This document shows, in pieces, positions 1-64,000 of a stretch of 64,000 nt of DNA. The stretch's first letter is position 1; each line of letters opens with the position of its first letter. The position numbers and the translations under genes were made by a program. This DNA is from Cyanodermella asteris (taxonomy: Eukaryota; Ascomycota; Lecanoromycetes; Ostropales; Stictidaceae): positions 420,790 through 484,789 of the forward strand of contig UYJD01000001.1 in NCBI GenBank assembly GCA_900618795.1, given 5' to 3'. The notes beneath the pieces are model-generated. The model made no database searches and was not told where the DNA came from. It worked only from the letters and a program-made list of their open reading frames with translations.

Positions 1-231
1 TAGCGCGGATATTGATTCATCAGATTCGATGTCGATGGGTACTGCTTCCAGAATCGAAGTGGTGTTTGGGAGTTCGGACTTGAGCGATGCGATGGCGGCT
101 TCGCCCTTCTTGACGTCGCGAGATCCGACCAGGATAGTGTAGCTGGTGGATGACTGGCAGAGTGCTTTGACAGTCTCGAGACCAAGGCCGGTGTTGGCGC
201 CGGTGATAAGAATGATCGGGTTTGAAGACAT
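1..231 (-). CDS. Short-chain dehydrogenase/reductase, N-terminal part (runs off the window)
   Basis: The first 77 codons of an NAD(P)-dependent oxidoreductase read leftwards off the window edge. The protein opens with a short beta strand followed by TGANTGLG (about residues 10-17), which is the TGxxxGxG dinucleotide-binding motif of classical SDRs. A strand ending GSRD follows (about residues 36-39), the position that usually selects the cofactor, where an Arg commonly favours NADP(H). The start is the first ATG of this frame. The catalytic Ser/Tyr/Lys lies outside the window, so the substrate cannot be assigned; carbonyl-reductase-like SDRs share this kind of N-terminus. A longer overlapping ORF in another frame is a shadow. 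Confidence 0.85.
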   Translation of the reverse strand, partial: MSSNPIILITGANTGLGLETVKALCQSSTSYTILVGSRDVKKGEAAIASLKSELPNTTSILEAVPIDIESDESISAL

Positions 232-1851
232 GATGGGATAATGTTCGTGGGACAAGATTATCGGGCAATGTGCAATTGTCAAGTCGGACGATGTAATGCT
301 CGCCTCAGGAGCTCACAAATGGATGGAGGCGGTAATAGAGTCGTGAGGGCATAGCTGGATCTTAAGTCCTGATCATGCCCCTCGGCGGCGTTTAGGATCT
401 CCGCTTCGGTCCACCTGCGGCTGAACTTACCAACAATGGCGCACATGGCTTTCCACTGATCTTGCATCTATCCCACGTTACATCAGCCAGGCTAACAGTC
501 GGGACCTTGTTTGACTTGGTTGAAACAATCCCTACTTGCTGCTAGACGATCTCGGAGGTCCGTATCGCCGTTGTTGTTGGTCGCGGGATTAAGCGACCTG
601 CTTTGATTTGACAAGACTGCGATGACACAAGCAATCAGCGCGCTTAGTCATCGGATTGCCTCAATACCGCCGTTGCCAGCATTGTCCTTCGAGTTTTGAC
701 GATAATTGCTTTTGACTGTCGTGTCGATCGAGTGGTTCGTATATTCGCTATGCTCTAACCTTCTTCACAGGTTCGGGAAGTGCTGCAAGCATCATCACTG
801 ACCGAACAAGCTGCGACAAGAAGCGTTACGATTGTCAAATCTCGTACTTTCAGCAGCCGATGTCTTTGAAGTGAGCCAATTTCACCATGAGATCCACCGA
901 TGCACTGTTTACTCTAGCACAGGCAAACATTGCATCCGAGTCACTACTCACAAGTATTTACTGGATCTCAGCTATGATGAAGGCCAGGCCGCTTTGGGAC
1001 CCACAACTTTGGGACAATGGTTTGCAGTATGGTGCACGCTTGGTTCTTACACCGAGGAGGCCGTCAGCCGCCTTCAGCTGTACTCGTCGGACTAGAACGT
1101 TAGAAGAAGATGTTGTATCCTCGAAACCTTCGACGTATATCTGAATGCTTCAGGTCTCTCGAGAAAGCTTTGATTTCATTGGGCCAGTGTATGACCTCTT
1201 CCGGGATTGGATCGCGCCAACCGACGCATTGCTCGAACGAATGGGTATATATCTCGTAGAATCACCCGGTCCTCAGCCCCAACGAGTGAGAGGCTCAGTC
1301 GAAATGAGCGAGATATCAATATGTCCGTTGGCTTTACTCAGGGCGTTCCTGTCAGCTTCACGGGCTGTGGGTATGCCGCCGAACTCTCTCAGAGAATGAG
1401 TAGGCGTGGCGACCCAGTGCTTGGGAAAGTCGGGCGAAGGATTCATATCGCTCTCATCGCACCGATTTTGGTTTCTGAGACTTACTCCCTCAACAAACAA
1501 GGTGAAACAACGAGCAATGATATCAAAATAAGGCTAATTCTGCTGGTTCCAGTTCTGCAAATCAAATGACAGATGGTGCAGGATTGTCTGGTGTGTGCTT
1601 GTGCTTTACATCGAACTGACCGCACATACAGTCCGCAGAGCTGGCATGCTGTGACAGCAGTTGAATTGCAGCTGCAACAAGCGAATGGTGCTGGCTGTAA
1701 ACAGCTCAACTTACAAAACGCTATCGGCCTTGGCGAGAGGCATTGCCTTCTCCTCTCTACCCCCAAGATCTTGAGGAGTCTTTCTTACTTAGTCTAGGCA
1801 TAGCAATCAGCGGAGTCCAGATCGCGACGGACCTCACCTTCACTGGCAAGG
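232..1851. other. Stretch without a supported gene
   Basis: This holds the promoter side of the SDR gene. Short ORFs (for example 832-1095 and 1145-1399, both +) have no start context, motif or splice partner that I recognise. I see no repeats or RNA gene. Confidence 0.4.
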
Positions 1852-2253
1852 ATGTCCACCAAGTTCAATGCCAACCATGGCGAAGCTTTCTACAATCCAG
1901 CCTCACATTCCGAGCTACTGTGTTCAAACATTGGAAGGAATTGGCCGTCTGGCGACGACAGCGAGCGTCCAGCCCATTCTGAGTCCACTCCCACCGGGAC
2001 GCCCTCGGTGGAAATCATTATCACCAACAATTATGAGCCCAAAGGCCTCATAGTAAGCCGCCAACGGACCGTCTCGATGGAGCTGTTGTTATGCAATTTG
2101 ACGCAAGTCATTGCACGAAGAAAGCTGGTCATTGACTCCCTGGCCGTGACGAAGGACGCTGTTAGGCTAGTATTGGCACAGAGTCTAACAGCCAAGCAGT
2201 TCAAGAAGCTGGAATCGGAGATGACGGTTGTACCGAGCTACAACCAGGGTTGA
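1852..2253 (+). CDS. Unrecognised ORF, possible small or partial protein
   Basis: An ATG-initiated frame of 133 codons with mostly C or G in third positions, which is unlike the chance ORFs around it. The second half (about residues 65-125) reads like alternating helices rich in Leu, Lys, Val and Gln. I do not recognise a family. A further open stretch at about 2357-2561 follows an AG acceptor-like site, but it does not join this frame cleanly. The ORF may therefore be a complete small gene, one exon of a decayed gene, or chance. It has no obvious partners. Confidence 0.35.
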   Translation: MSTKFNANHGEAFYNPASHSELLCSNIGRNWPSGDDSERPAHSESTPTGTPSVEIIITNNYEPKGLIVSRQRTVSMELLLCNLTQVIARRKLVIDSLAVTKDAVRLVLAQSLTAKQFKKLESEMTVVPSYNQG

Positions 2254-2951
2254 GACGTCTATTCGTGAGTGACTGAAAATGAGGGTCAGCACGCACGAGC
2301 GGAGAACATCATTCGGTAAAAGGATTTGAAGGCCGATGCTGTTTGCTTCGTATTAGGGATCCTTCGACATCAGGCGCCATCTAGACGCAAGGGACTTCCG
2401 GACGATAACAAGTGCTGAGCTTCATCCTGTCCGTGAATTCGATGATGAAGTGTTATGCGAGTTCACCATGCTGCATTTCCTCAAAGAGCATCTCTTCCCG
2501 CCTCAAGCGTCGATGTACGGCACATATCTGTTGTCGGTGAGGATCAATGCAGACAAGTGAATGCCCCTACAGACGCCAAGTGGCATAGTCGCATAATCTA
2601 CACGTCAAAGCCCAGCATGCTGTGAGCTGTCAAAGCACGGGTAATGTAGATTCTTGTAAATGTTGACTTGGTGTTCTGAGCCTGTTGGCCAATGCATGCT
2701 GCTCAAGAAGTGGAGAAACTTAGTAAGTACAAGTCCCAGCAAACAGTCAGTGCAGTAGGGAATGGAACGACTGGGCTTTGTTTTCCGCTGTCGGTTGTCA
2801 CGGTGAGTCTCGGGACTTCACGCCGGAGGCTGAGACCGTCTGCGCTCCGCTGTGACATGAATGACATCTCAGCCTGCATACCTACCTTACACAGCAGCTC
2901 TCACCATCCCCACATCGCGTTCCGCCAGTGTTTATACGCCGATTCAGCATC
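2254..2951. other. Intergenic; upstream region of the ALY/REF gene
   Basis: No convincing gene. An open frame at about 2357-2561 might be an exon remnant. The last part is the promoter and leader of the following RNA-binding protein gene; no clear TATA box is seen. Confidence 0.35.
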
Positions 2952-4455
2952 ATGGATCGCGGTTTAGACGAAATCATTTCAGCCCGCCAGGTAAAATGCG
3001 CCTGATCGTACTAGCCAAAACGCCAATTGACAGTCGCATAGGCCAACGAAGGTCGATCGAATCGGGGACGCAACAGGCGCCGCGATGCTCCGAGAGACAG
3101 CAACAGAAAGGTGCGATCGAAAGTCCGACTTTGTTTCTAGTGATACTGACTGCGGTTCAGGTGCCTCCTACCCACATTTTCCTCCTTCGAAGCCGCATCT
3201 CCTCGAACTCTCGACGACGCGTTCTCCTCCCCCGACACAAGTCCGATCAATTACAGACATGATCCGCTCAAGAGGGGGAGATGTGGCTTCTAACAATCGC
3301 CAGCCTTTCGACCTGACGCTGACCTAGACCCAAGGGTGGTCGTGGTGTTGCGAATCTAGATGAGTACGGCCCACATTCTCGAACGCACGTCATTTTATGC
3401 GACACACATCTAATGAGCTGCCAGCGAATGGATACACGACAAGTACGAAGAGGACGAAAATGACTCGTATCGCTCGTCGCACCGCCGCAATGCAGCTCCC
3501 GGTCGCTACAGGGACTGCAATGAGCCTGATCCGTAGGTCCACAATTCCATCTGGACACCATCAGTCAGACACTGACCACGGATAGATTTGGACGAGACCG
3601 TATCCGTGCCGAGGGTACGAAGATTGAGATCATGAATCTTCACTGGGATATCTCAGAGGCGGACTTGGAGGTAAGGCGCGGATGATAACACTATGTGAAC
3701 CATGCTGACCACCTTAGCGACTCGTCGAGGGCCTTGGGCCGACTCTGGCTGTCAAAATTCACTATGACGACACAAACCGCAGCACGGGGAAAGCCGAGGT
3801 GACTTTCAGGTACTCTGACGACGCACGTCAAGCCGTGGCCGATTTCGATGGTGCGAATGCAAAGGGGCAGCCAATTCGTGTCAGGATACTGCCTGCCGGT
3901 GCTGGACGAGGGCGAAATCCCTTGGACCGAGCAGTGCCGCCTACGAGAAGCTTGCTGGACAGAGTTGAAGGCGGCCGCAACGACTCTTCGCACAGCAAGA
4001 ACCGCGATCGAGATAGGAGTCGGAGCCCAGGTGCTAAACGAGCCGAGTTGAGAGCCAACGCACGAGACGACATTGACCGCTATGTTCCTGATGACCAAGA
4101 TGGGAGTCGCCCACGACGACGAAGCCCAAGACGTGAACGCAGCGATCGTGGCGATGGGAGAGGACGAGGTGGGCGCGGAGCCGATCGACGTGGCGAGCGG
4201 CGAGAACGAGTTGATGAGCGAGGCCACAAGCTGGTTGGCGGCCGCCCACGAATGACACAGGAAGAGCTTGATCGTGACATGTACGACGATGGACCTGGAT
4301 GCCGCTCGGATGATTGCTGACTCTCCTACAGGGACGAATACTTCAACAAGCAAAATGATGGCGCCAATGATGCTACTGCTAGCGCTGGTGCTTCTGCAGC
4401 TCAAGCCCCTGCAACAGGAGGAGGACTTGACGAAGATATCGACATGGCAGAATGA
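2952..4455 (+). CDS. YRA1: ALY/REF-family RNA-binding mRNA export adaptor (Yra1/Mlo3-like)
   Basis: A nuclear RNA annealing and export adaptor that couples the UAP56/Sub2 helicase to the export receptor. Proposed exons are 2952-2990, 3042-3110, 3335-3363, 3425-3532, 3586-3670, 3718-4280 and 4332-4455, giving about 338 aa. The N-terminus MDRGLDEIISAR and the C-terminal LDEDIDMAE match the two UAP56-binding motifs that bracket REF proteins. An Arg/Gly-rich segment follows the first motif. One RRM spans about residues 85-160, with IEIMNL as RNP2-like and GKAEVTF as RNP1-like strand. The C-terminal half is rich in Arg, Ser and Asp. Introns carry CTAAT or CTGAC branch sites close to AG. The 224-nt second intron is long for this genome and may hide one more exon, so the structure between residues 36 and 45 is uncertain. 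The family call is firm. Confidence 0.85.
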
Positions 4456-6125
4456 TGCAAGCTTGAGCTGTAGAGCTGTGACAGACTTCTCTTTTCCGAA
4501 TTTCTCGACATTAAGCTAGCTCGGAGTGGTTGGTCTACTACTTTACTTGTTTGCACGGTCGAGTCCGGGCCCGATAAAAGAGCGTCGACGATCAAGGACT
4601 TCCGCTGTGCGCTGAAGTGCTTCGCGCGACTCGTTTGGGAGATCATCGAGGTCCTTCTTTCGTTGTCAGGCTATTTCGATGCAGTTCAAGGGCGTCCACG
4701 ATTATCGCATACCGGCTCAAAAGTCTACGCCTCTCCTGTGTGTCTGCTCGATTGTGATAAACGAAAGACGTGCACAGGTTGCGGGCGCGTTTTGCGTTGT
4801 GTTCCGTCTGGTACGTGCCGCAGACTGCTGCTTCTCCGTGTTCCGTTACTGCGAGGATTTTTCTTGCCACATACATTGAACAATGAAACGACCATACTCA
4901 AATGATTTCTCCAATTACATTTTCGGTGCCTCTCCACCATCTGCCGTCCTAGCCTGTCGGACTTTTTCAATAGTTGATTCGCTGGCGTATCATCACGAAA
5001 TCAGCGAAACCACGTGTGGTGTAGAACGAGAATACTTCATGCTCAGTGCCTACGTGATCGAGAAATTTGGCCACCCGTGCTAGCGGGCAGGAGCAGAAGA
5101 AGATTGTTGGAGGCAAACGAGAGCAACGGGAGAACGTATTCGTACAGCTAGTTTAATTCTAGTCTGTTTGGTTGAAAGCGGATGTACGATGATTGGATGG
5201 TCAGGTACTTAATGTTAGGTGATGCCGCTTGTCAGGCCAGGTGATCTGTGGAGCGCCTCAGCGGCGGCGAAAGGATGCCCGCTCTGCCTTTGTGCCTCAC
5301 CTTCGTTCTTCTTGCAACAACGCAACAGGCACGCTTTTCACCTCATGCTCACTTACCACCAAAGCTACACAGCTACACAGATGTTTAGCAAGCGGTGATG
5401 AGCGTGTCTATGGTCCGTCTGGGTCTGGATGATTTTGCTTGTGACGAAAGCCGACTTGGTGGGTTCGCTTGCAGCTTGCTCGAGTTCAAGGCCACGTCGC
5501 CCACAAAGCACCAAGTCAGGTGTTCGAAAGCCGAGAACAAAGCCCGGCCAACCCTCGTCCAAGCAGATATCTGATTTATCTTACTCAAGAACAGCGGACC
5601 GCCTGAGCTCGCAGGATATTTCTTGCACGATGCCAGGCCATGTTCACTCACGTGACTGGGCTCCGGAGCGGCGAAACGTTTGCCGGCGGATGGAGTGGAG
5701 GCCGTGTGTGGCCGAGCGCTGAGCAGTTGAGCAGACTGGAGCGCAGCGCCGTCCGGCAATAATGCTCTCTGCTAGCACTGCGCTGATCAGAGCCTTTGCC
5801 CGCAATATGCCAGAGCTCGTCCTCCTCTTCTCCGCCCTCGACACCCTGCTTTTGCTGCTTCATTTCGGCCTGTCTCACTGACCTCTAGTCCCGCTCTCCC
5901 TCTTCGAATGTCCTCAGCTTCATCGCTCGCTTCAACAATTCTCACCATCGAGCGCATTGCCTCCATCGCTGACCTCCCACGTCTTTTACCTCCTCTCCCG
6001 ACTCGACTCTGCCTGTCGCAGCACCACTTGGTCGGCCCCGACTGAGCCGACTGGGCGCTGCTCAGTCTCAAGACTGCATATACTCTGAGCATGCTCGTTA
6101 GCTTATAGCCACCGAACTTTTCACC
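4456..6125. other. Intergenic; promoter and leader of the PHD-finger gene
   Basis: No supported gene in 1.7 kb. The stretch from about 5820 to 6020 is pyrimidine-rich on the + strand, as is common just upstream of fungal start codons. ORFs on both strands here lack motifs. Confidence 0.4.
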
Positions 6126-8217
6126 ATGTCGCCCAGGCGTTCCTCTCGCGCCCGAACCCAGCCATCACCTCTCCTACCCACACAGACGGACAGCAGCAAT
6201 TCCTCTGTCACATCGGATCGAGCTCAGCGTGCGACACGATCCATCAACAAGGCGTCATCACCCCAGCGTTCTGCTCCCCGCTTGCAATCGCAAGATGATG
6301 CTACCGACGACACGACCAAGCCGCCACCTCGGCGGACGCGAAGTGGTGGCAATGAGATAAGAGACCCGTCGCCAATGCTCGACGATAACGTTGACGAAGA
6401 GGAGGATGATGGTCAGGACGAGAACGAGATTACACGTTGCGTCTGTCGCCAGTTTGACTACCCAGGCCTGTGCAGCCCACTAAGCGACATGCTGAAAAGA
6501 GCCAATTACGAACACCAGCCTGGGTCTGATGGTAACAGTGTCGGCGATTTCTTCCTTCAATGCGATCAATGTAAAGTGTGGCAACATGGCGGCTGTGTGG
6601 GTATTGTCGACGGCGACCACAGCCCGGAGGAATATTTCTGTGAAGAGTGTCGGAAAGACCTGCACAAGGTGGCAATGTCACCAGAAGGGTCAGTTTGCTC
6701 TCGCTACCCTGCATACTTCTTTGAGACGCTCACTGATGGTCCTTGTGTAGACAAAGATATTCTCGTTACGCTCCCGTCATGTCGGAAGCGCCTTACCGCC
6801 AGTCGCCCAAGCCCGGAGCACGCAAACCTAAAAGCAAGGACAGCAAGCCACGACAAGGTGTTGATATATTCGCACACAAAAGACGCCAAACACTCAACAG
6901 CCGTGAGCAGGAAGAGCTCGAGCGGGCGATTGAGGAAAGCAAGAGAGATACCCTGCCACTGGAGTCTGGAAGCGCAGCAGCCTCTGGCATGGCTTCCCGC
7001 CCAGGCAAACGAACAAGAGATGAAAGCCATGAGTACGTGACATCAGGTTTTACTATTGCGGCATCGAGGCCTGTGTTCTCGGACAGTTCTGGAAGTGATT
7101 ATGGTGACCACGCGCGAAACAAGGAACTGACGCAAACAACTACAAACAGACGCAAGACGGCATCTTCAAACAAGCGGCCCAGAACGGATTCGGATTCGCC
7201 GGCCCTTGAACCCAAAGCGGAAGAGGCTTCCGAACCTGAGCCTGCCGAGTTAGGGGCCTCAGAGTCCACTCCTCGAAGCAAGGTCCGAGGAGCAGCTGCA
7301 CGCAACGCGAGAGAAGCGCGAGAAGCCAAAGAACGTCAGAGACAGGCGGCTGCGAATGCGCGTCAAGCACGGTCTGAGCGTCGCCGAGTAGATGGTCAGG
7401 ACTTCCAATGCCCAATGTTACGAGTTTGAACTGACACGCAGCAGAATCTGATAACGAAGAGAACAAGGATGATCACATACCATCTACTGCAGCATCCTCT
7501 CCCCCTCCCGACGCCAATCCCTCCTCCTCCCGCACTTCAAAAAAGAAGAATACCCCAGGCCGTCGCGGTCGTGGCGGAAGAACACAGAATCGTGAGCAGG
7601 AGTCACCAGCTCCGGATGGCGATGAAGGCCTGCTGGCCGCAAACCCCCACAACACTCGCGCACGAAGTAGGTCTCGATCCGTCGTGCGGGAGGATGTCGA
7701 AGACAGTCGGAATGGCTTTACCCCGAACGGAACATCGAATCCTAAAGTCGTATCTGGTGTGCGTGAAGGGGTATCGATATCAAGAGTCAGGGATTTGAAC
7801 GGCATATTCGACGACGGCGGTCTACTAAGCAAACCATCCAAAGTAAAGAATTTCAACGAGAAGCGGACAAGCATGAACGAAATGCGCAAGCGTGTTGCTG
7901 CGATCTCAGAATTCATCGGCCGTGCTCAAGTGGACCGTCCGCCCAGCAAAAGCACAAGCAGGAGCAGGAGCGAAAGTGATGCTGGGGGCAGCGGAAGTGG
8001 CAATACCAGCGGGGCTAATGGTACCAACAGCACCAATAGCACTGGACCATCGGAACCAAGCGGACAAGGCTCACAACGCAAGAAACAACTGAACGATATC
8101 ATCAGCAATGACAACGGGCCAGAATTTGGGAGCTTGACCACTGAAGAGATGTTGGAGAACATGCGACTTCGCACACAAGCATGGCAAGAGCTATACGGCA
8201 AATATGGGGATAAATGA
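6126..8217 (+). CDS. CTI6: PHD-finger chromatin protein, Cti6-like (Rpd3L histone deacetylase complex)
   Basis: A nuclear PHD protein. In yeast Cti6 is a subunit of the Rpd3L deacetylase complex and binds H3K4-methylated tails. Exons are 6126-6688, 6751-7394 and 7445-8217 (659 aa). An optional 54-nt intron at 7032-7085 starts GTACGT and ends CAG with no stop inside. A basic Ser-rich N-terminus and an acidic patch precede the C4HC3 finger at about residues 103-177: CVC, then CDQC, WQHGGC and CEEC. The loop between the first and second Cys pairs is unusually long. Further on come basic, low-complexity segments, an Ala/Arg/Glu-rich probable coiled coil (about residues 375-405) and a conserved-looking helical C-terminus ending near YGKYG. 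The first ATG of the frame is taken as start. The Cti6 assignment rests on the finger and overall layout. Confidence 0.8.
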
Positions 8218-9255
8218 TTGACGCCATTGATAAACAGAAGGAGCAGACACGGGACGATAGATGACGATCGTGTCAGACGGCGAGTGGGCAATGAATCCAG
8301 CACGACATTGAGCGCATTTTACAGCGCTATGATACCACGGGGACCGGCGTTTATGCATGTCGTTGGAGTTTTCTTGGCCAGGTACCCTCCATCATGGATT
8401 GGAACGGTTCTATTGCGTGCCTTATCTACCGCATATATCACAGCTTTGGCGTTGTTGGCGGCTTGACGTGCGTCTCGTGTACTGGTATACTTTAATTGCT
8501 TTTAGGACATTGCCAAAATGTCCTTCATTTCGCACGATGTCTTTGTTGCCCGGTGTTAGCCATTGCGACATTCGCACATGTCTAAGAAATGTGCTGGCTG
8601 TTCAATTAATGGGCAAGGCGGGTAGAAAGCAGTCTCTGGCTCGTGCCTCGTGATATATCTGAACGCTCCTTCTAACGACTGCACTACGTGGCTATCGTAT
8701 TCCAGCTTATAAGCTAGCTAATAACGTAGGTACCTATCTAGATACTTAGCTCAGGTAGGTTCTTGATCAGGTACTGGGATAGATACCTGATTAGGTACTT
8801 GATAAAATACTTGGCTGGGCACTGAGCTAGGTGCTTAGCTACGACTATAACAACAGCGGCAGCAATTTCTTCTCCTGCCACGGGCGCAGTATGTTAAGCT
8901 TTTTTAATCCACGCAGTCCGTCTATTTAAAGAGCTGTTTCACTGTGATTTGCTGAGGCCGGTCGGCTGTGACGCAACTCCTCTCAATTCTTTGCCTCGAT
9001 TGTCTGAAGCACCACGCTCATAATAGAGGGAGCAATATATACAATCACTCATGACTTATGCCTCATACCTGCACTTTGTCAGTCGATTTGGAAAAGGTCC
9101 AACCATACCATTACTGCATCATTCATTGTCCTTATTGACCACTGTTCATATCCTGCGAGCTGGTTCCTAACTTATGCGACCCGGTGCCGGTCGACAGGCA
9201 CCATCAACCCAATCTTCCGGGATCACTTCAAAAGTCTCCAGGACTCTCGTCCAAA
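8218..9255. other. Intergenic, with one short inverted-repeat element
   Basis: The 3' region of the PHD gene, then an inverted-repeat element at about 8614-8880, then the promoter of the ankyrin-like gene. No other gene is supported. Confidence 0.4.
8614..8880. mobile_element. MITE-like element, CAAGGCGGG family, copy A (diverged)
   Basis: The left end begins CAAGGCGGG and continues into an AAGCAGTCTCTGG-like stretch. The right end (about 8856-8880) is a diverged reverse complement (CGGCAGCAATTTCTTCTCC). Between them, from about 8713 to 8845, lie some ten degenerate copies of an 11-12 bp unit near AGGTACTTAGCT. Three other copies of the same design occur in the window. No coding capacity. 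The ends have decayed and no target duplication is clear. Confidence 0.5.
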
Positions 9256-10320
9256 ATGTCGTCCTCGATTCCCGATCCAGTCCCAGCGCGAGGTAAAGCC
9301 CGCGAAATGCTCCGAGCCATTTCCTCGGGCTCAATCCGCCAACTCCAATACCTCTACCGTCATTTCGACATAGTCCCTCCTCACGCTCCGATCCCGTATC
9401 CTGCTTCCTCAGACCCGTCCACATTCCCCCGCTCCTCCCCGCCTCCTACTATCCTATGCCTCGCCACGGCAATAACGTCCCGCCAACCCACCATCCTCTC
9501 CGATCTCCTCCAAACCTTTCCCACCGTCCGCACCACGCCCCAGTTACTAGAGCTTTGTATAGCGGAGAGCGACTTTGGATGTCTTGATTTGTTGCTCATG
9601 CATGATGCTTCGGCGGTAGATACGTGTGTCTCCGTGGCAGAGGAGGATACGAGCGGAGCGAGTCTGTTGCACTGTGCGGTTTGGATGAGCGCGGGCTGGG
9701 TCAGTGGAGGAGGCTTCGATGCCGGTGAGATGGCGAGGTGTCTTCTGCATCACGGAGCGAGAGTGGACGTCGGGTCGTATTCTGGGCTGAGTCTGGTAAG
9801 GTGTGCATTACGAGCCGGTATGCGGCCTCCAGATGGTAAGCCGACTTTGTCGCAGCTGGCTTCTTCAGAGGAGGAAGAAGACGGGCGGGCAAATGGTCAT
9901 GACAGGAAGGCCGAAAATTATACTTCAGAGTGTGTCAATGCGAACGACCACACCAGCAGCGATGCTTCGGAAGCCGTTGAGTACGAAGATGGAGATGAAG
10001 ATGACGACTTCGAGCCGCCCGATTTGGATCTCATTAAAGACCTCATTGCTCGCGGTGCAAGTGTTGAAGGCGCACTACAGGACGCTGTCGAATGTGGACC
10101 GGATTACGTCGCTGCAATACTACAGGGTCGACCAAAGCCTTCGGCAAGAGAGATCCGAGAGGCGTTGATGGGGGCGAAAAAAGCCGAGTTGGTCATTTTG
10201 AAGGAGCGGATGGAGGAGAAGAGGAAAGCCAGCGTAGAGAGCCTAAGGGCGAAGAAGGACGAGGATGAACGGGTTGGGACTGGGATGCAGGCCACGGTCG
10301 AAGATGGTGATGAATTCTGA
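9256..10320 (+). CDS. Ankyrin-repeat-like protein
   Basis: An intronless 354-aa protein starting at the first ATG of the frame (MSSSIPDP); an upstream GTG extension is not needed. Several ankyrin-like helix pairs are visible: LLELCIAESDFGCLDLLLMH (about residues 95-115), a GASLLHCAVW stretch at about 132-141, and a following segment with ARCLLHHGARVDVGS and SGLSLVRCALRAG. An acidic linker (EYEDGDEDDDFE) is followed by a last ankyrin-like pair and a Lys/Glu-rich C-terminal helix, possibly coiled coil. Such proteins are usually cytosolic or nuclear scaffolds, but no partner can be inferred here. The repeat assignment is by pattern and the molecular role is unknown. Confidence 0.7.
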   Translation: MSSSIPDPVPARGKAREMLRAISSGSIRQLQYLYRHFDIVPPHAPIPYPASSDPSTFPRSSPPPTILCLATAITSRQPTILSDLLQTFPTVRTTPQLLELCIAESDFGCLDLLLMHDASAVDTCVSVAEEDTSGASLLHCAVWMSAGWVSGGGFDAGEMARCLLHHGARVDVGSYSGLSLVRCALRAGMRPPDGKPTLSQLASSEEEEDGRANGHDRKAENYTSECVNANDHTSSDASEAVEYEDGDEDDDFEPPDLDLIKDLIARGASVEGALQDAVECGPDYVAAILQGRPKPSAREIREALMGAKKAELVILKERMEEKRKASVESLRAKKDEDERVGTGMQATVEDGDEF

Positions 10321-11515
10321 GGCGGTCCTTCTTGGGACCAGAGTCGAGACGGCGAAACCTCGGGTCGAGCATAATTGCAGCGTGTTTGAGGTCATGTTAA
10401 GTCATATGACATTCCCAATCGATGCAGGACCTTTCTGTGTACAATAACTAGCTTGAGATTTGAAAGAACGTGCCTGCATGGTAGCCGTGTCCTCGCCTGC
10501 GGGTCTGAAGCGGGCGTATATGCTACACTCAGCACAGATGATCATATGCACCAACATGTCTCGCTCAGAGCGTGCTCGCCGCAATACCGGTAATATGCTC
10601 GGTGACCTTGCAGATTGTCTCTCCTGCACGTTCTTTGGTATATACTATACTATTGTCGACTTTACGTGGAGTTGAGAGGCGAGAGAGCAGCAAGTTAAGG
10701 CGAGCTTGCATAAGTCATGATGCACCCCGACTTGGAGTGGCCCGGAACTGACTCACCCTGTCCCCTGAAATCGATCACTGATAGGTGACGTTACAGCGGG
10801 AGTATCCCCCTAACCCACTGTACTCCTGCCACTAAGCCTATCTCGGGGTGCATTATGACTTATGCAAGCTCGCCTTAAGTTCTCTCGGCATTCTCCCAGC
10901 CTCCAGGCGCTGAACTGCTTTGGGCGGCAACACACTTCGGGAAAAACAGCCTCAAGCTGAACCGTCGGTCGACATCATCGACATCTTATCGTCCGCCCTG
11001 CCACACGGCCAGGATCTAATCAGACGTCCATGCAGCAAGGCAACTCTCGCACGTTGCCGGTGGCAGGGAATCTCAACTGTGGCTCCTCCTGCTCGTGTCT
11101 TTCGTATGCCCGGCAGACTGTGGAGCGCAGCTTCCCACGGCCAACCAATCCTGTTTCCTCGCACAGTTTTTGTACCAACACCGTGGACTGATTCTCAGCA
11201 TGTCTCTGAGCTTGTCTCCCTGCCACCCCGCGAGAGCTTTACGAGAGCTTGGGAGTGATGTAGGCGGAAAAATAGACATGAAGCCTTATATCAGCTCACG
11301 AAGTCTGCACTCTGTTCGTTTTGTCCTCATCGCGCTTGTCAGTCTCAATGTTGTGTATACCTTGTTCTTGAAACAATAGTCTCTCACTTAACAGTTATCG
11401 CTGTTGTCCCGTCGTTAAAGCCTCGCGAAATACCTAATACCAACCACCGTTGTTTTGCCAGCACACATTCATAATCCAGCCCGATAATACTATCACAACA
11501 AGACTTCTCGACGCC
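10321..11515. other. Intergenic, with one TTAA-flanked inverted-repeat element
   Basis: No supported gene in 1.2 kb. It contains the 184-bp inverted-repeat element at 10695-10878. The rest is the 3' region of the ankyrin-like gene and the promoter and leader of the wall-protein gene. Confidence 0.4.
10695..10878. mobile_element. MITE with ~35-bp terminal inverted repeats and TTAA at both ends
   Basis: The left end reads TTAAGGCGAGCTTGCATAAG and onward to TGCACCCCGA. The right end is its near-perfect reverse complement, ending CTCGCCTTAA, with one mismatch over about 33 bp. The palindromic tetranucleotide TTAA at both borders fits a TTAA target-site duplication, the habit of piggyBac-type transposases; whether TTAA belongs to the repeat or to the target cannot be told from one copy. 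The core (about 110 bp) has no ORF and shows a weaker extension of the inverted repeat (GGAGTGG against CCACT). The near identity of the ends suggests a fairly recent insertion. Confidence 0.75.
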
Positions 11516-12859
11516 ATGTTTCACAAATCAGTCACGGGTCTCACTGTTTTGGCCTTCGCAACATGTACCCTAGCACACTCTTCAGGCACCATCAGGCCGT
11601 CCGGAACTGGCCACGGCCACCCAACTACGTCCGCTTGCCCCTATCCCATCACGAATGGCACCATTCCTTTGCCACCAGGTAGCGGCACTGGGAGACCGAC
11701 CGGGACTCATCCGGCGACGACCTATACGTACAATGTCACCGAGACATTCACGATCACGTCCTGCCCTCCTCAGGTCACACATTGCCCGGCGACCTCCAAC
11801 CCAATCACAGCGACAGCTACCTACCAGATCACAACAATCTCGCCCCCGAAAACGTCCACATCAACCACGACTAAGACTCATTCGCCAACAGCTTCCATGT
11901 TCGGTGGCTTTCCAGGTGGTTGTCCTATCGCTCCCACCATTACTCAAGTCGTTACCGTGACGAACTGCGGTCCAGGATGCATTCCCGTTCCCGGTACGAC
12001 CCTCGTCTCGGGCTCCATGCCCAATGGTCCGAACTCTAGCCATTCCACCATCAGTACATCTTCGAGCTTGAACAGCCAATCTTATATCACCACAGTGACA
12101 CTTCCCCCTTCGGAGCCGACCACTGCCCAGAGCACAGGCGAAACGCCAAAACCCTCCGCTATCTCAACCATCACTCTCGTTCCCGTCATCGGACCCCCTC
12201 CAACCAACCGCCCCACCGGCCACGGCCTCAGCAGCACCTTTATATTCACCAACTCGACAGGCCCCATCAGAACCTCACTCCCAGGCACGGGCACGGGCAC
12301 CGGCGCTGCACCGAGCAAGCCCACCGGAACCAGCCCGGTTGTGACCGTTACCCAGCAGCCACCAGTCACCGAGACGCCCTGCACGACCATCACCAACGTA
12401 TACACGATCCCCATTACGACAATCACACTTGACAACGACGCGAGCACGACGCCGTGCACCACTATTACAGAAACGCTTACGATCCCGATCACTACCGTGA
12501 CGTACGCCATCAACGGCACTACAGCCAGTTCCACGACCTGGACGACTCCCGCAGTCACCGCGACGGCTAATACGACAACGACAGTCGCGTCGGCGAGCGC
12601 GTCTGACTTTAGCCCGAGCCCGAGCACGAGCTCAGGACCGGACTCGGGCGCACCCGTCACCAGCACGCTGACTGTCGTCCCGATACCCGTCCCGACGTCT
12701 ACGGGATCCGTTTCTGCAGAGGCAGGCACCGAGTCCGTCGCAGCGCCAACCACCACGGTCGAGCCGGCGCCGATGACCACGGTCTCGGTCGTGGACCCGG
12801 CATTCGCAGTACCGACCGGCAATGGGACAATCGCGACGCTTCGTCGCGTGAGGGTATAG
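11516..12859 (+). CDS. Secreted Ser/Thr-rich cell-wall or surface protein
   Basis: An intronless 447-aa protein. Residues 1-20 (MFHKSVTGLTVLAFATCTLA) form a signal peptide with probable cleavage after LAHS or nearby. The rest is dominated by Thr, Ser, Pro and Gly, with many N-glycosylation sequons (NGT, NVT, NST) and dense potential O-mannosylation. Two imperfect repeats share the cores CTTITNVYTIPITT and CTTITETLTIPITT (about residues 305-355), a short Thr/Ile/Val pattern common in fungal wall mannoproteins. A few Cys residues are in the first 165 aa. No hydrophobic GPI-addition tail is visible: the protein ends in RRVRV. It may therefore be freely secreted or linked to the wall in another way. 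Function beyond the surface is unknown. Confidence 0.75.
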   Translation: MFHKSVTGLTVLAFATCTLAHSSGTIRPSGTGHGHPTTSACPYPITNGTIPLPPGSGTGRPTGTHPATTYTYNVTETFTITSCPPQVTHCPATSNPITATATYQITTISPPKTSTSTTTKTHSPTASMFGGFPGGCPIAPTITQVVTVTNCGPGCIPVPGTTLVSGSMPNGPNSSHSTISTSSSLNSQSYITTVTLPPSEPTTAQSTGETPKPSAISTITLVPVIGPPPTNRPTGHGLSSTFIFTNSTGPIRTSLPGTGTGTGAAPSKPTGTSPVVTVTQQPPVTETPCTTITNVYTIPITTITLDNDASTTPCTTITETLTIPITTVTYAINGTTASSTTWTTPAVTATANTTTTVASASASDFSPSPSTSSGPDSGAPVTSTLTVVPIPVPTSTGSVSAEAGTESVAAPTTTVEPAPMTTVSVVDPAFAVPTGNGTIATLRRVRV

Positions 12860-13768
12860 AGGCCCGACGAGAGTGAGCGACGAGGGTGGAAAATCGAACG
12901 GGACACCATGGGAACGAAATACACGAAACGGGCACACGTCACACTAATTCAATTATTGATGAAGCATAGAAAGGAATAATTGGGAATGATTGGGAACGGA
13001 TCCTAGCCAAAACCCCATCTCTCGATCGGCCCCGGGAGGTGCTGATGGGCGAAGTTTTGAAAGTGAGATGCGAAGAGGGATTACGGTCGGTACATGATTG
13101 CATTTATATAGACATAGACTGGTGCTCGGGCACTACATACTTCAATTCATTTCGACGCCGAGTCGAGGCATAACAGTAATGAAAACATTGGAATCACAAG
13201 CACCATTAACTAGTGGCGGTGTGCTTCAACCTTTGACTTGGCATCTAATATGCTATCGTAGGCGCTTCAGTTCGATATATATGATGTAAACGTGGGCTCG
13301 CCGTTGCAATTTTCAAGGTTGATGCTCCGGCCAGCCGAGTGGGTGACGGCGCCCGTCTTCAGAAGGTCAGAAGTTTTTCTATCATCGTCTTTTCCGTGTA
13401 GGGCAAGCGCGACCCGGCCTTTGGGGATTGGTAAATTGATACCAGTCAGTATTTTCAGACACAGTCTATCAGAAAAGAAGAAAATCGCATTGTGTTGAAT
13501 TGCTGATGAAACGCCAGCCTTCGAAGATGCAGGTCTATCGCCATTCCAATCAAGACGTCCTGCGCGCTCGGAATCCTTTTTGTGCGCTGTTCTGCCTTCA
13601 TTATGCGCAACGGTCGTGTACCATAAGCAGACCACCTCTTCCTCTTAGCAATCTCTATCGTGACAGGGCCCAGATATCATATCTGTCACCACCCGCCCGA
13701 CTCCTGGTCGAAACATCTCCTCCCCCAGTTTTGAAAATTACCTTGCGCCAAATTTCCTGTGGCCAATG
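12860..13768. other. Intergenic between convergent genes
   Basis: The 3' flanks of the wall-protein gene (+) and the transporter gene (-). No gene, repeat or RNA is recognised. Confidence 0.4.
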
Positions 13769-15125
13769 CTAGTTGCCGCCCTTGCCAGCGCCTGTGCCAG
13801 CACCAGTGCCCGTGATACCATCGAACATGTTCTGCCCTTTAGTGATAGCGTCCTTGGCGTCCACGCCGCTTGCAGTCCCAAGGCCGCCAATGACCAAGAA
13901 CAGGAAGAGGATTGCGGCACCAAAGATGACAGCCTTGCGCTGGGCAGGCTTCGCGGCACCGAACTCAGCCCACATTCGACTACCGTCCCGAGCGTAGCCG
14001 ACAATCTGGTTGTATCCAAGCTTGTAATAAACCATGCCGGCAAGCGCGATGCTGTAGCCGAACCATTGAAGTCCGCTGACTGGAGAGCCGAACAAGACAA
14101 TCGAGGCGGCAACGAGCATGATGTCCTTGAGAACACCGCACAAAGTGAGAACGACGGCAGATGTCTTGCCAATCTGGATTCGCAGTCAGCTATCAGTACT
14201 ATGACATGCATTGTGAGCCTTACCAAAGTGACAAGAGTCACGTTCAGGGCGAAAGCCGTCATGGCGTTGAGGAGCAGAATGAACAGTCCAACATTCGAAA
14301 TGTCAGCCCACGACATGTGCGGTACCTCGACGATCAGCGCAATGACGCCGTTCATGACAGCGCAAATAGGAGCAAAATAGTAGAATGAGACCAAGGGGTC
14401 CATCTTGAACTCGGCGCCAGACAACAGGGCATTAATCATGGCAAGGCGAGTCGCTTCGAAGAGAATGCCAGCCATTTGGATGATGAATCCGTATAGGACA
14501 AAGTCAATCTCACCGTAGGCGGCAATCATGACACCGACCACGATACCCGAGACGTTGAGGAGCACCTTCATGTCAGGAGGAGACAGACCGAGTGTCCACA
14601 TGGCCAACAAGGTCCAGACTGGCGTGGTAGCCTGAGAAGATTATCGTTAGCATCCCTCGTGGAATGCGCTGCAAAAAATTGCGGGCCAGGACTTACCTTG
14701 AGCATCTGAATGAAGGATACGCTGAGGTATAGGTAAGACACGTTTCCACAGATGAGCGATAGCGAAAAGAAGAAGCCGATGGGGACGATGGCCCGCAAGT
14801 AAATGCGCCCCGTCATCTTGACCTTGTGCCTGCCGTCAAGAAGAGTGGTTGTTCGCGCCAGGACCTGGGTCATGATGGTACCGAAGGTCAAATGCCATGC
14901 TGTGAGGAAGATTGGGTACGTAAACTTCTTTTCGGCAAGTAGCCACTTGTTGAAGAGAATGACAGCCGATGAAGCCGCGATCCAGGCAATAACGTAGACT
15001 GCAGCGGGCAGAGATGGCTTTGGCGGCTGAGCCTTTTCGGGCTCGACAGTCGGCAGGATTGGGTCACTTGGCTCACTCCGATCGTGCTCGTCGGAGATGC
15101 GGTCCTTCTCTTGTGACGACGACAT
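13769..15125 (-). CDS. TPT/DUF250-family nucleotide-sugar transporter, candidate UDP-galactofuranose transporter
   Basis: A Golgi-type drug/metabolite-superfamily transporter of 413 aa. Exons (minus strand) are 15125-14697, 14631-14224 and 14173-13769; introns are 65 and 50 nt, with GTAAGT and GTAAGG donors. A hydrophilic N-terminus of about 40 residues precedes roughly ten hydrophobic segments, starting at VYVIAWIAASSAVILFNKWL, the characteristic first helix of the triose-phosphate-translocator family. Other family-like stretches are FIQMLKATTPV and GKTSAVVLTLCGVLKDI. A Gly-rich tail ends the protein. It is divergent from the UDP-galactopyranose mutase gene 2.4 kb away. In Aspergillus the UDP-Galf transporter gene (ugtA/glfB) neighbours the mutase gene (recalled from the literature), so UDP-Galf is the best substrate guess. 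Sequence alone does not fix the substrate. Confidence 0.8.
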
Positions 15126-17480
15126 TGCGTATGTGTGTTTAGGCGATGCGCTTCGAAAGACGGAGGCGGAGGGGGCAGATTGGTACTGGGTGGAAAGGAA
15201 CGACTGGAGTGAGAAGGGACGGTTGCGGGAGAGATCTCCGACGCCAACCAGCTTGACGACGTTTTAAGGAGCGTGGGAGGCGGACGAGGCGTAACGATGT
15301 CGATGAAAGGGACGACGGGGGAAAGAAGTGGTTGCTGTCGAAGAGTGCGCACGGCGTGAGCGTGAGCGTGAGCGTGGGCGGTGGGAGGTTCTTGACGAAG
15401 GAAGCAAGGTGAACAGTGAAGTGAATAATGGACAGGGAAAAGGTGTCAAAAAGATGCGGCGCTTCCCTGCTTGTCGCGCAATTGCATTCCGGCGGTCGAG
15501 GCTGGCCTTTGCGCGCCGGCGCCCCTGAAACACGGCCGCTGTTTGCTCATACTATTATCGCTACCCTGAGTACATACACTTGCCAGCCTACTTCCCCGCA
15601 GAATAGTCCGCCTGTCAGGCCAATTGCAGCCGAGGCCATGGCCATCTGTCCCTTTTCGCCTCCGTTGAGAACATTCTCACAAGCCTATGCCGCAACTAGT
15701 CTTCTAATTCATCCTGCAGCCTTGCCGTGCACATCCAGTTTTCTCACCATTAGCCATGTCTTGAGCCGTTACACAATTATAGCGATGATGCTGCTCCTCG
15801 CCAAAGACGTAAGCAACTCGTAGAGATATGTCGAGCCATCCATTGTTGCACTAATCTAGCCATGGCCATGTGAACAGATCCGACTTTGGCAAAGTTGCGG
15901 GTTCAGGTAATCAAAAAATGAGTCGAGATCATTTTTCGAGCCGTCCATCAAGAACATCTCTAGATACCTATGGAAACAGAGGCGTGGCGAGATCTGGGAC
16001 TGTTCGACAGCATTCACCTGTTGACGAGGGAAAGTCAAATCAAGCAGCCGAAGCCACGGCTGTGAGAACCTTGATCGCGCCGCGCCAGGGAGCCTCGAGG
16101 CTTTCGAAAGTGAACTGTCGACTAGCTCAAACCGGTAGTACAGTACAGCAGGGCACTTGGTGCTCTGTGCTGTAGACGCATGGAACTTACTGTGATGCCG
16201 AATTGATCAGATGGTATACAGCACGAGTCCGTTGACATTCACCGTCCGACTGAATATGAATGTGGTGCAAGATGTCAAGGTACCATCCGGATATAATCGT
16301 ACTGCAATTGTCTCGATCTGTCTTAGATCGGGTTACGAGCAACGTTTCCGAACTTGCCCTTGCGCTCTGCGTCGACCTTGGTTTCACAGTGACAGCTGAC
16401 TGCCCGTGTCAAAACTCCACTAACGGCTCGATCTGACGTGCGACAGGCGGACAATCTCGTTACACAATGTCTTTGATGCTCGTCCTGGGTGTCTTCGACC
16501 TGGCGAGATGCGTCGTCCTGAGCATCATCGATTGATCTCTGGAAAGTCTCCTGCTATTAGAATGAAGCAAATGCAATCACCTTGTACATGGTCCTTGCAC
16601 CATGGCGGAATGAGCAAATGGACGATCGCAGGGCAAATTGTGTGATAGAAAGAGTGTGATGGAGACTGCTGTGGAGACCAAGTGCGCTCCATCCAGTCCG
16701 CCGTTCCAATGAGAAGAACCCTTGCCGGCTCGGAGACTCATCATAGCCACTTCTGACCATCTGTTATTGATCGGTGCTGTCAGAGTGGTCGGCCGTGGCC
16801 TCTTGGTCTGCGCACGAAGCGAGCTTGATGCCTCCTGCGCGATCTTCAGGGGAGACATGGTGCGAATGTAACCTCGGGTGGTCTCGCAAGGATTGTGATA
16901 GACGACAAACCTCCTTCTTTCCCGTCCAAAGCTCGTTCCAAAGCCTCCAGTAGTCTCGACGCATACAATCTTGACGGCTGCCGATCATGCATTTGCGGTC
17001 GCATGCAGCCTAGGAGACGCTGCAGCCGATATGTCAATCACGAAGAACAGTTCGTGATGCGGAACCAGCGGTGTGTACGATGTTTGCCATCCGATAGGTG
17101 CAGGATGGACTTTGGGACTTGATGAAACAAGGCAACACCAGGGGCTGGGTGGGTACAGCAACCGGCGCAACCACCCGCGGCCGGCGATCCAGCTGTCAGA
17201 ATAGCGGCCCTCATGTTACACAAGCGTAAAGGATTGCTCAACCATAGCATCGAGATCGGATTGGGTGCGCTCAGGGTCTGGAGTAGTAGACAGTGGAGCA
17301 CCGACTGAAGCGGCAGCTAGCTGGACTTCCGCAACAGAAACATTTCCTCTCCTGCCAGAGCAACTTCCTCCCCGCCCCTCACCTTCATCCGACTTCTCTC
17401 TGCCTTTCCATCTGCGGCGCTCGTCCCAAAAACGAGCACGTATTCCTAAATTTCCTCGGTTCTCGAGCCCCGCAGCCATC
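15126..17480. promoter_or_regulatory. Divergent intergenic region between the transporter and the mutase
   Basis: This 2.35-kb region must hold the promoters of both divergent genes. A short GCGTGA hexamer run lies at about 15354-15378 and a pyrimidine-rich tract on the + strand at about 17340-17440, just ahead of the mutase start. No extra gene is supported. Shared regulation is possible but not shown. Confidence 0.35.
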
Positions 17481-19354
<1,874 letters not shown>

Positions 19355-19425
19355 TCGTGAAGAAAAGTGATGCGAAATGATTGGGATGAGCGATACCATA
19401 GTTTGTCAAAGCCCGGGATCTGGTA

Positions 19426-20193
19426 TCACAAAATTGAAGGAAGATTCAAAGCGGCCCGTGCATGATGTGAAGGATATCGCACACCTGGGTCAATGCCTAG
19501 GTCTATAGACAGAAATATACTAGATGCTCTACACCAAGTTCCAAAGCCTGAGAGGTTGCGAGCTTGCCTTCGTGACCATCTCATGATCCTCGACAGCTCC
19601 ACGGTAGATTCCCAATCCAACCTCAATTCCACAGCCTCAGGATACTCTACGATGGGGTCGCCAACCTCCTTCCCAGCATAAATCCGCCATTTCTCGGGCT
19701 TCTCCAGCCGGATCACCTCCCGGCACTCGACACCCCTCTCGACAGCTCGCACCTTTCCCCGTTTTGTCAGCCGCAAATCGCAACGAACAACCTGCCTCGC
19801 TCCACGATGGGTAAAGAGCCAACGGCCGCACTCACACGAGGTCGCGCACAGGATCACGGTGAGTACATCCCGGTCACCACAACCGTGCACTTTATGTCAA
19901 CCTCGAAGGAAGGCGGCCGCGGTGAGTGTATAGCGCGAGATTGACGCGGGGCGTGCGGGACGTCGGAAGACATCGGCCTGTATTTGCTTGACGCGCGGGT
20001 CGTCGAAGCGGGAGGCTGGAATTGGGGCCCGACCAGTGACGGGCCCCGTCGAAATGTGGATGTGAGGTACATGTGTGTGTGTGTGTGTGGTTTGGCCTTG
20101 AGGAGGCCGCCGTGGGTGCACTGTGGTTTGAACTGGAATCGGCAGACGAGGGGGCGTTTGACAGGTAACGTTCGACCAAAGACGATGGCTCAT
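19426..20193 (-). CDS. Unrecognised coding-like region, structure unresolved
   Basis: Two open stretches on the minus strand, 20193 to about 19897 and 19890 to 19426, lie in the same frame with one TGA between them. The first ends in ...RVKQIQADVFRRPARPASISRY-like sequence; the second has a plausible folded look, with WLFTHRGARQVVRCDLRL and EKPEKWRIYAGKEVGDPIVE. A neighbouring frame (PSFEVDIKCTVVVTG) also looks coding near 19870-19910, so an intron may sit there that I cannot place. It could be a real hypothetical gene, a decayed one, or chance. No family is recognised. Confidence 0.3.
20072..20089. repeat. (GT)n microsatellite
   Basis: A run of about nine GT units inside the doubtful coding region. 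On the other strand it encodes an alternating Thr-His stretch, which weakens the case that the 5' part of that region is translated. Confidence 0.8.
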
Positions 20194-20488
20194 CTTTCCG
20201 TGCGAGAGGATCTAGAGAACCCGGACCGAGAGATGTTCGGAGCAGACCTGTCATTTTGAAAATGTCGAGAAGTTTGAAATGTATACTGATTCGGTGGACG
20301 AAGGTGCGAGTTTTTGGCGTGCCGGCAGGAGTTACGAAAGTGAGAATGTTACCCGATAGACTCGACGCCGTGGCAGCGAGAGGCAGACAAGCATTTTTTC
20401 CTGTTTACAGACAATGGATTTGTGGGAGTACATGCTTAACGTGGCAAGAAATGTGGTAATTATCGTCTGCTTGAGCAAAGTGCACAAT

Positions 20489-20693
20489 CAAGGCGGGTAT
20501 GAGGAAGTCTCCGCCGACCTCCTTTATGGTGTATCTGAACCTTTTTTTTTTTTGGATAACTGCATGACATGGGTATCGTAGCATCTGAGTGATAGCCTGC
20601 GCAGGAACTTGACTGGGTTCTTGACTGGGTGTTTGGCAGGATTCTGGCTGATATCAACGAGACACCGGTACCGACTTCTTTCCGCCCGCCTTG
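20489..20693. mobile_element. MITE-like element, CAAGGCGGG family, copy B
   Basis: A 205-bp element with left end CAAGGCGGGTATGAGGAAGT and right end, read in reverse complement, CAAGGCGGGCGGAAAGAAGT. CAAT directly abuts both ends, fitting a 4-bp target-site duplication. Degenerate 11-12 bp units of the type GAACTTGACTGG and GTTCTTGACTGG fill the right half. No ORF. Confidence 0.7.
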
Positions 20694-20884
20694 CAATGGT
20701 TTTCAACCGTTGAATTAGGAAACTGATCAGAGCTGAAGCATCATTAATATTGTCTCAATTTTCTAGTCTTGACAAGCTGACAAAGCAGCACGCAAACTTC
20801 CATCATTGGCGTAGACATTAAACACATCCTGAGCGACGCAAGCTCGTAACGCTATTCAAATCTCAAAATTGACTCTGGGGGGTA

Positions 20885-21885
20885 TCATGCAAGAACCGTC
20901 TCAAGGTCCTTAATCTCCATGTGCGACGTTGTATCTCTCATTTTGTGAATGAACCTCAACTCGCCGTCGATCCAGATCAACTCGCCACCTGAATCCATCC
21001 ACAGTCAGCATGTATATTCTTCCGGTCATGTTCTCTCACACCGCTCTGAACGCCCATGCACAGAATCAAAATCGCAGACTCACCATTCTGATTGATCTTG
21101 CCCGCTTTCCTGCTATCCAACCCCGCCTTGAGTCCCTGCTTGATGCCCGAAAACGTGGACTGCAAGATACCGACGCCGATGTAGTCAGGCTTCTTCTTGC
21201 TCGCGCCGAGGTTCGACACGAAGCCGAGCTGCGTGTATATCTTGCGCGTCGCATCGGCATAGATCTCGTACGGGCAATCGGTCTCCTTGATGTAAGCCGG
21301 AATCATCTTGGCGTCACCGCAGCCGACGATGGTCAGGGTCGTGGGCGTAGAGAGGGTAGCCAGTTTAGAAGGCGGCAGGTCGCGGGCGAGGGCACGGACG
21401 TACTCCTGGCAGTACTGGCATGTTTGTTAGGAATAAAAGCACTTTGTCGTCGTCGGGTATATGTTCTGTGGGTCTATACTCACACCGCAGAAGAAGTGTC
21501 GGATGAAAACAATCAGGTTCCTGCGATTCGGCGTATCTTTCACCAGGGTTGCGAACTTGACGGCCTTCTTGTCCTTATTTACAACATCTAGGTCATATAT
21601 CGCGTTCAACACATCTTCCGATGGAAGTTTATCGGATGCAACGGATCGCGATGGCGGCGCTGTCGTTGTTGTTGTCGTCGTGGTCGCTGTGGCTGGCTGC
21701 TCCGCGACCTTCTTCTCCGAGTCCAGGCCTGGTGCCGGCGCCGGGTCGGCAGCAACGGCTGGAATTGCAGCCACTGTTGTATTCTCCTCCGTCAGCGTCG
21801 TCGCCGTCACCGTGGGCGGAGCCTCTGTGGGCGCCACGGCATCGTCATGGGTTGGCAGTGGGGCGGGACTCTGAACTTCGGCCAT
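20885..21885 (-). CDS. AhpC/TSA antioxidant-like thioredoxin-fold protein
   Basis: A 278-aa protein with exons (minus) 21885-21484, 21414-21084 and 20988-20885. A Pro/Ala/Thr-rich, probably disordered N-terminus of about 95 residues precedes a thioredoxin-like domain. The domain has a strand-rich NLIVFIRHFFCGYCQEYV stretch with a CxxC (CGYC) formed exactly across the first splice junction, then TLTIVGCGDAKMI and CPYEIYADATRKIYTQLGF, and ends with GGELIWIDGELRFIHKMRDT. This is the layout of the fungal AhpC/TSA-like (PRXL2-type) family; a peroxide- or disulfide-reducing role is inferred from the fold and the CxxC. The splice choice is supported by continuity of the domain through both introns (69 and 95 nt). 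Substrate and location are unknown. Confidence 0.8.
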
Positions 21886-22984
21886 TTTCAAGCTCTTCCT
21901 AGGCGTGCAGGAGATTGGTCTCTCGCATTTGAAAAGGAGGGCGTTCGACTATATATCCAGGGAAGCTATATCCTCGTCGTGCTGGACCCTGGGTCGATCA
22001 TGAACACGGCTGCATGCATGTGATGGGGAAAGTGCTGGAGAAAGCTTAGTGAAGGCGTCTCCGCTGGTTTCTCTAAACGGGTAATCGGTGCGCCACTGAA
22101 CCTTCGCATGCCGGCTCTTTGACAAGTGTCAACGCTTACGCGACAGTGCGAGGGTACCCCAGCGTCAGCTTTTGATTGACCGCTTAGCGTCCCGATGAAG
22201 ATCAGAAGCCGTGAAATTTCTTGATAAGATCTGAACACCGTGTAAGCTCTCCACGCTTTTCAACGATAAGACATGTTTATGATTATTTAGTTGACATTGT
22301 TAAAGTTTCCCGCCAGCTCAAGTTGCGTCATAATTGGGCTGTGAAGTTCATCGTCGGGAACGATGAGCGAGTCCTTCGTGACAGATTCGACAGATAGACA
22401 AGTGATCGGCCGCTCTACCATTGGGCTGCCCAACACATCAATGCTGGTATTTCAGACCACTCGCCTAGAACACTCTACGTTATGTCTGCTCGCCATCGTA
22501 CCTCTCTTGGCGATTGCCGGTTGATGACAAGGCGGGAGGAAAGAAGTCACTGCCGGCGTCTACCTCCGCAGCCGGGGACCCAGCTAAACACCAGACCAAG
22601 CATCTAACCAGGTACCTGGGTATCTGCCTATAGTACCTTGGTCCATACTTACTGACCGCGGTCATTACATCTTCTTTGTCAGGGCGCTGTCGACGCTTCC
22701 GAACGTCGCTATACTTTGTTCACTCCCTTCGTCTCGCTTGTCACTTCATGATGGATATGGCTGTCAGACGAGGTCGACTTGCATGGAAATCTTAGCTACC
22801 GACAAGGGCTGATGTCTTATCTAGCGTGACGTCGCTTCTTAGGCGTCATCAAAGATAGCAAGATGTAAATCATGCTGACTACTCTCCTTGCTCATCAGGC
22901 TTCAAAGTCAGCGTCAGCTTGGGGCTAAACAACTCGTACGTTAACAGTATTCAGAACTCCAGCTCCCATATGGGAATCTAGCGG
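21886..22984. other. Intergenic with one MITE-like element
   Basis: The promoter side of the AhpC/TSA-like gene, then an inverted-repeat element at about 22528-22684. No gene is supported before the transporter pseudogene. Confidence 0.35.
22528..22684. mobile_element. MITE-like element, CAAGGCGGG family, copy C (right end decayed)
   Basis: The left end CAAGGCGGGAGGAAAGAAGT followed by CACTGCCGGCGTC is the cleanest match to copy D. Degenerate repeat units (ACCCAGCTAAAC, ACCAGGTACCTG) follow. The right end is only weakly recognisable around 22656-22684, so that border is approximate. Confidence 0.5.
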
Positions 22985-23550
22985 GTTGGTCATTGGGTAG
23001 GCGGCACAGTGGCGTCTCTCATCGGCACCGCAGTGCTCTCGAATGGGGTCAGGTGGTCGTTCTTCCATTTCGTCAGTCCTGCCTTTTGCCTGAGCAATGC
23101 AGTCTTCCCCGGCTAAGCATTCCTCGGCCACAAAGCGTCTTACGATTCAACTTTAGGTACGCCGAGTACTCCAGGACGCAGTAGCGCGTCTTGTCCACTC
23201 CTCAAGCGGCCACTGAAAGACCGGACGATTCTTCTGGGAGCAGTATTCATCTTTTCGTATCGAGGATCAGAGGTCACACTTTCTGGGCGGGTAGTCTCGT
23301 ATCTCATTGATTATCGACACGGGGAACCTGGAAGAGTCGATTATGTTACAGCTGGATTCTGGGCTGGAATCACCGTCAGCATTGTTTGCTCTCTTGGAAG
23401 TGGAGTTGCGGCCGTGGCCCCGCTCATTACTGGTGTACTGGCGGAAAAGTTTGGCACAATCGTGTTGAACCCAGCTGCCATCATACTTTGTGTTGTCATG
23501 CAGGGTAGTTGGTTCGGTTTTCCATCTGGCTCGCAGCAGAATCAACAGTA
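22985..23550 (+). pseudogene. Remnant of a major facilitator superfamily transporter
   Basis: Two stretches read as MFS membrane helices. The first (about 22985-23080) includes GGTVASLIGTAVLSNGVRW and SFFHFVS, then reaches a stop. The second is one open frame from about 23205 to 23550, with LKDRTILLGAVFIFSYRGSE, then VSYLIDYRHGEPGRVDYVT and AGFWAGIT, followed directly by GSGVAAVAPLITGVLAEKFG. In fungal fucose-permease-like (Bsc6-type) MFS proteins the last two segments are separated by about two to three helices, so an internal deletion is inferred. No start codon or N-terminal half is found. The 3' end abuts the convergent SET gene. It is a broken host gene, not an expressed transporter. Confidence 0.75.
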
Positions 23551-23598
23551 GCAGTGCGGCTGCGGGGACATTTTCGAACCCGAAGACCCGTTTCGTCG

Positions 23599-25254
23599 TT
23601 ACTTGGGATCATCACGCATACCGTTATCAGCCTCCCAAATGCATCTCTCGCACATGCACATGCCGCCCAGTGCCCCCGCAGCCCATTCCCTCCGCTCCTT
23701 GACTGGTAGTTGAACATCACAATAATGATTAAGTATCTCCTCGCCGGCCTTGATTCCTCCAGCCCATCGCTGGTCGTCCACGATGTTGTCGTCTCCCCAT
23801 TTGACCACCTCGCCCTTGGTTCCGTCGCGCACCCACATCTTGATTTCTCCTCCCCACTCCCAGCTCACATTTGGAGCACAGCTATGGTTAGCTAGACACC
23901 ACCTGTAGTGGCTCGCAGCCACCTCGGGCCTCCCTGTCCTTGCGTTCATCCTCGCGTTGGCGACTCCTCTGAACTTTGCAAACAGCGTGTTCAGGATCCA
24001 GAAATCGTACTTGCCGATGGTCGCAAATATGTCAATATCCATCATTGTGAGCATATGAATGGGGTTTGCAATGTTGTGCTCAAAGCTCCATGGCAGTGTC
24101 CGAGGACGAGCCGATTTTTTGCCTGTAGCTTCTCCAGATGGCTCTTCCCACGACGAGTAGTCGCCCCACAAGAACGAGACTTCGAGTAGGTCGAGTGGAT
24201 TCATGTCTTGCGTCTCTGCCATCGCGAGCGCCCGTCCGAGGAGAAGACCGTAAAGAGCGTCGGAAGCGTCTTTCGCCTCGACGTCCTTGTTGATAGCCTC
24301 GAAGTCTTCATTGCCACATACGGCTGTGTGGTATGATTGCATGGCTTGGTCAAGGCAATCCTGGCTGCAAAATATGGCCGTCATACACTCGTCGCATGCA
24401 AGAGAGTCGGCTGGGTCCGAGGGCAACTCGGCACTGCAGGCGTCACAAAGCTCATCGTGGAGGCGATTGTTGACGGCCAGTAAGCTCTTTTCTACGAGCA
24501 GGCTTTCACCAGGCGGAATGTCCTCCTTTGCGAAGAGACCGAGCTGTTTGATGGTCGAGGAAGCCGGCGGACTTGAGTCACTGCTGCGTTCGGATGGAGT
24601 CTGGTCTGAGTAGAGGATGGGAAGTTCGACAGCCTTGACAATGCACTTCGGCGCAACTTCCTGTAGGCGAGAATTCAAAAGATCGAGAGACTCCTGACTA
24701 TATCGATCCGGTTCATGGTCGTTCCACGGATAGAGCTCTCTGCGCGCGTAGACCGACTGACTCAGTGTACTGGTCTCGCCTTCGGTCGTCAGTCCAGCCA
24801 TGCTCAGGGTGAGTAGTTTTGCCCTCAGCTCGATCAATTCAGAGTCATCTCCAACCTTGGTCTTCAAGCCAAGGTCGGCAAAGTGCTTCGCCGTTCTGTT
24901 GGCGCCGAGTTCGAGCAGACAATCGACTAGCCTCGCATAGCACGAAAGAGCATGTCGCTTGAAAACCAGCGCCACGGCCTCGGGAACTTCGTCATCATCG
25001 TCTACCTCGTCGGCATCGAAGCCTAGTGCAGACAGAGCTTGGCCGTGATATTCGCCGCTGGTGTCCAAAGCATCGTCCGTGAGAAGCAGCGCTTTGTAGT
25101 AGTCCCCAATGGCCAAGTCGTGATAGTCGCATGAGCGAAAAACGTCTCCCCGCAGTTGCCAAACTCTTACATCGTAGGCACTTTGTACGATGGCATCTGT
25201 GAAGAGGTAGAAGCTCTCTCGGAATTTTTCTTTCGTCCTGCATGGTGGAGACAT
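23599..25254 (-). CDS. SET/MYND-domain protein (SMYD-like)
   Basis: An intronless 551-aa protein. The N-terminal part (about residues 1-150) is helical and TPR-like (FRSCDYHDLAIGDYYKALLL). A SET domain is split in the SMYD way: LGLFAKEDIPPGESLLVEKS (about residue 245) starts it. A MYND-like zinc cluster follows with CDACS, CDEC, FCSQDCLDQAMQSYHTAVCG. The SET core returns with LANHSCAPNVSW (about residue 445; the NHSCxPN motif), GEEILNHYCD (the catalytic-Tyr region) and a CMCERC post-SET cysteine set. It probably methylates protein lysines; the substrate is unknown. The ATG giving MSPPCRT is chosen; an upstream extension would start only at a non-ATG codon. It is tail-to-tail with the MFS pseudogene. 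Confidence 0.85.
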   Translation of the reverse strand: MSPPCRTKEKFRESFYLFTDAIVQSAYDVRVWQLRGDVFRSCDYHDLAIGDYYKALLLTDDALDTSGEYHGQALSALGFDADEVDDDDEVPEAVALVFKRHALSCYARLVDCLLELGANRTAKHFADLGLKTKVGDDSELIELRAKLLTLSMAGLTTEGETSTLSQSVYARRELYPWNDHEPDRYSQESLDLLNSRLQEVAPKCIVKAVELPILYSDQTPSERSSDSSPPASSTIKQLGLFAKEDIPPGESLLVEKSLLAVNNRLHDELCDACSAELPSDPADSLACDECMTAIFCSQDCLDQAMQSYHTAVCGNEDFEAINKDVEAKDASDALYGLLLGRALAMAETQDMNPLDLLEVSFLWGDYSSWEEPSGEATGKKSARPRTLPWSFEHNIANPIHMLTMMDIDIFATIGKYDFWILNTLFAKFRGVANARMNARTGRPEVAASHYRWCLANHSCAPNVSWEWGGEIKMWVRDGTKGEVVKWGDDNIVDDQRWAGGIKAGEEILNHYCDVQLPVKERREWAAGALGGMCMCERCIWEADNGMRDDPK

Positions 25255-25566
25255 TCTAAGATTAGCGATAGAAGACAGTGTCGAGGGACCGAGACAAGGA
25301 TTAAGGCGAAGTAGGACTGAAGGAAGTTCGGTCTTGAAACAGCGCTGTCGGATGCTCAAAAAAAGTAGAAAGAGCAATCGTTAGGCACGTCAAGACTTAA
25401 AATTAAACTCCATCATATTCACCCACGGTCATTGAAATGGAGCATTAGGCAGGGTCTCTATAGTCAGCCAAGCCAAGATCGAAACATTTCATGTGTCGGG
25501 CGCTGAAGAACCCCCTTTTTTTTTTGTGAAAAGTATATAAGTTTTTGTTAAGAATGTTTCTGGCAT
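25255..25566. other. Intergenic upstream of the tRNA gene
   Basis: No coding sequence. It contains an A/T-rich stretch with a TATATAA element about 30 bp ahead of the tRNA gene. Confidence 0.4.
25534..25540 (+). promoter_or_regulatory. TATA-like element upstream of tRNA-Val
   Basis: TATATAA lies 26-32 bp before the tRNA 5' end, where TFIIIB-contacting TATA-like boxes occur in some fungal tRNA genes. It could matter here because the internal A box of this tRNA is interrupted. Confidence 0.4.
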
Positions 25567-25705
25567 GGTCGGATGGTGTAGTGTACGTACTGGAACGCAT
25601 CTTCTAATGGTACTCGAACTAACCCAATCGCAGTGGTTATCACATCTCGTTAACAGTGTTAACAATGTTCCGAGAAGGTCCTGGGATCGAGCCCCAGTCT
25701 GATCA
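25567..25705 (+). tRNA. tRNA-Val: tRNA-Val(AAC) with an anticodon-loop intron and a second intron in the D-loop
   Basis: The acceptor strands GGTCGGA (25567-25573) and TCTGATC (25698-25704) pair over 7 bp with two G-T pairs, with discriminator A at 25705. The anticodon stem is TCTCG (25645-25649) with CGAGA (25671-25675). The loop TTAACA...C puts AAC at 34-36 and holds a 14-nt intron (25656-25669) after position 37. The T arm is CTGGG / ATCGAGC / CCCAG, with a normal B box (GGATCGAGCCC). The D arm is interrupted: removing 25583-25633 (51 nt) leaves GTGTAGTTGGTTATCAC, the expected Val D arm. The removed piece starts GTACGT, has an ACTAACC branch-type site and ends CGCAG, so it looks like a spliceosomal intron. 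A mature tRNA of 74 nt before CCA addition results. Whether it is functional or a disrupted copy is open. Confidence 0.85.
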
Positions 25706-25710
25706 GCCTA

Positions 25711-25717
25711 TTTTTTT
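25711..25717 (+). terminator. Pol III terminator, T7
   Basis: A run of seven T begins six bases after the discriminator base, a normal RNA polymerase III stop for the tRNA gene. Confidence 0.75.
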
Positions 25718-27064
25718 GGACCCTCTGCCGGTGGTCTTCATATGACATGCAGCGGGGTGCGCCAGGTTTGGGATGTGGCCCAACGGATCGCGGTGGCTTG
25801 GCGGGTAGCACTACGACGACGTATGCCAGAACGCGTAAGTGGCCCAGTGATTAGCTTACCACCGTAATGAGCTTATCTTTTGAGGTCGACGAAGCTGTGG
25901 CTAACTTTATGAGGCCACCGAATTTCCGCGGCCGTGCAATGGGCACGTTATGGACAGGATGTCTCGTTACCTTCCATCATGGAATCGGGACTATCCCATT
26001 TCGTGCCTCATTTTTTGAAGTCATGCCCATCGTGCCCCCGTCGATTTCCTATCTGTCAACTCCGTCACGAAGGCTTCGCTCAGCGTACCCGGCGATAAAT
26101 TTTACCACTCACTTATGATGCAACTTGAACTAGCTACATACTTGGCGGTCAGTTTGGTGTCACCCCCCAAATTCTCACCCAAACTGAGCATCTCCAGATA
26201 CTTCGTCTGTAGCTGAGTATTAACGGAGTTTACTACAACTTAGCTCAGTGATAGAACACAGCTTCTATTGTTACCCTCTTTAAGTCAGTGCTCACGCGAT
26301 CGTTCGTAGCTGAGGAATTCGCGGTCAAAGAAAATGATGAAGCCGCTCTCATCAAAATGTTCAATTTTTTGGTAAGAGCTGTTCAGAGAGCGACAGTAGT
26401 GGAACATGTGTGACCATCCAGGTCCCTTCGCGTGAGGTCCATGAGTTGCTATGGTGCAAAGCCAACTCGCGTGAACATGAGATGTGTGTATCCGAATCTG
26501 TAGTAGTCCTGTCTAGCTTGGCAAAATCATCCTGCTGCTCGAGCTGTTCAGGCGGTGTTGAGCTGTTCTCAGGATCCACGCCGCATCCGGTCCTTTCCGC
26601 CAATCACAATCCCGACCTACTTCACATAGCCTCAATATAACCCGCCTTCCTTGGCCGTGGTTCCAGGCAACAGGAATTCGAGCTCCAGATCAGTGGAGCT
26701 ATGCAAACGATATCTGACTGAACCGCATGGCAGTGCATGGTGATCTGGCGTTGCCAAGTCAGCGGTCCGCAACGCCAGATCCCAGCGGGGCAGGCATAGC
26801 CCCAGCCAGCACGGCGGAAGCTTCAGCCTGGCGGCTCCGCCTTCAAGGATCGGGACATCAGGACGGAGTTGCGACTTGTCAGGACGAGAGTGTGTAAGGC
26901 CAGACGGTCACCGCAGAACATAAAGAGGTCGAGACGACCGGATTCTCCGCATGTTAACCACGTTCTGGATAATTAACTCATGAATTGTACAATCTGCCAT
27001 TGTTAGATTCTGAATTGATATTTAGTACATTAGCAACGATTCAAGGCTGAGATAGAGGATCACC
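25718..27064. other. Stretch without a supported gene
   Basis: 1.35 kb with short chance ORFs only. No clear repeat or RNA gene was seen. Confidence 0.4.
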
Positions 27065-27322
27065 ATGGGGTGCGGCATCTCGAGACCGAATGGCTCTTCA
27101 GCCAAGCCATATTCTTCGGTTTGTGCATACCTTCCCGAAACAAGTAAGTACGCGGTGCTGACTGATTTGGAGGGCAATCCATCTTTATTCGCTACTCTCG
27201 GAGCTTCAGGCGGTGGTGGCAACTATAGCGGAGGCGGACATCATGGTGGTGGAGGACACGGCGGTCATGCATCACATGCAGATGGAGGCGGCGGCGGCGG
27301 AGGTGGTGGTGGTGGGTGCTGA
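27065..27322 (+). CDS. Small MGC-start Gly/His-rich protein
   Basis: The start MGCGIS fits an N-terminal myristoylation signal (Gly2, Ser6) with a neighbouring Cys for palmitoylation, which suggests membrane attachment. The tail is a run of Gly broken by His, Asn and Ser and ends GGGGC. An intron at 27144-27209 (66 nt, GTAAGT donor, CTGAC site, CAG acceptor) would shorten the product from 85 to 63 aa; both forms stay in frame. The cleaner donor and the more uniform product favour splicing. No family function is known to me. Low complexity means homology searches will be of limited use. Confidence 0.6.
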   Translation: MGCGISRPNGSSAKPYSSVCAYLPETSKYAVLTDLEGNPSLFATLGASGGGGNYSGGGHHGGGGHGGHASHADGGGGGGGGGGGC

Positions 27323-27790
27323 TTGCAGACGATATGTCATTGGCGATGCGATTGAGTCAAGACCGAGGACTTCTTTGAGATGGATTGACCACTCTTTACT
27401 CACCTACATCGCCGTCTTGTGTACCTAGATCCGAAAACGGATTATGCCGCCAGTCATCACATGGTTCCGTGAGAGACTCGGAAAAGTGTAAGGCGCTATA
27501 CTAATTCATACATTGCTTGACCATCTTCATGCTCGGCATGTGGTTGTCGTGAAAGTTCCAGGCGAAGAGAGATTAGACGAGGGTGGGACAGATAAGATCC
27601 AGGTTGGCGCCGTCTCGAGCATGCCACTTTCTACGCTATGCCGGACCGGCCGTTCAAGCGAATCTAGACTTGTAGGCCAGCCGCACCCATGCTGGCTCGC
27701 TCTCATCTGTAATCAGCGTAGCAGCAGTTCCGTGGTCAACAAATACTTTCTTCAAGCAATTGAGACCGTGAAATACAGTGCCTTCCCGCC
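27323..27790. other. Intergenic; promoter of the second SDR gene
   Basis: No supported gene. Confidence 0.35.
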
Positions 27791-28822
27791 ATGCCTGGTA
27801 AAGACCTTTAACGCTATGCTCCGGAATTATACAACTGACCATCACCAGATCTAGACTCATTTCAACTAGCGGTGGAGGCCACTGTCCTCAATCCTCTTGT
27901 CACTGGTCCCGTTTTTGTTGGCCTTTGTATCCTCCGGAATGCGGTTCTGGGTATCACCGAACTACCAAGTGTTCTGGTACTTGTTGGTGTCATTCGGTGG
28001 TTCAACGGTTGGCTGAACGACCAGGCACAGAACAATTGGATCAATGACCAATATAATTGGTCTCAAGAGTTGGTTGTCATCACGGGTGGAAGTCAGGGTA
28101 TTGGGGCGGCTGTCGTTGAGGAGTTTCAGACTCGCAAAGTGAAGGTGGTGATTATTGACATCGTCGATCCACCTCCAACACATTCGTCGCCGTCGACACA
28201 CTTCTACCGCTGTGACCTGTCCTCCTCAAACGAGATTCGGGCCACTGCAGCCACCATCAAGAAAACCCACGGCAACCCAACAGTTATCTTCAACAATGCT
28301 GGAACTTGGAATAAGACGCCGTTATTGCAGACGCCAAATGAACACACGTCGCGACTTTTTGACATCAATCACCTTTCCCATTATCAGTTCATCAAAGCTT
28401 TCGGCCCAGCAATGGTAGAACGAAACCACGGGATGATTGTGACCATGTCTTCGGTGATTGCGTATGGAACTGCGCCCCCAGCGATGGTTGATTATGCTGC
28501 TTCCAAAGCAGCTAACATGGCACTCCACGAAAGTCTTGGTTCAGAGCTTGCATACCAAGCACCAAAAATCAGGACAGTCCTTGTGGTGCCGAACTTCACG
28601 AAGACAGGCCTGACAGCCGGACTGAACCCTAACAGCGTGCTCTTCAGAGATTTGGAACCTCGCGAATTGGGTCAAGCCATTGCTCGACAAATTCTGAGCG
28701 GACGCAGTGGCCAAGTGCTCCTTCCAAAATGTGTTGGATGGACCGAAGCGTACGTCCGAGCGCTCCCGATTTGGATACAGAAAGTCAGAGCCATCAATCC
28801 GACGGTCGTGCGGTCCAAGTGA
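27791..28822 (+). CDS. Short-chain dehydrogenase/reductase with N-terminal membrane segment (retinol dehydrogenase/17-beta-HSD-like)
   Basis: A 319-aa SDR. The first exon is only ATG CCT G (27791-27797); a 72-nt intron with a GTAAAG donor, an AACTGAC site and a TAG acceptor leads to the main exon, 27870-28822. Without this splice the frame has no ATG start. A hydrophobic N-terminus (about residues 15-50) suggests ER or lipid-droplet anchoring. The cofactor motif is TGGSQGIG (about residue 79) and the structural motif is NNAG. The catalytic Ser is in MSSVIAYG and Tyr/Lys in YAASK. These features match classical SDRs of the DHRS/RDH type acting on lipids or retinoid-like substrates; the actual substrate is unknown. 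Confidence 0.82.
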
Positions 28823-29036
28823 GGCTCCCGCAATTCGAGCTGAGTGGAGTCGCGAGTTGACCCAAAGCTCTTACATATATATACGCTAGATCCCTAAGTA
28901 GCTGCATACATCGTGTTCTTCGAGTCTTGGTCGTCTGTGTTAACGGGAATCTGGTTCAGCTTACCTCTGGCAATTGTCATGAAAATTGGTGTTAGAAGAA
29001 TCCATTCGCGGGTATTATCGTTTCGCACCAATACCT

Positions 29037-31949
29037 TCAGTCAACATCACCGTCTTCCTCGTCATCGTCGTCATCCTCATCCTCATCTTCATCGTCCTCC
29101 GCATCCGAGATCTCCTCTCCCAATTCTTTCAACTTCGCCTTGTCCCTCGTCCGCTTCTCTTCCAAGTCTCCAAGCATGACGAACAAATCATCAAGCTCGC
29201 TCTGCGCCTTCTCCCTCGCAACCTCCTTCTCCGCAGCCGTCTCCTCGGCCCTGTCCGCAATCTCCTTGGCCTGCTTGATGGTTCCCTGGGCAATCTTCTC
29301 TCGCTTCTCCGCCTGTTCGGCACGTTGCTCGGCCCGTTCCAGTCGGCCGGCCAGGCTCTTGCGTGCTTCCTCGTGCTCGTCAAAGGCCGTTTTGAGGTCT
29401 TGAGCGTGTTCTTTGTTCGCCTTGTCGAGCGCCTTCTCTGCCTTTTCGAGCCGGGATCGGAGATCAGCGAGCTCGGCTGTGTGATTTTCGGCGTTGCGGG
29501 AGGCGGACGTGTTGGCGTCGTCGAGTTGTTTCTGCAGGTCGGAGCGCACGGATTTGAGTTCGGCAGAGTGTTTGCTCTGCAGATCCGATTGGGACTTCTG
29601 ATGCTCGGTGCGGATTCGTTGAATTTCCTTGTCGTGGCCCTGCTTTGCGATAATGGCTTCGTCCCGAAGAGATTTGATCTCCATTGCGTGTCGACTACGT
29701 GCGTCGACTTCGGCTTGCTGCTGCTGTGATCGCAGGGACTGGATTTCGCTTCCGTGGTTCTTTTGTAGGGATGTGTTGACGGAGCTGATACGCTGGATCT
29801 CTACCTGTGCGCTCTCCCTTTCCCGTCTGTAGTTTGCTTCTGCCTGCCCCAATTGTCGCTCCAGAGATTGGATGCGCTCCTGCGCCTCGTCCATCGCCTT
29901 CGCTTGCTCGTCAAGCTGAGACCGCAGGAGGTCGACTTGTTCACGCGAGACACCCTTCTCGACGCCTCCGACGTTGACACTGATTTCGAGGTCGGGTTCG
30001 CGCTCGATGGCGCGCTGTATACGGCTGAAGTTGTCCTTGAGAAACTCAATGTAGGTCCGGTCAAAAAGCGGCTCAGGTAGTGGTGCGACTTCGAAATCAC
30101 GGACTGCTGGATCCTCGCGAAGTCTTGTGAGGGAGGCATCGTAAAGATCGCGGCCAAGCTTCGAGGTCAGAATATTGTTGACCGTAGATCGCGGAATAGG
30201 AGAGTCCTTGGTCGAGAACTCGTAGATGATGCCGAGGAGAAAACTGCCGAGGCCGGCGACAACAGGCTGGTTGTGGTGATTTCGAATGACAAGGGTCGCG
30301 AGGCTTTGTAGATTACTGCCCTCCTGGAGGAAGTCGTTGATGGCGTCTGGCTCCTCAAATAGCCAGGCTGAGAGTATCATCAGATAAGCGATGCTCAATC
30401 GCTCGTCGTCACCTCGGTCTGTGCGCGTGAGCAGATTGCCTGCCATATTCTGTATGCATGTCACGACTTCTTCGCCCTTTTCCGCGTCACCTTCAGACAC
30501 CGCCATGGCTATTTGCTTAGTGCTATGCTCCCCGATGATCAAATGCATGAATATTGTTGCAGCAATCCACTGTCTGTATGGATCAGGCGACCTCTGTTCG
30601 TCCGGGCTCTCTAGTAATATGGTGATAATGTTATCAGGTTCAGCTGATTGTGTGTCCAGGTGGCCGTGACAGGCTCGCTGGAGGAAAAATGATCGGATAC
30701 CAGGGTGCCCCTGCAGATATGCCTTTACGCATTCACATGCTGCTATCCTGATCTCCACCTCGTAGACAGCCGATACGTTCAAGCAGAGATCCAGCAATGC
30801 TTGTATGATATTCAGCTTGATCTCAGTCTCCTTGTGCCCGTTCACCTGCGGACCAGGAGACCGCGCTGGAGCCGATGCAATATGTAATGCGACTTCCCGT
30901 TGAGCGAATTGCTCTTGTAACTGAGTGTTCTTGCGTACCAATTCAGCCGCTGTAGAGAGCGCTTCCGCCTGTATTGTGGTCGACATGGTGGGGCTGAACG
31001 CGAGACTGATGATCTGATAAGTGACACCTTGTTTCCAGAACTCTGCCTGATTCCGCTGAGCCGCCGAACCACCACCAAGTAGGAAGAGGCGGATGATGGA
31101 CAGCAGGCCCCAGAGATTCTTGTCTCGCTGCTCAACGTTCCAGAACTCTGGTTCTTCTCCTTCCGGCTTCTGTTCCAAGAGCGGCCTCAGCAAGTCCGCC
31201 GTCCTCTTCGGCCCGCCAGTCTCTCGAAAGGCCATTTGGTTGGACGAATTGAGCCTGAGCAAATTCGCAAGCAGCGAGAGACAGTCCTGCACGACCACAT
31301 CGCCGCCCGCTAAGCCCCCCTCTTGCTCGATAATCTTGAATATCCGATCGAAAGCATTCTCGAATGCAACCATCTTCTGGAACTCTACATTCCCGGGCGT
31401 TAGAGATGTGAGCAACAGCAATGCCTCTGCCCGGATTGCTTCCCTATTGTCGTCTAGCACTCCCACCAGCCTCGAGACACCCAGTGGTGCAACATAGACA
31501 CATTCCTGCGTCCTCTCCGGCCTCGCATTTGAGATGGCTGTAATCAGCTGTAATGTGAACAGCCTCGCAAAAAACTCCCCATTCTCGAGCAGATCCAGTA
31601 GCACAGTTATGTTTTCTTGCTTCACCGTGAACTCATCCGCCAACCAGAACAATATATCTTCCGAAGCTTCTGGAGAGTCGCTATCCGGGCTGAAAAGCAT
31701 GAGCAGCGTCTCTAGGACGGTCTTGAGCGTATCTGGGTCATCGCGCTGGTTACTGAGCGTGTTGATTAGATTGCGGAGCGCCCCAGAGGCAACGGAGCCA
31801 GGGAAGGATTTTGCGAAGCTGCGGAGCCCAAGGATTGCGTTGCGGCGGTCTTCGAGGAGGGTGGCGGATTGGAGACGGCTACAGAGGGTTGCGATGGTGT
31901 CTGTGGCCGTCTGCTTTGCCGGCGCCTGCGATTCGAGAATGCGGAACAT
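29037..31949 (-). CDS. USO1: Vesicle-tethering protein Uso1/p115
   Basis: An intronless 970-aa peripheral Golgi tether that captures ER-derived COPII vesicles before SNARE pairing. The N-terminus (MFRILESQAPAKQTA and LLEDRRNAILGLRSFAK) is characteristic of the fungal Uso1/p115 head. Armadillo-like helices fill residues 1-650 (for example AIRAEALLLLTSLTPGN). From about residue 650 the protein is continuous coiled coil rich in Gln, Glu, Lys and Arg, with frequent RSDLQKQLDDA-like heptads. It ends in an acidic tail (long Asp/Glu run) as in p115. Its length is shorter than the 1790-residue yeast Uso1 and close to other filamentous-fungal and animal orthologues. The identification is secure. Confidence 0.93.
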   Translation of the reverse strand: MFRILESQAPAKQTATDTIATLCSRLQSATLLEDRRNAILGLRSFAKSFPGSVASGALRNLINTLSNQRDDPDTLKTVLETLLMLFSPDSDSPEASEDILFWLADEFTVKQENITVLLDLLENGEFFARLFTLQLITAISNARPERTQECVYVAPLGVSRLVGVLDDNREAIRAEALLLLTSLTPGNVEFQKMVAFENAFDRIFKIIEQEGGLAGGDVVVQDCLSLLANLLRLNSSNQMAFRETGGPKRTADLLRPLLEQKPEGEEPEFWNVEQRDKNLWGLLSIIRLFLLGGGSAAQRNQAEFWKQGVTYQIISLAFSPTMSTTIQAEALSTAAELVRKNTQLQEQFAQREVALHIASAPARSPGPQVNGHKETEIKLNIIQALLDLCLNVSAVYEVEIRIAACECVKAYLQGHPGIRSFFLQRACHGHLDTQSAEPDNIITILLESPDEQRSPDPYRQWIAATIFMHLIIGEHSTKQIAMAVSEGDAEKGEEVVTCIQNMAGNLLTRTDRGDDERLSIAYLMILSAWLFEEPDAINDFLQEGSNLQSLATLVIRNHHNQPVVAGLGSFLLGIIYEFSTKDSPIPRSTVNNILTSKLGRDLYDASLTRLREDPAVRDFEVAPLPEPLFDRTYIEFLKDNFSRIQRAIEREPDLEISVNVGGVEKGVSREQVDLLRSQLDEQAKAMDEAQERIQSLERQLGQAEANYRRERESAQVEIQRISSVNTSLQKNHGSEIQSLRSQQQQAEVDARSRHAMEIKSLRDEAIIAKQGHDKEIQRIRTEHQKSQSDLQSKHSAELKSVRSDLQKQLDDANTSASRNAENHTAELADLRSRLEKAEKALDKANKEHAQDLKTAFDEHEEARKSLAGRLERAEQRAEQAEKREKIAQGTIKQAKEIADRAEETAAEKEVAREKAQSELDDLFVMLGDLEEKRTRDKAKLKELGEEISDAEDDEDEDEDDDDDEEDGDVD

Positions 31950-32631
31950 GGTGGGCGGTCGGCATGAAATGGCGGACTGAACCTATGCTAGATGACGACT
32001 TGTATTATTGTAAGATCCTCATCATGTTCTTCCTCCTCTTCATAATCGGCTGTCCCTCATGGTGTTCGATAGTGCTTGATATGAGGAACGTAAGGTTGTC
32101 GGAAATGTATAGATTGGTCTTCGGACTGCTCTGACGGCGACAAGAGCAGCGCAATCGCTGTGTTCAAGGGGCTTTTGATTGGAGTTTCTACTTCCAGACC
32201 GGCAGCGTGAATGCTGAGCTGGCTCGTTGGTTAGTTAGGCGTTGTATTACTTTGTCTTGACAGCATCTTCAAGGTGACTTGGCGTTCCGGGGATAAAGTA
32301 AGATTCCCGATTCGAGGACTCTGGCTCTCACACCTACGGGACCGAGTCTCAACCCTCTCTATCCTAAAAGTGATGAAAGAATGCTGTGTTTCGCCTGCAT
32401 CAGAATACGTGACGCTGTCCATGATCGCCTGACTCTGATATACGATCTTCAGCTTGCCTACTCGTACGCTGACAGCGCGACATGCTGCCTACGCACCTCC
32501 GGACTAAACTTTTTGTGCCAGCTGATAGGAGCATCACCAAGTCCTACGCGGTGTCTTGAGAACTCAAAGAATAAGTGCGTCTTCTAGTTCATGTATTAAA
32601 GTTGTTGTTGCGATGCCCTCGTCCGTTGTCG
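31950..32631. other. Intergenic
   Basis: The promoter of USO1 and the 3' flank of the efflux-pump gene (both on the minus strand). Nothing else is recognised. Confidence 0.4.
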
Positions 32632-34599
32632 TCATGCGCCTCCCATTGCGATTTTCTTCCCCTTCACCGACTTCCATTCAACGAGAAAGCTACCCAGGAA
32701 TGCCAGTCCGCCGGCGGCAATAGACAGTATGAAAGCATGTGTGATAGCAAAGTCGTAAGCCTCCAGCACCGGACTCAGAAACTGCTCAGGGGTGACTAGC
32801 CTCACACCCGTGGCCCCTGCTCCGAGCACCGCCCCAAGCAACTCCATCGGGATGTTCGGAATCATTGCCAACTGCTTGTAGAGCTCATTGGAGAAGATAT
32901 TTTGGGCGATGGAAACCGAGAGAGCACCTCCTAATGAGTTGAAGAATATCACAAGCGCATTACCGGTCGGCATGTCTTTCGCGTTCAGCACCACCTGTGG
33001 GATGATGAAAGGCACCTGGATGCAGATTCCGGCGCCCACACCTGTTAGGATCTGGTAGCCAATCCAGCGCGCCGTGCTAGTATCGGTCTTGAGGGTGTAC
33101 AACAGCCCGGCGCCAATTACGTAGATAGCGCTACCAATCCACAAGAACGGGGCATACCAACCGACAAGCGTGACCATACCGCCGGTAAAAATTGAGCCGA
33201 ATGTCATGCTGACCAGCAAGGGGATCGTACGAATTCCGGAGCCCTCAGCAGTCGTCCCGAGGACTGCCTGGAAGTAGAATGGAAGGTAGAAGATGTGAGC
33301 GTACAAAGCCAACAAAAGCAAAGCCATGAAGAAAGATGTCGCAGCCATCGACCTGTTGCTGATGATACGAAGCGGTATCGTAGCCTGTTCACCCCGCCAG
33401 AACTGTACGCCAATGAAAACGCTGATGATCAATCCGAACCCGAGCAAGTTGCCCCAGACGCGGGAATCTTTCCACGGGTAAGTTGTTCCACCCCACTGCA
33501 AGGCGAGCAGGAGGCACACAATGGCACACATCAGGAACAAGGCTCCAAGCAGATCCATCTCCCGGATCTTTTGTTTGAACGTCATGTCAGTGTGCTTTCT
33601 CGGCGGATTCTTGAAGAAGAAAAAGACGACGGCAAACGCAGCACCTCCGAGTGGCAAATTGATCCAGAAGCACCATCTCCAGGTCACGCGATCGGTGAAA
33701 ACACCTCCGAGGATTGGACCCACTACAGACGCGATGCCGAACATGGAGCTGACGGCGCCGATGTAGATGGCTCGTTTCCTAAGGGGGACAGAATAGCCGA
33801 CAATTGTCAAACCACCGGAAAAGAGACCAGCAGCACCAGCCCCGGCCAGTGCTCGGCCTACAATCAGCATTGGTGAATTCTGCGCCGCGGCGCAAAGGAC
33901 CGAGCCGACCTCGAATATGAAAAGTGCCGTGAGATAGGTCCATTTCACGCTGAAATAAGTAAAGATCTTGCCGAAAGTAGGTTGGAGCGCGGTCTGGGTA
34001 AGTAGGTACGAGGATCCATACCAGCCGACATCGCCAAGTGAGTTGAAGACGTGCGTTATCGTCGGTATAGCTGTTGCAATGATGGTGTTGTCGAGGGCTA
34101 GGATTGTCAGCGATATCGTCAGGGAGGAATGTCTGCTCGGCATGGAGATTGTATGTGCATCATTGTCGAGAGCTCATGACCGTGGAAAGCGAGGAGACTT
34201 ACCAATCACGAAGGTAGTCAGGCAAAGACCGAAGGTCAAGACGATAATCGGCAGCCCGGTTGGATACTTGCTCTCGTCCTCAACCTCTTCGTCTTCCTCT
34301 GCGGCATTGTCTCCAGCGACTTCACTCGCAGCACTCGCACCCTTCGAGATGACTGCAGCTGCAGTAGACTTCTCATCGATAGGATCACTCAATGTCGGGT
34401 CCAGGGCAGCTGTCGTTGGCAGCGACTTCTCGACGACAGACTGCCTAGTCTCTTTCTGGTCGGTACCTGTCGAACCCTCGGTGGATTGTTTCTGATCGAG
34501 GCTCGGACCGCGCTCATGCGCATCATGCTTGTCTGCATGGGGGTCGATCGTGTTCAATGCCGCCAAAGCGGAGGATTTAGAGGAGTCTTGATCCGCCAT
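32632..34599 (-). CDS. MFS drug/toxin efflux transporter, DHA2 (14-TM) type
   Basis: A 620-aa plasma-membrane proton antiporter. Exons (minus) are 34599-34203 and 34097-32632; the 105-nt intron has a GTAAGT donor and a CTGAC branch site. A polar, charged N-terminus of about 110 residues leads to the first helix, whose end joins across the splice as FVIALDNTIIATAIP, the LDxTIVNVALP-like antiporter motif D1. GSSYLLTQTALQPTFGK and GRALAGAGAAGLFSGG follow, then motif C-like VGPILGGVFTDRVTWRWCFWINLP. About 14 hydrophobic segments fit the DHA2 family of fungal multidrug and mycotoxin pumps. No secondary-metabolite synthase is adjacent, so a general detoxification role is as likely as a toxin-cluster role. 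Confidence 0.9.
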
Positions 34600-35734
34600 C
34601 TTCGCCGTCGGAAGTTCCCGTCGCCAATCAACCAAGGCTGCTTTCCCAGACGTTTGGACCCGCTGAAAGGCTGTCAGAACCCTGCTGTACCCTCGACCAA
34701 GAGCCAGTGAGTAGCCCGACTCTATCAAAGCACCTTCTCCACCCAATATAGCACGATTTCGATGCCGTAGATGATCTTGAAAGCAGCAGATACAGGAAGA
34801 GAAACGAAGACATGACGGAAACGAACAGGGGCGCGCCCGCTGTCACATGGAATAGAGCACTGTAGAGCATCGGAAAGCGTTGATCCGTTCTTGCGGGCGA
34901 TCCGTGGTCGCTTCGGGAGCCAACCCAAATCTCAGCTGACTTTTCTCCAGTATTGCTCCAGGGTTCCTTCGGCGCTTTCCCCCTTCGAACAGCCACCGAG
35001 GTGTGGTGGGCCAATGGCGCTCCAGTCAAACTTCGTTTGTCGTTCATGACTGGAGCTTGAGTACCTTCAGTCCCCTAAAACTGCTGACAGGTAGAGCTCA
35101 ACAGCTGGCCGATGTTACCGGGGACAAGCATCTCATTATTGCTAACAAGCGCGTGAGCTCAGCTGGCTTACGAGATGCTGGCGTCGTAAGTCTTGTATAT
35201 TGCTCTACCAAGCATACTCGAAAGTACCGCATGCAGCTCTTGTCAAACGTTTGCTCGAGCATGCTGAAATAGCAACGCAAGGCGCTTGGAATCATGCTAC
35301 AAGGCACTCAAAATTTCCAGCTGGCTTTCAATTCGGTCGTTCTGAACAGTGTACTTTTACACGCATTCAGTCCACGTTAGCCGACATTAGCCTGCAAATA
35401 TGGTCGAGGTTTGGCATGCGAAACCCAAGGTATGATAACAGCTTCGCAGTACCCGTCAGCAGAAGGTCTAATCAGCCTTGTACCACCATATTGCAAGGCT
35501 CATGTGGAATGCGTCAGCACAGCCTGGTGGAATGAATCAAGCCTCCGAGTCCTTCTCCGGCAAGCTTTGCAGCAGCGCAACTATCTCACTTCCAAAAGCT
35601 GCCACTGTTCCGAGGCTCAGACTGGTAAGCGCAACGTGTCTTGTCACGCACTTGCCCTCATTGCCACGCAAACAAAGCAAATCCTGCGCAGCGGCAGCAT
35701 AGAGAGAGTGCCTAATTTTTCTGTCGTTTGCCTG
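34600..35734. other. Intergenic upstream of the efflux pump
   Basis: The promoter of the efflux-pump gene and the downstream flank of the lipase pseudogene. No further gene is supported. Confidence 0.35.
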
Positions 35735-36294
35735 ATTGTTCACCGGCTTCCCGAACAGCCGATCGGGAACCCACGAGAAAGCGCTTGCGCTTCCGGATGC
35801 CGCTTCTGCCATGTGTCGTCCAAACATATTCTTGTGCTACTCAATCGTTACCCCTTTGTCGCAAGCACGTCCACTAGCTTATCGGTGTCCACAACTGGAC
35901 TGATCTCGTCGCCTACCGCTTTACAGATGATAACGGCATCTGCGGGATGCCGTGTATGCCCATCTGACCGCCCACGCCCAGAACCGAAGTTGGCACTACA
36001 TCGCTCAAGAGACCGTCATAATTGTCAAAGAACGCGAAGATATCCTTTCCCGCGCCCAGTTCGGCGTCCGAGGCGACGCAACCAACTCCAGAAGCATAAA
36101 ATTCAGCACGTTTAGACGGAATGGAGTGTTGGTCATAATAATCCGTGAGGTTTGGATAAGCCTTCGCGAGCCGCTGTATTCCAGCAAAAGCCAAACCGGC
36201 ATCCCTTCCCTTGCTGATAGTCAACAGCATGTTGGTGATGTTTGGAGTGAGACCGCCGAGTGCGGCGCCCTCAAATGAGAGCTCTGGAGCATAT

Positions 36295-36902
36295 TGTCAN
36301 NNNNNNNNNNNNNNNNNNNNNNNNNNNNNNNNNNNNNNNNNNNNNNNNNNNNNNNNNNNNNNNNNNNNNNNNNNNNNNNNNNNNNNNNNNNNNNNNNNNN
36401 NNNNNNNNNNNNNNNNNNNNNNNNNNNNNNNNNNNNNNNNNNNNNNNNNNNNNNNNNNNNNNNNNNNNNNNNNNNNNNNNNNNNNNNNNNNNNNNNNNNN
36501 NNNNNNNNNNNNNNNNNNNNNNNNNNNNNNNNNNNNNNNNNNNNNNNNNNNNNNNNNNNNNNNNNNNNNNNNNNNNNNNNNNNNNNNNNNNNNNNNNNNN
36601 NNNNNNNNNNNNNNNNNNNNNNNNNNNNNNNNNNNNNNNNNNNNNNNNNNNNNNNNNNNNNNNNNNNNNNNNNNNNNNNNNNNNNNNNNNNNNNNNNNNN
36701 NNNNNNNNNNNNNNNNNNNNNNNNNNNNNNNNNNNNNNNNNNNNNNNNNNNNNNNNNNNNNNNNNNNNNNNNNNNNNNNNNNNNNNNNNNNNNNNNNNNN
36801 NNNNNNNNNNNNNNNNNNNNNNNNNNNNNNNNNNNNNNNNNNNNNNNNNNGCCGACCTTCATTGGTCGCCTACATAGTCAACCAACCCGTGCCCGCGTTA
36901 CA
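36295..36902. mobile_element. Probable LTR-type insertion, mostly hidden by the gap
   Basis: The lipase reading is interrupted between QPSY and APEL. On the plus strand the flanks read CATAT then TGTCA before the N run, and GTTACA then CATAT after it. That is a 5-bp direct repeat of the target outside an insert whose ends are TG and CA, the usual signature of LTR retrotransposons. Only 5 bases of one end and 52 of the other are visible. If the gap length is true (551 N), a solo LTR of about 0.6 kb would fit; gap lengths are often arbitrary. Family, completeness and age cannot be judged. Confidence 0.55.
36300..36850. other. Assembly gap (551 N)
   Basis: A run of N. It lies inside the interrupted lipase and probably marks a repeat copy that the assembly could not place. 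Confidence 0.98.
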
Positions 36903-37600
36903 CATATGATGGCTGGAGCTCGGCGGCCCATTCTGATGCAAGGGCACCACCTGGATATCCCCACGTCGCGTACTTGGCCTGGGGTGAGAGACCGGCTTTT
37001 GGACCTTCGCTCAACGCTACGCGGACCGAGTTAACGGTGACATGGCCAGCTAGAACACCTGCGACAAATTGGGCCTACAGACCCTCATAATCAGAAGTGA
37101 CGACGTACCAGCCGCGGTTCAGAGCCGCAGCAAGCTATAGCAAGTCAGACGTGACAAAATTTTAGTAAGACGTCTACGTCTCACTTACGAACACTATATC
37201 TGTGAAGTATGAGTTTCCAGATTCTCCTTGAAGGATGAATGATGGGCTGCAATCATTATTCGCAGAATCATACACGGCTTCATATACAAGAAGCTTTGTC
37301 GGGTCCGCGTTCTTCGGCACCAGGAAAGTGGTGATGGCAGCCACAGGGTCGCCGAGGCTGTACGTGGTGGCAGAGAGGTATTGATAGAAATGATCAACAG
37401 CCACCGTGACTCCATGGGCAAGGAACCCGGAAAGCTTCTGGTCGAGCTCTCGGCTGCGAACGACTTGGCCTGGTTTATAGCTGCTCACATTTTCAGGTGG
37501 CGTGTGGAATAAATCCTGAGACGGAAGCTTGGGAGCCTGGGCAGAAGACAAAGCTGTCGCGGTAAGCACCAGTCCCAGCGCAGGTACCGCACAATCGACA

Positions 37601-39018
37601 GGAAACGATGGTAAATGGCCCTACAGCATATGGATTTGAGCTCTCATAGCAGAAATGTGCTCGAATCGAGCAGATCCGGCACATATTATACAAACGTGTC
37701 CGGAAGCGTCTGGTCGTGAAGATAAAGAAGCCTTTGCCGCGACAGTCCATATTTAGCAGTTCTTTGATACCCGACGCCTTGCGGATGAGAAGTATGTAGG
37801 GAAATTTTTTAGAGCATTTGCAACACGTGAAACCAAGTGGTTCGGCCAGGCGCCCGAACCGGTAGTATGAAGAAGAAAAGACCACCGCATCGTATCAGAA
37901 CGATGCACCACCGCTAGAATCATGTCAAAACATTTGGTTTGCGTGTGGCTACAAGGCCAGCATACCATGATTCTGGCAAGCCCAAAGTCCAGGTTGGCAT
38001 GGGCCAACTCCAATGAATTCGTCGACAATGCAGGTGAACTTCTTGCGAATCGAATGTTGCATGCTGCTATGACGGCTTTATTTAATACATAAGCAAGAAA
38101 GCCATCGCAGCGCAGGACAGGCATGCTGACAGAAGTCATTGCTTACGCACCTGTCTGATTCCTCGGCAGTCATCTTCCCAGTTACATGACTGTCGTTAGA
38201 ATGGGTGAGGATCTTGCCGGGAGTTCGAGTGCAAGGCGGATGGGAAAAAAAAGTCTCTGCCGGCGTCCTCCTTAAGTAGGTACTTAGCTAGGCACTTGGC
38301 TAGGTACTTAGCTGAGTACTTGACTGGGTACTTGGCTGGTATGGACGGAGCATCGGCAGCGACTTCTTTCATCCCGCCTTGAGTGGGGTACTTGGCAGAC
38401 ACGTGGATCCCCCAGATGCAGGATGTCGGAAACAGCTCTCGCTGCAGAAGACTCAAAGGATCCTCTTCTTTCCATAAACATGACACTATCAAGGCACTGC
38501 ACTTGGCCTGATACGTTCGCCAACCTGGGGCTCGTTTTTAAAGTAACGATCTTCGTCGGGGTTGTCCAGACGCACTCTCGAGCCCCGCACCGAAGCCAAT
38601 GTCTCACTATATCGTCGCGCTCTGATTGGCTGACCACGATTGAAGCTCTTCTTCCTCGCTGATAACTCAATGTAGCTTCCACCGTTCCGAGGAAGAGCGT
38701 GCCTTGGAGCTCAGCAGCTCCACTGACGCGTATCAACTGCTCTCTTTCCTCCCTGGAATTCCGGAATGTTGGAGAGACAGTTTCGGGCCGAGCACTTATC
38801 TGAACTGCTGAGCTACCCTGAAGCTCAAGCTCTCGGAAGCTTGCTTCGTCGTTCATGTCGGCAACGAAGACAGGGTCTGGCTGTCCAAATGTCCTCTTCT
38901 GCACACTTATATGCAGGGCAGTTTCCGCCTTTAAGCACTGGACTTCTCCTGTCGCTTTCCCCTGTCTCGTAAATGATCTCCTCAACTAGCATAGTTTTCT
39001 AGCTAAGACTTAACTACC
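37601..39018. other. Intergenic with one MITE-like element; promoter of the nitrilase gene
   Basis: No supported gene in 1.4 kb. It holds the cleanest copy of the CAAGGCGGG inverted-repeat family (38232-38381) and, further right, the nitrilase promoter and leader. Confidence 0.4.
38232..38381. mobile_element. MITE-like element, CAAGGCGGG family, copy D (best preserved)
   Basis: A 150-bp element. The left end CAAGGCGGATGGGAAAAAAA, then GTCTCTGCCGGCGTCCTCC, is matched by the right end in reverse complement: CAAGGCGGGATGAAAGAAGT, then CGCTGCCGATGCTCC. AGTG immediately flanks both ends, fitting a 4-bp target-site duplication. The core is six units of about 11-12 bp (TAGGTACTTAGC, TAGGCACTTGGC and variants). 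No ORF. Confidence 0.75.
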
Positions 39019-40084
39019 ATGTCTACATCCAAGGTCGTTCGTGCCGCCGCCGTCCAAGCCGAAGCTTCCTGGCTCGACCTCGCCGGTGCCGTGGCAAAGA
39101 CATGCAAACTTATCGAAGAAGCCGCCTCCAACAAAGCCGAAATCATTGCTTTCCCCGAATGCTGGATCCCAGGATACCCCTGCTGGATCTGGACGCGCCT
39201 GGTCGACTTCGACATCAACGTCAAATACATCAAAAACTCCCTCCGCGTCCCGTCCCCGGAAATGGACACGATCCTCGAGTGCGCGCGCAAGAACAACATC
39301 TCCGTCGCCCTCGGCTTCAGCGAAAACGACAACGACTCGGTTTACATTGCGCAGGCGATCATAGGCGCGGATGGGCAGATCAAGACGCACAGGCGCAAGA
39401 TGAAGCCGACCCACATGGAGAGGACGGTGTTTGGAGATGCTAGTGGCGAGGTATTCGATACGGTGGCCGAGTTGCCGATTGGGCGGGTGGGTGCGTTGAG
39501 TTGTTGGGAGCACATACAGCCGTTGTTGAAGTTTCAGACGTATAGTCAAAGGGAGGATATTCATTGTGCGGCGTGGCCGAGTCTGACCCCGCACACTGGA
39601 GGTCCAGATCTGTGGTCCATGTCTGCCGAAGGTAAGTGTACTTCGAAAAGGCCAAGATCTTCACAATGAGTGAACCACTGACTCTTGTACCGTAGGTTGC
39701 CAAAACCTGTCACGGACATATGCGATCGAGTCCCAGACGTATGTGCTGCATTCGACCGGCATGATCACCGAAAAGGGTATCGAGGCGATGAACACATCTG
39801 CTGGTGCCCTCATGTCGTTTCCCGGCGGCGGAAACAGTGCCATTTTCGGGCCGGACGGGCGCAAGCTGACGGAGGATGTCGAACCGACCAAGGAGGCAAT
39901 TCTGTATGCGGACCTCAACTTTGATGAGAGAATCCGCATCAAGATGTTCGCGGACCCCATGGGCCACTACAGTCGACCCGACCTGATGTGGCTGGGTACC
40001 AACCAGGAGAAAAGGAAGATGGTCAGCGTCAACGAAGCGAAGTCTGAAGAGATCATCACAGGATCCTCGACAGCTCCATGTTAG
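39019..40084 (+). CDS. Nitrilase (arylacetonitrilase/aliphatic type)
   Basis: A C-N hydrolase that converts nitriles to carboxylic acids and ammonia. Exons are 39019-39631 and 39696-40084 (333 aa; 64-nt intron with GTAAGT donor). The catalytic Glu is in FPECWIPGYP (about residue 47), Lys in HRRKMKPTHMER (about 130) and Cys in GALSCWEHIQPLLKF (about 163). AAWPSLTPHTGGPDLWSMS follows. The SCWEH context and the TPHTGGPDLWS stretch resemble fungal nitrilases more than cyanide hydratases, which usually have NCWEN. The C-terminal DPMGHYSRPDLM segment needed for spiral oligomers is present. Length is near the family norm. A role in detoxifying or feeding on plant nitriles is plausible; no partner gene is adjacent. 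Confidence 0.9.
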
Positions 40085-40245
40085 GTTTCCATTCCAAGGT
40101 GCAAGTTGGTCAGGGTCGCTCTTGCCTCCTGGACACGCGCCGCCAACTTTTCAAATGACGCGTCCACCAAATTGATATCCGCGCGCGCGTTTCCGCACAA
40201 TAGCGTTTCTAGCATTCCGTTCTGTTCATTGTCTTAGTTGCGAGG

Positions 40246-41755
40246 ATGTCGTTTGTGGAGGCTTTTTCGCGGTCGTGGGCCCGACTCATTGACCAAATTC
40301 AGAATGACAAGGTCTATGCATGTCCCGAGATTGTCGACTACTGCCAGGGTGATCAAGGTCGAGCCTGCCATGAAGACTTTGAGGGCAGTGTCAAGCCCGG
40401 ACTCTGTCTTGAAGCCATCGAAACCCTTTGTGGAGCGTTGAAAGACAATATCTTTACGAATGTCAAGTAAGTCCCTACCTTGACGCTTCGAGGACACATT
40501 CTAACGCGTATATAATAGTTCCAGCCTCACAACCCTACAAACGAACAATCAGGGTATATACGCCATCGTGGTACACCCGTCGACAAGTGCAACCAGGCTG
40601 TATATTGGCAGTGCTTATGGCCAATCTGGTTTACAACATCGCGTTTCGCAGCATCGCTCGCTGACATATCGCTCCCGTCGGCCGACAAAGGCATTATATA
40701 GGCACTGGTCATCGTCACCTGTCTTTGTCAAACTTCTGGAATTCGGTGAACACGCTTGCCCTGAGCTCGTTCTCTGTGTGGAGTCAGTTTTCCAGCGCAC
40801 TCTCGGTTCTTCTTTCGGTCGAGTCGATTGTGCGTTGTCTGACCTTGTTTTCCCTGGCATTAAGCCATTTCAATTTCAGCCTTTGAATGCTTCGGATCCT
40901 ATCAGTGAGGGTTCAAAGCCGGACTTGGGGCTCCACCGTGCCTTATTTCTTAGGACATCGAAGCTGGAGGCCATGTTGCGGAATGCCCCCTTGCCGATAC
41001 ACCCAGTCAAGCGTCCGAGCGGTACAATCGCCTTCTGCCTTCAGATTTTTCAGATTACGATTTGTATACCGCACAAGCTTGGAGTCGCGTGGAATCTCCA
41101 GAACGACTGTGACGACAAAATACCCCTGTCGACAACCTGGACCGTGACGTCTCCAGTGAAACGCTGGGCAACGCTGTCCGTACCGACCGACGACGGATTT
41201 CAGCTTGGAATCATGATCTCGAAGCTCGTTGACAGCCGCACCGAGACATTTTGGCTCACCAACAAGGGCAAGAAGGGTCCAAAGATGGCCAACACATTGT
41301 TCGATTTACTTTGCGGGCGTATCGTGGGTCAAGAAAGCTATGTTTAGGAAGATAGCAGATACCCACTTTTCAACGGACATGCGCAGGCCGCGGAAGAACA
41401 AACCCACCGCCAGGACGGCAAGAAGCGATCTTGGCCAATCGATGCGGTCGATCATGATTGGAACAACGATCGTATCACAAAGGCCGGTCCTAACATCTTC
41501 CTCGGGGCTCCCAATGTTCCCGACAGGGAGAAATCTGCATTCTGGGCCACAAGAATGGCGGAGCGAGACACCGACGAACAGCTCGAAAAGTATCGTCAGC
41601 CGACCGATGCTGAGCTTCGGGATTGGACCTGCCCGCATGAGGATACATGCGATTTGAGTTCGGTATGCTGGACCATCGCGCGCAGTGAGAACTGGTATCG
41701 AGTCAAGTCGCGGGCCATGGAGGATTATCGTGAATCGAAGAGACAGAAAGCATGA
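40246..41755 (+). CDS. GIY-YIG nuclease-domain protein, function unknown
   Basis: A 464-aa protein with exons 40246-40466, 40519-41323 and 41387-41755; introns of 52 and 63 nt. After about 85 residues rich in acidic, Cys and aromatic positions, a GIY-YIG domain begins: GIYAIVVHP (about residue 88), LYIGSAYGQ 11 residues later, then GLQHRVSQH with the conserved Arg and His, and PELVLCVESVF with a candidate metal-binding Glu. All hallmark residues of the nuclease fold are therefore present. The C-terminal half has no known domain but ends with a Cys/His cluster (CPHEDTCDLSSVC) and a basic tail. It is not obviously Slx1, which carries a RING/PHD-like finger and a different spacing. No transposase or intron partner lies nearby. 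Activity and role are inferred only. Confidence 0.7.
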
Positions 41756-42613
41756 CAGAGCCAGACTCGGTGCTCACTTGCATGATTGGTGTTTGCTTTT
41801 GGCTCGCTTTCGCGGCCGCACTTGTCCCCATTTGCTATAACTATTGCTTCATTTTGGGAGGGGAGGGGCAAGTGCCACTGTGAATCGGTTCATCTGAGAC
41901 ATAGGGGCACTTTGCCAAAGCACACACTGGTCGAGACAGAGTCAATGTCTTCATTAGAGCTCACGAAAATCTAGAACGAGTCACGTACTTGTGCAAAGAG
42001 TGTAAATGCATGATCAAATCAATTCTGATAGTTCGTGGTCCCGTGAGGCTTTATGCAAATGGCGTGCGTAAGTCATCAAGGCCAACTCCAAGACTATTAT
42101 GTACGCCTGTAGCGAGACGAAAAGGGGCGACGCATGCAAATGCTCCACCCAAAATGCAAAGGGTACCCTCTGGCCCGGGGAACCAACCCATTCCGATGCC
42201 AAGGTATAAAACACACGGTGGCTGAATGCCGACCAAGTCCCGACTCCAGGGCTGTATAGAGCACAAGATGCGAATGCCGAAAAAGGCCGTCTATCCGAAA
42301 CGAAGGGGAAAAATTTTGCGAGAGAATTGCAAGATGTGCGTGGATGAATCCAGTCCACCACGCATGTTTAGAATTGCACCAACTGCAATGCAGCTGGCTT
42401 GAGAAATGACAACATCTTGTTTGGAGCCAGGCGCCAAAAAAAATATTGCTGCCATACTAGGCCGTGCATAGATCGAGGGCGAAACTTCACGACCAAGTAT
42501 GTTGAGTCGGAGAAATGAGCTGTGTACGACGTGGTGACGATCCATAGAGTTGAGAACGTTCGCAGGTCGAAAGTGCTTGAGAAAGCCAGTGGAGGGGATC
42601 CTCACAGTACACA
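41756..42613. other. Intergenic between convergent genes
   Basis: The 3' flanks of the GIY-YIG gene (+) and the Gln/Pro-rich gene (-). No repeat or RNA gene is recognised. Confidence 0.4.
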
Positions 42614-43942
42614 CTACTGAGCCTCGACTTCAGCCTTGGGGGTCCCGCTGAGTGTGCGCTTTCTTTCTGGCCCAACACTGCCTCGCCCGGAAGTTACGCT
42701 GTCTCTGTCGCTTCGCCCATCACCATTGCTCTGTCGTCGATCGTTCATGGCAACCTGCGCTGCGTTGCTCATCCCACGTTTCCGGCCTCCCAGGTCGGGT
42801 CGTACAATTTCAAATCGGGGAGAGTCCCTATCACCGCCTGGGCTTGTGGTATTGCCGTTCTCATGACCCTTATCTGAACCTCCTACGCTACCACCAGTCT
42901 TTCGTTTTTTGGGAGAGGATTGATACTCGTTTCTTAGGTGGGATTGGGGATGGGAAGCGTAAGGAGATGTATGTTGGCTTTTAGTGCCCGGAGTGGAGGG
43001 ATCTTTGCTGGTATTTGGAGGTGTCCAGTGATGAAAGAATATGTTCGGTCCGGACTGCTGCTGCGCTTGCTGTTGTGATTGACTTGGAGTCTGATGTGGT
43101 TGCGGTGGGGCTTGAGGATGTGAAGTAGGTCCCATTGGCATTTGCATGCCGCCAGGTGGAGGCTGTTGGATTTGGAGGTCAGCAAGGCTTCCTCCTGCGT
43201 TCAGTCGTGACATTCCCGATGGCTGTCGCTGTTGGGTTTGATCCTGTTGCTGAAAACGGAACCGCGATGCATCCCCAGCCGGAGCTGGATACGGAGAGCT
43301 GAAAGGCGCATTTTGTGGTTGCCCTTGAGATGGTGGCGCCGGGGGCAGACCAGGAGGTGGTTGTGCCGCGTAGGGATTTGAGGTAGGTCCTGGCATTGTA
43401 CGACCTTCTCGTCGAGGATCCGCAGGACTCTGATTTGGTAGGGGAGCAGGTACAGCTTGATGTGGCTGATTCTGTATCTGCAGCTGTTGGGGTTGTGACG
43501 GCTGCGGTTGCTGTTGCTGCTGTTGTTGCTGTATAGACATTTGTGACATGTAATGCTGCGCCCATTCGACAGATGAATTTGCAAGCTGCCCTCCACTCAT
43601 TCCCGCAAACACCATTGGCACCATTGCTGGAGGTATACCGCCCTGCAGCGACTCGCGCAGCATGCTTTGTTCAATCTTCCGCTGCTCCAACCTTAGCCCC
43701 TCCTGTCGCGTCTTCTCCTCCTCTTGCTTCCGCTTGTCTTCCTCGGCCTTTGCATGTAACCAATTTCGCATTGATTCGTCTGCGCCCTGCCATCGTCCTG
43801 GCGGTTCGGGCAGTTGACCCAACGGTTGAGTTAGTGATGAGGCCGAGGGTGCTAGCGACGGTGGAGGGGCCCGTGACTCGGCTGGATTGGGTAGTGATAG
43901 ACCGTGAGGTGGCGGCAAGCCGCGGTGAGGAGTTCCCATCAT
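42614..43942 (-). CDS. Gln/Pro-rich nuclear-type protein, unrecognised
   Basis: An intronless 442-aa protein, starting MMG (two adjacent ATGs). A Pro-rich N-terminus leads to a charged helix (about residues 58-100) with NWLHAKAEEDKRKQEEEKTR and LEQRKIEQSMLRESLQGGIP, probably the conserved part. A Gln8 tract and long Gln/Pro/Ser-rich disorder follow. Near the C-terminus are basic motifs SPKKRKTGG and GGRKRGMSNAAQVAM, likely nuclear localisation signals, and a Ser/Arg/Asp-rich end. The composition resembles fungal transcriptional co-regulators or chromatin-associated proteins. I know no function for it, and no DNA-binding domain is visible. Confidence 0.7.
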   Translation of the reverse strand: MMGTPHRGLPPPHGLSLPNPAESRAPPPSLAPSASSLTQPLGQLPEPPGRWQGADESMRNWLHAKAEEDKRKQEEEKTRQEGLRLEQRKIEQSMLRESLQGGIPPAMVPMVFAGMSGGQLANSSVEWAQHYMSQMSIQQQQQQQQPQPSQPQQLQIQNQPHQAVPAPLPNQSPADPRREGRTMPGPTSNPYAAQPPPGLPPAPPSQGQPQNAPFSSPYPAPAGDASRFRFQQQDQTQQRQPSGMSRLNAGGSLADLQIQQPPPGGMQMPMGPTSHPQAPPQPHQTPSQSQQQAQQQSGPNIFFHHWTPPNTSKDPSTPGTKSQHTSPYASHPQSHLRNEYQSSPKKRKTGGSVGGSDKGHENGNTTSPGGDRDSPRFEIVRPDLGGRKRGMSNAAQVAMNDRRQSNGDGRSDRDSVTSGRGSVGPERKRTLSGTPKAEVEAQ

Positions 43943-46900
43943 CGAGCAAAGCTACCTGCGGCGCCTAGCGATAAAGCCGACTCGAGCAAGCTAAAACAAT
44001 AGCACATGAGCTCCAAGCTAAGCTCTGGAAGCCTGTCGTCGCGAGTCCACAGCGCCGTGTCCGGTGCTAGTTCTTGCAGCTTCTGATAGAAACTCAGCTC
44101 TCTAGCTCACTTTGACAAGACTGGAGGCTTCGGGTTCAAGACTGTGCAGAGTCGGCGCCTAATCGTGGCCTTGCAACTCCGACAGATGCATGAAGTGTAG
44201 AATGATGCTCAGGTTCGTCAGGGGGGCTTAGCGTTGGATGGACGCAGATGATAGGCGACTGCACAGATCAGGACGTAAATCGTTCGCTTTTGGCCGAATC
44301 ATGCGTATCAGGTTCAGTCGGCGATGCGAAGGGAGCGACAGCAGGTGTCAGGAGCTTCAACAGCTACAGGATGAGGCGATCCCGGGAAGATGGTGGGCTG
44401 TCTCAGTTAGCTGGGATGTGGCAGGTGTGTGACGCTGCGCGTCTGCACTGGCGCAATGGCTCAGATGTGAGACTCCGTATTTTGATGAAATGGACTTCTC
44501 CGGCACCACTTTCTCTCGCACGGGCGACTCCCGCAGGAAGCCAGGAGCTCAGATTCGGACAATTGGCGGCGCGGAAGTCGGTCGCCGTACGCGCCGCTGT
44601 GCTCGCTGGAGAATTGACTACAGCAAGCTGCGGCGAGAGCTGCAGAGCTGTGGTGCGCTGGGCGTCAAGGAACAGTGCCAGGATGATGCAGGAGGAAGGA
44701 GACACTAGGTATGAGGCCGCGCTGTCAAGATTCGCGGTGCAAAGGGCTTCAGTCGATGGTCTCGCGCTTCCGGCTATCCTGCTGGCAGTCTGCTACACGA
44801 AAGGGCTGGCGCTAGCTCAGATCCTTGTCGCGAATTCTTGACGGAGCAGGAGAGCTGGCCGGCAGCTGTGTATTAAGCAGAGACCGAGTCTGGCTGTCTG
44901 GCTGACAACGGCGGGCAGCTGGCCGCTTTGGCTCAAACGTGCGGTGCTGTCGGTTTGGGCCCTGGGATTCCTGGCTGGGATAGAGTTCGAGAGCATGTGT
45001 GTGGCTGTTGGGCCACGCCTCGAACGGGCAACCAAATACTTGCTACAGCAAATTATTGCCGTCATCCTGGCCGCTAAACCCTTGCGGTCGAGTCGCGCGT
45101 CCCGTACGCCCTGCCAGTGATGCTCCAATACTCCCGCTACTCGAGCCAAGGTGGTGAAAAGTGCTGCCTCGCCAGGTCGTCTGCCCCCGCCTCATAGCAT
45201 CGTGAGCATCGTCTCACGCCTGCGATACGGGTAAAGCGGCATTCCAAAGGCTGAGGCCGGCTGTTCGAGGCTGTATGTCTGCGACGCCCAGAAGGTCATG
45301 CCCGCCCGGTTTAGGACATGTCAAGCCGTGCTAGGCAAAGGCGACTAACTGCAAATGGACGCCTCCATTTCCGAAGCAGAAACGGCTGGCGAACCGCTGC
45401 CGATCCCTGGCGATTGTGGAAAACGACGACGATGGCATCGAGAAGCTTATTGCGGCTTCTGTGCGTCTTCTCCGGGTCGATGGGCCTGTCATTTTCCTCA
45501 GATTGCGCCAACGCCGTGGCCGAGTCGAGAGGAGATGCACCTAATGCCCGCTAAGGCCATCCCGATGGGGCTACCCGACGCCACTTGCAGAATCAGGAAA
45601 GGACTCTATCGTGACTGTGCAATTCTTCGACGCTCACGGTCTAGGCCTGGACAGGTGCCGTGCGGCCAGATATGAGCCGGCTGGCGTCCAGGCATTCCTC
45701 GAGTATACGAACCAGCTCTTCTCATCATCGGCCGTCGCAAAAGGCAGCTCGAGGCAACAGTTTCGACGATCGGCAGTGGAAGGGAAGGAAGAGGCGAGCC
45801 ACGACGAATACTGTTTGTGCGCGCTGGGTCGAGACTTCTGGACGACTCGGTCAGTGAACGTCGATGCGGGCCGTGGCTGTCTCAGTCCCACAGGCTTGAA
45901 CTCTGTAACATATCAACAGGATCTAGGTCCACAAGTCTTGCTGTACAGCACTGAACTCGAGCTGTCGCTCTCAGCGACTTGGCGCGACACGCCACCTCCG
46001 ATGGTCAGCAGTAAAGATTAAGCGACGATTGCGCGACACGGAACAATGCCATCGTTCCCTGCCTGCAATCTGTCATCCCTGCGTGCCGACGTGGGGTGCA
46101 ACTTCTTACGGCGCCCTGCAATTTTGTGACGGTTTCGCATCGCCCTGTCCGGCGGGAACTGGTCCTATCGTGGATCGTGGCCGTCATCGATTGGAAGTAC
46201 ATGGAGGAGGGTTGTGAACATCGAGACAGGTGAGGCAGCATCGGGGAACGGTGCGACAGGGATCGGAACAAGTCGCGCAAAGGCATCCCAACGTTTCTGC
46301 ACAGAGCAGCAAGCCATCTGCGAGCAGTTCAAGCAGCCCAAGCAAGGTAGAGAACTGTGATGGGAGTACATGGTAGAGGAGTTCCAAGGTCGAAACACCA
46401 AGCATTGAGATGCGTGATGCTGCTTGCTTTTTGCCGGCAACTGGCTCACAGCTCCAGCCGCGCCAAGCCCGTCGACTGCCTTTGCTTCGAGCTCGTTAGC
46501 CCTACTTGCTGACGCTCAACCTTCAACGTGCTCTCCTTCTTCCGCCATTGTCTGATTTTCTGTACGATCGCGCTCTGTTCCCAACAGCTGTGATCAGTGA
46601 GCATTTCTGCGCCATGGGACCCGCTTCGACCAGCTAGCTACATGCTGGGCCCGGGTGCCTCATTGCAGCGTTTCGGAGCCGTAGCAGCTTTTGACAGCTA
46701 ACGATCGTGTATACTACAGTCTTACGTTCGAGCTCGGTGCCAATCTCGTCTTCGACTCTTCTTTCAGGCCTTCAAACTGCCGAGATGCTCATCACATCGC
46801 GCAGCAAGCTCCTCGCTTGGCAAGCGAAGAGAACTTGACGCTCCGTATCGGACTGATGTGGATACCTTGGGGAGGCTGAATGGCCATTCGGTGTTGTGCC

Positions 46901-48476
46901 TACGGAAGAACCGAGCATCTCCAACAAGCCAACCCCGATCTTTGGATGCTGTGTGGCTGGTAACGCCTCTGGGAGACTCAACCGGGAAATACAGGGAGCT
47001 GTAAAATCCTTTGCAATCCCGCGCCTGGCGCTCTAACCTGGACTTTCCGCTCTGTAGTGCCGGTCCCAAATCGCACCTTCGCACGCGCGCCGGTCGAGTA
47101 GCCGGTCGGGTTCTCGATGAGGCAACCTGAAACAATGCCGTACCAGGATCAGGGCTTGATCTGAGCATGGACCGCTAGCGGTGAGAGTTGTGACTTGCGA
47201 GCTCTGCACAGACCACAAGTGGATTGACTCGATTGCTTGCGTACGTAGAAGACCGGTTTTGCCATACCCGATACTCCTCAGATGGCATCTCATGTGAGGC
47301 GCCACGACCAGCAATCGACCAAGAAATCAGGAAAGTTTAGAGCATGCAGGCGTGTGATCGGGGAAAGCGCTGGCAGAGGGAAGATCCAACGATAGTTCCA
47401 AAGAGAATGCAGTCGCTCACGTCTTTCGCCCTGGGTGATCTTGGTGAAGACGATGTTGCAGGTGCTTTCGCTTTCGCTGTCACTAAGAGCATTATCCAGC
47501 ACAGAAGCCTCCATTTATCCACGACGAGGCTGGCTTTCTGTAAGCACGCAATGATGGCTCTGGGCCGAGTTTTATTGTTTCGCATGACACGAACATTTCG
47601 CTGCAAGAGAGGTCTTGTTATTTCCTCAGCAGGAACAGGTGACGACCATGATGACCCATGTCAAGTTGATACTGGGGCAGCTCTATATGTCCGATGAAAC
47701 AGTCGTCTTATCCGTCCACGACTTTACTGATGAAACAATACCGACCTGCATTCTCTGTTATTTCAAACTCGGCATTAACGGGTAGTCTACCTTGCTTCCA
47801 GACCGTCTCTTTTCAAGCCGGCTTCCCTAGTGACCTGGCTAGACAGACTATCTTGTGCGCCGGCTAAAAATTCCTTGGACTCCCACATTGTTCGCCCTTC
47901 ACATCCTAGCTGATCGACTTTGTCCGAGGGAAAGGGGGCAAATCAGGGTTCCGTGCGTGTATGGAGCAAGAATGCCTTGTCTTGACCGAAGTAAGCTTTT
48001 GAACGCTTGCTGCTCAGACCTATAACATGAAGTGAAGGACGAATCCTTCCCAGCCGTCGGTTCATTCGCGTTCAGCTTGTTGAGGACAAACAGAAACCCA
48101 CCTGGAGAAGCGACTCCTTGTCGGCGAGTGTCTGCGGTAGCATCGCCCAAGCTGGACTGTAATAATCAGTACAATGGTCTCACGCTACGACGATTGCTCA
48201 GTACGCACGGTGTGAGTGAAAGAGATGTAACGTGTCACGTGCGCGGGGCGATGGTAGAAGCAGTAACGTAAATATCCATCATTTCATGGGTCCTGTCCCT
48301 GGCAGCACAGTATCGTAGCTCCCTGAGTACACTGCATGGCATTCATCATTCATAATGAGTTCATATCCTTCGTATATATCACGTATCTCCATCCCTCATG
48401 TCAATCCGTCCAAATCGTCATATCCCATCCTTCGCAGCCGTCCATCATTCATCATATCAACAAATGAGAAAGCATC
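43943..48476. other. Long gene-poor stretch
   Basis: 4.5 kb without a gene I can support. The longest open frame (44248-44841, +) has no motif, overlaps other chance ORFs and looks random. Base composition stays GC-rich, so it is not an AT-rich RIP-type region. No transposon ends were seen. Confidence 0.4.
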
Positions 48477-48881
48477 CTACTCCCTCCTCCACCGCCTCTC
48501 CTCCTTCGACATCCTAGCCGACGCCCCATAACACTCGGCCGGCAGCGGGCTAACGCACTGCACGCTCGGCTTCTCGACGAAGCGCAACGACTTTGCCTGC
48601 GACGTCCGAGTCGCCTGTCGCTTGAGGACGCTCTTGCTGTCGGCCGTGTTCGTATAGGCGAACGTCGGGACCTGGAGGGTCGAGAAGCCCCTCGCGTTCA
48701 GCTGGGCGTTGCGCGCTGCCTGCGTCAGAGGCGTCGTGGCCGAGACGAGCGGCGATCGGGGCGAGCAGGACGGGACGGCCGAGAGAGGAGCCGTCGAGGG
48801 GGGCGTCGAGGAGGTGTTGGTGGAGATGCTGAGGCTCGGGACGGAGAGGGAGAGTTTGGGCTTTGCTGCGTTGCGGAGCAT
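48477..48881 (-). CDS. Small Ser/Thr-rich protein with conserved-looking C-terminus
   Basis: A 134-aa protein; the ATG giving MLRNAAKPKLSLS is chosen over a longer upstream frame that lies in leader-like sequence. The first 60 residues are Ser/Thr/Pro-rich. The C-terminal half carries SKSVLKRQ, then LRFVEKPSVQCVSPLPAECYG and MSKEERRW. I have the impression of similar short 'SILK...VQCVxP...MSxEERRW' ends in other filamentous ascomycetes, but this is memory, not a search. The function is unknown. Pyrimidine-rich sequence on the coding strand precedes the start, as expected of a real promoter. Confidence 0.65.
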   Translation of the reverse strand: MLRNAAKPKLSLSVPSLSISTNTSSTPPSTAPLSAVPSCSPRSPLVSATTPLTQAARNAQLNARGFSTLQVPTFAYTNTADSKSVLKRQATRTSQAKSLRFVEKPSVQCVSPLPAECYGASARMSKEERRWRRE

Positions 48882-50408
48882 TGCTGTGGGAAGAGAGGAG
48901 GCCGAGGCCGATTTGAAATGAGAATGAAAGATGTGGGGTTTGGTGTGTGTGAGAGAGAAGAAGTGAAGTGAGGTGAAGTTCTCGATCGAGGCCGCGTGGT
49001 GCTTTGCAAGGTGCCGACGATAGGAAGACGGTCGACGACGACGACGGAGAGAAAAAGAAGAAAGGAAGGCTGAAAACGTCAAGTGGAAAGTGAGATTGAT
49101 ATACACGACCTCGATGGGCGCTTAGAGTGAGGCGTGGAGTACGCCTTGAGGAGGCTTGAAATGATGAGGCAGGCTGACAGAACTGAGTGAAGGCGGGCGT
49201 CTAAATTGAAACACGCCGTCTGAAGGGTATATATCGGGCGGCAAACGACGCAGCGGAGGGGCAAACACAGCCCACTGCTTTTGATTTCAGGTCGCCGGAC
49301 TAACAAGGTCCCTCGAGCGCCCGTCTCAGGCTGACAAAGATACCAATGAACGCGGGTCTGGGGTTATCCAAGAGGTCGGAGATTTTAAGGGGCGGAAAAG
49401 AAGATGTTTTGCTGCTCTATTACATTCGCAAAACAAGGGTGGGCGGCTATATCTATACAGCGCGTTGGGAGGTGGCGGAAAGACACCGAGCGTGTGGTCG
49501 TGAAGAGTCGAGAAGAATTGTGGAGTCTGGAAGTGCAGAGATGGTGTGTCTGCGTGCGTAGGCGCCCGAAAATAGAAGCGCACGATTGGCCGCGTCGACG
49601 CCAGCTTCGGTGTCTGCGACAGGCACCATCCTTGCCCTCGGCCCGTTTCTTCACGCCTGTCATGGCAGACGAAGGGCGCTTCCAAGCGTTCTCTTCGCTG
49701 CTTCAGGCCGAGTTCGTAGGCGCTGCTCTTGTTCGTGCGTGGGCGAGACTGGTCTTCGAGCAAGACCTGCCGCGCGTGCAGGACCGGACGCATGCAATAA
49801 GGTCTCAACGCCTCGCCTCGAACGCAGGCGGCCATCGTTGTCTTCCACCAAGTCAGAGTCCTTTGGCGAATTGATTGCTTTCGACGTAGACCAAGACTCT
49901 CGGCGACGCGTCGAGGCGTGAGCCGCAATCATGAGCCCCATTGAGGCAGGGCTATGCAGAAATAATTCGACGCCGCTAGCATCCACTGGCAAAAAGCATC
50001 AAAGGGCAATACATACAAGTCTTATACAGTCAGTTTGATATAACTCTCAGCTTGAATGGCATCATTGATACAACAGACATGGCGCTCATCTCTAAACAAC
50101 GCTCTGGAACATTCTTCGGTCTGTACGCCCAGGTCGAAACGAAGCACTGCTATTTACCGCGACCCAGATGATACCCAACAGATCTCGCCACTGAATGATC
50201 AATTGCACCCAGCTCAACTTTCTCAAGTGCATCTGGTACTTTCTCTGTCGTTATGCGTAAGTCATTCTTTCACTTGTGCACGTGCATGCGCGGTCGTTGC
50301 GCTGTGCCTCATTGGTCTTCCTTTGGTCCCAGAAAAGAACACGTCGAAAGCCTTGTCGTGTCTGAACCGGCAATGAAGATGGCACGTTACGATACCAACT
50401 TCCAGTTC
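48882..50408. other. Intergenic
   Basis: The promoter and leader of the small protein at 48477-48881, then about 1 kb with only chance ORFs on both strands (for example 49326-49928 minus and 49404-49874 plus). Confidence 0.35.
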
Positions 50409-50723
50409 TCATAGCCATCCACCATCTCCCGGATGGTACTGGTTGTAATTTGGCGGCCTCATCCTGGGGTCATCAATCCATTCGTGTATAGTGACCGGCG
50501 GCCTCCACATGCCATCCAAGCCACGCACTGCGGTCGTGTTACTTCGCGGCGTGCCGGTGCCGAATTCGCGAGACGTCTTCGAGCCTGTCGACGGCCTGCA
50601 TGCGCTTTTGTGCAGAACGGTGAACTTGACTGAACCGTCGCTGTTTCGGAGGGAGCTCTCGTGGAGATCGGACGAGCCATGGCTCGAGCGGTCGGATTTG
50701 AGGGAAGTGAAGCTGATCCTCAT
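50409..50723 (-). CDS. Small protein, unrecognised
   Basis: A 104-aa frame from the ATG giving MRISFTSLKSDRSS; an upstream extension would need a non-ATG start. The middle is polar, Ser-rich (SSDLHESSLRNSDGS) and basic. The C-terminal third (LDGMWRPPVTIHEWIDDPRM, then NYNQYHPGDGGWL) is rich in Trp, Pro and Asp and looks like a short conserved motif rather than chance. No signal peptide or membrane segment. Function unknown. Confidence 0.5.
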   Translation of the reverse strand: MRISFTSLKSDRSSHGSSDLHESSLRNSDGSVKFTVLHKSACRPSTGSKTSREFGTGTPRSNTTAVRGLDGMWRPPVTIHEWIDDPRMRPPNYNQYHPGDGGWL

Positions 50724-52780
50724 GTTGAATACCTCGTCGCTGATGTTAGAGAACGTCGTTTTGTTTATGAGATTGGGAGGCGTCTTACTGTGATGTGGTC
50801 TGGGTTCTTTGTACACTTAGGTCAAACTTGTGAGAGTGGGATTTTGTGCAGGTTGCAGAATTTGGTTTCGTTTGACAACGAAGATGCCTGATTATCGCGT
50901 CAAATAGCTTGGACTGATTGGGAGCGGACGACGCATGCGAGCGGTGCTCGTTGCAATATTTCCCTTGAACTTCACACCCTTTGCGCGAAAGAATGTAAGA
51001 CAGATGTTACAGGACAAAAGCAAAAATTGGTTAGACGAGATTGAGGAAATTGTGGGAAGCTCGGTTATGCCCTATTGACTGCCGCAACAGGATTTGGCAA
51101 GCGAGGCACTGGAGCTGCGATGCGCACTTGTCATGCAAGCGAGCTATCAAACCTGCAATTCTGCAGTCGATCTTTTCTGGTGTTTGAGGATCTAGTCTTT
51201 TGGACTGCCATGATGCGTACTTACGGGCGCAGCATAGGTTCCCGAGGCCTTTCTCGTCATCGATCGAGGTTGCGCATTGTGTTGTTCAACTTCGCCAACA
51301 GTCACACCTTTTTTGCCACTCGTGAGATCAGGCAGCTGTGAGCACACCAGGACCAAGAGCTCGCCGGAAATAGCCAGATCGCAGAACCCGGCTATGCGAG
51401 CCTGTCTCAGAGCGTCCAGTTGGACATTTTCCTCTCTCATGGAATCGTCATAAGGTCCATCTGTCCTCTTTCCAGTCAGGCTTGCTCTGGGTCTTGTTGA
51501 GAAAGTTGTGGTTCACGACTCGGTCTAACTCGTGTGACGAGGTCAAGTCTTTTGCACCCAAAATGAGCCTGTCCTGTCCCGCTGACGAGCCGCCATGCAA
51601 GGTCTAGAGGTCGACTCAACGTCTCACGATCAACCTCGTTGGGGACTCGGACTGGCCCTGTCGACGCTTTCGCAGCCACGCGTCGCCTTTTGTCGAGATG
51701 GATATCAGCTCCAGCGGCCTGTCGAGACGCCGTCAGTGTTAAATCATGACTACACCGCCCCGACGGGCTTCAGATGGGTCCTACCCCTGTCTCGTGCCAT
51801 ACGAGGCGATGAGCGCCATGGCCTTCACGATCCCGGCCGGCAATCATACGAGGGCACAGGTATGGCCAGCAGACCGCCGCCATATCCACCGATTGACTGG
51901 GATGAAGAAATAAGTCTGCTTGGGCGGAGTCGTTGTAGTTTGGAGAGTTGAACACGCGCTCAGGCGACATGCGGCTCAGGAACTAGTGGCCTTCCACGAG
52001 GCCCAGCGGCCACCAAACTCGACCATCTCCAGATTAAGCTACATGAAACATTGGATCGGCAGCATGTCTGTCGATGCCGCGCACGTTTGGGCCGCCTCGG
52101 GCCCTTTGACCTTTGGTCCAGCCTTCAGACCCGGGTCTCAAGTATCTTTAGCAGCTTATGTGAAGCCGGTGTGGACCACGAGACCAAAGCGCTGCAATCA
52201 CCAACCACTTCGCACCATCTTGGGCTCATATTCATGGATCACCACCATCGCAGTTGGAGCGGCACTCGAACCAGGAACTGTTAGATCCTTCGTTTCACAC
52301 CAGTCGCGGCACAAATGGCAAAAGGAGCATGGCGAACCAGCCCACCGCTTGTCTGACGAACACACAAGCACTGAGCTGAGTTCTTTTTGGTAAGAATCTG
52401 AGCGATCACTCCGGCAGTACCTAGCTGAGTACCCAACCGAACACCCAACCAAGCCTGCATTCGTCCCTGTAGTGAGTCAGTTAACCACCATGTCGCCTCA
52501 AAGTACCGAGCTAGGACACAACACGAGGACGTATTGTGAAATCAAGCAACCCCTGAAATACCAGAGATCTCGATCAAACTCCCGAATCAGCGACGAATCA
52601 GCCGGATCAAAAGGCCTTCCGTACCTGACGCTTGACGAAAAAAAACCAGGTCAACTCCCCGACTCGCTGTCGGCACGGCAAATATCTTTGAGCAACAACT
52701 GCAGAAACAGCAAAGCAAAGCAAGCATTTGGCGCAAACGTCCAGAGTCTCCAATCTGATTTAATCACTTGCGACCTGCAA

Positions 52781-52795
52781 GTAGGTAGGTAGGTA
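52781..52795. repeat. (GTAG)n microsatellite
   Basis: Three GTAG-type units followed by GTACTT. Confidence 0.7.
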
Positions 52796-52874
52796 CTTGT
52801 CATGCTGCGCCCGCGGTGTTCCCTCCGGCCAAAAAAGAAGCAAAGAAAACCTGTATTTTTCACAGCTCTCCTTT

Positions 52875-52900
52875 CAGGCAGGCAGGCAGGCAGGCAGGCA
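52875..52900. repeat. (CAGG)n microsatellite
   Basis: Six consecutive CAGG units followed by CA. Confidence 0.85.
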
Positions 52901-53030
52901 GACACCTGCTCCCCCCTCCCCGCTTTCTTGCCTCGACACGGAAAAAAAGGGTGCGATCCGAGCATGAGTCGAAGCGAAAAAAAAGCCTCGCCGCAGCTCG
53001 GGGACTCGTTCAGAAGCCAATGGGTTCGTG

Positions 53031-53042
53031 GGGGGGGGGGGG
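53031..53042. repeat. Poly-G run
   Basis: About twelve G in a row; length in assemblies of such runs is unreliable. Confidence 0.7.
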
Positions 53043-53171
53043 TCTTGAAACGTTTCAACTCGGATGACAAACATGCATGCAATGATGAAGCCAGAGTGAG
53101 AGATTAGAGTTCCGGAGACCAAAAACAAAAAACTCTAAAGACGGAGACGCAGGAGCTACGTGTCGAAAGTG

Positions 53172-53193
53172 CAAGGCAAGGCAAGGCAAGGCA
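53172..53193. repeat. (CAAGG)n microsatellite
   Basis: Four CAAGG-type pentamers in tandem. Confidence 0.8.
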
Positions 53194-54103
53194 ATCATCA
53201 TCCTGACACAATAATCGCCTGACAGAAATTCCAGGGCGGCTAAATCAGTCTAGGCTTGTGACAAGGGCTTGATGTGCATCGTAGCGCAAGCAGGGTCCGC
53301 TGCTTGTGGGTGGAGAGCAAATGGGCCCCTCGGCATTTTGGGAGAGACTGGCTGCCTGGCAAATTGCAGGCCACGGTGACCAGGATGGTAAAATGGATAA
53401 ACAGGAGGGACACCTTCCGTGGAATGAACATCGATTGGATGACGCCTACAGGCGAAGTATAGTAGCTGTGCTTTATCTCAGATCTTTGATGCATGATTAA
53501 TTCTGATTCCCACATCTTAGCAGTGCGGTATCTTGCTTCCTTCAGTGCAGCATTGAGTAGACTCATTTTCGTCTTGTCCCAAGACCTTGCCCCGAGACTA
53601 TGCCGTAGGCGTTGCCGCCGAACAGAGAATTTCTTACAAATTTGCCTGGCCCAAAAAACAAAAGCAGACATAAAATGACGCGCGCGCAAACAACCGTACC
53701 CAAACCCAGTCCCTTCCTTCGTATCGTCATCATGATCGTCTAGCCGAGCTGTAGCGCAAGGCGCGTGAATCAGCAAACGGCTTTGCCGAGTGTAAAGCGA
53801 GTGTATAATCCTGGTACAGTATTAAGTCAATCCAGAATGAACAAGATATGCCAAATGATCAAACAGCCGCGCGTAGGATGCCATGTCCAGGCCCATGCCG
53901 AGAGCCGATGAAAATGTCGCAAAAGTCAAAAAAGAACAGCCAGCCAACGAACGAGTGCAGTTGCACAGTGGTATCACAAATCGACAATAACGAAGCACAC
54001 AATGCCAACAGTTGTGCCAGATCTCAATTGGCAACCAAGCTTGGCTGAGGTGAGGCAGGGCGTATGATCGATCGTCAGCTGAGCTTGGCAGCCACGCATC
54101 AGC

Positions 54104-55303
54104 TCAGCCTTGCGTGCCGATAATTCTCGGCAAGCGCGACAAGCTCGGAGGGTCGAAAGCGCCATTGCTGATGCTAGGCAGCACGTTGTGTCCAGAATTT
54201 ATGCTCCTGGTGGCGCCTGGATACGAGGCAGAAGTGCCATTAGTGCTCATTGCTGGAGGCATGGAAGTCAAGACCGGGTCTGTGTAGTATGGCTGCGGGC
54301 TTGCAAACGGGTTGTTGGCAACCGGTGGAGCCATGCTGCTTGGCCCATGGCTGTTGCTGCGCGAGCTGTGGTGGCCAACAGAATCGTGGCCGATGGAGTG
54401 CGCGGCGGAGGCGCGACGAGAGTGCGATGCCGTCTGAGGAGCTGCATATGCGAGGTAGGATGCCTCCTGGGACGGCTGCGTACCGAAGTGATAGCTGTAA
54501 GAGCTCGTGTGCCCGTTCATCTTGTCGAATGGCGGAGCCTCGTAAAAGCCGCTGTCACGAAATGCTGGTGGCATGGAGCCGTCGTCATACGAGGGCTCTG
54601 GGGACCCTCCCAAGCCGTTAGGCTGAGGAGGCACGCTCAGAGAGCTGGCATGGCGTCGGGATGCGCGGGCAGCGGACGAAAGAGTCTTGAAGCCCTTTTC
54701 CATGCACTGCGCAGCGTTAGCATGCGAGACGTCAAAATTGATCTGCGAAGCTCTTCTCACCTTCTGTTCAATGGTTTGCCACTTCTCGCCACCGCAACGA
54801 TCAGCTACCATGCGCCACATGGCTTCACGACAGTCCATGTAGGCAGTTGCAAGATCAGAGAGACGAACGCTGTCCCATCCCTGAGCGTTGCGCTTCTCGA
54901 CAAGGCGCTCGTGGCGCTTGCGGCAAGCGTTGCCTGTCTTTCCGGAAAAGTGCTGAGCGATGGCGATCCAGTTCATGTTCTTAGCTCTGAGCATCATAAG
55001 CCTGGCATCGTCTTCTTCCGTCCACGCGGTCGAAGCGCGCTCTGTACCAGGACTTGTCATGGTGAATGCCGGGTTCACCAAGTGGTCTGCGTGATGCGGA
55101 GGGGGAGAGGAGTCGAGGGAATCCATCATGGAGCTGTGTAGAATGTTGTTTGATGGAAACAAGGTAGAGTTGGACGCCGAGGATGAGGCCAGGATACGAC
55201 CGTTGGAGGCCAGAGTAGCGGTCGAAGACAGTGACCGGGCAGGATACGGGTAGACGCGAGATTGATGTAGTGATCCAGGCGTGTTACGGGCTTCCTTAGG
55301 CAT
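54104..55303 (-). CDS. Myb/SANT-like DNA-binding protein
   Basis: A probable nuclear transcription regulator, 381 aa if spliced. The first ATG of the frame is used. The N-terminal 80 residues are Ser-rich. A Myb-like domain follows (about residues 90-135): WTEEDDARLMMLRAKNMNW, IAIAQHFSGKTGNACRKRHE, with the spaced Trp and the basic recognition helix. A second helical block (VRLSDLATAYMDCREAMWRM to EKWQTIEQK) resembles the downstream part of these fungal single-Myb proteins. A 54-nt segment at 54707-54760 has a GTGAGA donor, a GCTAAC branch site and a GCAG acceptor; it is a multiple of three without a stop, so naive translation reads through it. Splicing joins IEQK to CMEKGF. The rest is Ser/Pro/His-rich and disordered. 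Target genes are unknown. Confidence 0.78.
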   Translation of the reverse strand: MPKEARNTPGSLHQSRVYPYPARSLSSTATLASNGRILASSSASNSTLFPSNNILHSSMMDSLDSSPPPHHADHLVNPAFTMTSPGTERASTAWTEEDDARLMMLRAKNMNWIAIAQHFSGKTGNACRKRHERLVEKRNAQGWDSVRLSDLATAYMDCREAMWRMVADRCGGEKWQTIEQKVRRASQINFDVSHANAAQCMEKGFKTLSSAARASRRHASSLSVPPQPNGLGGSPEPSYDDGSMPPAFRDSGFYEAPPFDKMNGHTSSYSYHFGTQPSQEASYLAYAAPQTASHSRRASAAHSIGHDSVGHHSSRSNSHGPSSMAPPVANNPFASPQPYYTDPVLTSMPPAMSTNGTSASYPGATRSINSGHNVLPSISNGAFDPPSLSRLPRIIGTQG

Positions 55304-58300
55304 GAATTGGAGGTAGAGGTAAGAGGATGAGATAAGAGTGCGGCGAGGCGAGGATCAATAAGAAGGGTCGGGAGTGTGTCTTGGCCTGGTTGCTGATGCG
55401 GACATGTATGACGTGGTCCGTGCTTCCTGGGTCAACAAGGGAAGAGTGCCGAGGGCAGTGAGGGTGCGGGCAGATCAGAGCAGATCAAGGGCACCGGTCG
55501 AAGTGAGGTGGGAGGCTTCACAGAGGATTATGCTTGCGGCTGTCCCGTGAGCTGCTGGCCCGTGGTAGTGCAGTTGGGTTTTGAGCAGAATGACAGGAAC
55601 AGGTCACGGCCTGGTCCTTGCATATGTAACTAGGTCGATATGATGGGTCTGAGGTTACAAGGGAAGACCAGGTCAGAACGGACAAAGCTGGGTTTAAGAA
55701 GAGACGAGCGGATAGTGGACTCGCGAGGCAAACTGGCGACAGAGCACGCACGGGCAGGGCTGAAATGGGGGTGTGGGGATTGTCGAATTGGGAGGATCTG
55801 AAAACAGAAGCGTGAGTGTGGACAAGGGCGGGACGGTCGAGTGTGCAGTATTGGCATCGAGGAGAAGGACAGGCTAGGATACGAGAAACAGACAGGAGTG
55901 GTTGAGGCTTGGGCTGGAGCAAGAACGGAGACGGGTCTGGTATCGGGCCTCACAGCCATGCGCTGGAAGCATGATTTCTTTCGCGGACTCGACCTGCGGC
56001 CGCGCGAGGCGTCTGGCGGGCCGAGTCAAGCACTTGTCGAGCATCATTGAGGCTCGTCGGGTCATCCATTCCATGTTTAGCAGTGGTGATCTGAGGCTGA
56101 AACGCCAGCCCACGGCTTGTACCAGCGCGGGCAGCTCGGGCCATCAGCAGGCGCCCGGGGGAGGAGGGGGGGGGGGGGNNNNNNNNNNNNNNNNNNNNNN
56201 NNNNNNNNNNNNNNNNNNNNNNNNNNNNNNNNNNNNNNNNNNNNNNNNNNNNNNNNNNNNNNNNNNNNNNNNNNNNNNNNNNNNNNNNNGGAGGAGGGGG
56301 GGGGGGGGTTTCGTGGGCAGTGTGGCCGTAAAGTCGGCCAGGAGGACAGGCAGGGTGGTGGGTCGCAAGCGTGTGCTTCGGCATTGAGACGAGAGTGACA
56401 GTATTACACCGACGAGCGAGGTGAGCAGTGCGGGTCAGAGAGAGGAGAAGTTTGGGCTACAGCGAAGCGGTTTCAGACGAAGCGATACACGCAAGCCGCC
56501 CAATCAGCGCGCGCATGTCACCGGCACGACGCGAGGCTGGCCAATGACAGCACCGCCCGCGGCTACGGGCGCCCGGGCTTAGACTGCGCTGCGCCCGCTA
56601 GCTCCGGCCCGATATAGCAGCAGCGACGACTAATCGCCCACTCAGCACGCTCAAATAGACGCCCGCCCTCGACATGCCTCGTCCCGGCAGTCTGGCGACT
56701 GTGCACCGTTGATTTTTGTTTCTCACGCTGTCTGTCACCTCTCCTTACGCACGGCATTCGTCCAAAAGGCAAAAATAGACTTGTCCGTTTGTGTGCGGCC
56801 CCTTGCTTCTGTTATTTCCCTTCAGCAGACCAACCCCGCCGACTCCGAAGCCCCCACACTCCCTGTCTCTTGGTACCGCGAGAGTGTGTATACTTAGCCA
56901 TCTCCAGGCCGGCTCTGCAGCCCACTGCGAACAGGCCAGAGGATACTGCTATTTTTTGCACCGATAGCCATCGTTATTATTGTCGTGCTGTAGTTTCGCC
57001 GTCGCGGATAGTTAGTGGTACCTGGCTGCTGTGGGGTTGCCGGCACACCAGATAGCCGCCGCGAGTACTGGCGTAGGTACTTCTGGCGGTACTTTCGGTC
57101 ACACGCTCCACACACCCATCACCTCCTATCAAAAACCACCACCTGCGGGTCGTTTCTGGACACCATCAGCCGCCCTCCCTGTTACGGCCATTTCGTCGCC
57201 CAATTGCCCCGTTGAACCCCGGCTCCCCCTGGTCTTGGGACAGGTCTACGCAACGTGCCAGCTTTTAGAGCGTGCGCACGAGGTGCATGTCATTGCCATG
57301 CGTGCGCCAATCCGCCGTCGGCTTCAAGGCAAAAAGGGTGTGCTGACTGCGTCTTGGTTCGCCTCCTGGCAGCCCCTTCTCTGCCCTACGACGCTGCCCG
57401 GACAGCGATAATCGACAACAGACTTTCCATGTCAGACGGCAAGAGTCAGACGGCAATCCGCACCCGCCATGCTCAATGGACCCGGTCCGGCAACAGTCAG
57501 ATTGCATGGCACGGCTGGTCAATTAGCGTTTACAATATTTTTTCCCTCCATGCCGTTGTCTCTGTCGAGCAGATGATTGGCGCGGGCTTTGTGTCCTCGA
57601 TCCATGATCCAGTTGCGTAAAAGCTTGCTCTTGGGCCGCGCGCAATCTTACGATACTCACAGTATCCTCCAACTACGACGCCGCAACTCGTCCCTTTTCG
57701 CGGTTAGTGTAATTTGACTTTTCGCTAGCATGACTTGACGGGTAGGTATACTGGCTTTCCACGGACCACATCTTGTATCCACCGTCTGTATCAGAGCACC
57801 TACGTACTGTATCATGATCGGTGTGCCGTTTGCCACCAAAGCTCCACTCTCTCCGCCCTTTCGTAACGCGCACGCGCTTGCCTGGCGCAGAGCCAACGAT
57901 AGCACGCTTCAAGCCCATCCCTGATGCTGGCGACGAGCATGTGCGCTGGCAATTCCCGCGCGCCCCAGAGCAAAGCCAATCGCCAGAGGCTTGAACTGGA
58001 GCACTCTAGTCACTGCACACACTGCGGATCTCGAATCCTCGAGCCCTGAATGGGAGCTGTCGAGCGTTTCGTAACGCAGCTTGCGAAACAAGCGATCGAT
58101 GAACACCGAACCGCGCTGAGCAGCCACGTGTGGACAGGGCGTTATTTCTTGGTCGAAGAGGGCAATGCAACGGCAAAGACAGTCCATCGCCATAGTCCAT
58201 GGGTGTCGCCGACGAGCCATCTACTTCAGCCTTGCTAAACTGTCAGGTGGGATGCAATCGATGCACATGTTTGTTGATGAATGCACACCAAAGGCGATTC

Positions 58301-61300
58301 ATACCACCAAGTGTAGCCCAAGTACATCCACAAGGAATACAAGGAGCGCCAACACGTCATGCATACTCCATCAGCAAAATCTAAGGCTTTGGTGGGCGTT
58401 GCTGATCAGCATTTCGCTCGTCCGTCTGGCTTCCGGCTGTACTGCAATGCATCGTCAGTCGCCAGGTAGCACTTGAAGTCGCAGGGTGAACGGATGGAGA
58501 GGAAACTGATCCGCAACGATCTTTCGTCCGCCAAGACTGTCGATCGTGTCTACATCAGGTGGCTTTGCACAGACCGAAGACTCCAATTCGTCGGGCTGGC
58601 CAACGCCGCACTGCTGAGACAATCATCGCCAGTGTGTGTGGGGCTTCAACAGGCCAGCCAGTAGGGTGACAGGTACACACAGACTGTCTCCGAAAGACCA
58701 AAGGGTTTGTCGGAGAGTGGAAGGATTCGATCAATCGCTGGCTATCACGGGATGCCTTTCGACGAGCGAAAGACCGCGTGCTGGACTGGCAGATGTGATG
58801 GCACTGAGACGCGCGAGCGCCGTTAGACAACATTTCGTTGGTCCCCAGATTGACCCGCAAGCACCGCTCGGCAATGGACACTGGCGATTGTTCAGCTGGA
58901 CGCTTTGCTGGCATAAGCCGGTGCCACCGTCGTCAAGCGGAGGCGGACTGCTGAACAGTTGCCCCACCAATGGAGTTTAGCGGCCGCTGATGAGCGTTTG
59001 CTGGCGGGCAACAGCGGCTTCAACGGCGGCTAATCGCCAGCTGCGGCTCCTCATTCGCAACGTCGAGTGCCCTCAAATCCACCTCCAACGCACGGCCCTC
59101 GAAATTCAGTGGAGAAACCATCCAGACCTTAATCCCCCAGGACTCAAAGGCGGCCTTCGCCGTACATACCATCACAGTACACTGATGCTCACGGGGCATG
59201 GCCCGCTCCTTGCGCCCGTCTACCGCTGTCCCAGGAGCCGCTGTTTGATCGTCAGCCTTACCAGGGGACGATGTACAGCAAGCACAAAGACGTGTATGCT
59301 GAACTCTCAATGGCTTGCCCGGCATCGTGAGTCCGTCGAGACTAACGTAGCATCGCCATTGTTCGGAACTCCACATTGCCGTCTTACGTCTAGCGTAGAC
59401 CTGGACGCCGTTCAGACGCGCGCGCATCCTTCGGCTGCACTGCAACATCGCCTGTCGAGATACAGCAGCCTTGAACGGCCGCGAGTATGTACTGCTGCGT
59501 TCACCATCCGAAAGGTCCAGACGCTGCCGAACAGTGAACCCGCGCGGCTTTCCAGGAGCGGTCGACATTGTCGCTTTCTGCTGACTGACCATTGGGAGAT
59601 GGAAAAGGCGTTACGGGCGCCTGCGCGAAAGCGATCTTAGTGCCCGAGGCTAGCAGGGATAGCAATGGGGAACCGGTGTCGGGACCATTCTCTGCCTGAC
59701 CGGTGTTCAGTCGGTGAGCAAGACCACACAGCTTGCCACATCAGGTAGATAGGTATCATCAGTACAGCCGGGCGCTAAATGGCGATATGACATGGGAGTG
59801 TTATCTCACTGCATGCATCCAAGCCGAGGCAAGCGAACTATGCTCGCCTTTGCATCTGGAGGGACGGTCGTAAGGAAGCCAGGCTCATGCAGGACAGAAA
59901 CTATTGGGATTTGTTTGCAGAGGCCAAAAAGATAGGTGCACCGCCCCAATATTCGCATGACAGCTGGTGATGAGGAAAAAAGGGTGGTGGTCGTTTCGTA
60001 GACAGGGCTCCACAAGAACAGTTCTGTGCTGCGCCCTGCTGCGTCCAGACATGGCGGGGCGCACACCGTGCCCGCAAGGTTACTCTGAGAATCACAACTG
60101 AAGCCGGTGCGATCAGTTGCATCAGGGCTCCGACAGTCTTCGTCGTGGACTAGTGTTCGAGTACTTGTTTTCGATGGTCACGTTGCTCTTACAGCATGTC
60201 TGCGCTCGCACTTCGACAGCAGTTGGCTTCGGAGCCACCTGTAACTCTCTCGAAACTTGCCACATATCGACCAGCCAGTGGGCGGAAGTCGCGGTTCGCG
60301 GCTGTCGCAAACGTCGCACTCACGCGTTGCCCTACCCTTGCTCAGCTCTGTTAGGTATGCATGCTGCACCGATCGGTCACCTCATCACGGTTGCATCCCG
60401 TCGCGGCGCTTAGCGATACGCTCCAGATGTATAGGCGACAGTACACGTATGCCTCCGATGATATAGGCAGCCAAGGATGAGATCATGCAAGCTTCGGACC
60501 TGCCATACTGCCAGCAAAGGTGGGACTTCAACCGAACCCAGTCACAAGCTGAGAGCCGGCAGTAACGGCGAACGGCGTGTCACATGTACTCGATCGCTGC
60601 TGGGACTGGTTTAGCTAGAAAGGGAGCGTATCCCCAGGACCACGTCACAGCCCAGAATCTTGAGTCGACTGAGCTCATGCAAGGCTCAGCTCCGGGTATA
60701 TTCAGTCTGGCTCGAACACAATGATAAGTCGACGCGCCAGATCATCTTGCACTAGTGCTTTGGACCGTGACGATGATCGGACTCCAGGCGTGGTTCAATC
60801 AGGTAATGATTGTAAAGATTATCTGTCTGTCTCGGACTAAGGAGCCGGCGCTTTAGTTGCGACGTGGGGAAGTTCAATACTGGCGGAAACATGGACCGAC
60901 TACCAGCGGTTGTCTGCTCAATCGCCGTGATCAAGACGCCAAGCGCCGCCACTGAGAGCCGCGCAAGCGTCGGGAGGCCAATCTTCCACTGAGACACGAC
61001 AGACTTACTTTCAGTCTTCCCAGCTCTTTTGCTCCAGCGCCAGCGTCCCCTGCGAACGAGCTGCAGGTCCACAAGGCATCAGCTATAAATTTCAAACCGA
61101 GGAATCATGTGAACATGAAAGCGAGGAAGCCCAGGCCTGACCCACCGCCACGGTTGTTTCGCTGCCTTGTCTCAAGTGGGCTACCCCGTCCGGAAAGTGA
61201 GCATAGCTGCAGACCGCTGGCTGGAAAGGCATTATCGAACGCATCGCTTTCAACCAACGGTTCACTTTGCCACGCTCAGCTAACACCCCAGGTGGGGACG

Positions 61301-64000
61301 AGCGTTGAGTCAGACCCTTCTTCTTCCTTTCACTGTTCTCACCAATCCTGGCGCGCCAATGTCCTCTTACCACTGCGTCATTTTCGACCTATCGAAGGCG
61401 GCGTTCAGCCGTCCATTCAGTCTACCTCGTATCAAGTCCCAGAGCCGTGGCTCTACATGTCTTTCCAACAATCATTTCATCGAACCATTGGGTGAGCTTT
61501 TGTCGTTTCCAGCAGCTCGAGCGGAGCTGGCATCGCGATCGTCCGGCCATGGCTTGACACTCCGAAAGAGACAGGTGCACACGCCGCCCTTGTCTGGCTG
61601 CGCAGCCGTTGAGCCTGGAAAGCCGTACATATCTGAAATCAGCTGAGACCAGCCCCAACCGTTCTTTACGCAATACAGCAATCGTGCGACAAGCCAGCCA
61701 CACTGACAGCTTTGGTTGATTCAACGTCCACCTACGACCTGCTTTTGCGGAGACATCTTTCAATCCGGCTGATCAGGCGAGGTTGCAGTAGCTGTCTCCA
61801 CAACTCGCTCCAATCAGCCTATAGTTAACCTTGTCAATCGCCTGTTCAGGTCAATAGTCACCGGCGACTTGGGTTCATACCGCCCGGTCTTCGATACTAC
61901 CTGTTCCATCCCTGTTCTCGTCAGAATCTCCTAGGGCTGCATATGCAAGACAGAAAGTCTGTAAAAGGTCGCTTGGTATCCTGAGCGAATCACGGACGAT
62001 ATCGCCATGTAGCATCTGATTGCCAGCCTCTCGTGTCCGCTCTCCGCCCTTTGCCTCATCACATGATGATGACAATTGCGTCTTCTGAATGGTCTCTTTC
62101 GCACAGCTTGGCATGCATTTCCTCGAACACTTCGCCACTGCGTCGTGTAACAGTGCATCCAGCAACGCTCCAGAACAGACCCGCCCTGCGCTTACTGCAG
62201 CTTTGCATGTCTATCACAGGAACCATTTCGTCAGGCCATTTTCTGGGCCTATACGTCCAGGCCATCACCAATTGGGACCTCAATGAGCATTATTGCGCAC
62301 AGTTGATCTATGGGCTGGTCCAGCTGATCAGATGCGTTCGTCAGTGTGCTGACGGCTAGTCTGCATATATTGCCTCTGCGTCTCCTCTAGTCATGGTCTG
62401 CAATCGAAGCCCAGCGTCATCATACGCGCTCTCTTACCTCAGCCAGTGATTTGGAGCATATGATCGATCGGTAGCTTGCTCTCGGCACTTTAAGTGTGAG
62501 CTCATTCACTGGCACCTGCGCCCGTGCAAATCTTTCGACTGCTGTTACTGCACATTTGCGGCATGCAGTAAGCATTGCTTGGGCCCGCTTTGCTGAGCGC
62601 TTGACGTCAAACCAGTCAGCCAGGCTGAGCTCAGCTGCATGACCTCGTCAGCAGTCCTGGTGATCCGAGCAACACGACTCCACAGCCTTGTCTGTGGTTC
62701 CAATACATTCCGGCCAGAAACGATGTTTGACTTGCTTGGTCCAATTGACAGCCAAGAAGTACAAGTGTTTTCTCCTCTCAGCCAAATCACAAACAGGCCA
62801 TTGCGAACTTCATGCCGACATGCTCAATCGGAATTAAATTACTGGAAATGGTCGTGGACGGCTTTGAAGGCAACAGAAAGTCATCCGATTATATTACGGT
62901 CTGCGCCGTGCTTGACCTGCATGGCGCCCATACACTCTGCTGCAGATTTGGGTGCCTCCTCTCTTAATGCCTTCCAGCTGTATGGATGCGGTTCAGCGAG
63001 TCGTGCCGTTTATGTACTCAGACACACAAGTGCCCAACATTGACCCGAGATGCAGCTCGGCCTAAGAGGTCTGAGTGGCGCAATCGGCTGCCACTTGCAA
63101 ACCAAGCGATCAAATGGCTTTGAGAAAGCCCATGCACTGAACTTTCAAGCTCGCTCGGGTTCTCGGTTTGACGCGTTTGACGCCAGTACAACGACGGTTG
63201 TTGTGCACAATGACCATTGACTCGCGATTGACCCGAAAAACGACTCCGCTCGGTGTAAATCTCAAAGCCTGCCACTGGTGCAGATGCATCTTCGGTCTAG
63301 CTGGGGATGTCCGATCATCAACCACCCCACCGCCAACTCCTCCAAACCAAGAATCGACAAGGAGCGGCTCGAGGGACATGATTATTGGTCCGAGCAGTAA
63401 CACACCTGACGGCATAATCGCCGTAATTCAGTGATTGGTGGAGATTGTGGAGATGAAAGCTGTTGCTTTGCAGATGCCGCTAGGACGACAGACCCACAAC
63501 AGCATCCACCAACATCATCTGTACCCACGTCCATCAAGGAGTCAGCGCTGATACTCGACCTGATGCTTGCCCTTGTCCTCTCTGGGAAAAGAAGGGGGTG
63601 ATGGACCACACTGCCACACTATTGCGTCTTTCCACTACGCGTTGATCATTCTCCGACTGTTCATTGTCTCTGATTCGAGGATTCACTGTTTCAACTCCTT
63701 GTCCCAACCCACCATGGCGGCTGGGCGGTAGTTACGGTCTGCACGCGCGCAGCCTCGAGGTGGTTGACAAATCTAATGATGGGCCTCTGGATGGGCCGGC
63801 CGTCCGCGGTTGCTTGCGGCAACGGAAAGGTCAATGGTCTGTGCCTGCCTCTCTGTCTCCCGTGCTCATCTCCGTTCCCAGCTTGTGATTGTTCCGTTCC
63901 AAGTTTACCTTCCCGTCTGCTTCCTTTCGTTCTCATGATCATTGTTGGGACGTGCGTCAAGACGGGCTGGTTCCATGGTTCATATTGAGGTTCCCTGCAT
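55304..64000. other. Long gene-poor stretch to the window end
   Basis: 8.7 kb. The first kilobase is the promoter and leader side of the Myb-like gene, then an assembly gap (56179-56289). Beyond it I find only chance ORFs; the two longest (58990-59640 plus, 59020-59592 minus) overlap each other on opposite strands and show no motif. No transposon ends, tRNA or tandem array were recognised. Confidence 0.4.
56179..56289. other. Assembly gap (111 N) between poly-G tracts
   Basis: The N run is bordered on both sides by GGAGGAGGGGGG-type sequence, so the gap probably marks an unread G-rich tandem tract. True length unknown. Confidence 0.97.

Follow-up and report, generated by a model that had tools for sequence, protein, structure and literature searches.

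Probable spliceosome-type introns in nuclear tRNA genes of Cyanodermella asteris

The textbook view treats tRNA splicing and mRNA splicing as two separate systems. Among small structured RNAs, frequent interruption by introns is described as known for U3 and U6 alone (PMC5832005), and the title of a work cited in that article speaks of introns inserted several times into fungal U6. The fungal U6 snRNA introns resemble those reported here in being mRNA-type introns in a small structured Pol III RNA and differ in their host, which is U6 there and a tRNA here. Spliceosomal introns are also reported from the rRNA genes of ascomycetes, lichen fungi among them, and yeast can excise such introns from Pol I rRNA (PMC8527467). 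Here too the introns appear to be spliceosomal, lie outside mRNA and belong to an ascomycete, but the rRNA introns reside in Pol I transcripts with rRNA as host, whereas the present ones reside in Pol III tRNA genes. Within tRNA genes, non-canonical introns have been described in red algae, nucleomorphs and archaea (PMC4090602; PMC3978253). The bulge-helix-bulge (BHB) introns of Cyanidioschyzon merolae, archaea and nucleomorphs likewise occupy the D-arm or other arms, with several per tRNA (PMC4090602); the introns presented here differ in having no strict BHB and in possessing GT-AG ends and a branch motif. From the canonical introns at position 37/38, of which the gene under study has one as well (25656-25669), they differ in position, in signals and presumably in the enzyme that removes them.

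In a stretch of 64,000 nucleotides from C. asteris (the window), a tRNA-Val(AAC) gene is interrupted by a 51-nt piece that is most probably (about 0.9) a U2-type, mRNA-like spliceosomal intron in a nuclear Pol III tRNA gene; the genome has no fewer than ten of this kind. Four lines of evidence support this reading: the intron anatomy, the cloverleaf that appears on excision, the conservation of exons and intron position in a diverged paralogue, and the recurrence in eight other tRNA genes. The class is real and, as far as could be searched, undescribed. We found no description of spliceosomal introns in tRNA genes in the open-access literature, which was the scope of the search and left subscription papers and preprints mostly outside.

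A tRNA-Val(AAC) gene with an ordinary and a probable spliceosome-type intron

The gene and its surroundings comprise the following features, given with their identity to L002, a second Val(AAC) gene of the genome.

25534-25540, + strand: upstream element TATATAA, 33 nt 5′ of exon 1
25567-25705, + strand: tRNA-Val(AAC) gene (L001), from the sequence
25567-25582, + strand: exon 1, with the 5′ acceptor strand, the 5′ strand of the D-stem and the first 9 nt of the A box; identical in L002
25583-25633, + strand: putative D-loop intron of spliceosome type, 51 nt, GTACGT...ACTAACC...CGCAG
25619-25623, + strand: candidate branch motif CTAAC of this intron, its A at 25622, 11 nt upstream of the intron's 3′ end
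25634-25655, + strand: exon 2, with the remaining D-loop and D-stem, the 5′ strand of the anticodon stem, AAC and position 37; identical in L002
25656-25669, + strand: ordinary tRNA intron at 37/38, 14 nt; in L002 21 nt at the same site
25670-25705, + strand: exon 3, with the 3′ strand of the anticodon stem, the variable loop, the T-arm, the 3′ acceptor strand and A73; identical in L002
25684-25694, + strand: B box GGATCGAGCCC in the T-arm of exon 3, from the sequence
25711-25717, + strand: T7 run, Pol III terminator, from the sequence

An earlier note on this DNA had described a 51-nt piece in the D-loop and a 14-nt intron after position 37, an anatomy that proved correct to the base. The D-loop piece has GTACGT as its 5′ splice site and CAG at its 3′ end. 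At the native locus, neither ARAGORN, run without and with introns allowed, nor Rfam reported a tRNA. Excision of the 51 nt in silico led ARAGORN to call tRNA-Val(AAC) with a 14-nt intron. The cloverleaf fit of the locus amounted to 47 after penalty (threshold 43). When any interval was allowed, 16 excisions tied for the top score, the GT-AG excision among them. Thus, the borders of the intron are not fixed by the fit alone; they are fixed by the splice signals and by L002. A single low-threshold Rfam match to DGCR5 at this locus was taken as chance.

L002 (contig C12, minus strand) contains a 53-nt insertion (GTCAGT...GCTAAC...CCAG) at the same site as the window gene. The exons of the two genes are identical at 74 of 74 bases. 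Between their D-loop insertions 30 of 56 aligned columns match (z 1.9 versus shuffles), and between their 37/38 introns 12 of 21 (z 3.1); the flanks, taken over 100 nt, align no better than shuffled sequence (z 0.5 and 0.7). Identical exons around a diverged insertion indicate either intron-like evolution of the insertion next to exons that behave as those of a working tRNA, or gene conversion that equalises the exons. The note had weighed an mRNA-type intron against a disrupted copy and had proposed to look for the insertion in other tRNA-Val copies. Its presence in L002, together with eight further tRNA genes carrying such introns, favours the former option, and the identical exons with a diverged insertion in the same place speak against the latter.

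L069 (C5), which ARAGORN names Thr, is probably a third Val(AAC) gene, and it is intact. The note took uninterrupted D-loops in every other Val(AAC) gene as part of the case for a dead copy; L002 is interrupted, but L069, the probable third gene, is not. The conclusion that every Val(AAC) gene is interrupted, drawn from a search in which the joined exons matched only C15 and C12 and from a pattern allowing 3 mismatches that gave no uninterrupted copy, was dropped once the wider survey gave L069. With this probable intact gene, the two interrupted Val copies, including the one in the window, need not be essential.

Ten interrupted tRNA genes in one genome

The survey covered the 28.5-Mb assembly (25 contigs) of this species, the only fungal genome searched. 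tRNA loci were gathered via Rfam RF00005 and B-box/terminator patterns and then fetched in short stretches. RF00005 gave 60 matches, of which 14 fall on C1, a small contig densely packed with tRNAs that we take to be mitochondrial. Outside C1, all matches to four patterns were inspected (96/96, 39/39, 40/40 and 38/38), as were 5 of 32 and 12 of 28 matches to two further patterns; for another pattern, 100 of 160 matches were listed. The genome DNA searches yield lower bounds, as they missed L069 and L044. The initial set held 126 loci, and the cloverleaf threshold of 43 was attained by 72 of them. A further 100 B-box-like places contributed one locus at 43 or above (L206, Ile(TAT)), without GT-AG removal, and L056 and L060, recognised as tRNAs by ARAGORN alone, bring the total to 75.

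Extra GT-AG introns of 46-55 nt were found in 10 of these 75 loci, where a cloverleaf forms only, or forms better, once the piece is removed. They sit off position 37/38:

L065, Ala(AGC): after exon base 3
L085, Pro(CGG): after exon base 4
L104, Glu(CTC): after exon base 5
L066, Gln(CTG): after exon base 6
L001 and L002, Val(AAC): after exon base 16, in the D-loop
L091, Ala(CGC): after exon base 18
L081, Asp(GTC): after exon base 24
L072 and L096, Asn(GTT): after exon base 31

After excision, all ten genes additionally have a 37/38 intron of 11-41 nt. Before excision, ARAGORN reported nothing in five of them, a wrong tRNA in four and, in L065, Ala(AGC) minus its exon 1. Afterwards it called the expected tRNA in nine, L104 still being misread and reaching a cloverleaf by our custom fit only. 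Since both programs, ARAGORN and Rfam, overlooked or miscalled the interrupted genes, more cases may hide in fungal genomes. In the survey as a whole, 37/38 introns were fitted in 53 of 72 loci (52 listed as such, and L072 counted as Asn), the longest measuring 61 nt in the Phe(GAA) gene L124.

Both Asn(GTT) loci found, L072 and L096, are interrupted. Neither an intact Asn(GTT) gene nor any further Asn anticodon turned up among the 75 loci of the lower-bound searches, and the 96 nuclear GGTTCRANNCC-type matches, all inspected, held no Asn beyond this pair. The joined Asn exons match solely L096 and L072, each as two pieces. The 100 additional pattern matches, which gave no new Asn, strengthen the claim that, provided nothing is missing from the assembly or the searches, all Asn tRNAs would need splicing at the base-31 site. 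The exons of the pair are identical at 73/73 bases, the introns match at 47 of 55 and the flanks are related (z 5.7 and 6.3). Thus, L072 and L096 are not independent and descend from one interrupted gene. L072 was assigned to Asn because it resembles L096 and because ARAGORN calls Asn once the intron is excised; the fitting program chose a 66-nt excision, which scores 55 versus 54, yet yields a senseless anticodon and conflicts with L096. For Pro(CGG) and Ala(CGC), too, no intact gene was present among the 75 loci of these lower-bound searches. An Ala(TGC) gene was not found in this genome by the B-box-based survey, which such a gene could escape because a T-arm intron would hide it.

These data bear on the view that the interrupted genes are dead copies, wrecked by unrelated insertions while translation uses intact ones. 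Five of the eight affected isoacceptors indeed have intact genes, namely Val(AAC) with the probable case L069, Asp (L014), Gln(CTG) (L040), Glu(CTC) (L054 and L100) and Ala(AGC) (L044), and where D- or T-arm insertions affect one of several eukaryotic copies, such genes are supposed in PMC4090602 to be pseudogenes. We nevertheless regard decay as very unlikely here: the Val exons have stayed identical next to a diverged insertion and diverged flanks, the Asn exons have done so next to insertions that differ within still related flanks, and all ten loci retain pairing arms and a T-run, TTTT beginning 0-20 nt past the tRNA 3′ end. Moreover, splice signals and length are common to all insertions, and Asn(GTT), Pro(CGG) and Ala(CGC) would be left with no intact gene found in the lower-bound searches.

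The Ala(AGC) gene L065 minus its extra intron is identical to the intron-less L044 at 108 of 110 positions. The upstream flanks of the two give a better alignment when taken from exon 1 (z 3.6) than when taken from exon 2 (z −1.1). The intron of L065 would be either a recent gain in L065 or a loss from L044. An origin from introner elements was rejected, as no near-identical copies were seen elsewhere in the genome: nine introns searched jointly, with a result that is a lower bound, matched themselves and the Asn paralogue only. Two cyanophage-like viral contigs from a pattern scan for relatives were discarded because their match, made up of upstream sequence plus a phage tRNA, is due to chance.

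Splice signals and the nature of the introns

In all ten extra introns the A of a CTRAY motif lies 10-12 nt upstream of the 3′ end; among GT..AG intervals of 46-55 nt that occur by chance in the same loci, 58 of 3470 show this. The 5′ site GTRNGT is exact in six of the ten (3.4% of chance intervals) and one base off in L002, L072, L081 and L091. The introns of L066 and L104 end in AAG. When excision was unrestricted, GT-AG was among the best solutions in 8 of 9 loci (L072 excluded) and the unique best in L066, L081, L085 and L104; in L091 it lay 3 points under the best. Decoys, which kept the real T-arm and 3′ acceptor strand behind a shuffled upstream part and were permitted GT-AG removal, passed the threshold of 43 in none of 360 cases, the best scoring 37.5. 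GT-AG removal improved the score of only the two Asn loci among the 64 that already fitted at 44 or higher when left uninterrupted.

The note had likened the D-loop piece to protein-gene introns of the window, a likeness that we checked against four introns of two genes:

17620-17672, + strand: intron of the UDP-galactopyranose mutase gene, 53 nt, by greedy excision versus P0242; CTTAC, no CTRAY near the 3′ end
17754-17805, + strand: intron of the same gene, 52 nt, GTATGT...GCTAAT...CAG
18157-18211, + strand: intron of the same gene, 55 nt, GTGAGC...GCTAAT...CAG
34098-34202, − strand: intron of an MFS transporter gene, 105 nt, by greedy excision versus P0121; GTAAGT...GCTGAC...TAG

Visual inspection placed CTRAY in three of the four, its A 9-12 nt upstream of the 3′ end, and the sizes in this small sample (53, 52, 55 and 105 nt) compare with 46-55 nt for the extra tRNA introns. 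An ab initio count of GTRNGT..CTRAY..YAG patterns in the window was left unused: the 50-54 nt class held 6 versus 1.1 in shuffled sequence, but reversing the sequence still gave 4, and the total was 26 versus 38 after reversal. Best protein matches reach 79-80% for UDP-galactopyranose mutase, 69% for an MFS transporter (Exophiala) and 52% for Uso1 (Xylographa), and they indicate a filamentous ascomycete that has no close relative in the database searched.

On another view, the tRNA splicing endonuclease would cut the extra introns, which would then belong to the non-canonical type of Cyanidioschyzon, archaea and nucleomorphs. Introns in the D-, anticodon- and T-arms are on record elsewhere (PMC4090602; PMC3978253), and 37/38 introns are frequent in this genome (53/72 loci by fit). 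A strict bulge-helix-bulge (3-nt bulge, 4-bp helix, 3-nt bulge at the junctions), however, was formed by none of the ten extra introns, the set to which the test was applied; they showed 0-2 of 4 central pairs. GT-AG ends and CTRAY at a fixed spacing are unexpected for introns of that kind, and the acceptor-stem positions would lie beyond the ruler of the eukaryotic enzyme. Cleavage of the extra introns by the endonuclease is thus highly improbable.

Transcription and order of processing

TATA occurs at −52..−28 in 7 of the 10 interrupted loci, and TATAW in the same interval in 33 of 67 other tRNA loci, consistent with the role that the note had ascribed to the upstream TATATAA. In the two Asn genes L072 and L096, TATA is present only at −60, and L081 has none within 80 nt upstream. 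The four acceptor-stem cases are informative, as all of them have TATAW 39-49 nt before exon 1 and none at −52..−28 of exon 2. This placement points to a transcription start that precedes exon 1. Since the intron of the Val gene splits its A box, TFIIIC may bind weakly there, and the TATA element may bear more of the load. Spliceosomes as a rule process Pol II transcripts (PMC8527467), but that the loci lie within longer Pol II transcripts, the tRNA being a by-product or irrelevant, is hardly credible given T-runs that start 0-20 nt after the tRNA in 10/10 loci and TATA at −52..−28 in 7/10.

Under the spliceosomal reading, which we prefer, Pol III would start upstream, mostly near the TATA element, and stop at the T-run. 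The GT and CTRAY signals would be recognised by U1 and the branch-site machinery, and the spliceosome would remove the intron as a lariat, after which the interrupted stem or loop could fold. The 37/38 intron would then be cut by the ordinary tRNA endonuclease and the ends sealed by ligase, so that each such pre-tRNA would undergo two unrelated splicing reactions in turn. While anatomy and conservation can be read directly from the sequences, we infer the enzyme and the order of steps from them. Recruitment of U1 should be weakened on uncapped Pol III transcripts, which counts against the spliceosomal reading.

It is likely from the sequences that the spliceosome is an essential tRNA-processing machine in this fungus: the transcripts of 10 of 75 nuclear loci, among them both Asn(GTT) genes and the sole Pro(CGG) and Ala(CGC) genes found, would have to be spliced from Pol III transcripts before the endonuclease acts, by way of introns that come and go. 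If the spliceosome must act on Pol III pre-tRNAs, the recognition of uncapped, very short exons becomes testable. It would likewise become testable whether the type of gene matters to intron gain and in which order the two splicing machines work on a single RNA.

Several other loci were recorded in the course of the survey. L102 (C17:256685 region, minus strand) is an intron-less, tRNA-like locus with a GAT (Ile) anticodon, which is unusual in a eukaryotic nucleus. L073, L086 and L089 are related tRNA-like genes with 44, 44 and 26 extra nucleotides in the anticodon loop and anticodons tentatively read as AAT, AAT and AAA. L090 (C12:1655969 region) is tRNA-like, with anticodon-like and T arms and a poorly pairing acceptor stem, and represents a pseudogene or another interrupted gene. 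L088 (C12), L092 (C13), L103 (C18) and L126 (C13), perhaps joined by L076 and L097, form a repeat family with a GGTTC B-box-like motif, a T-run and the common stretch CCCAAAGATCAAAAAATCC, and this family looks like a Pol III-driven SINE.
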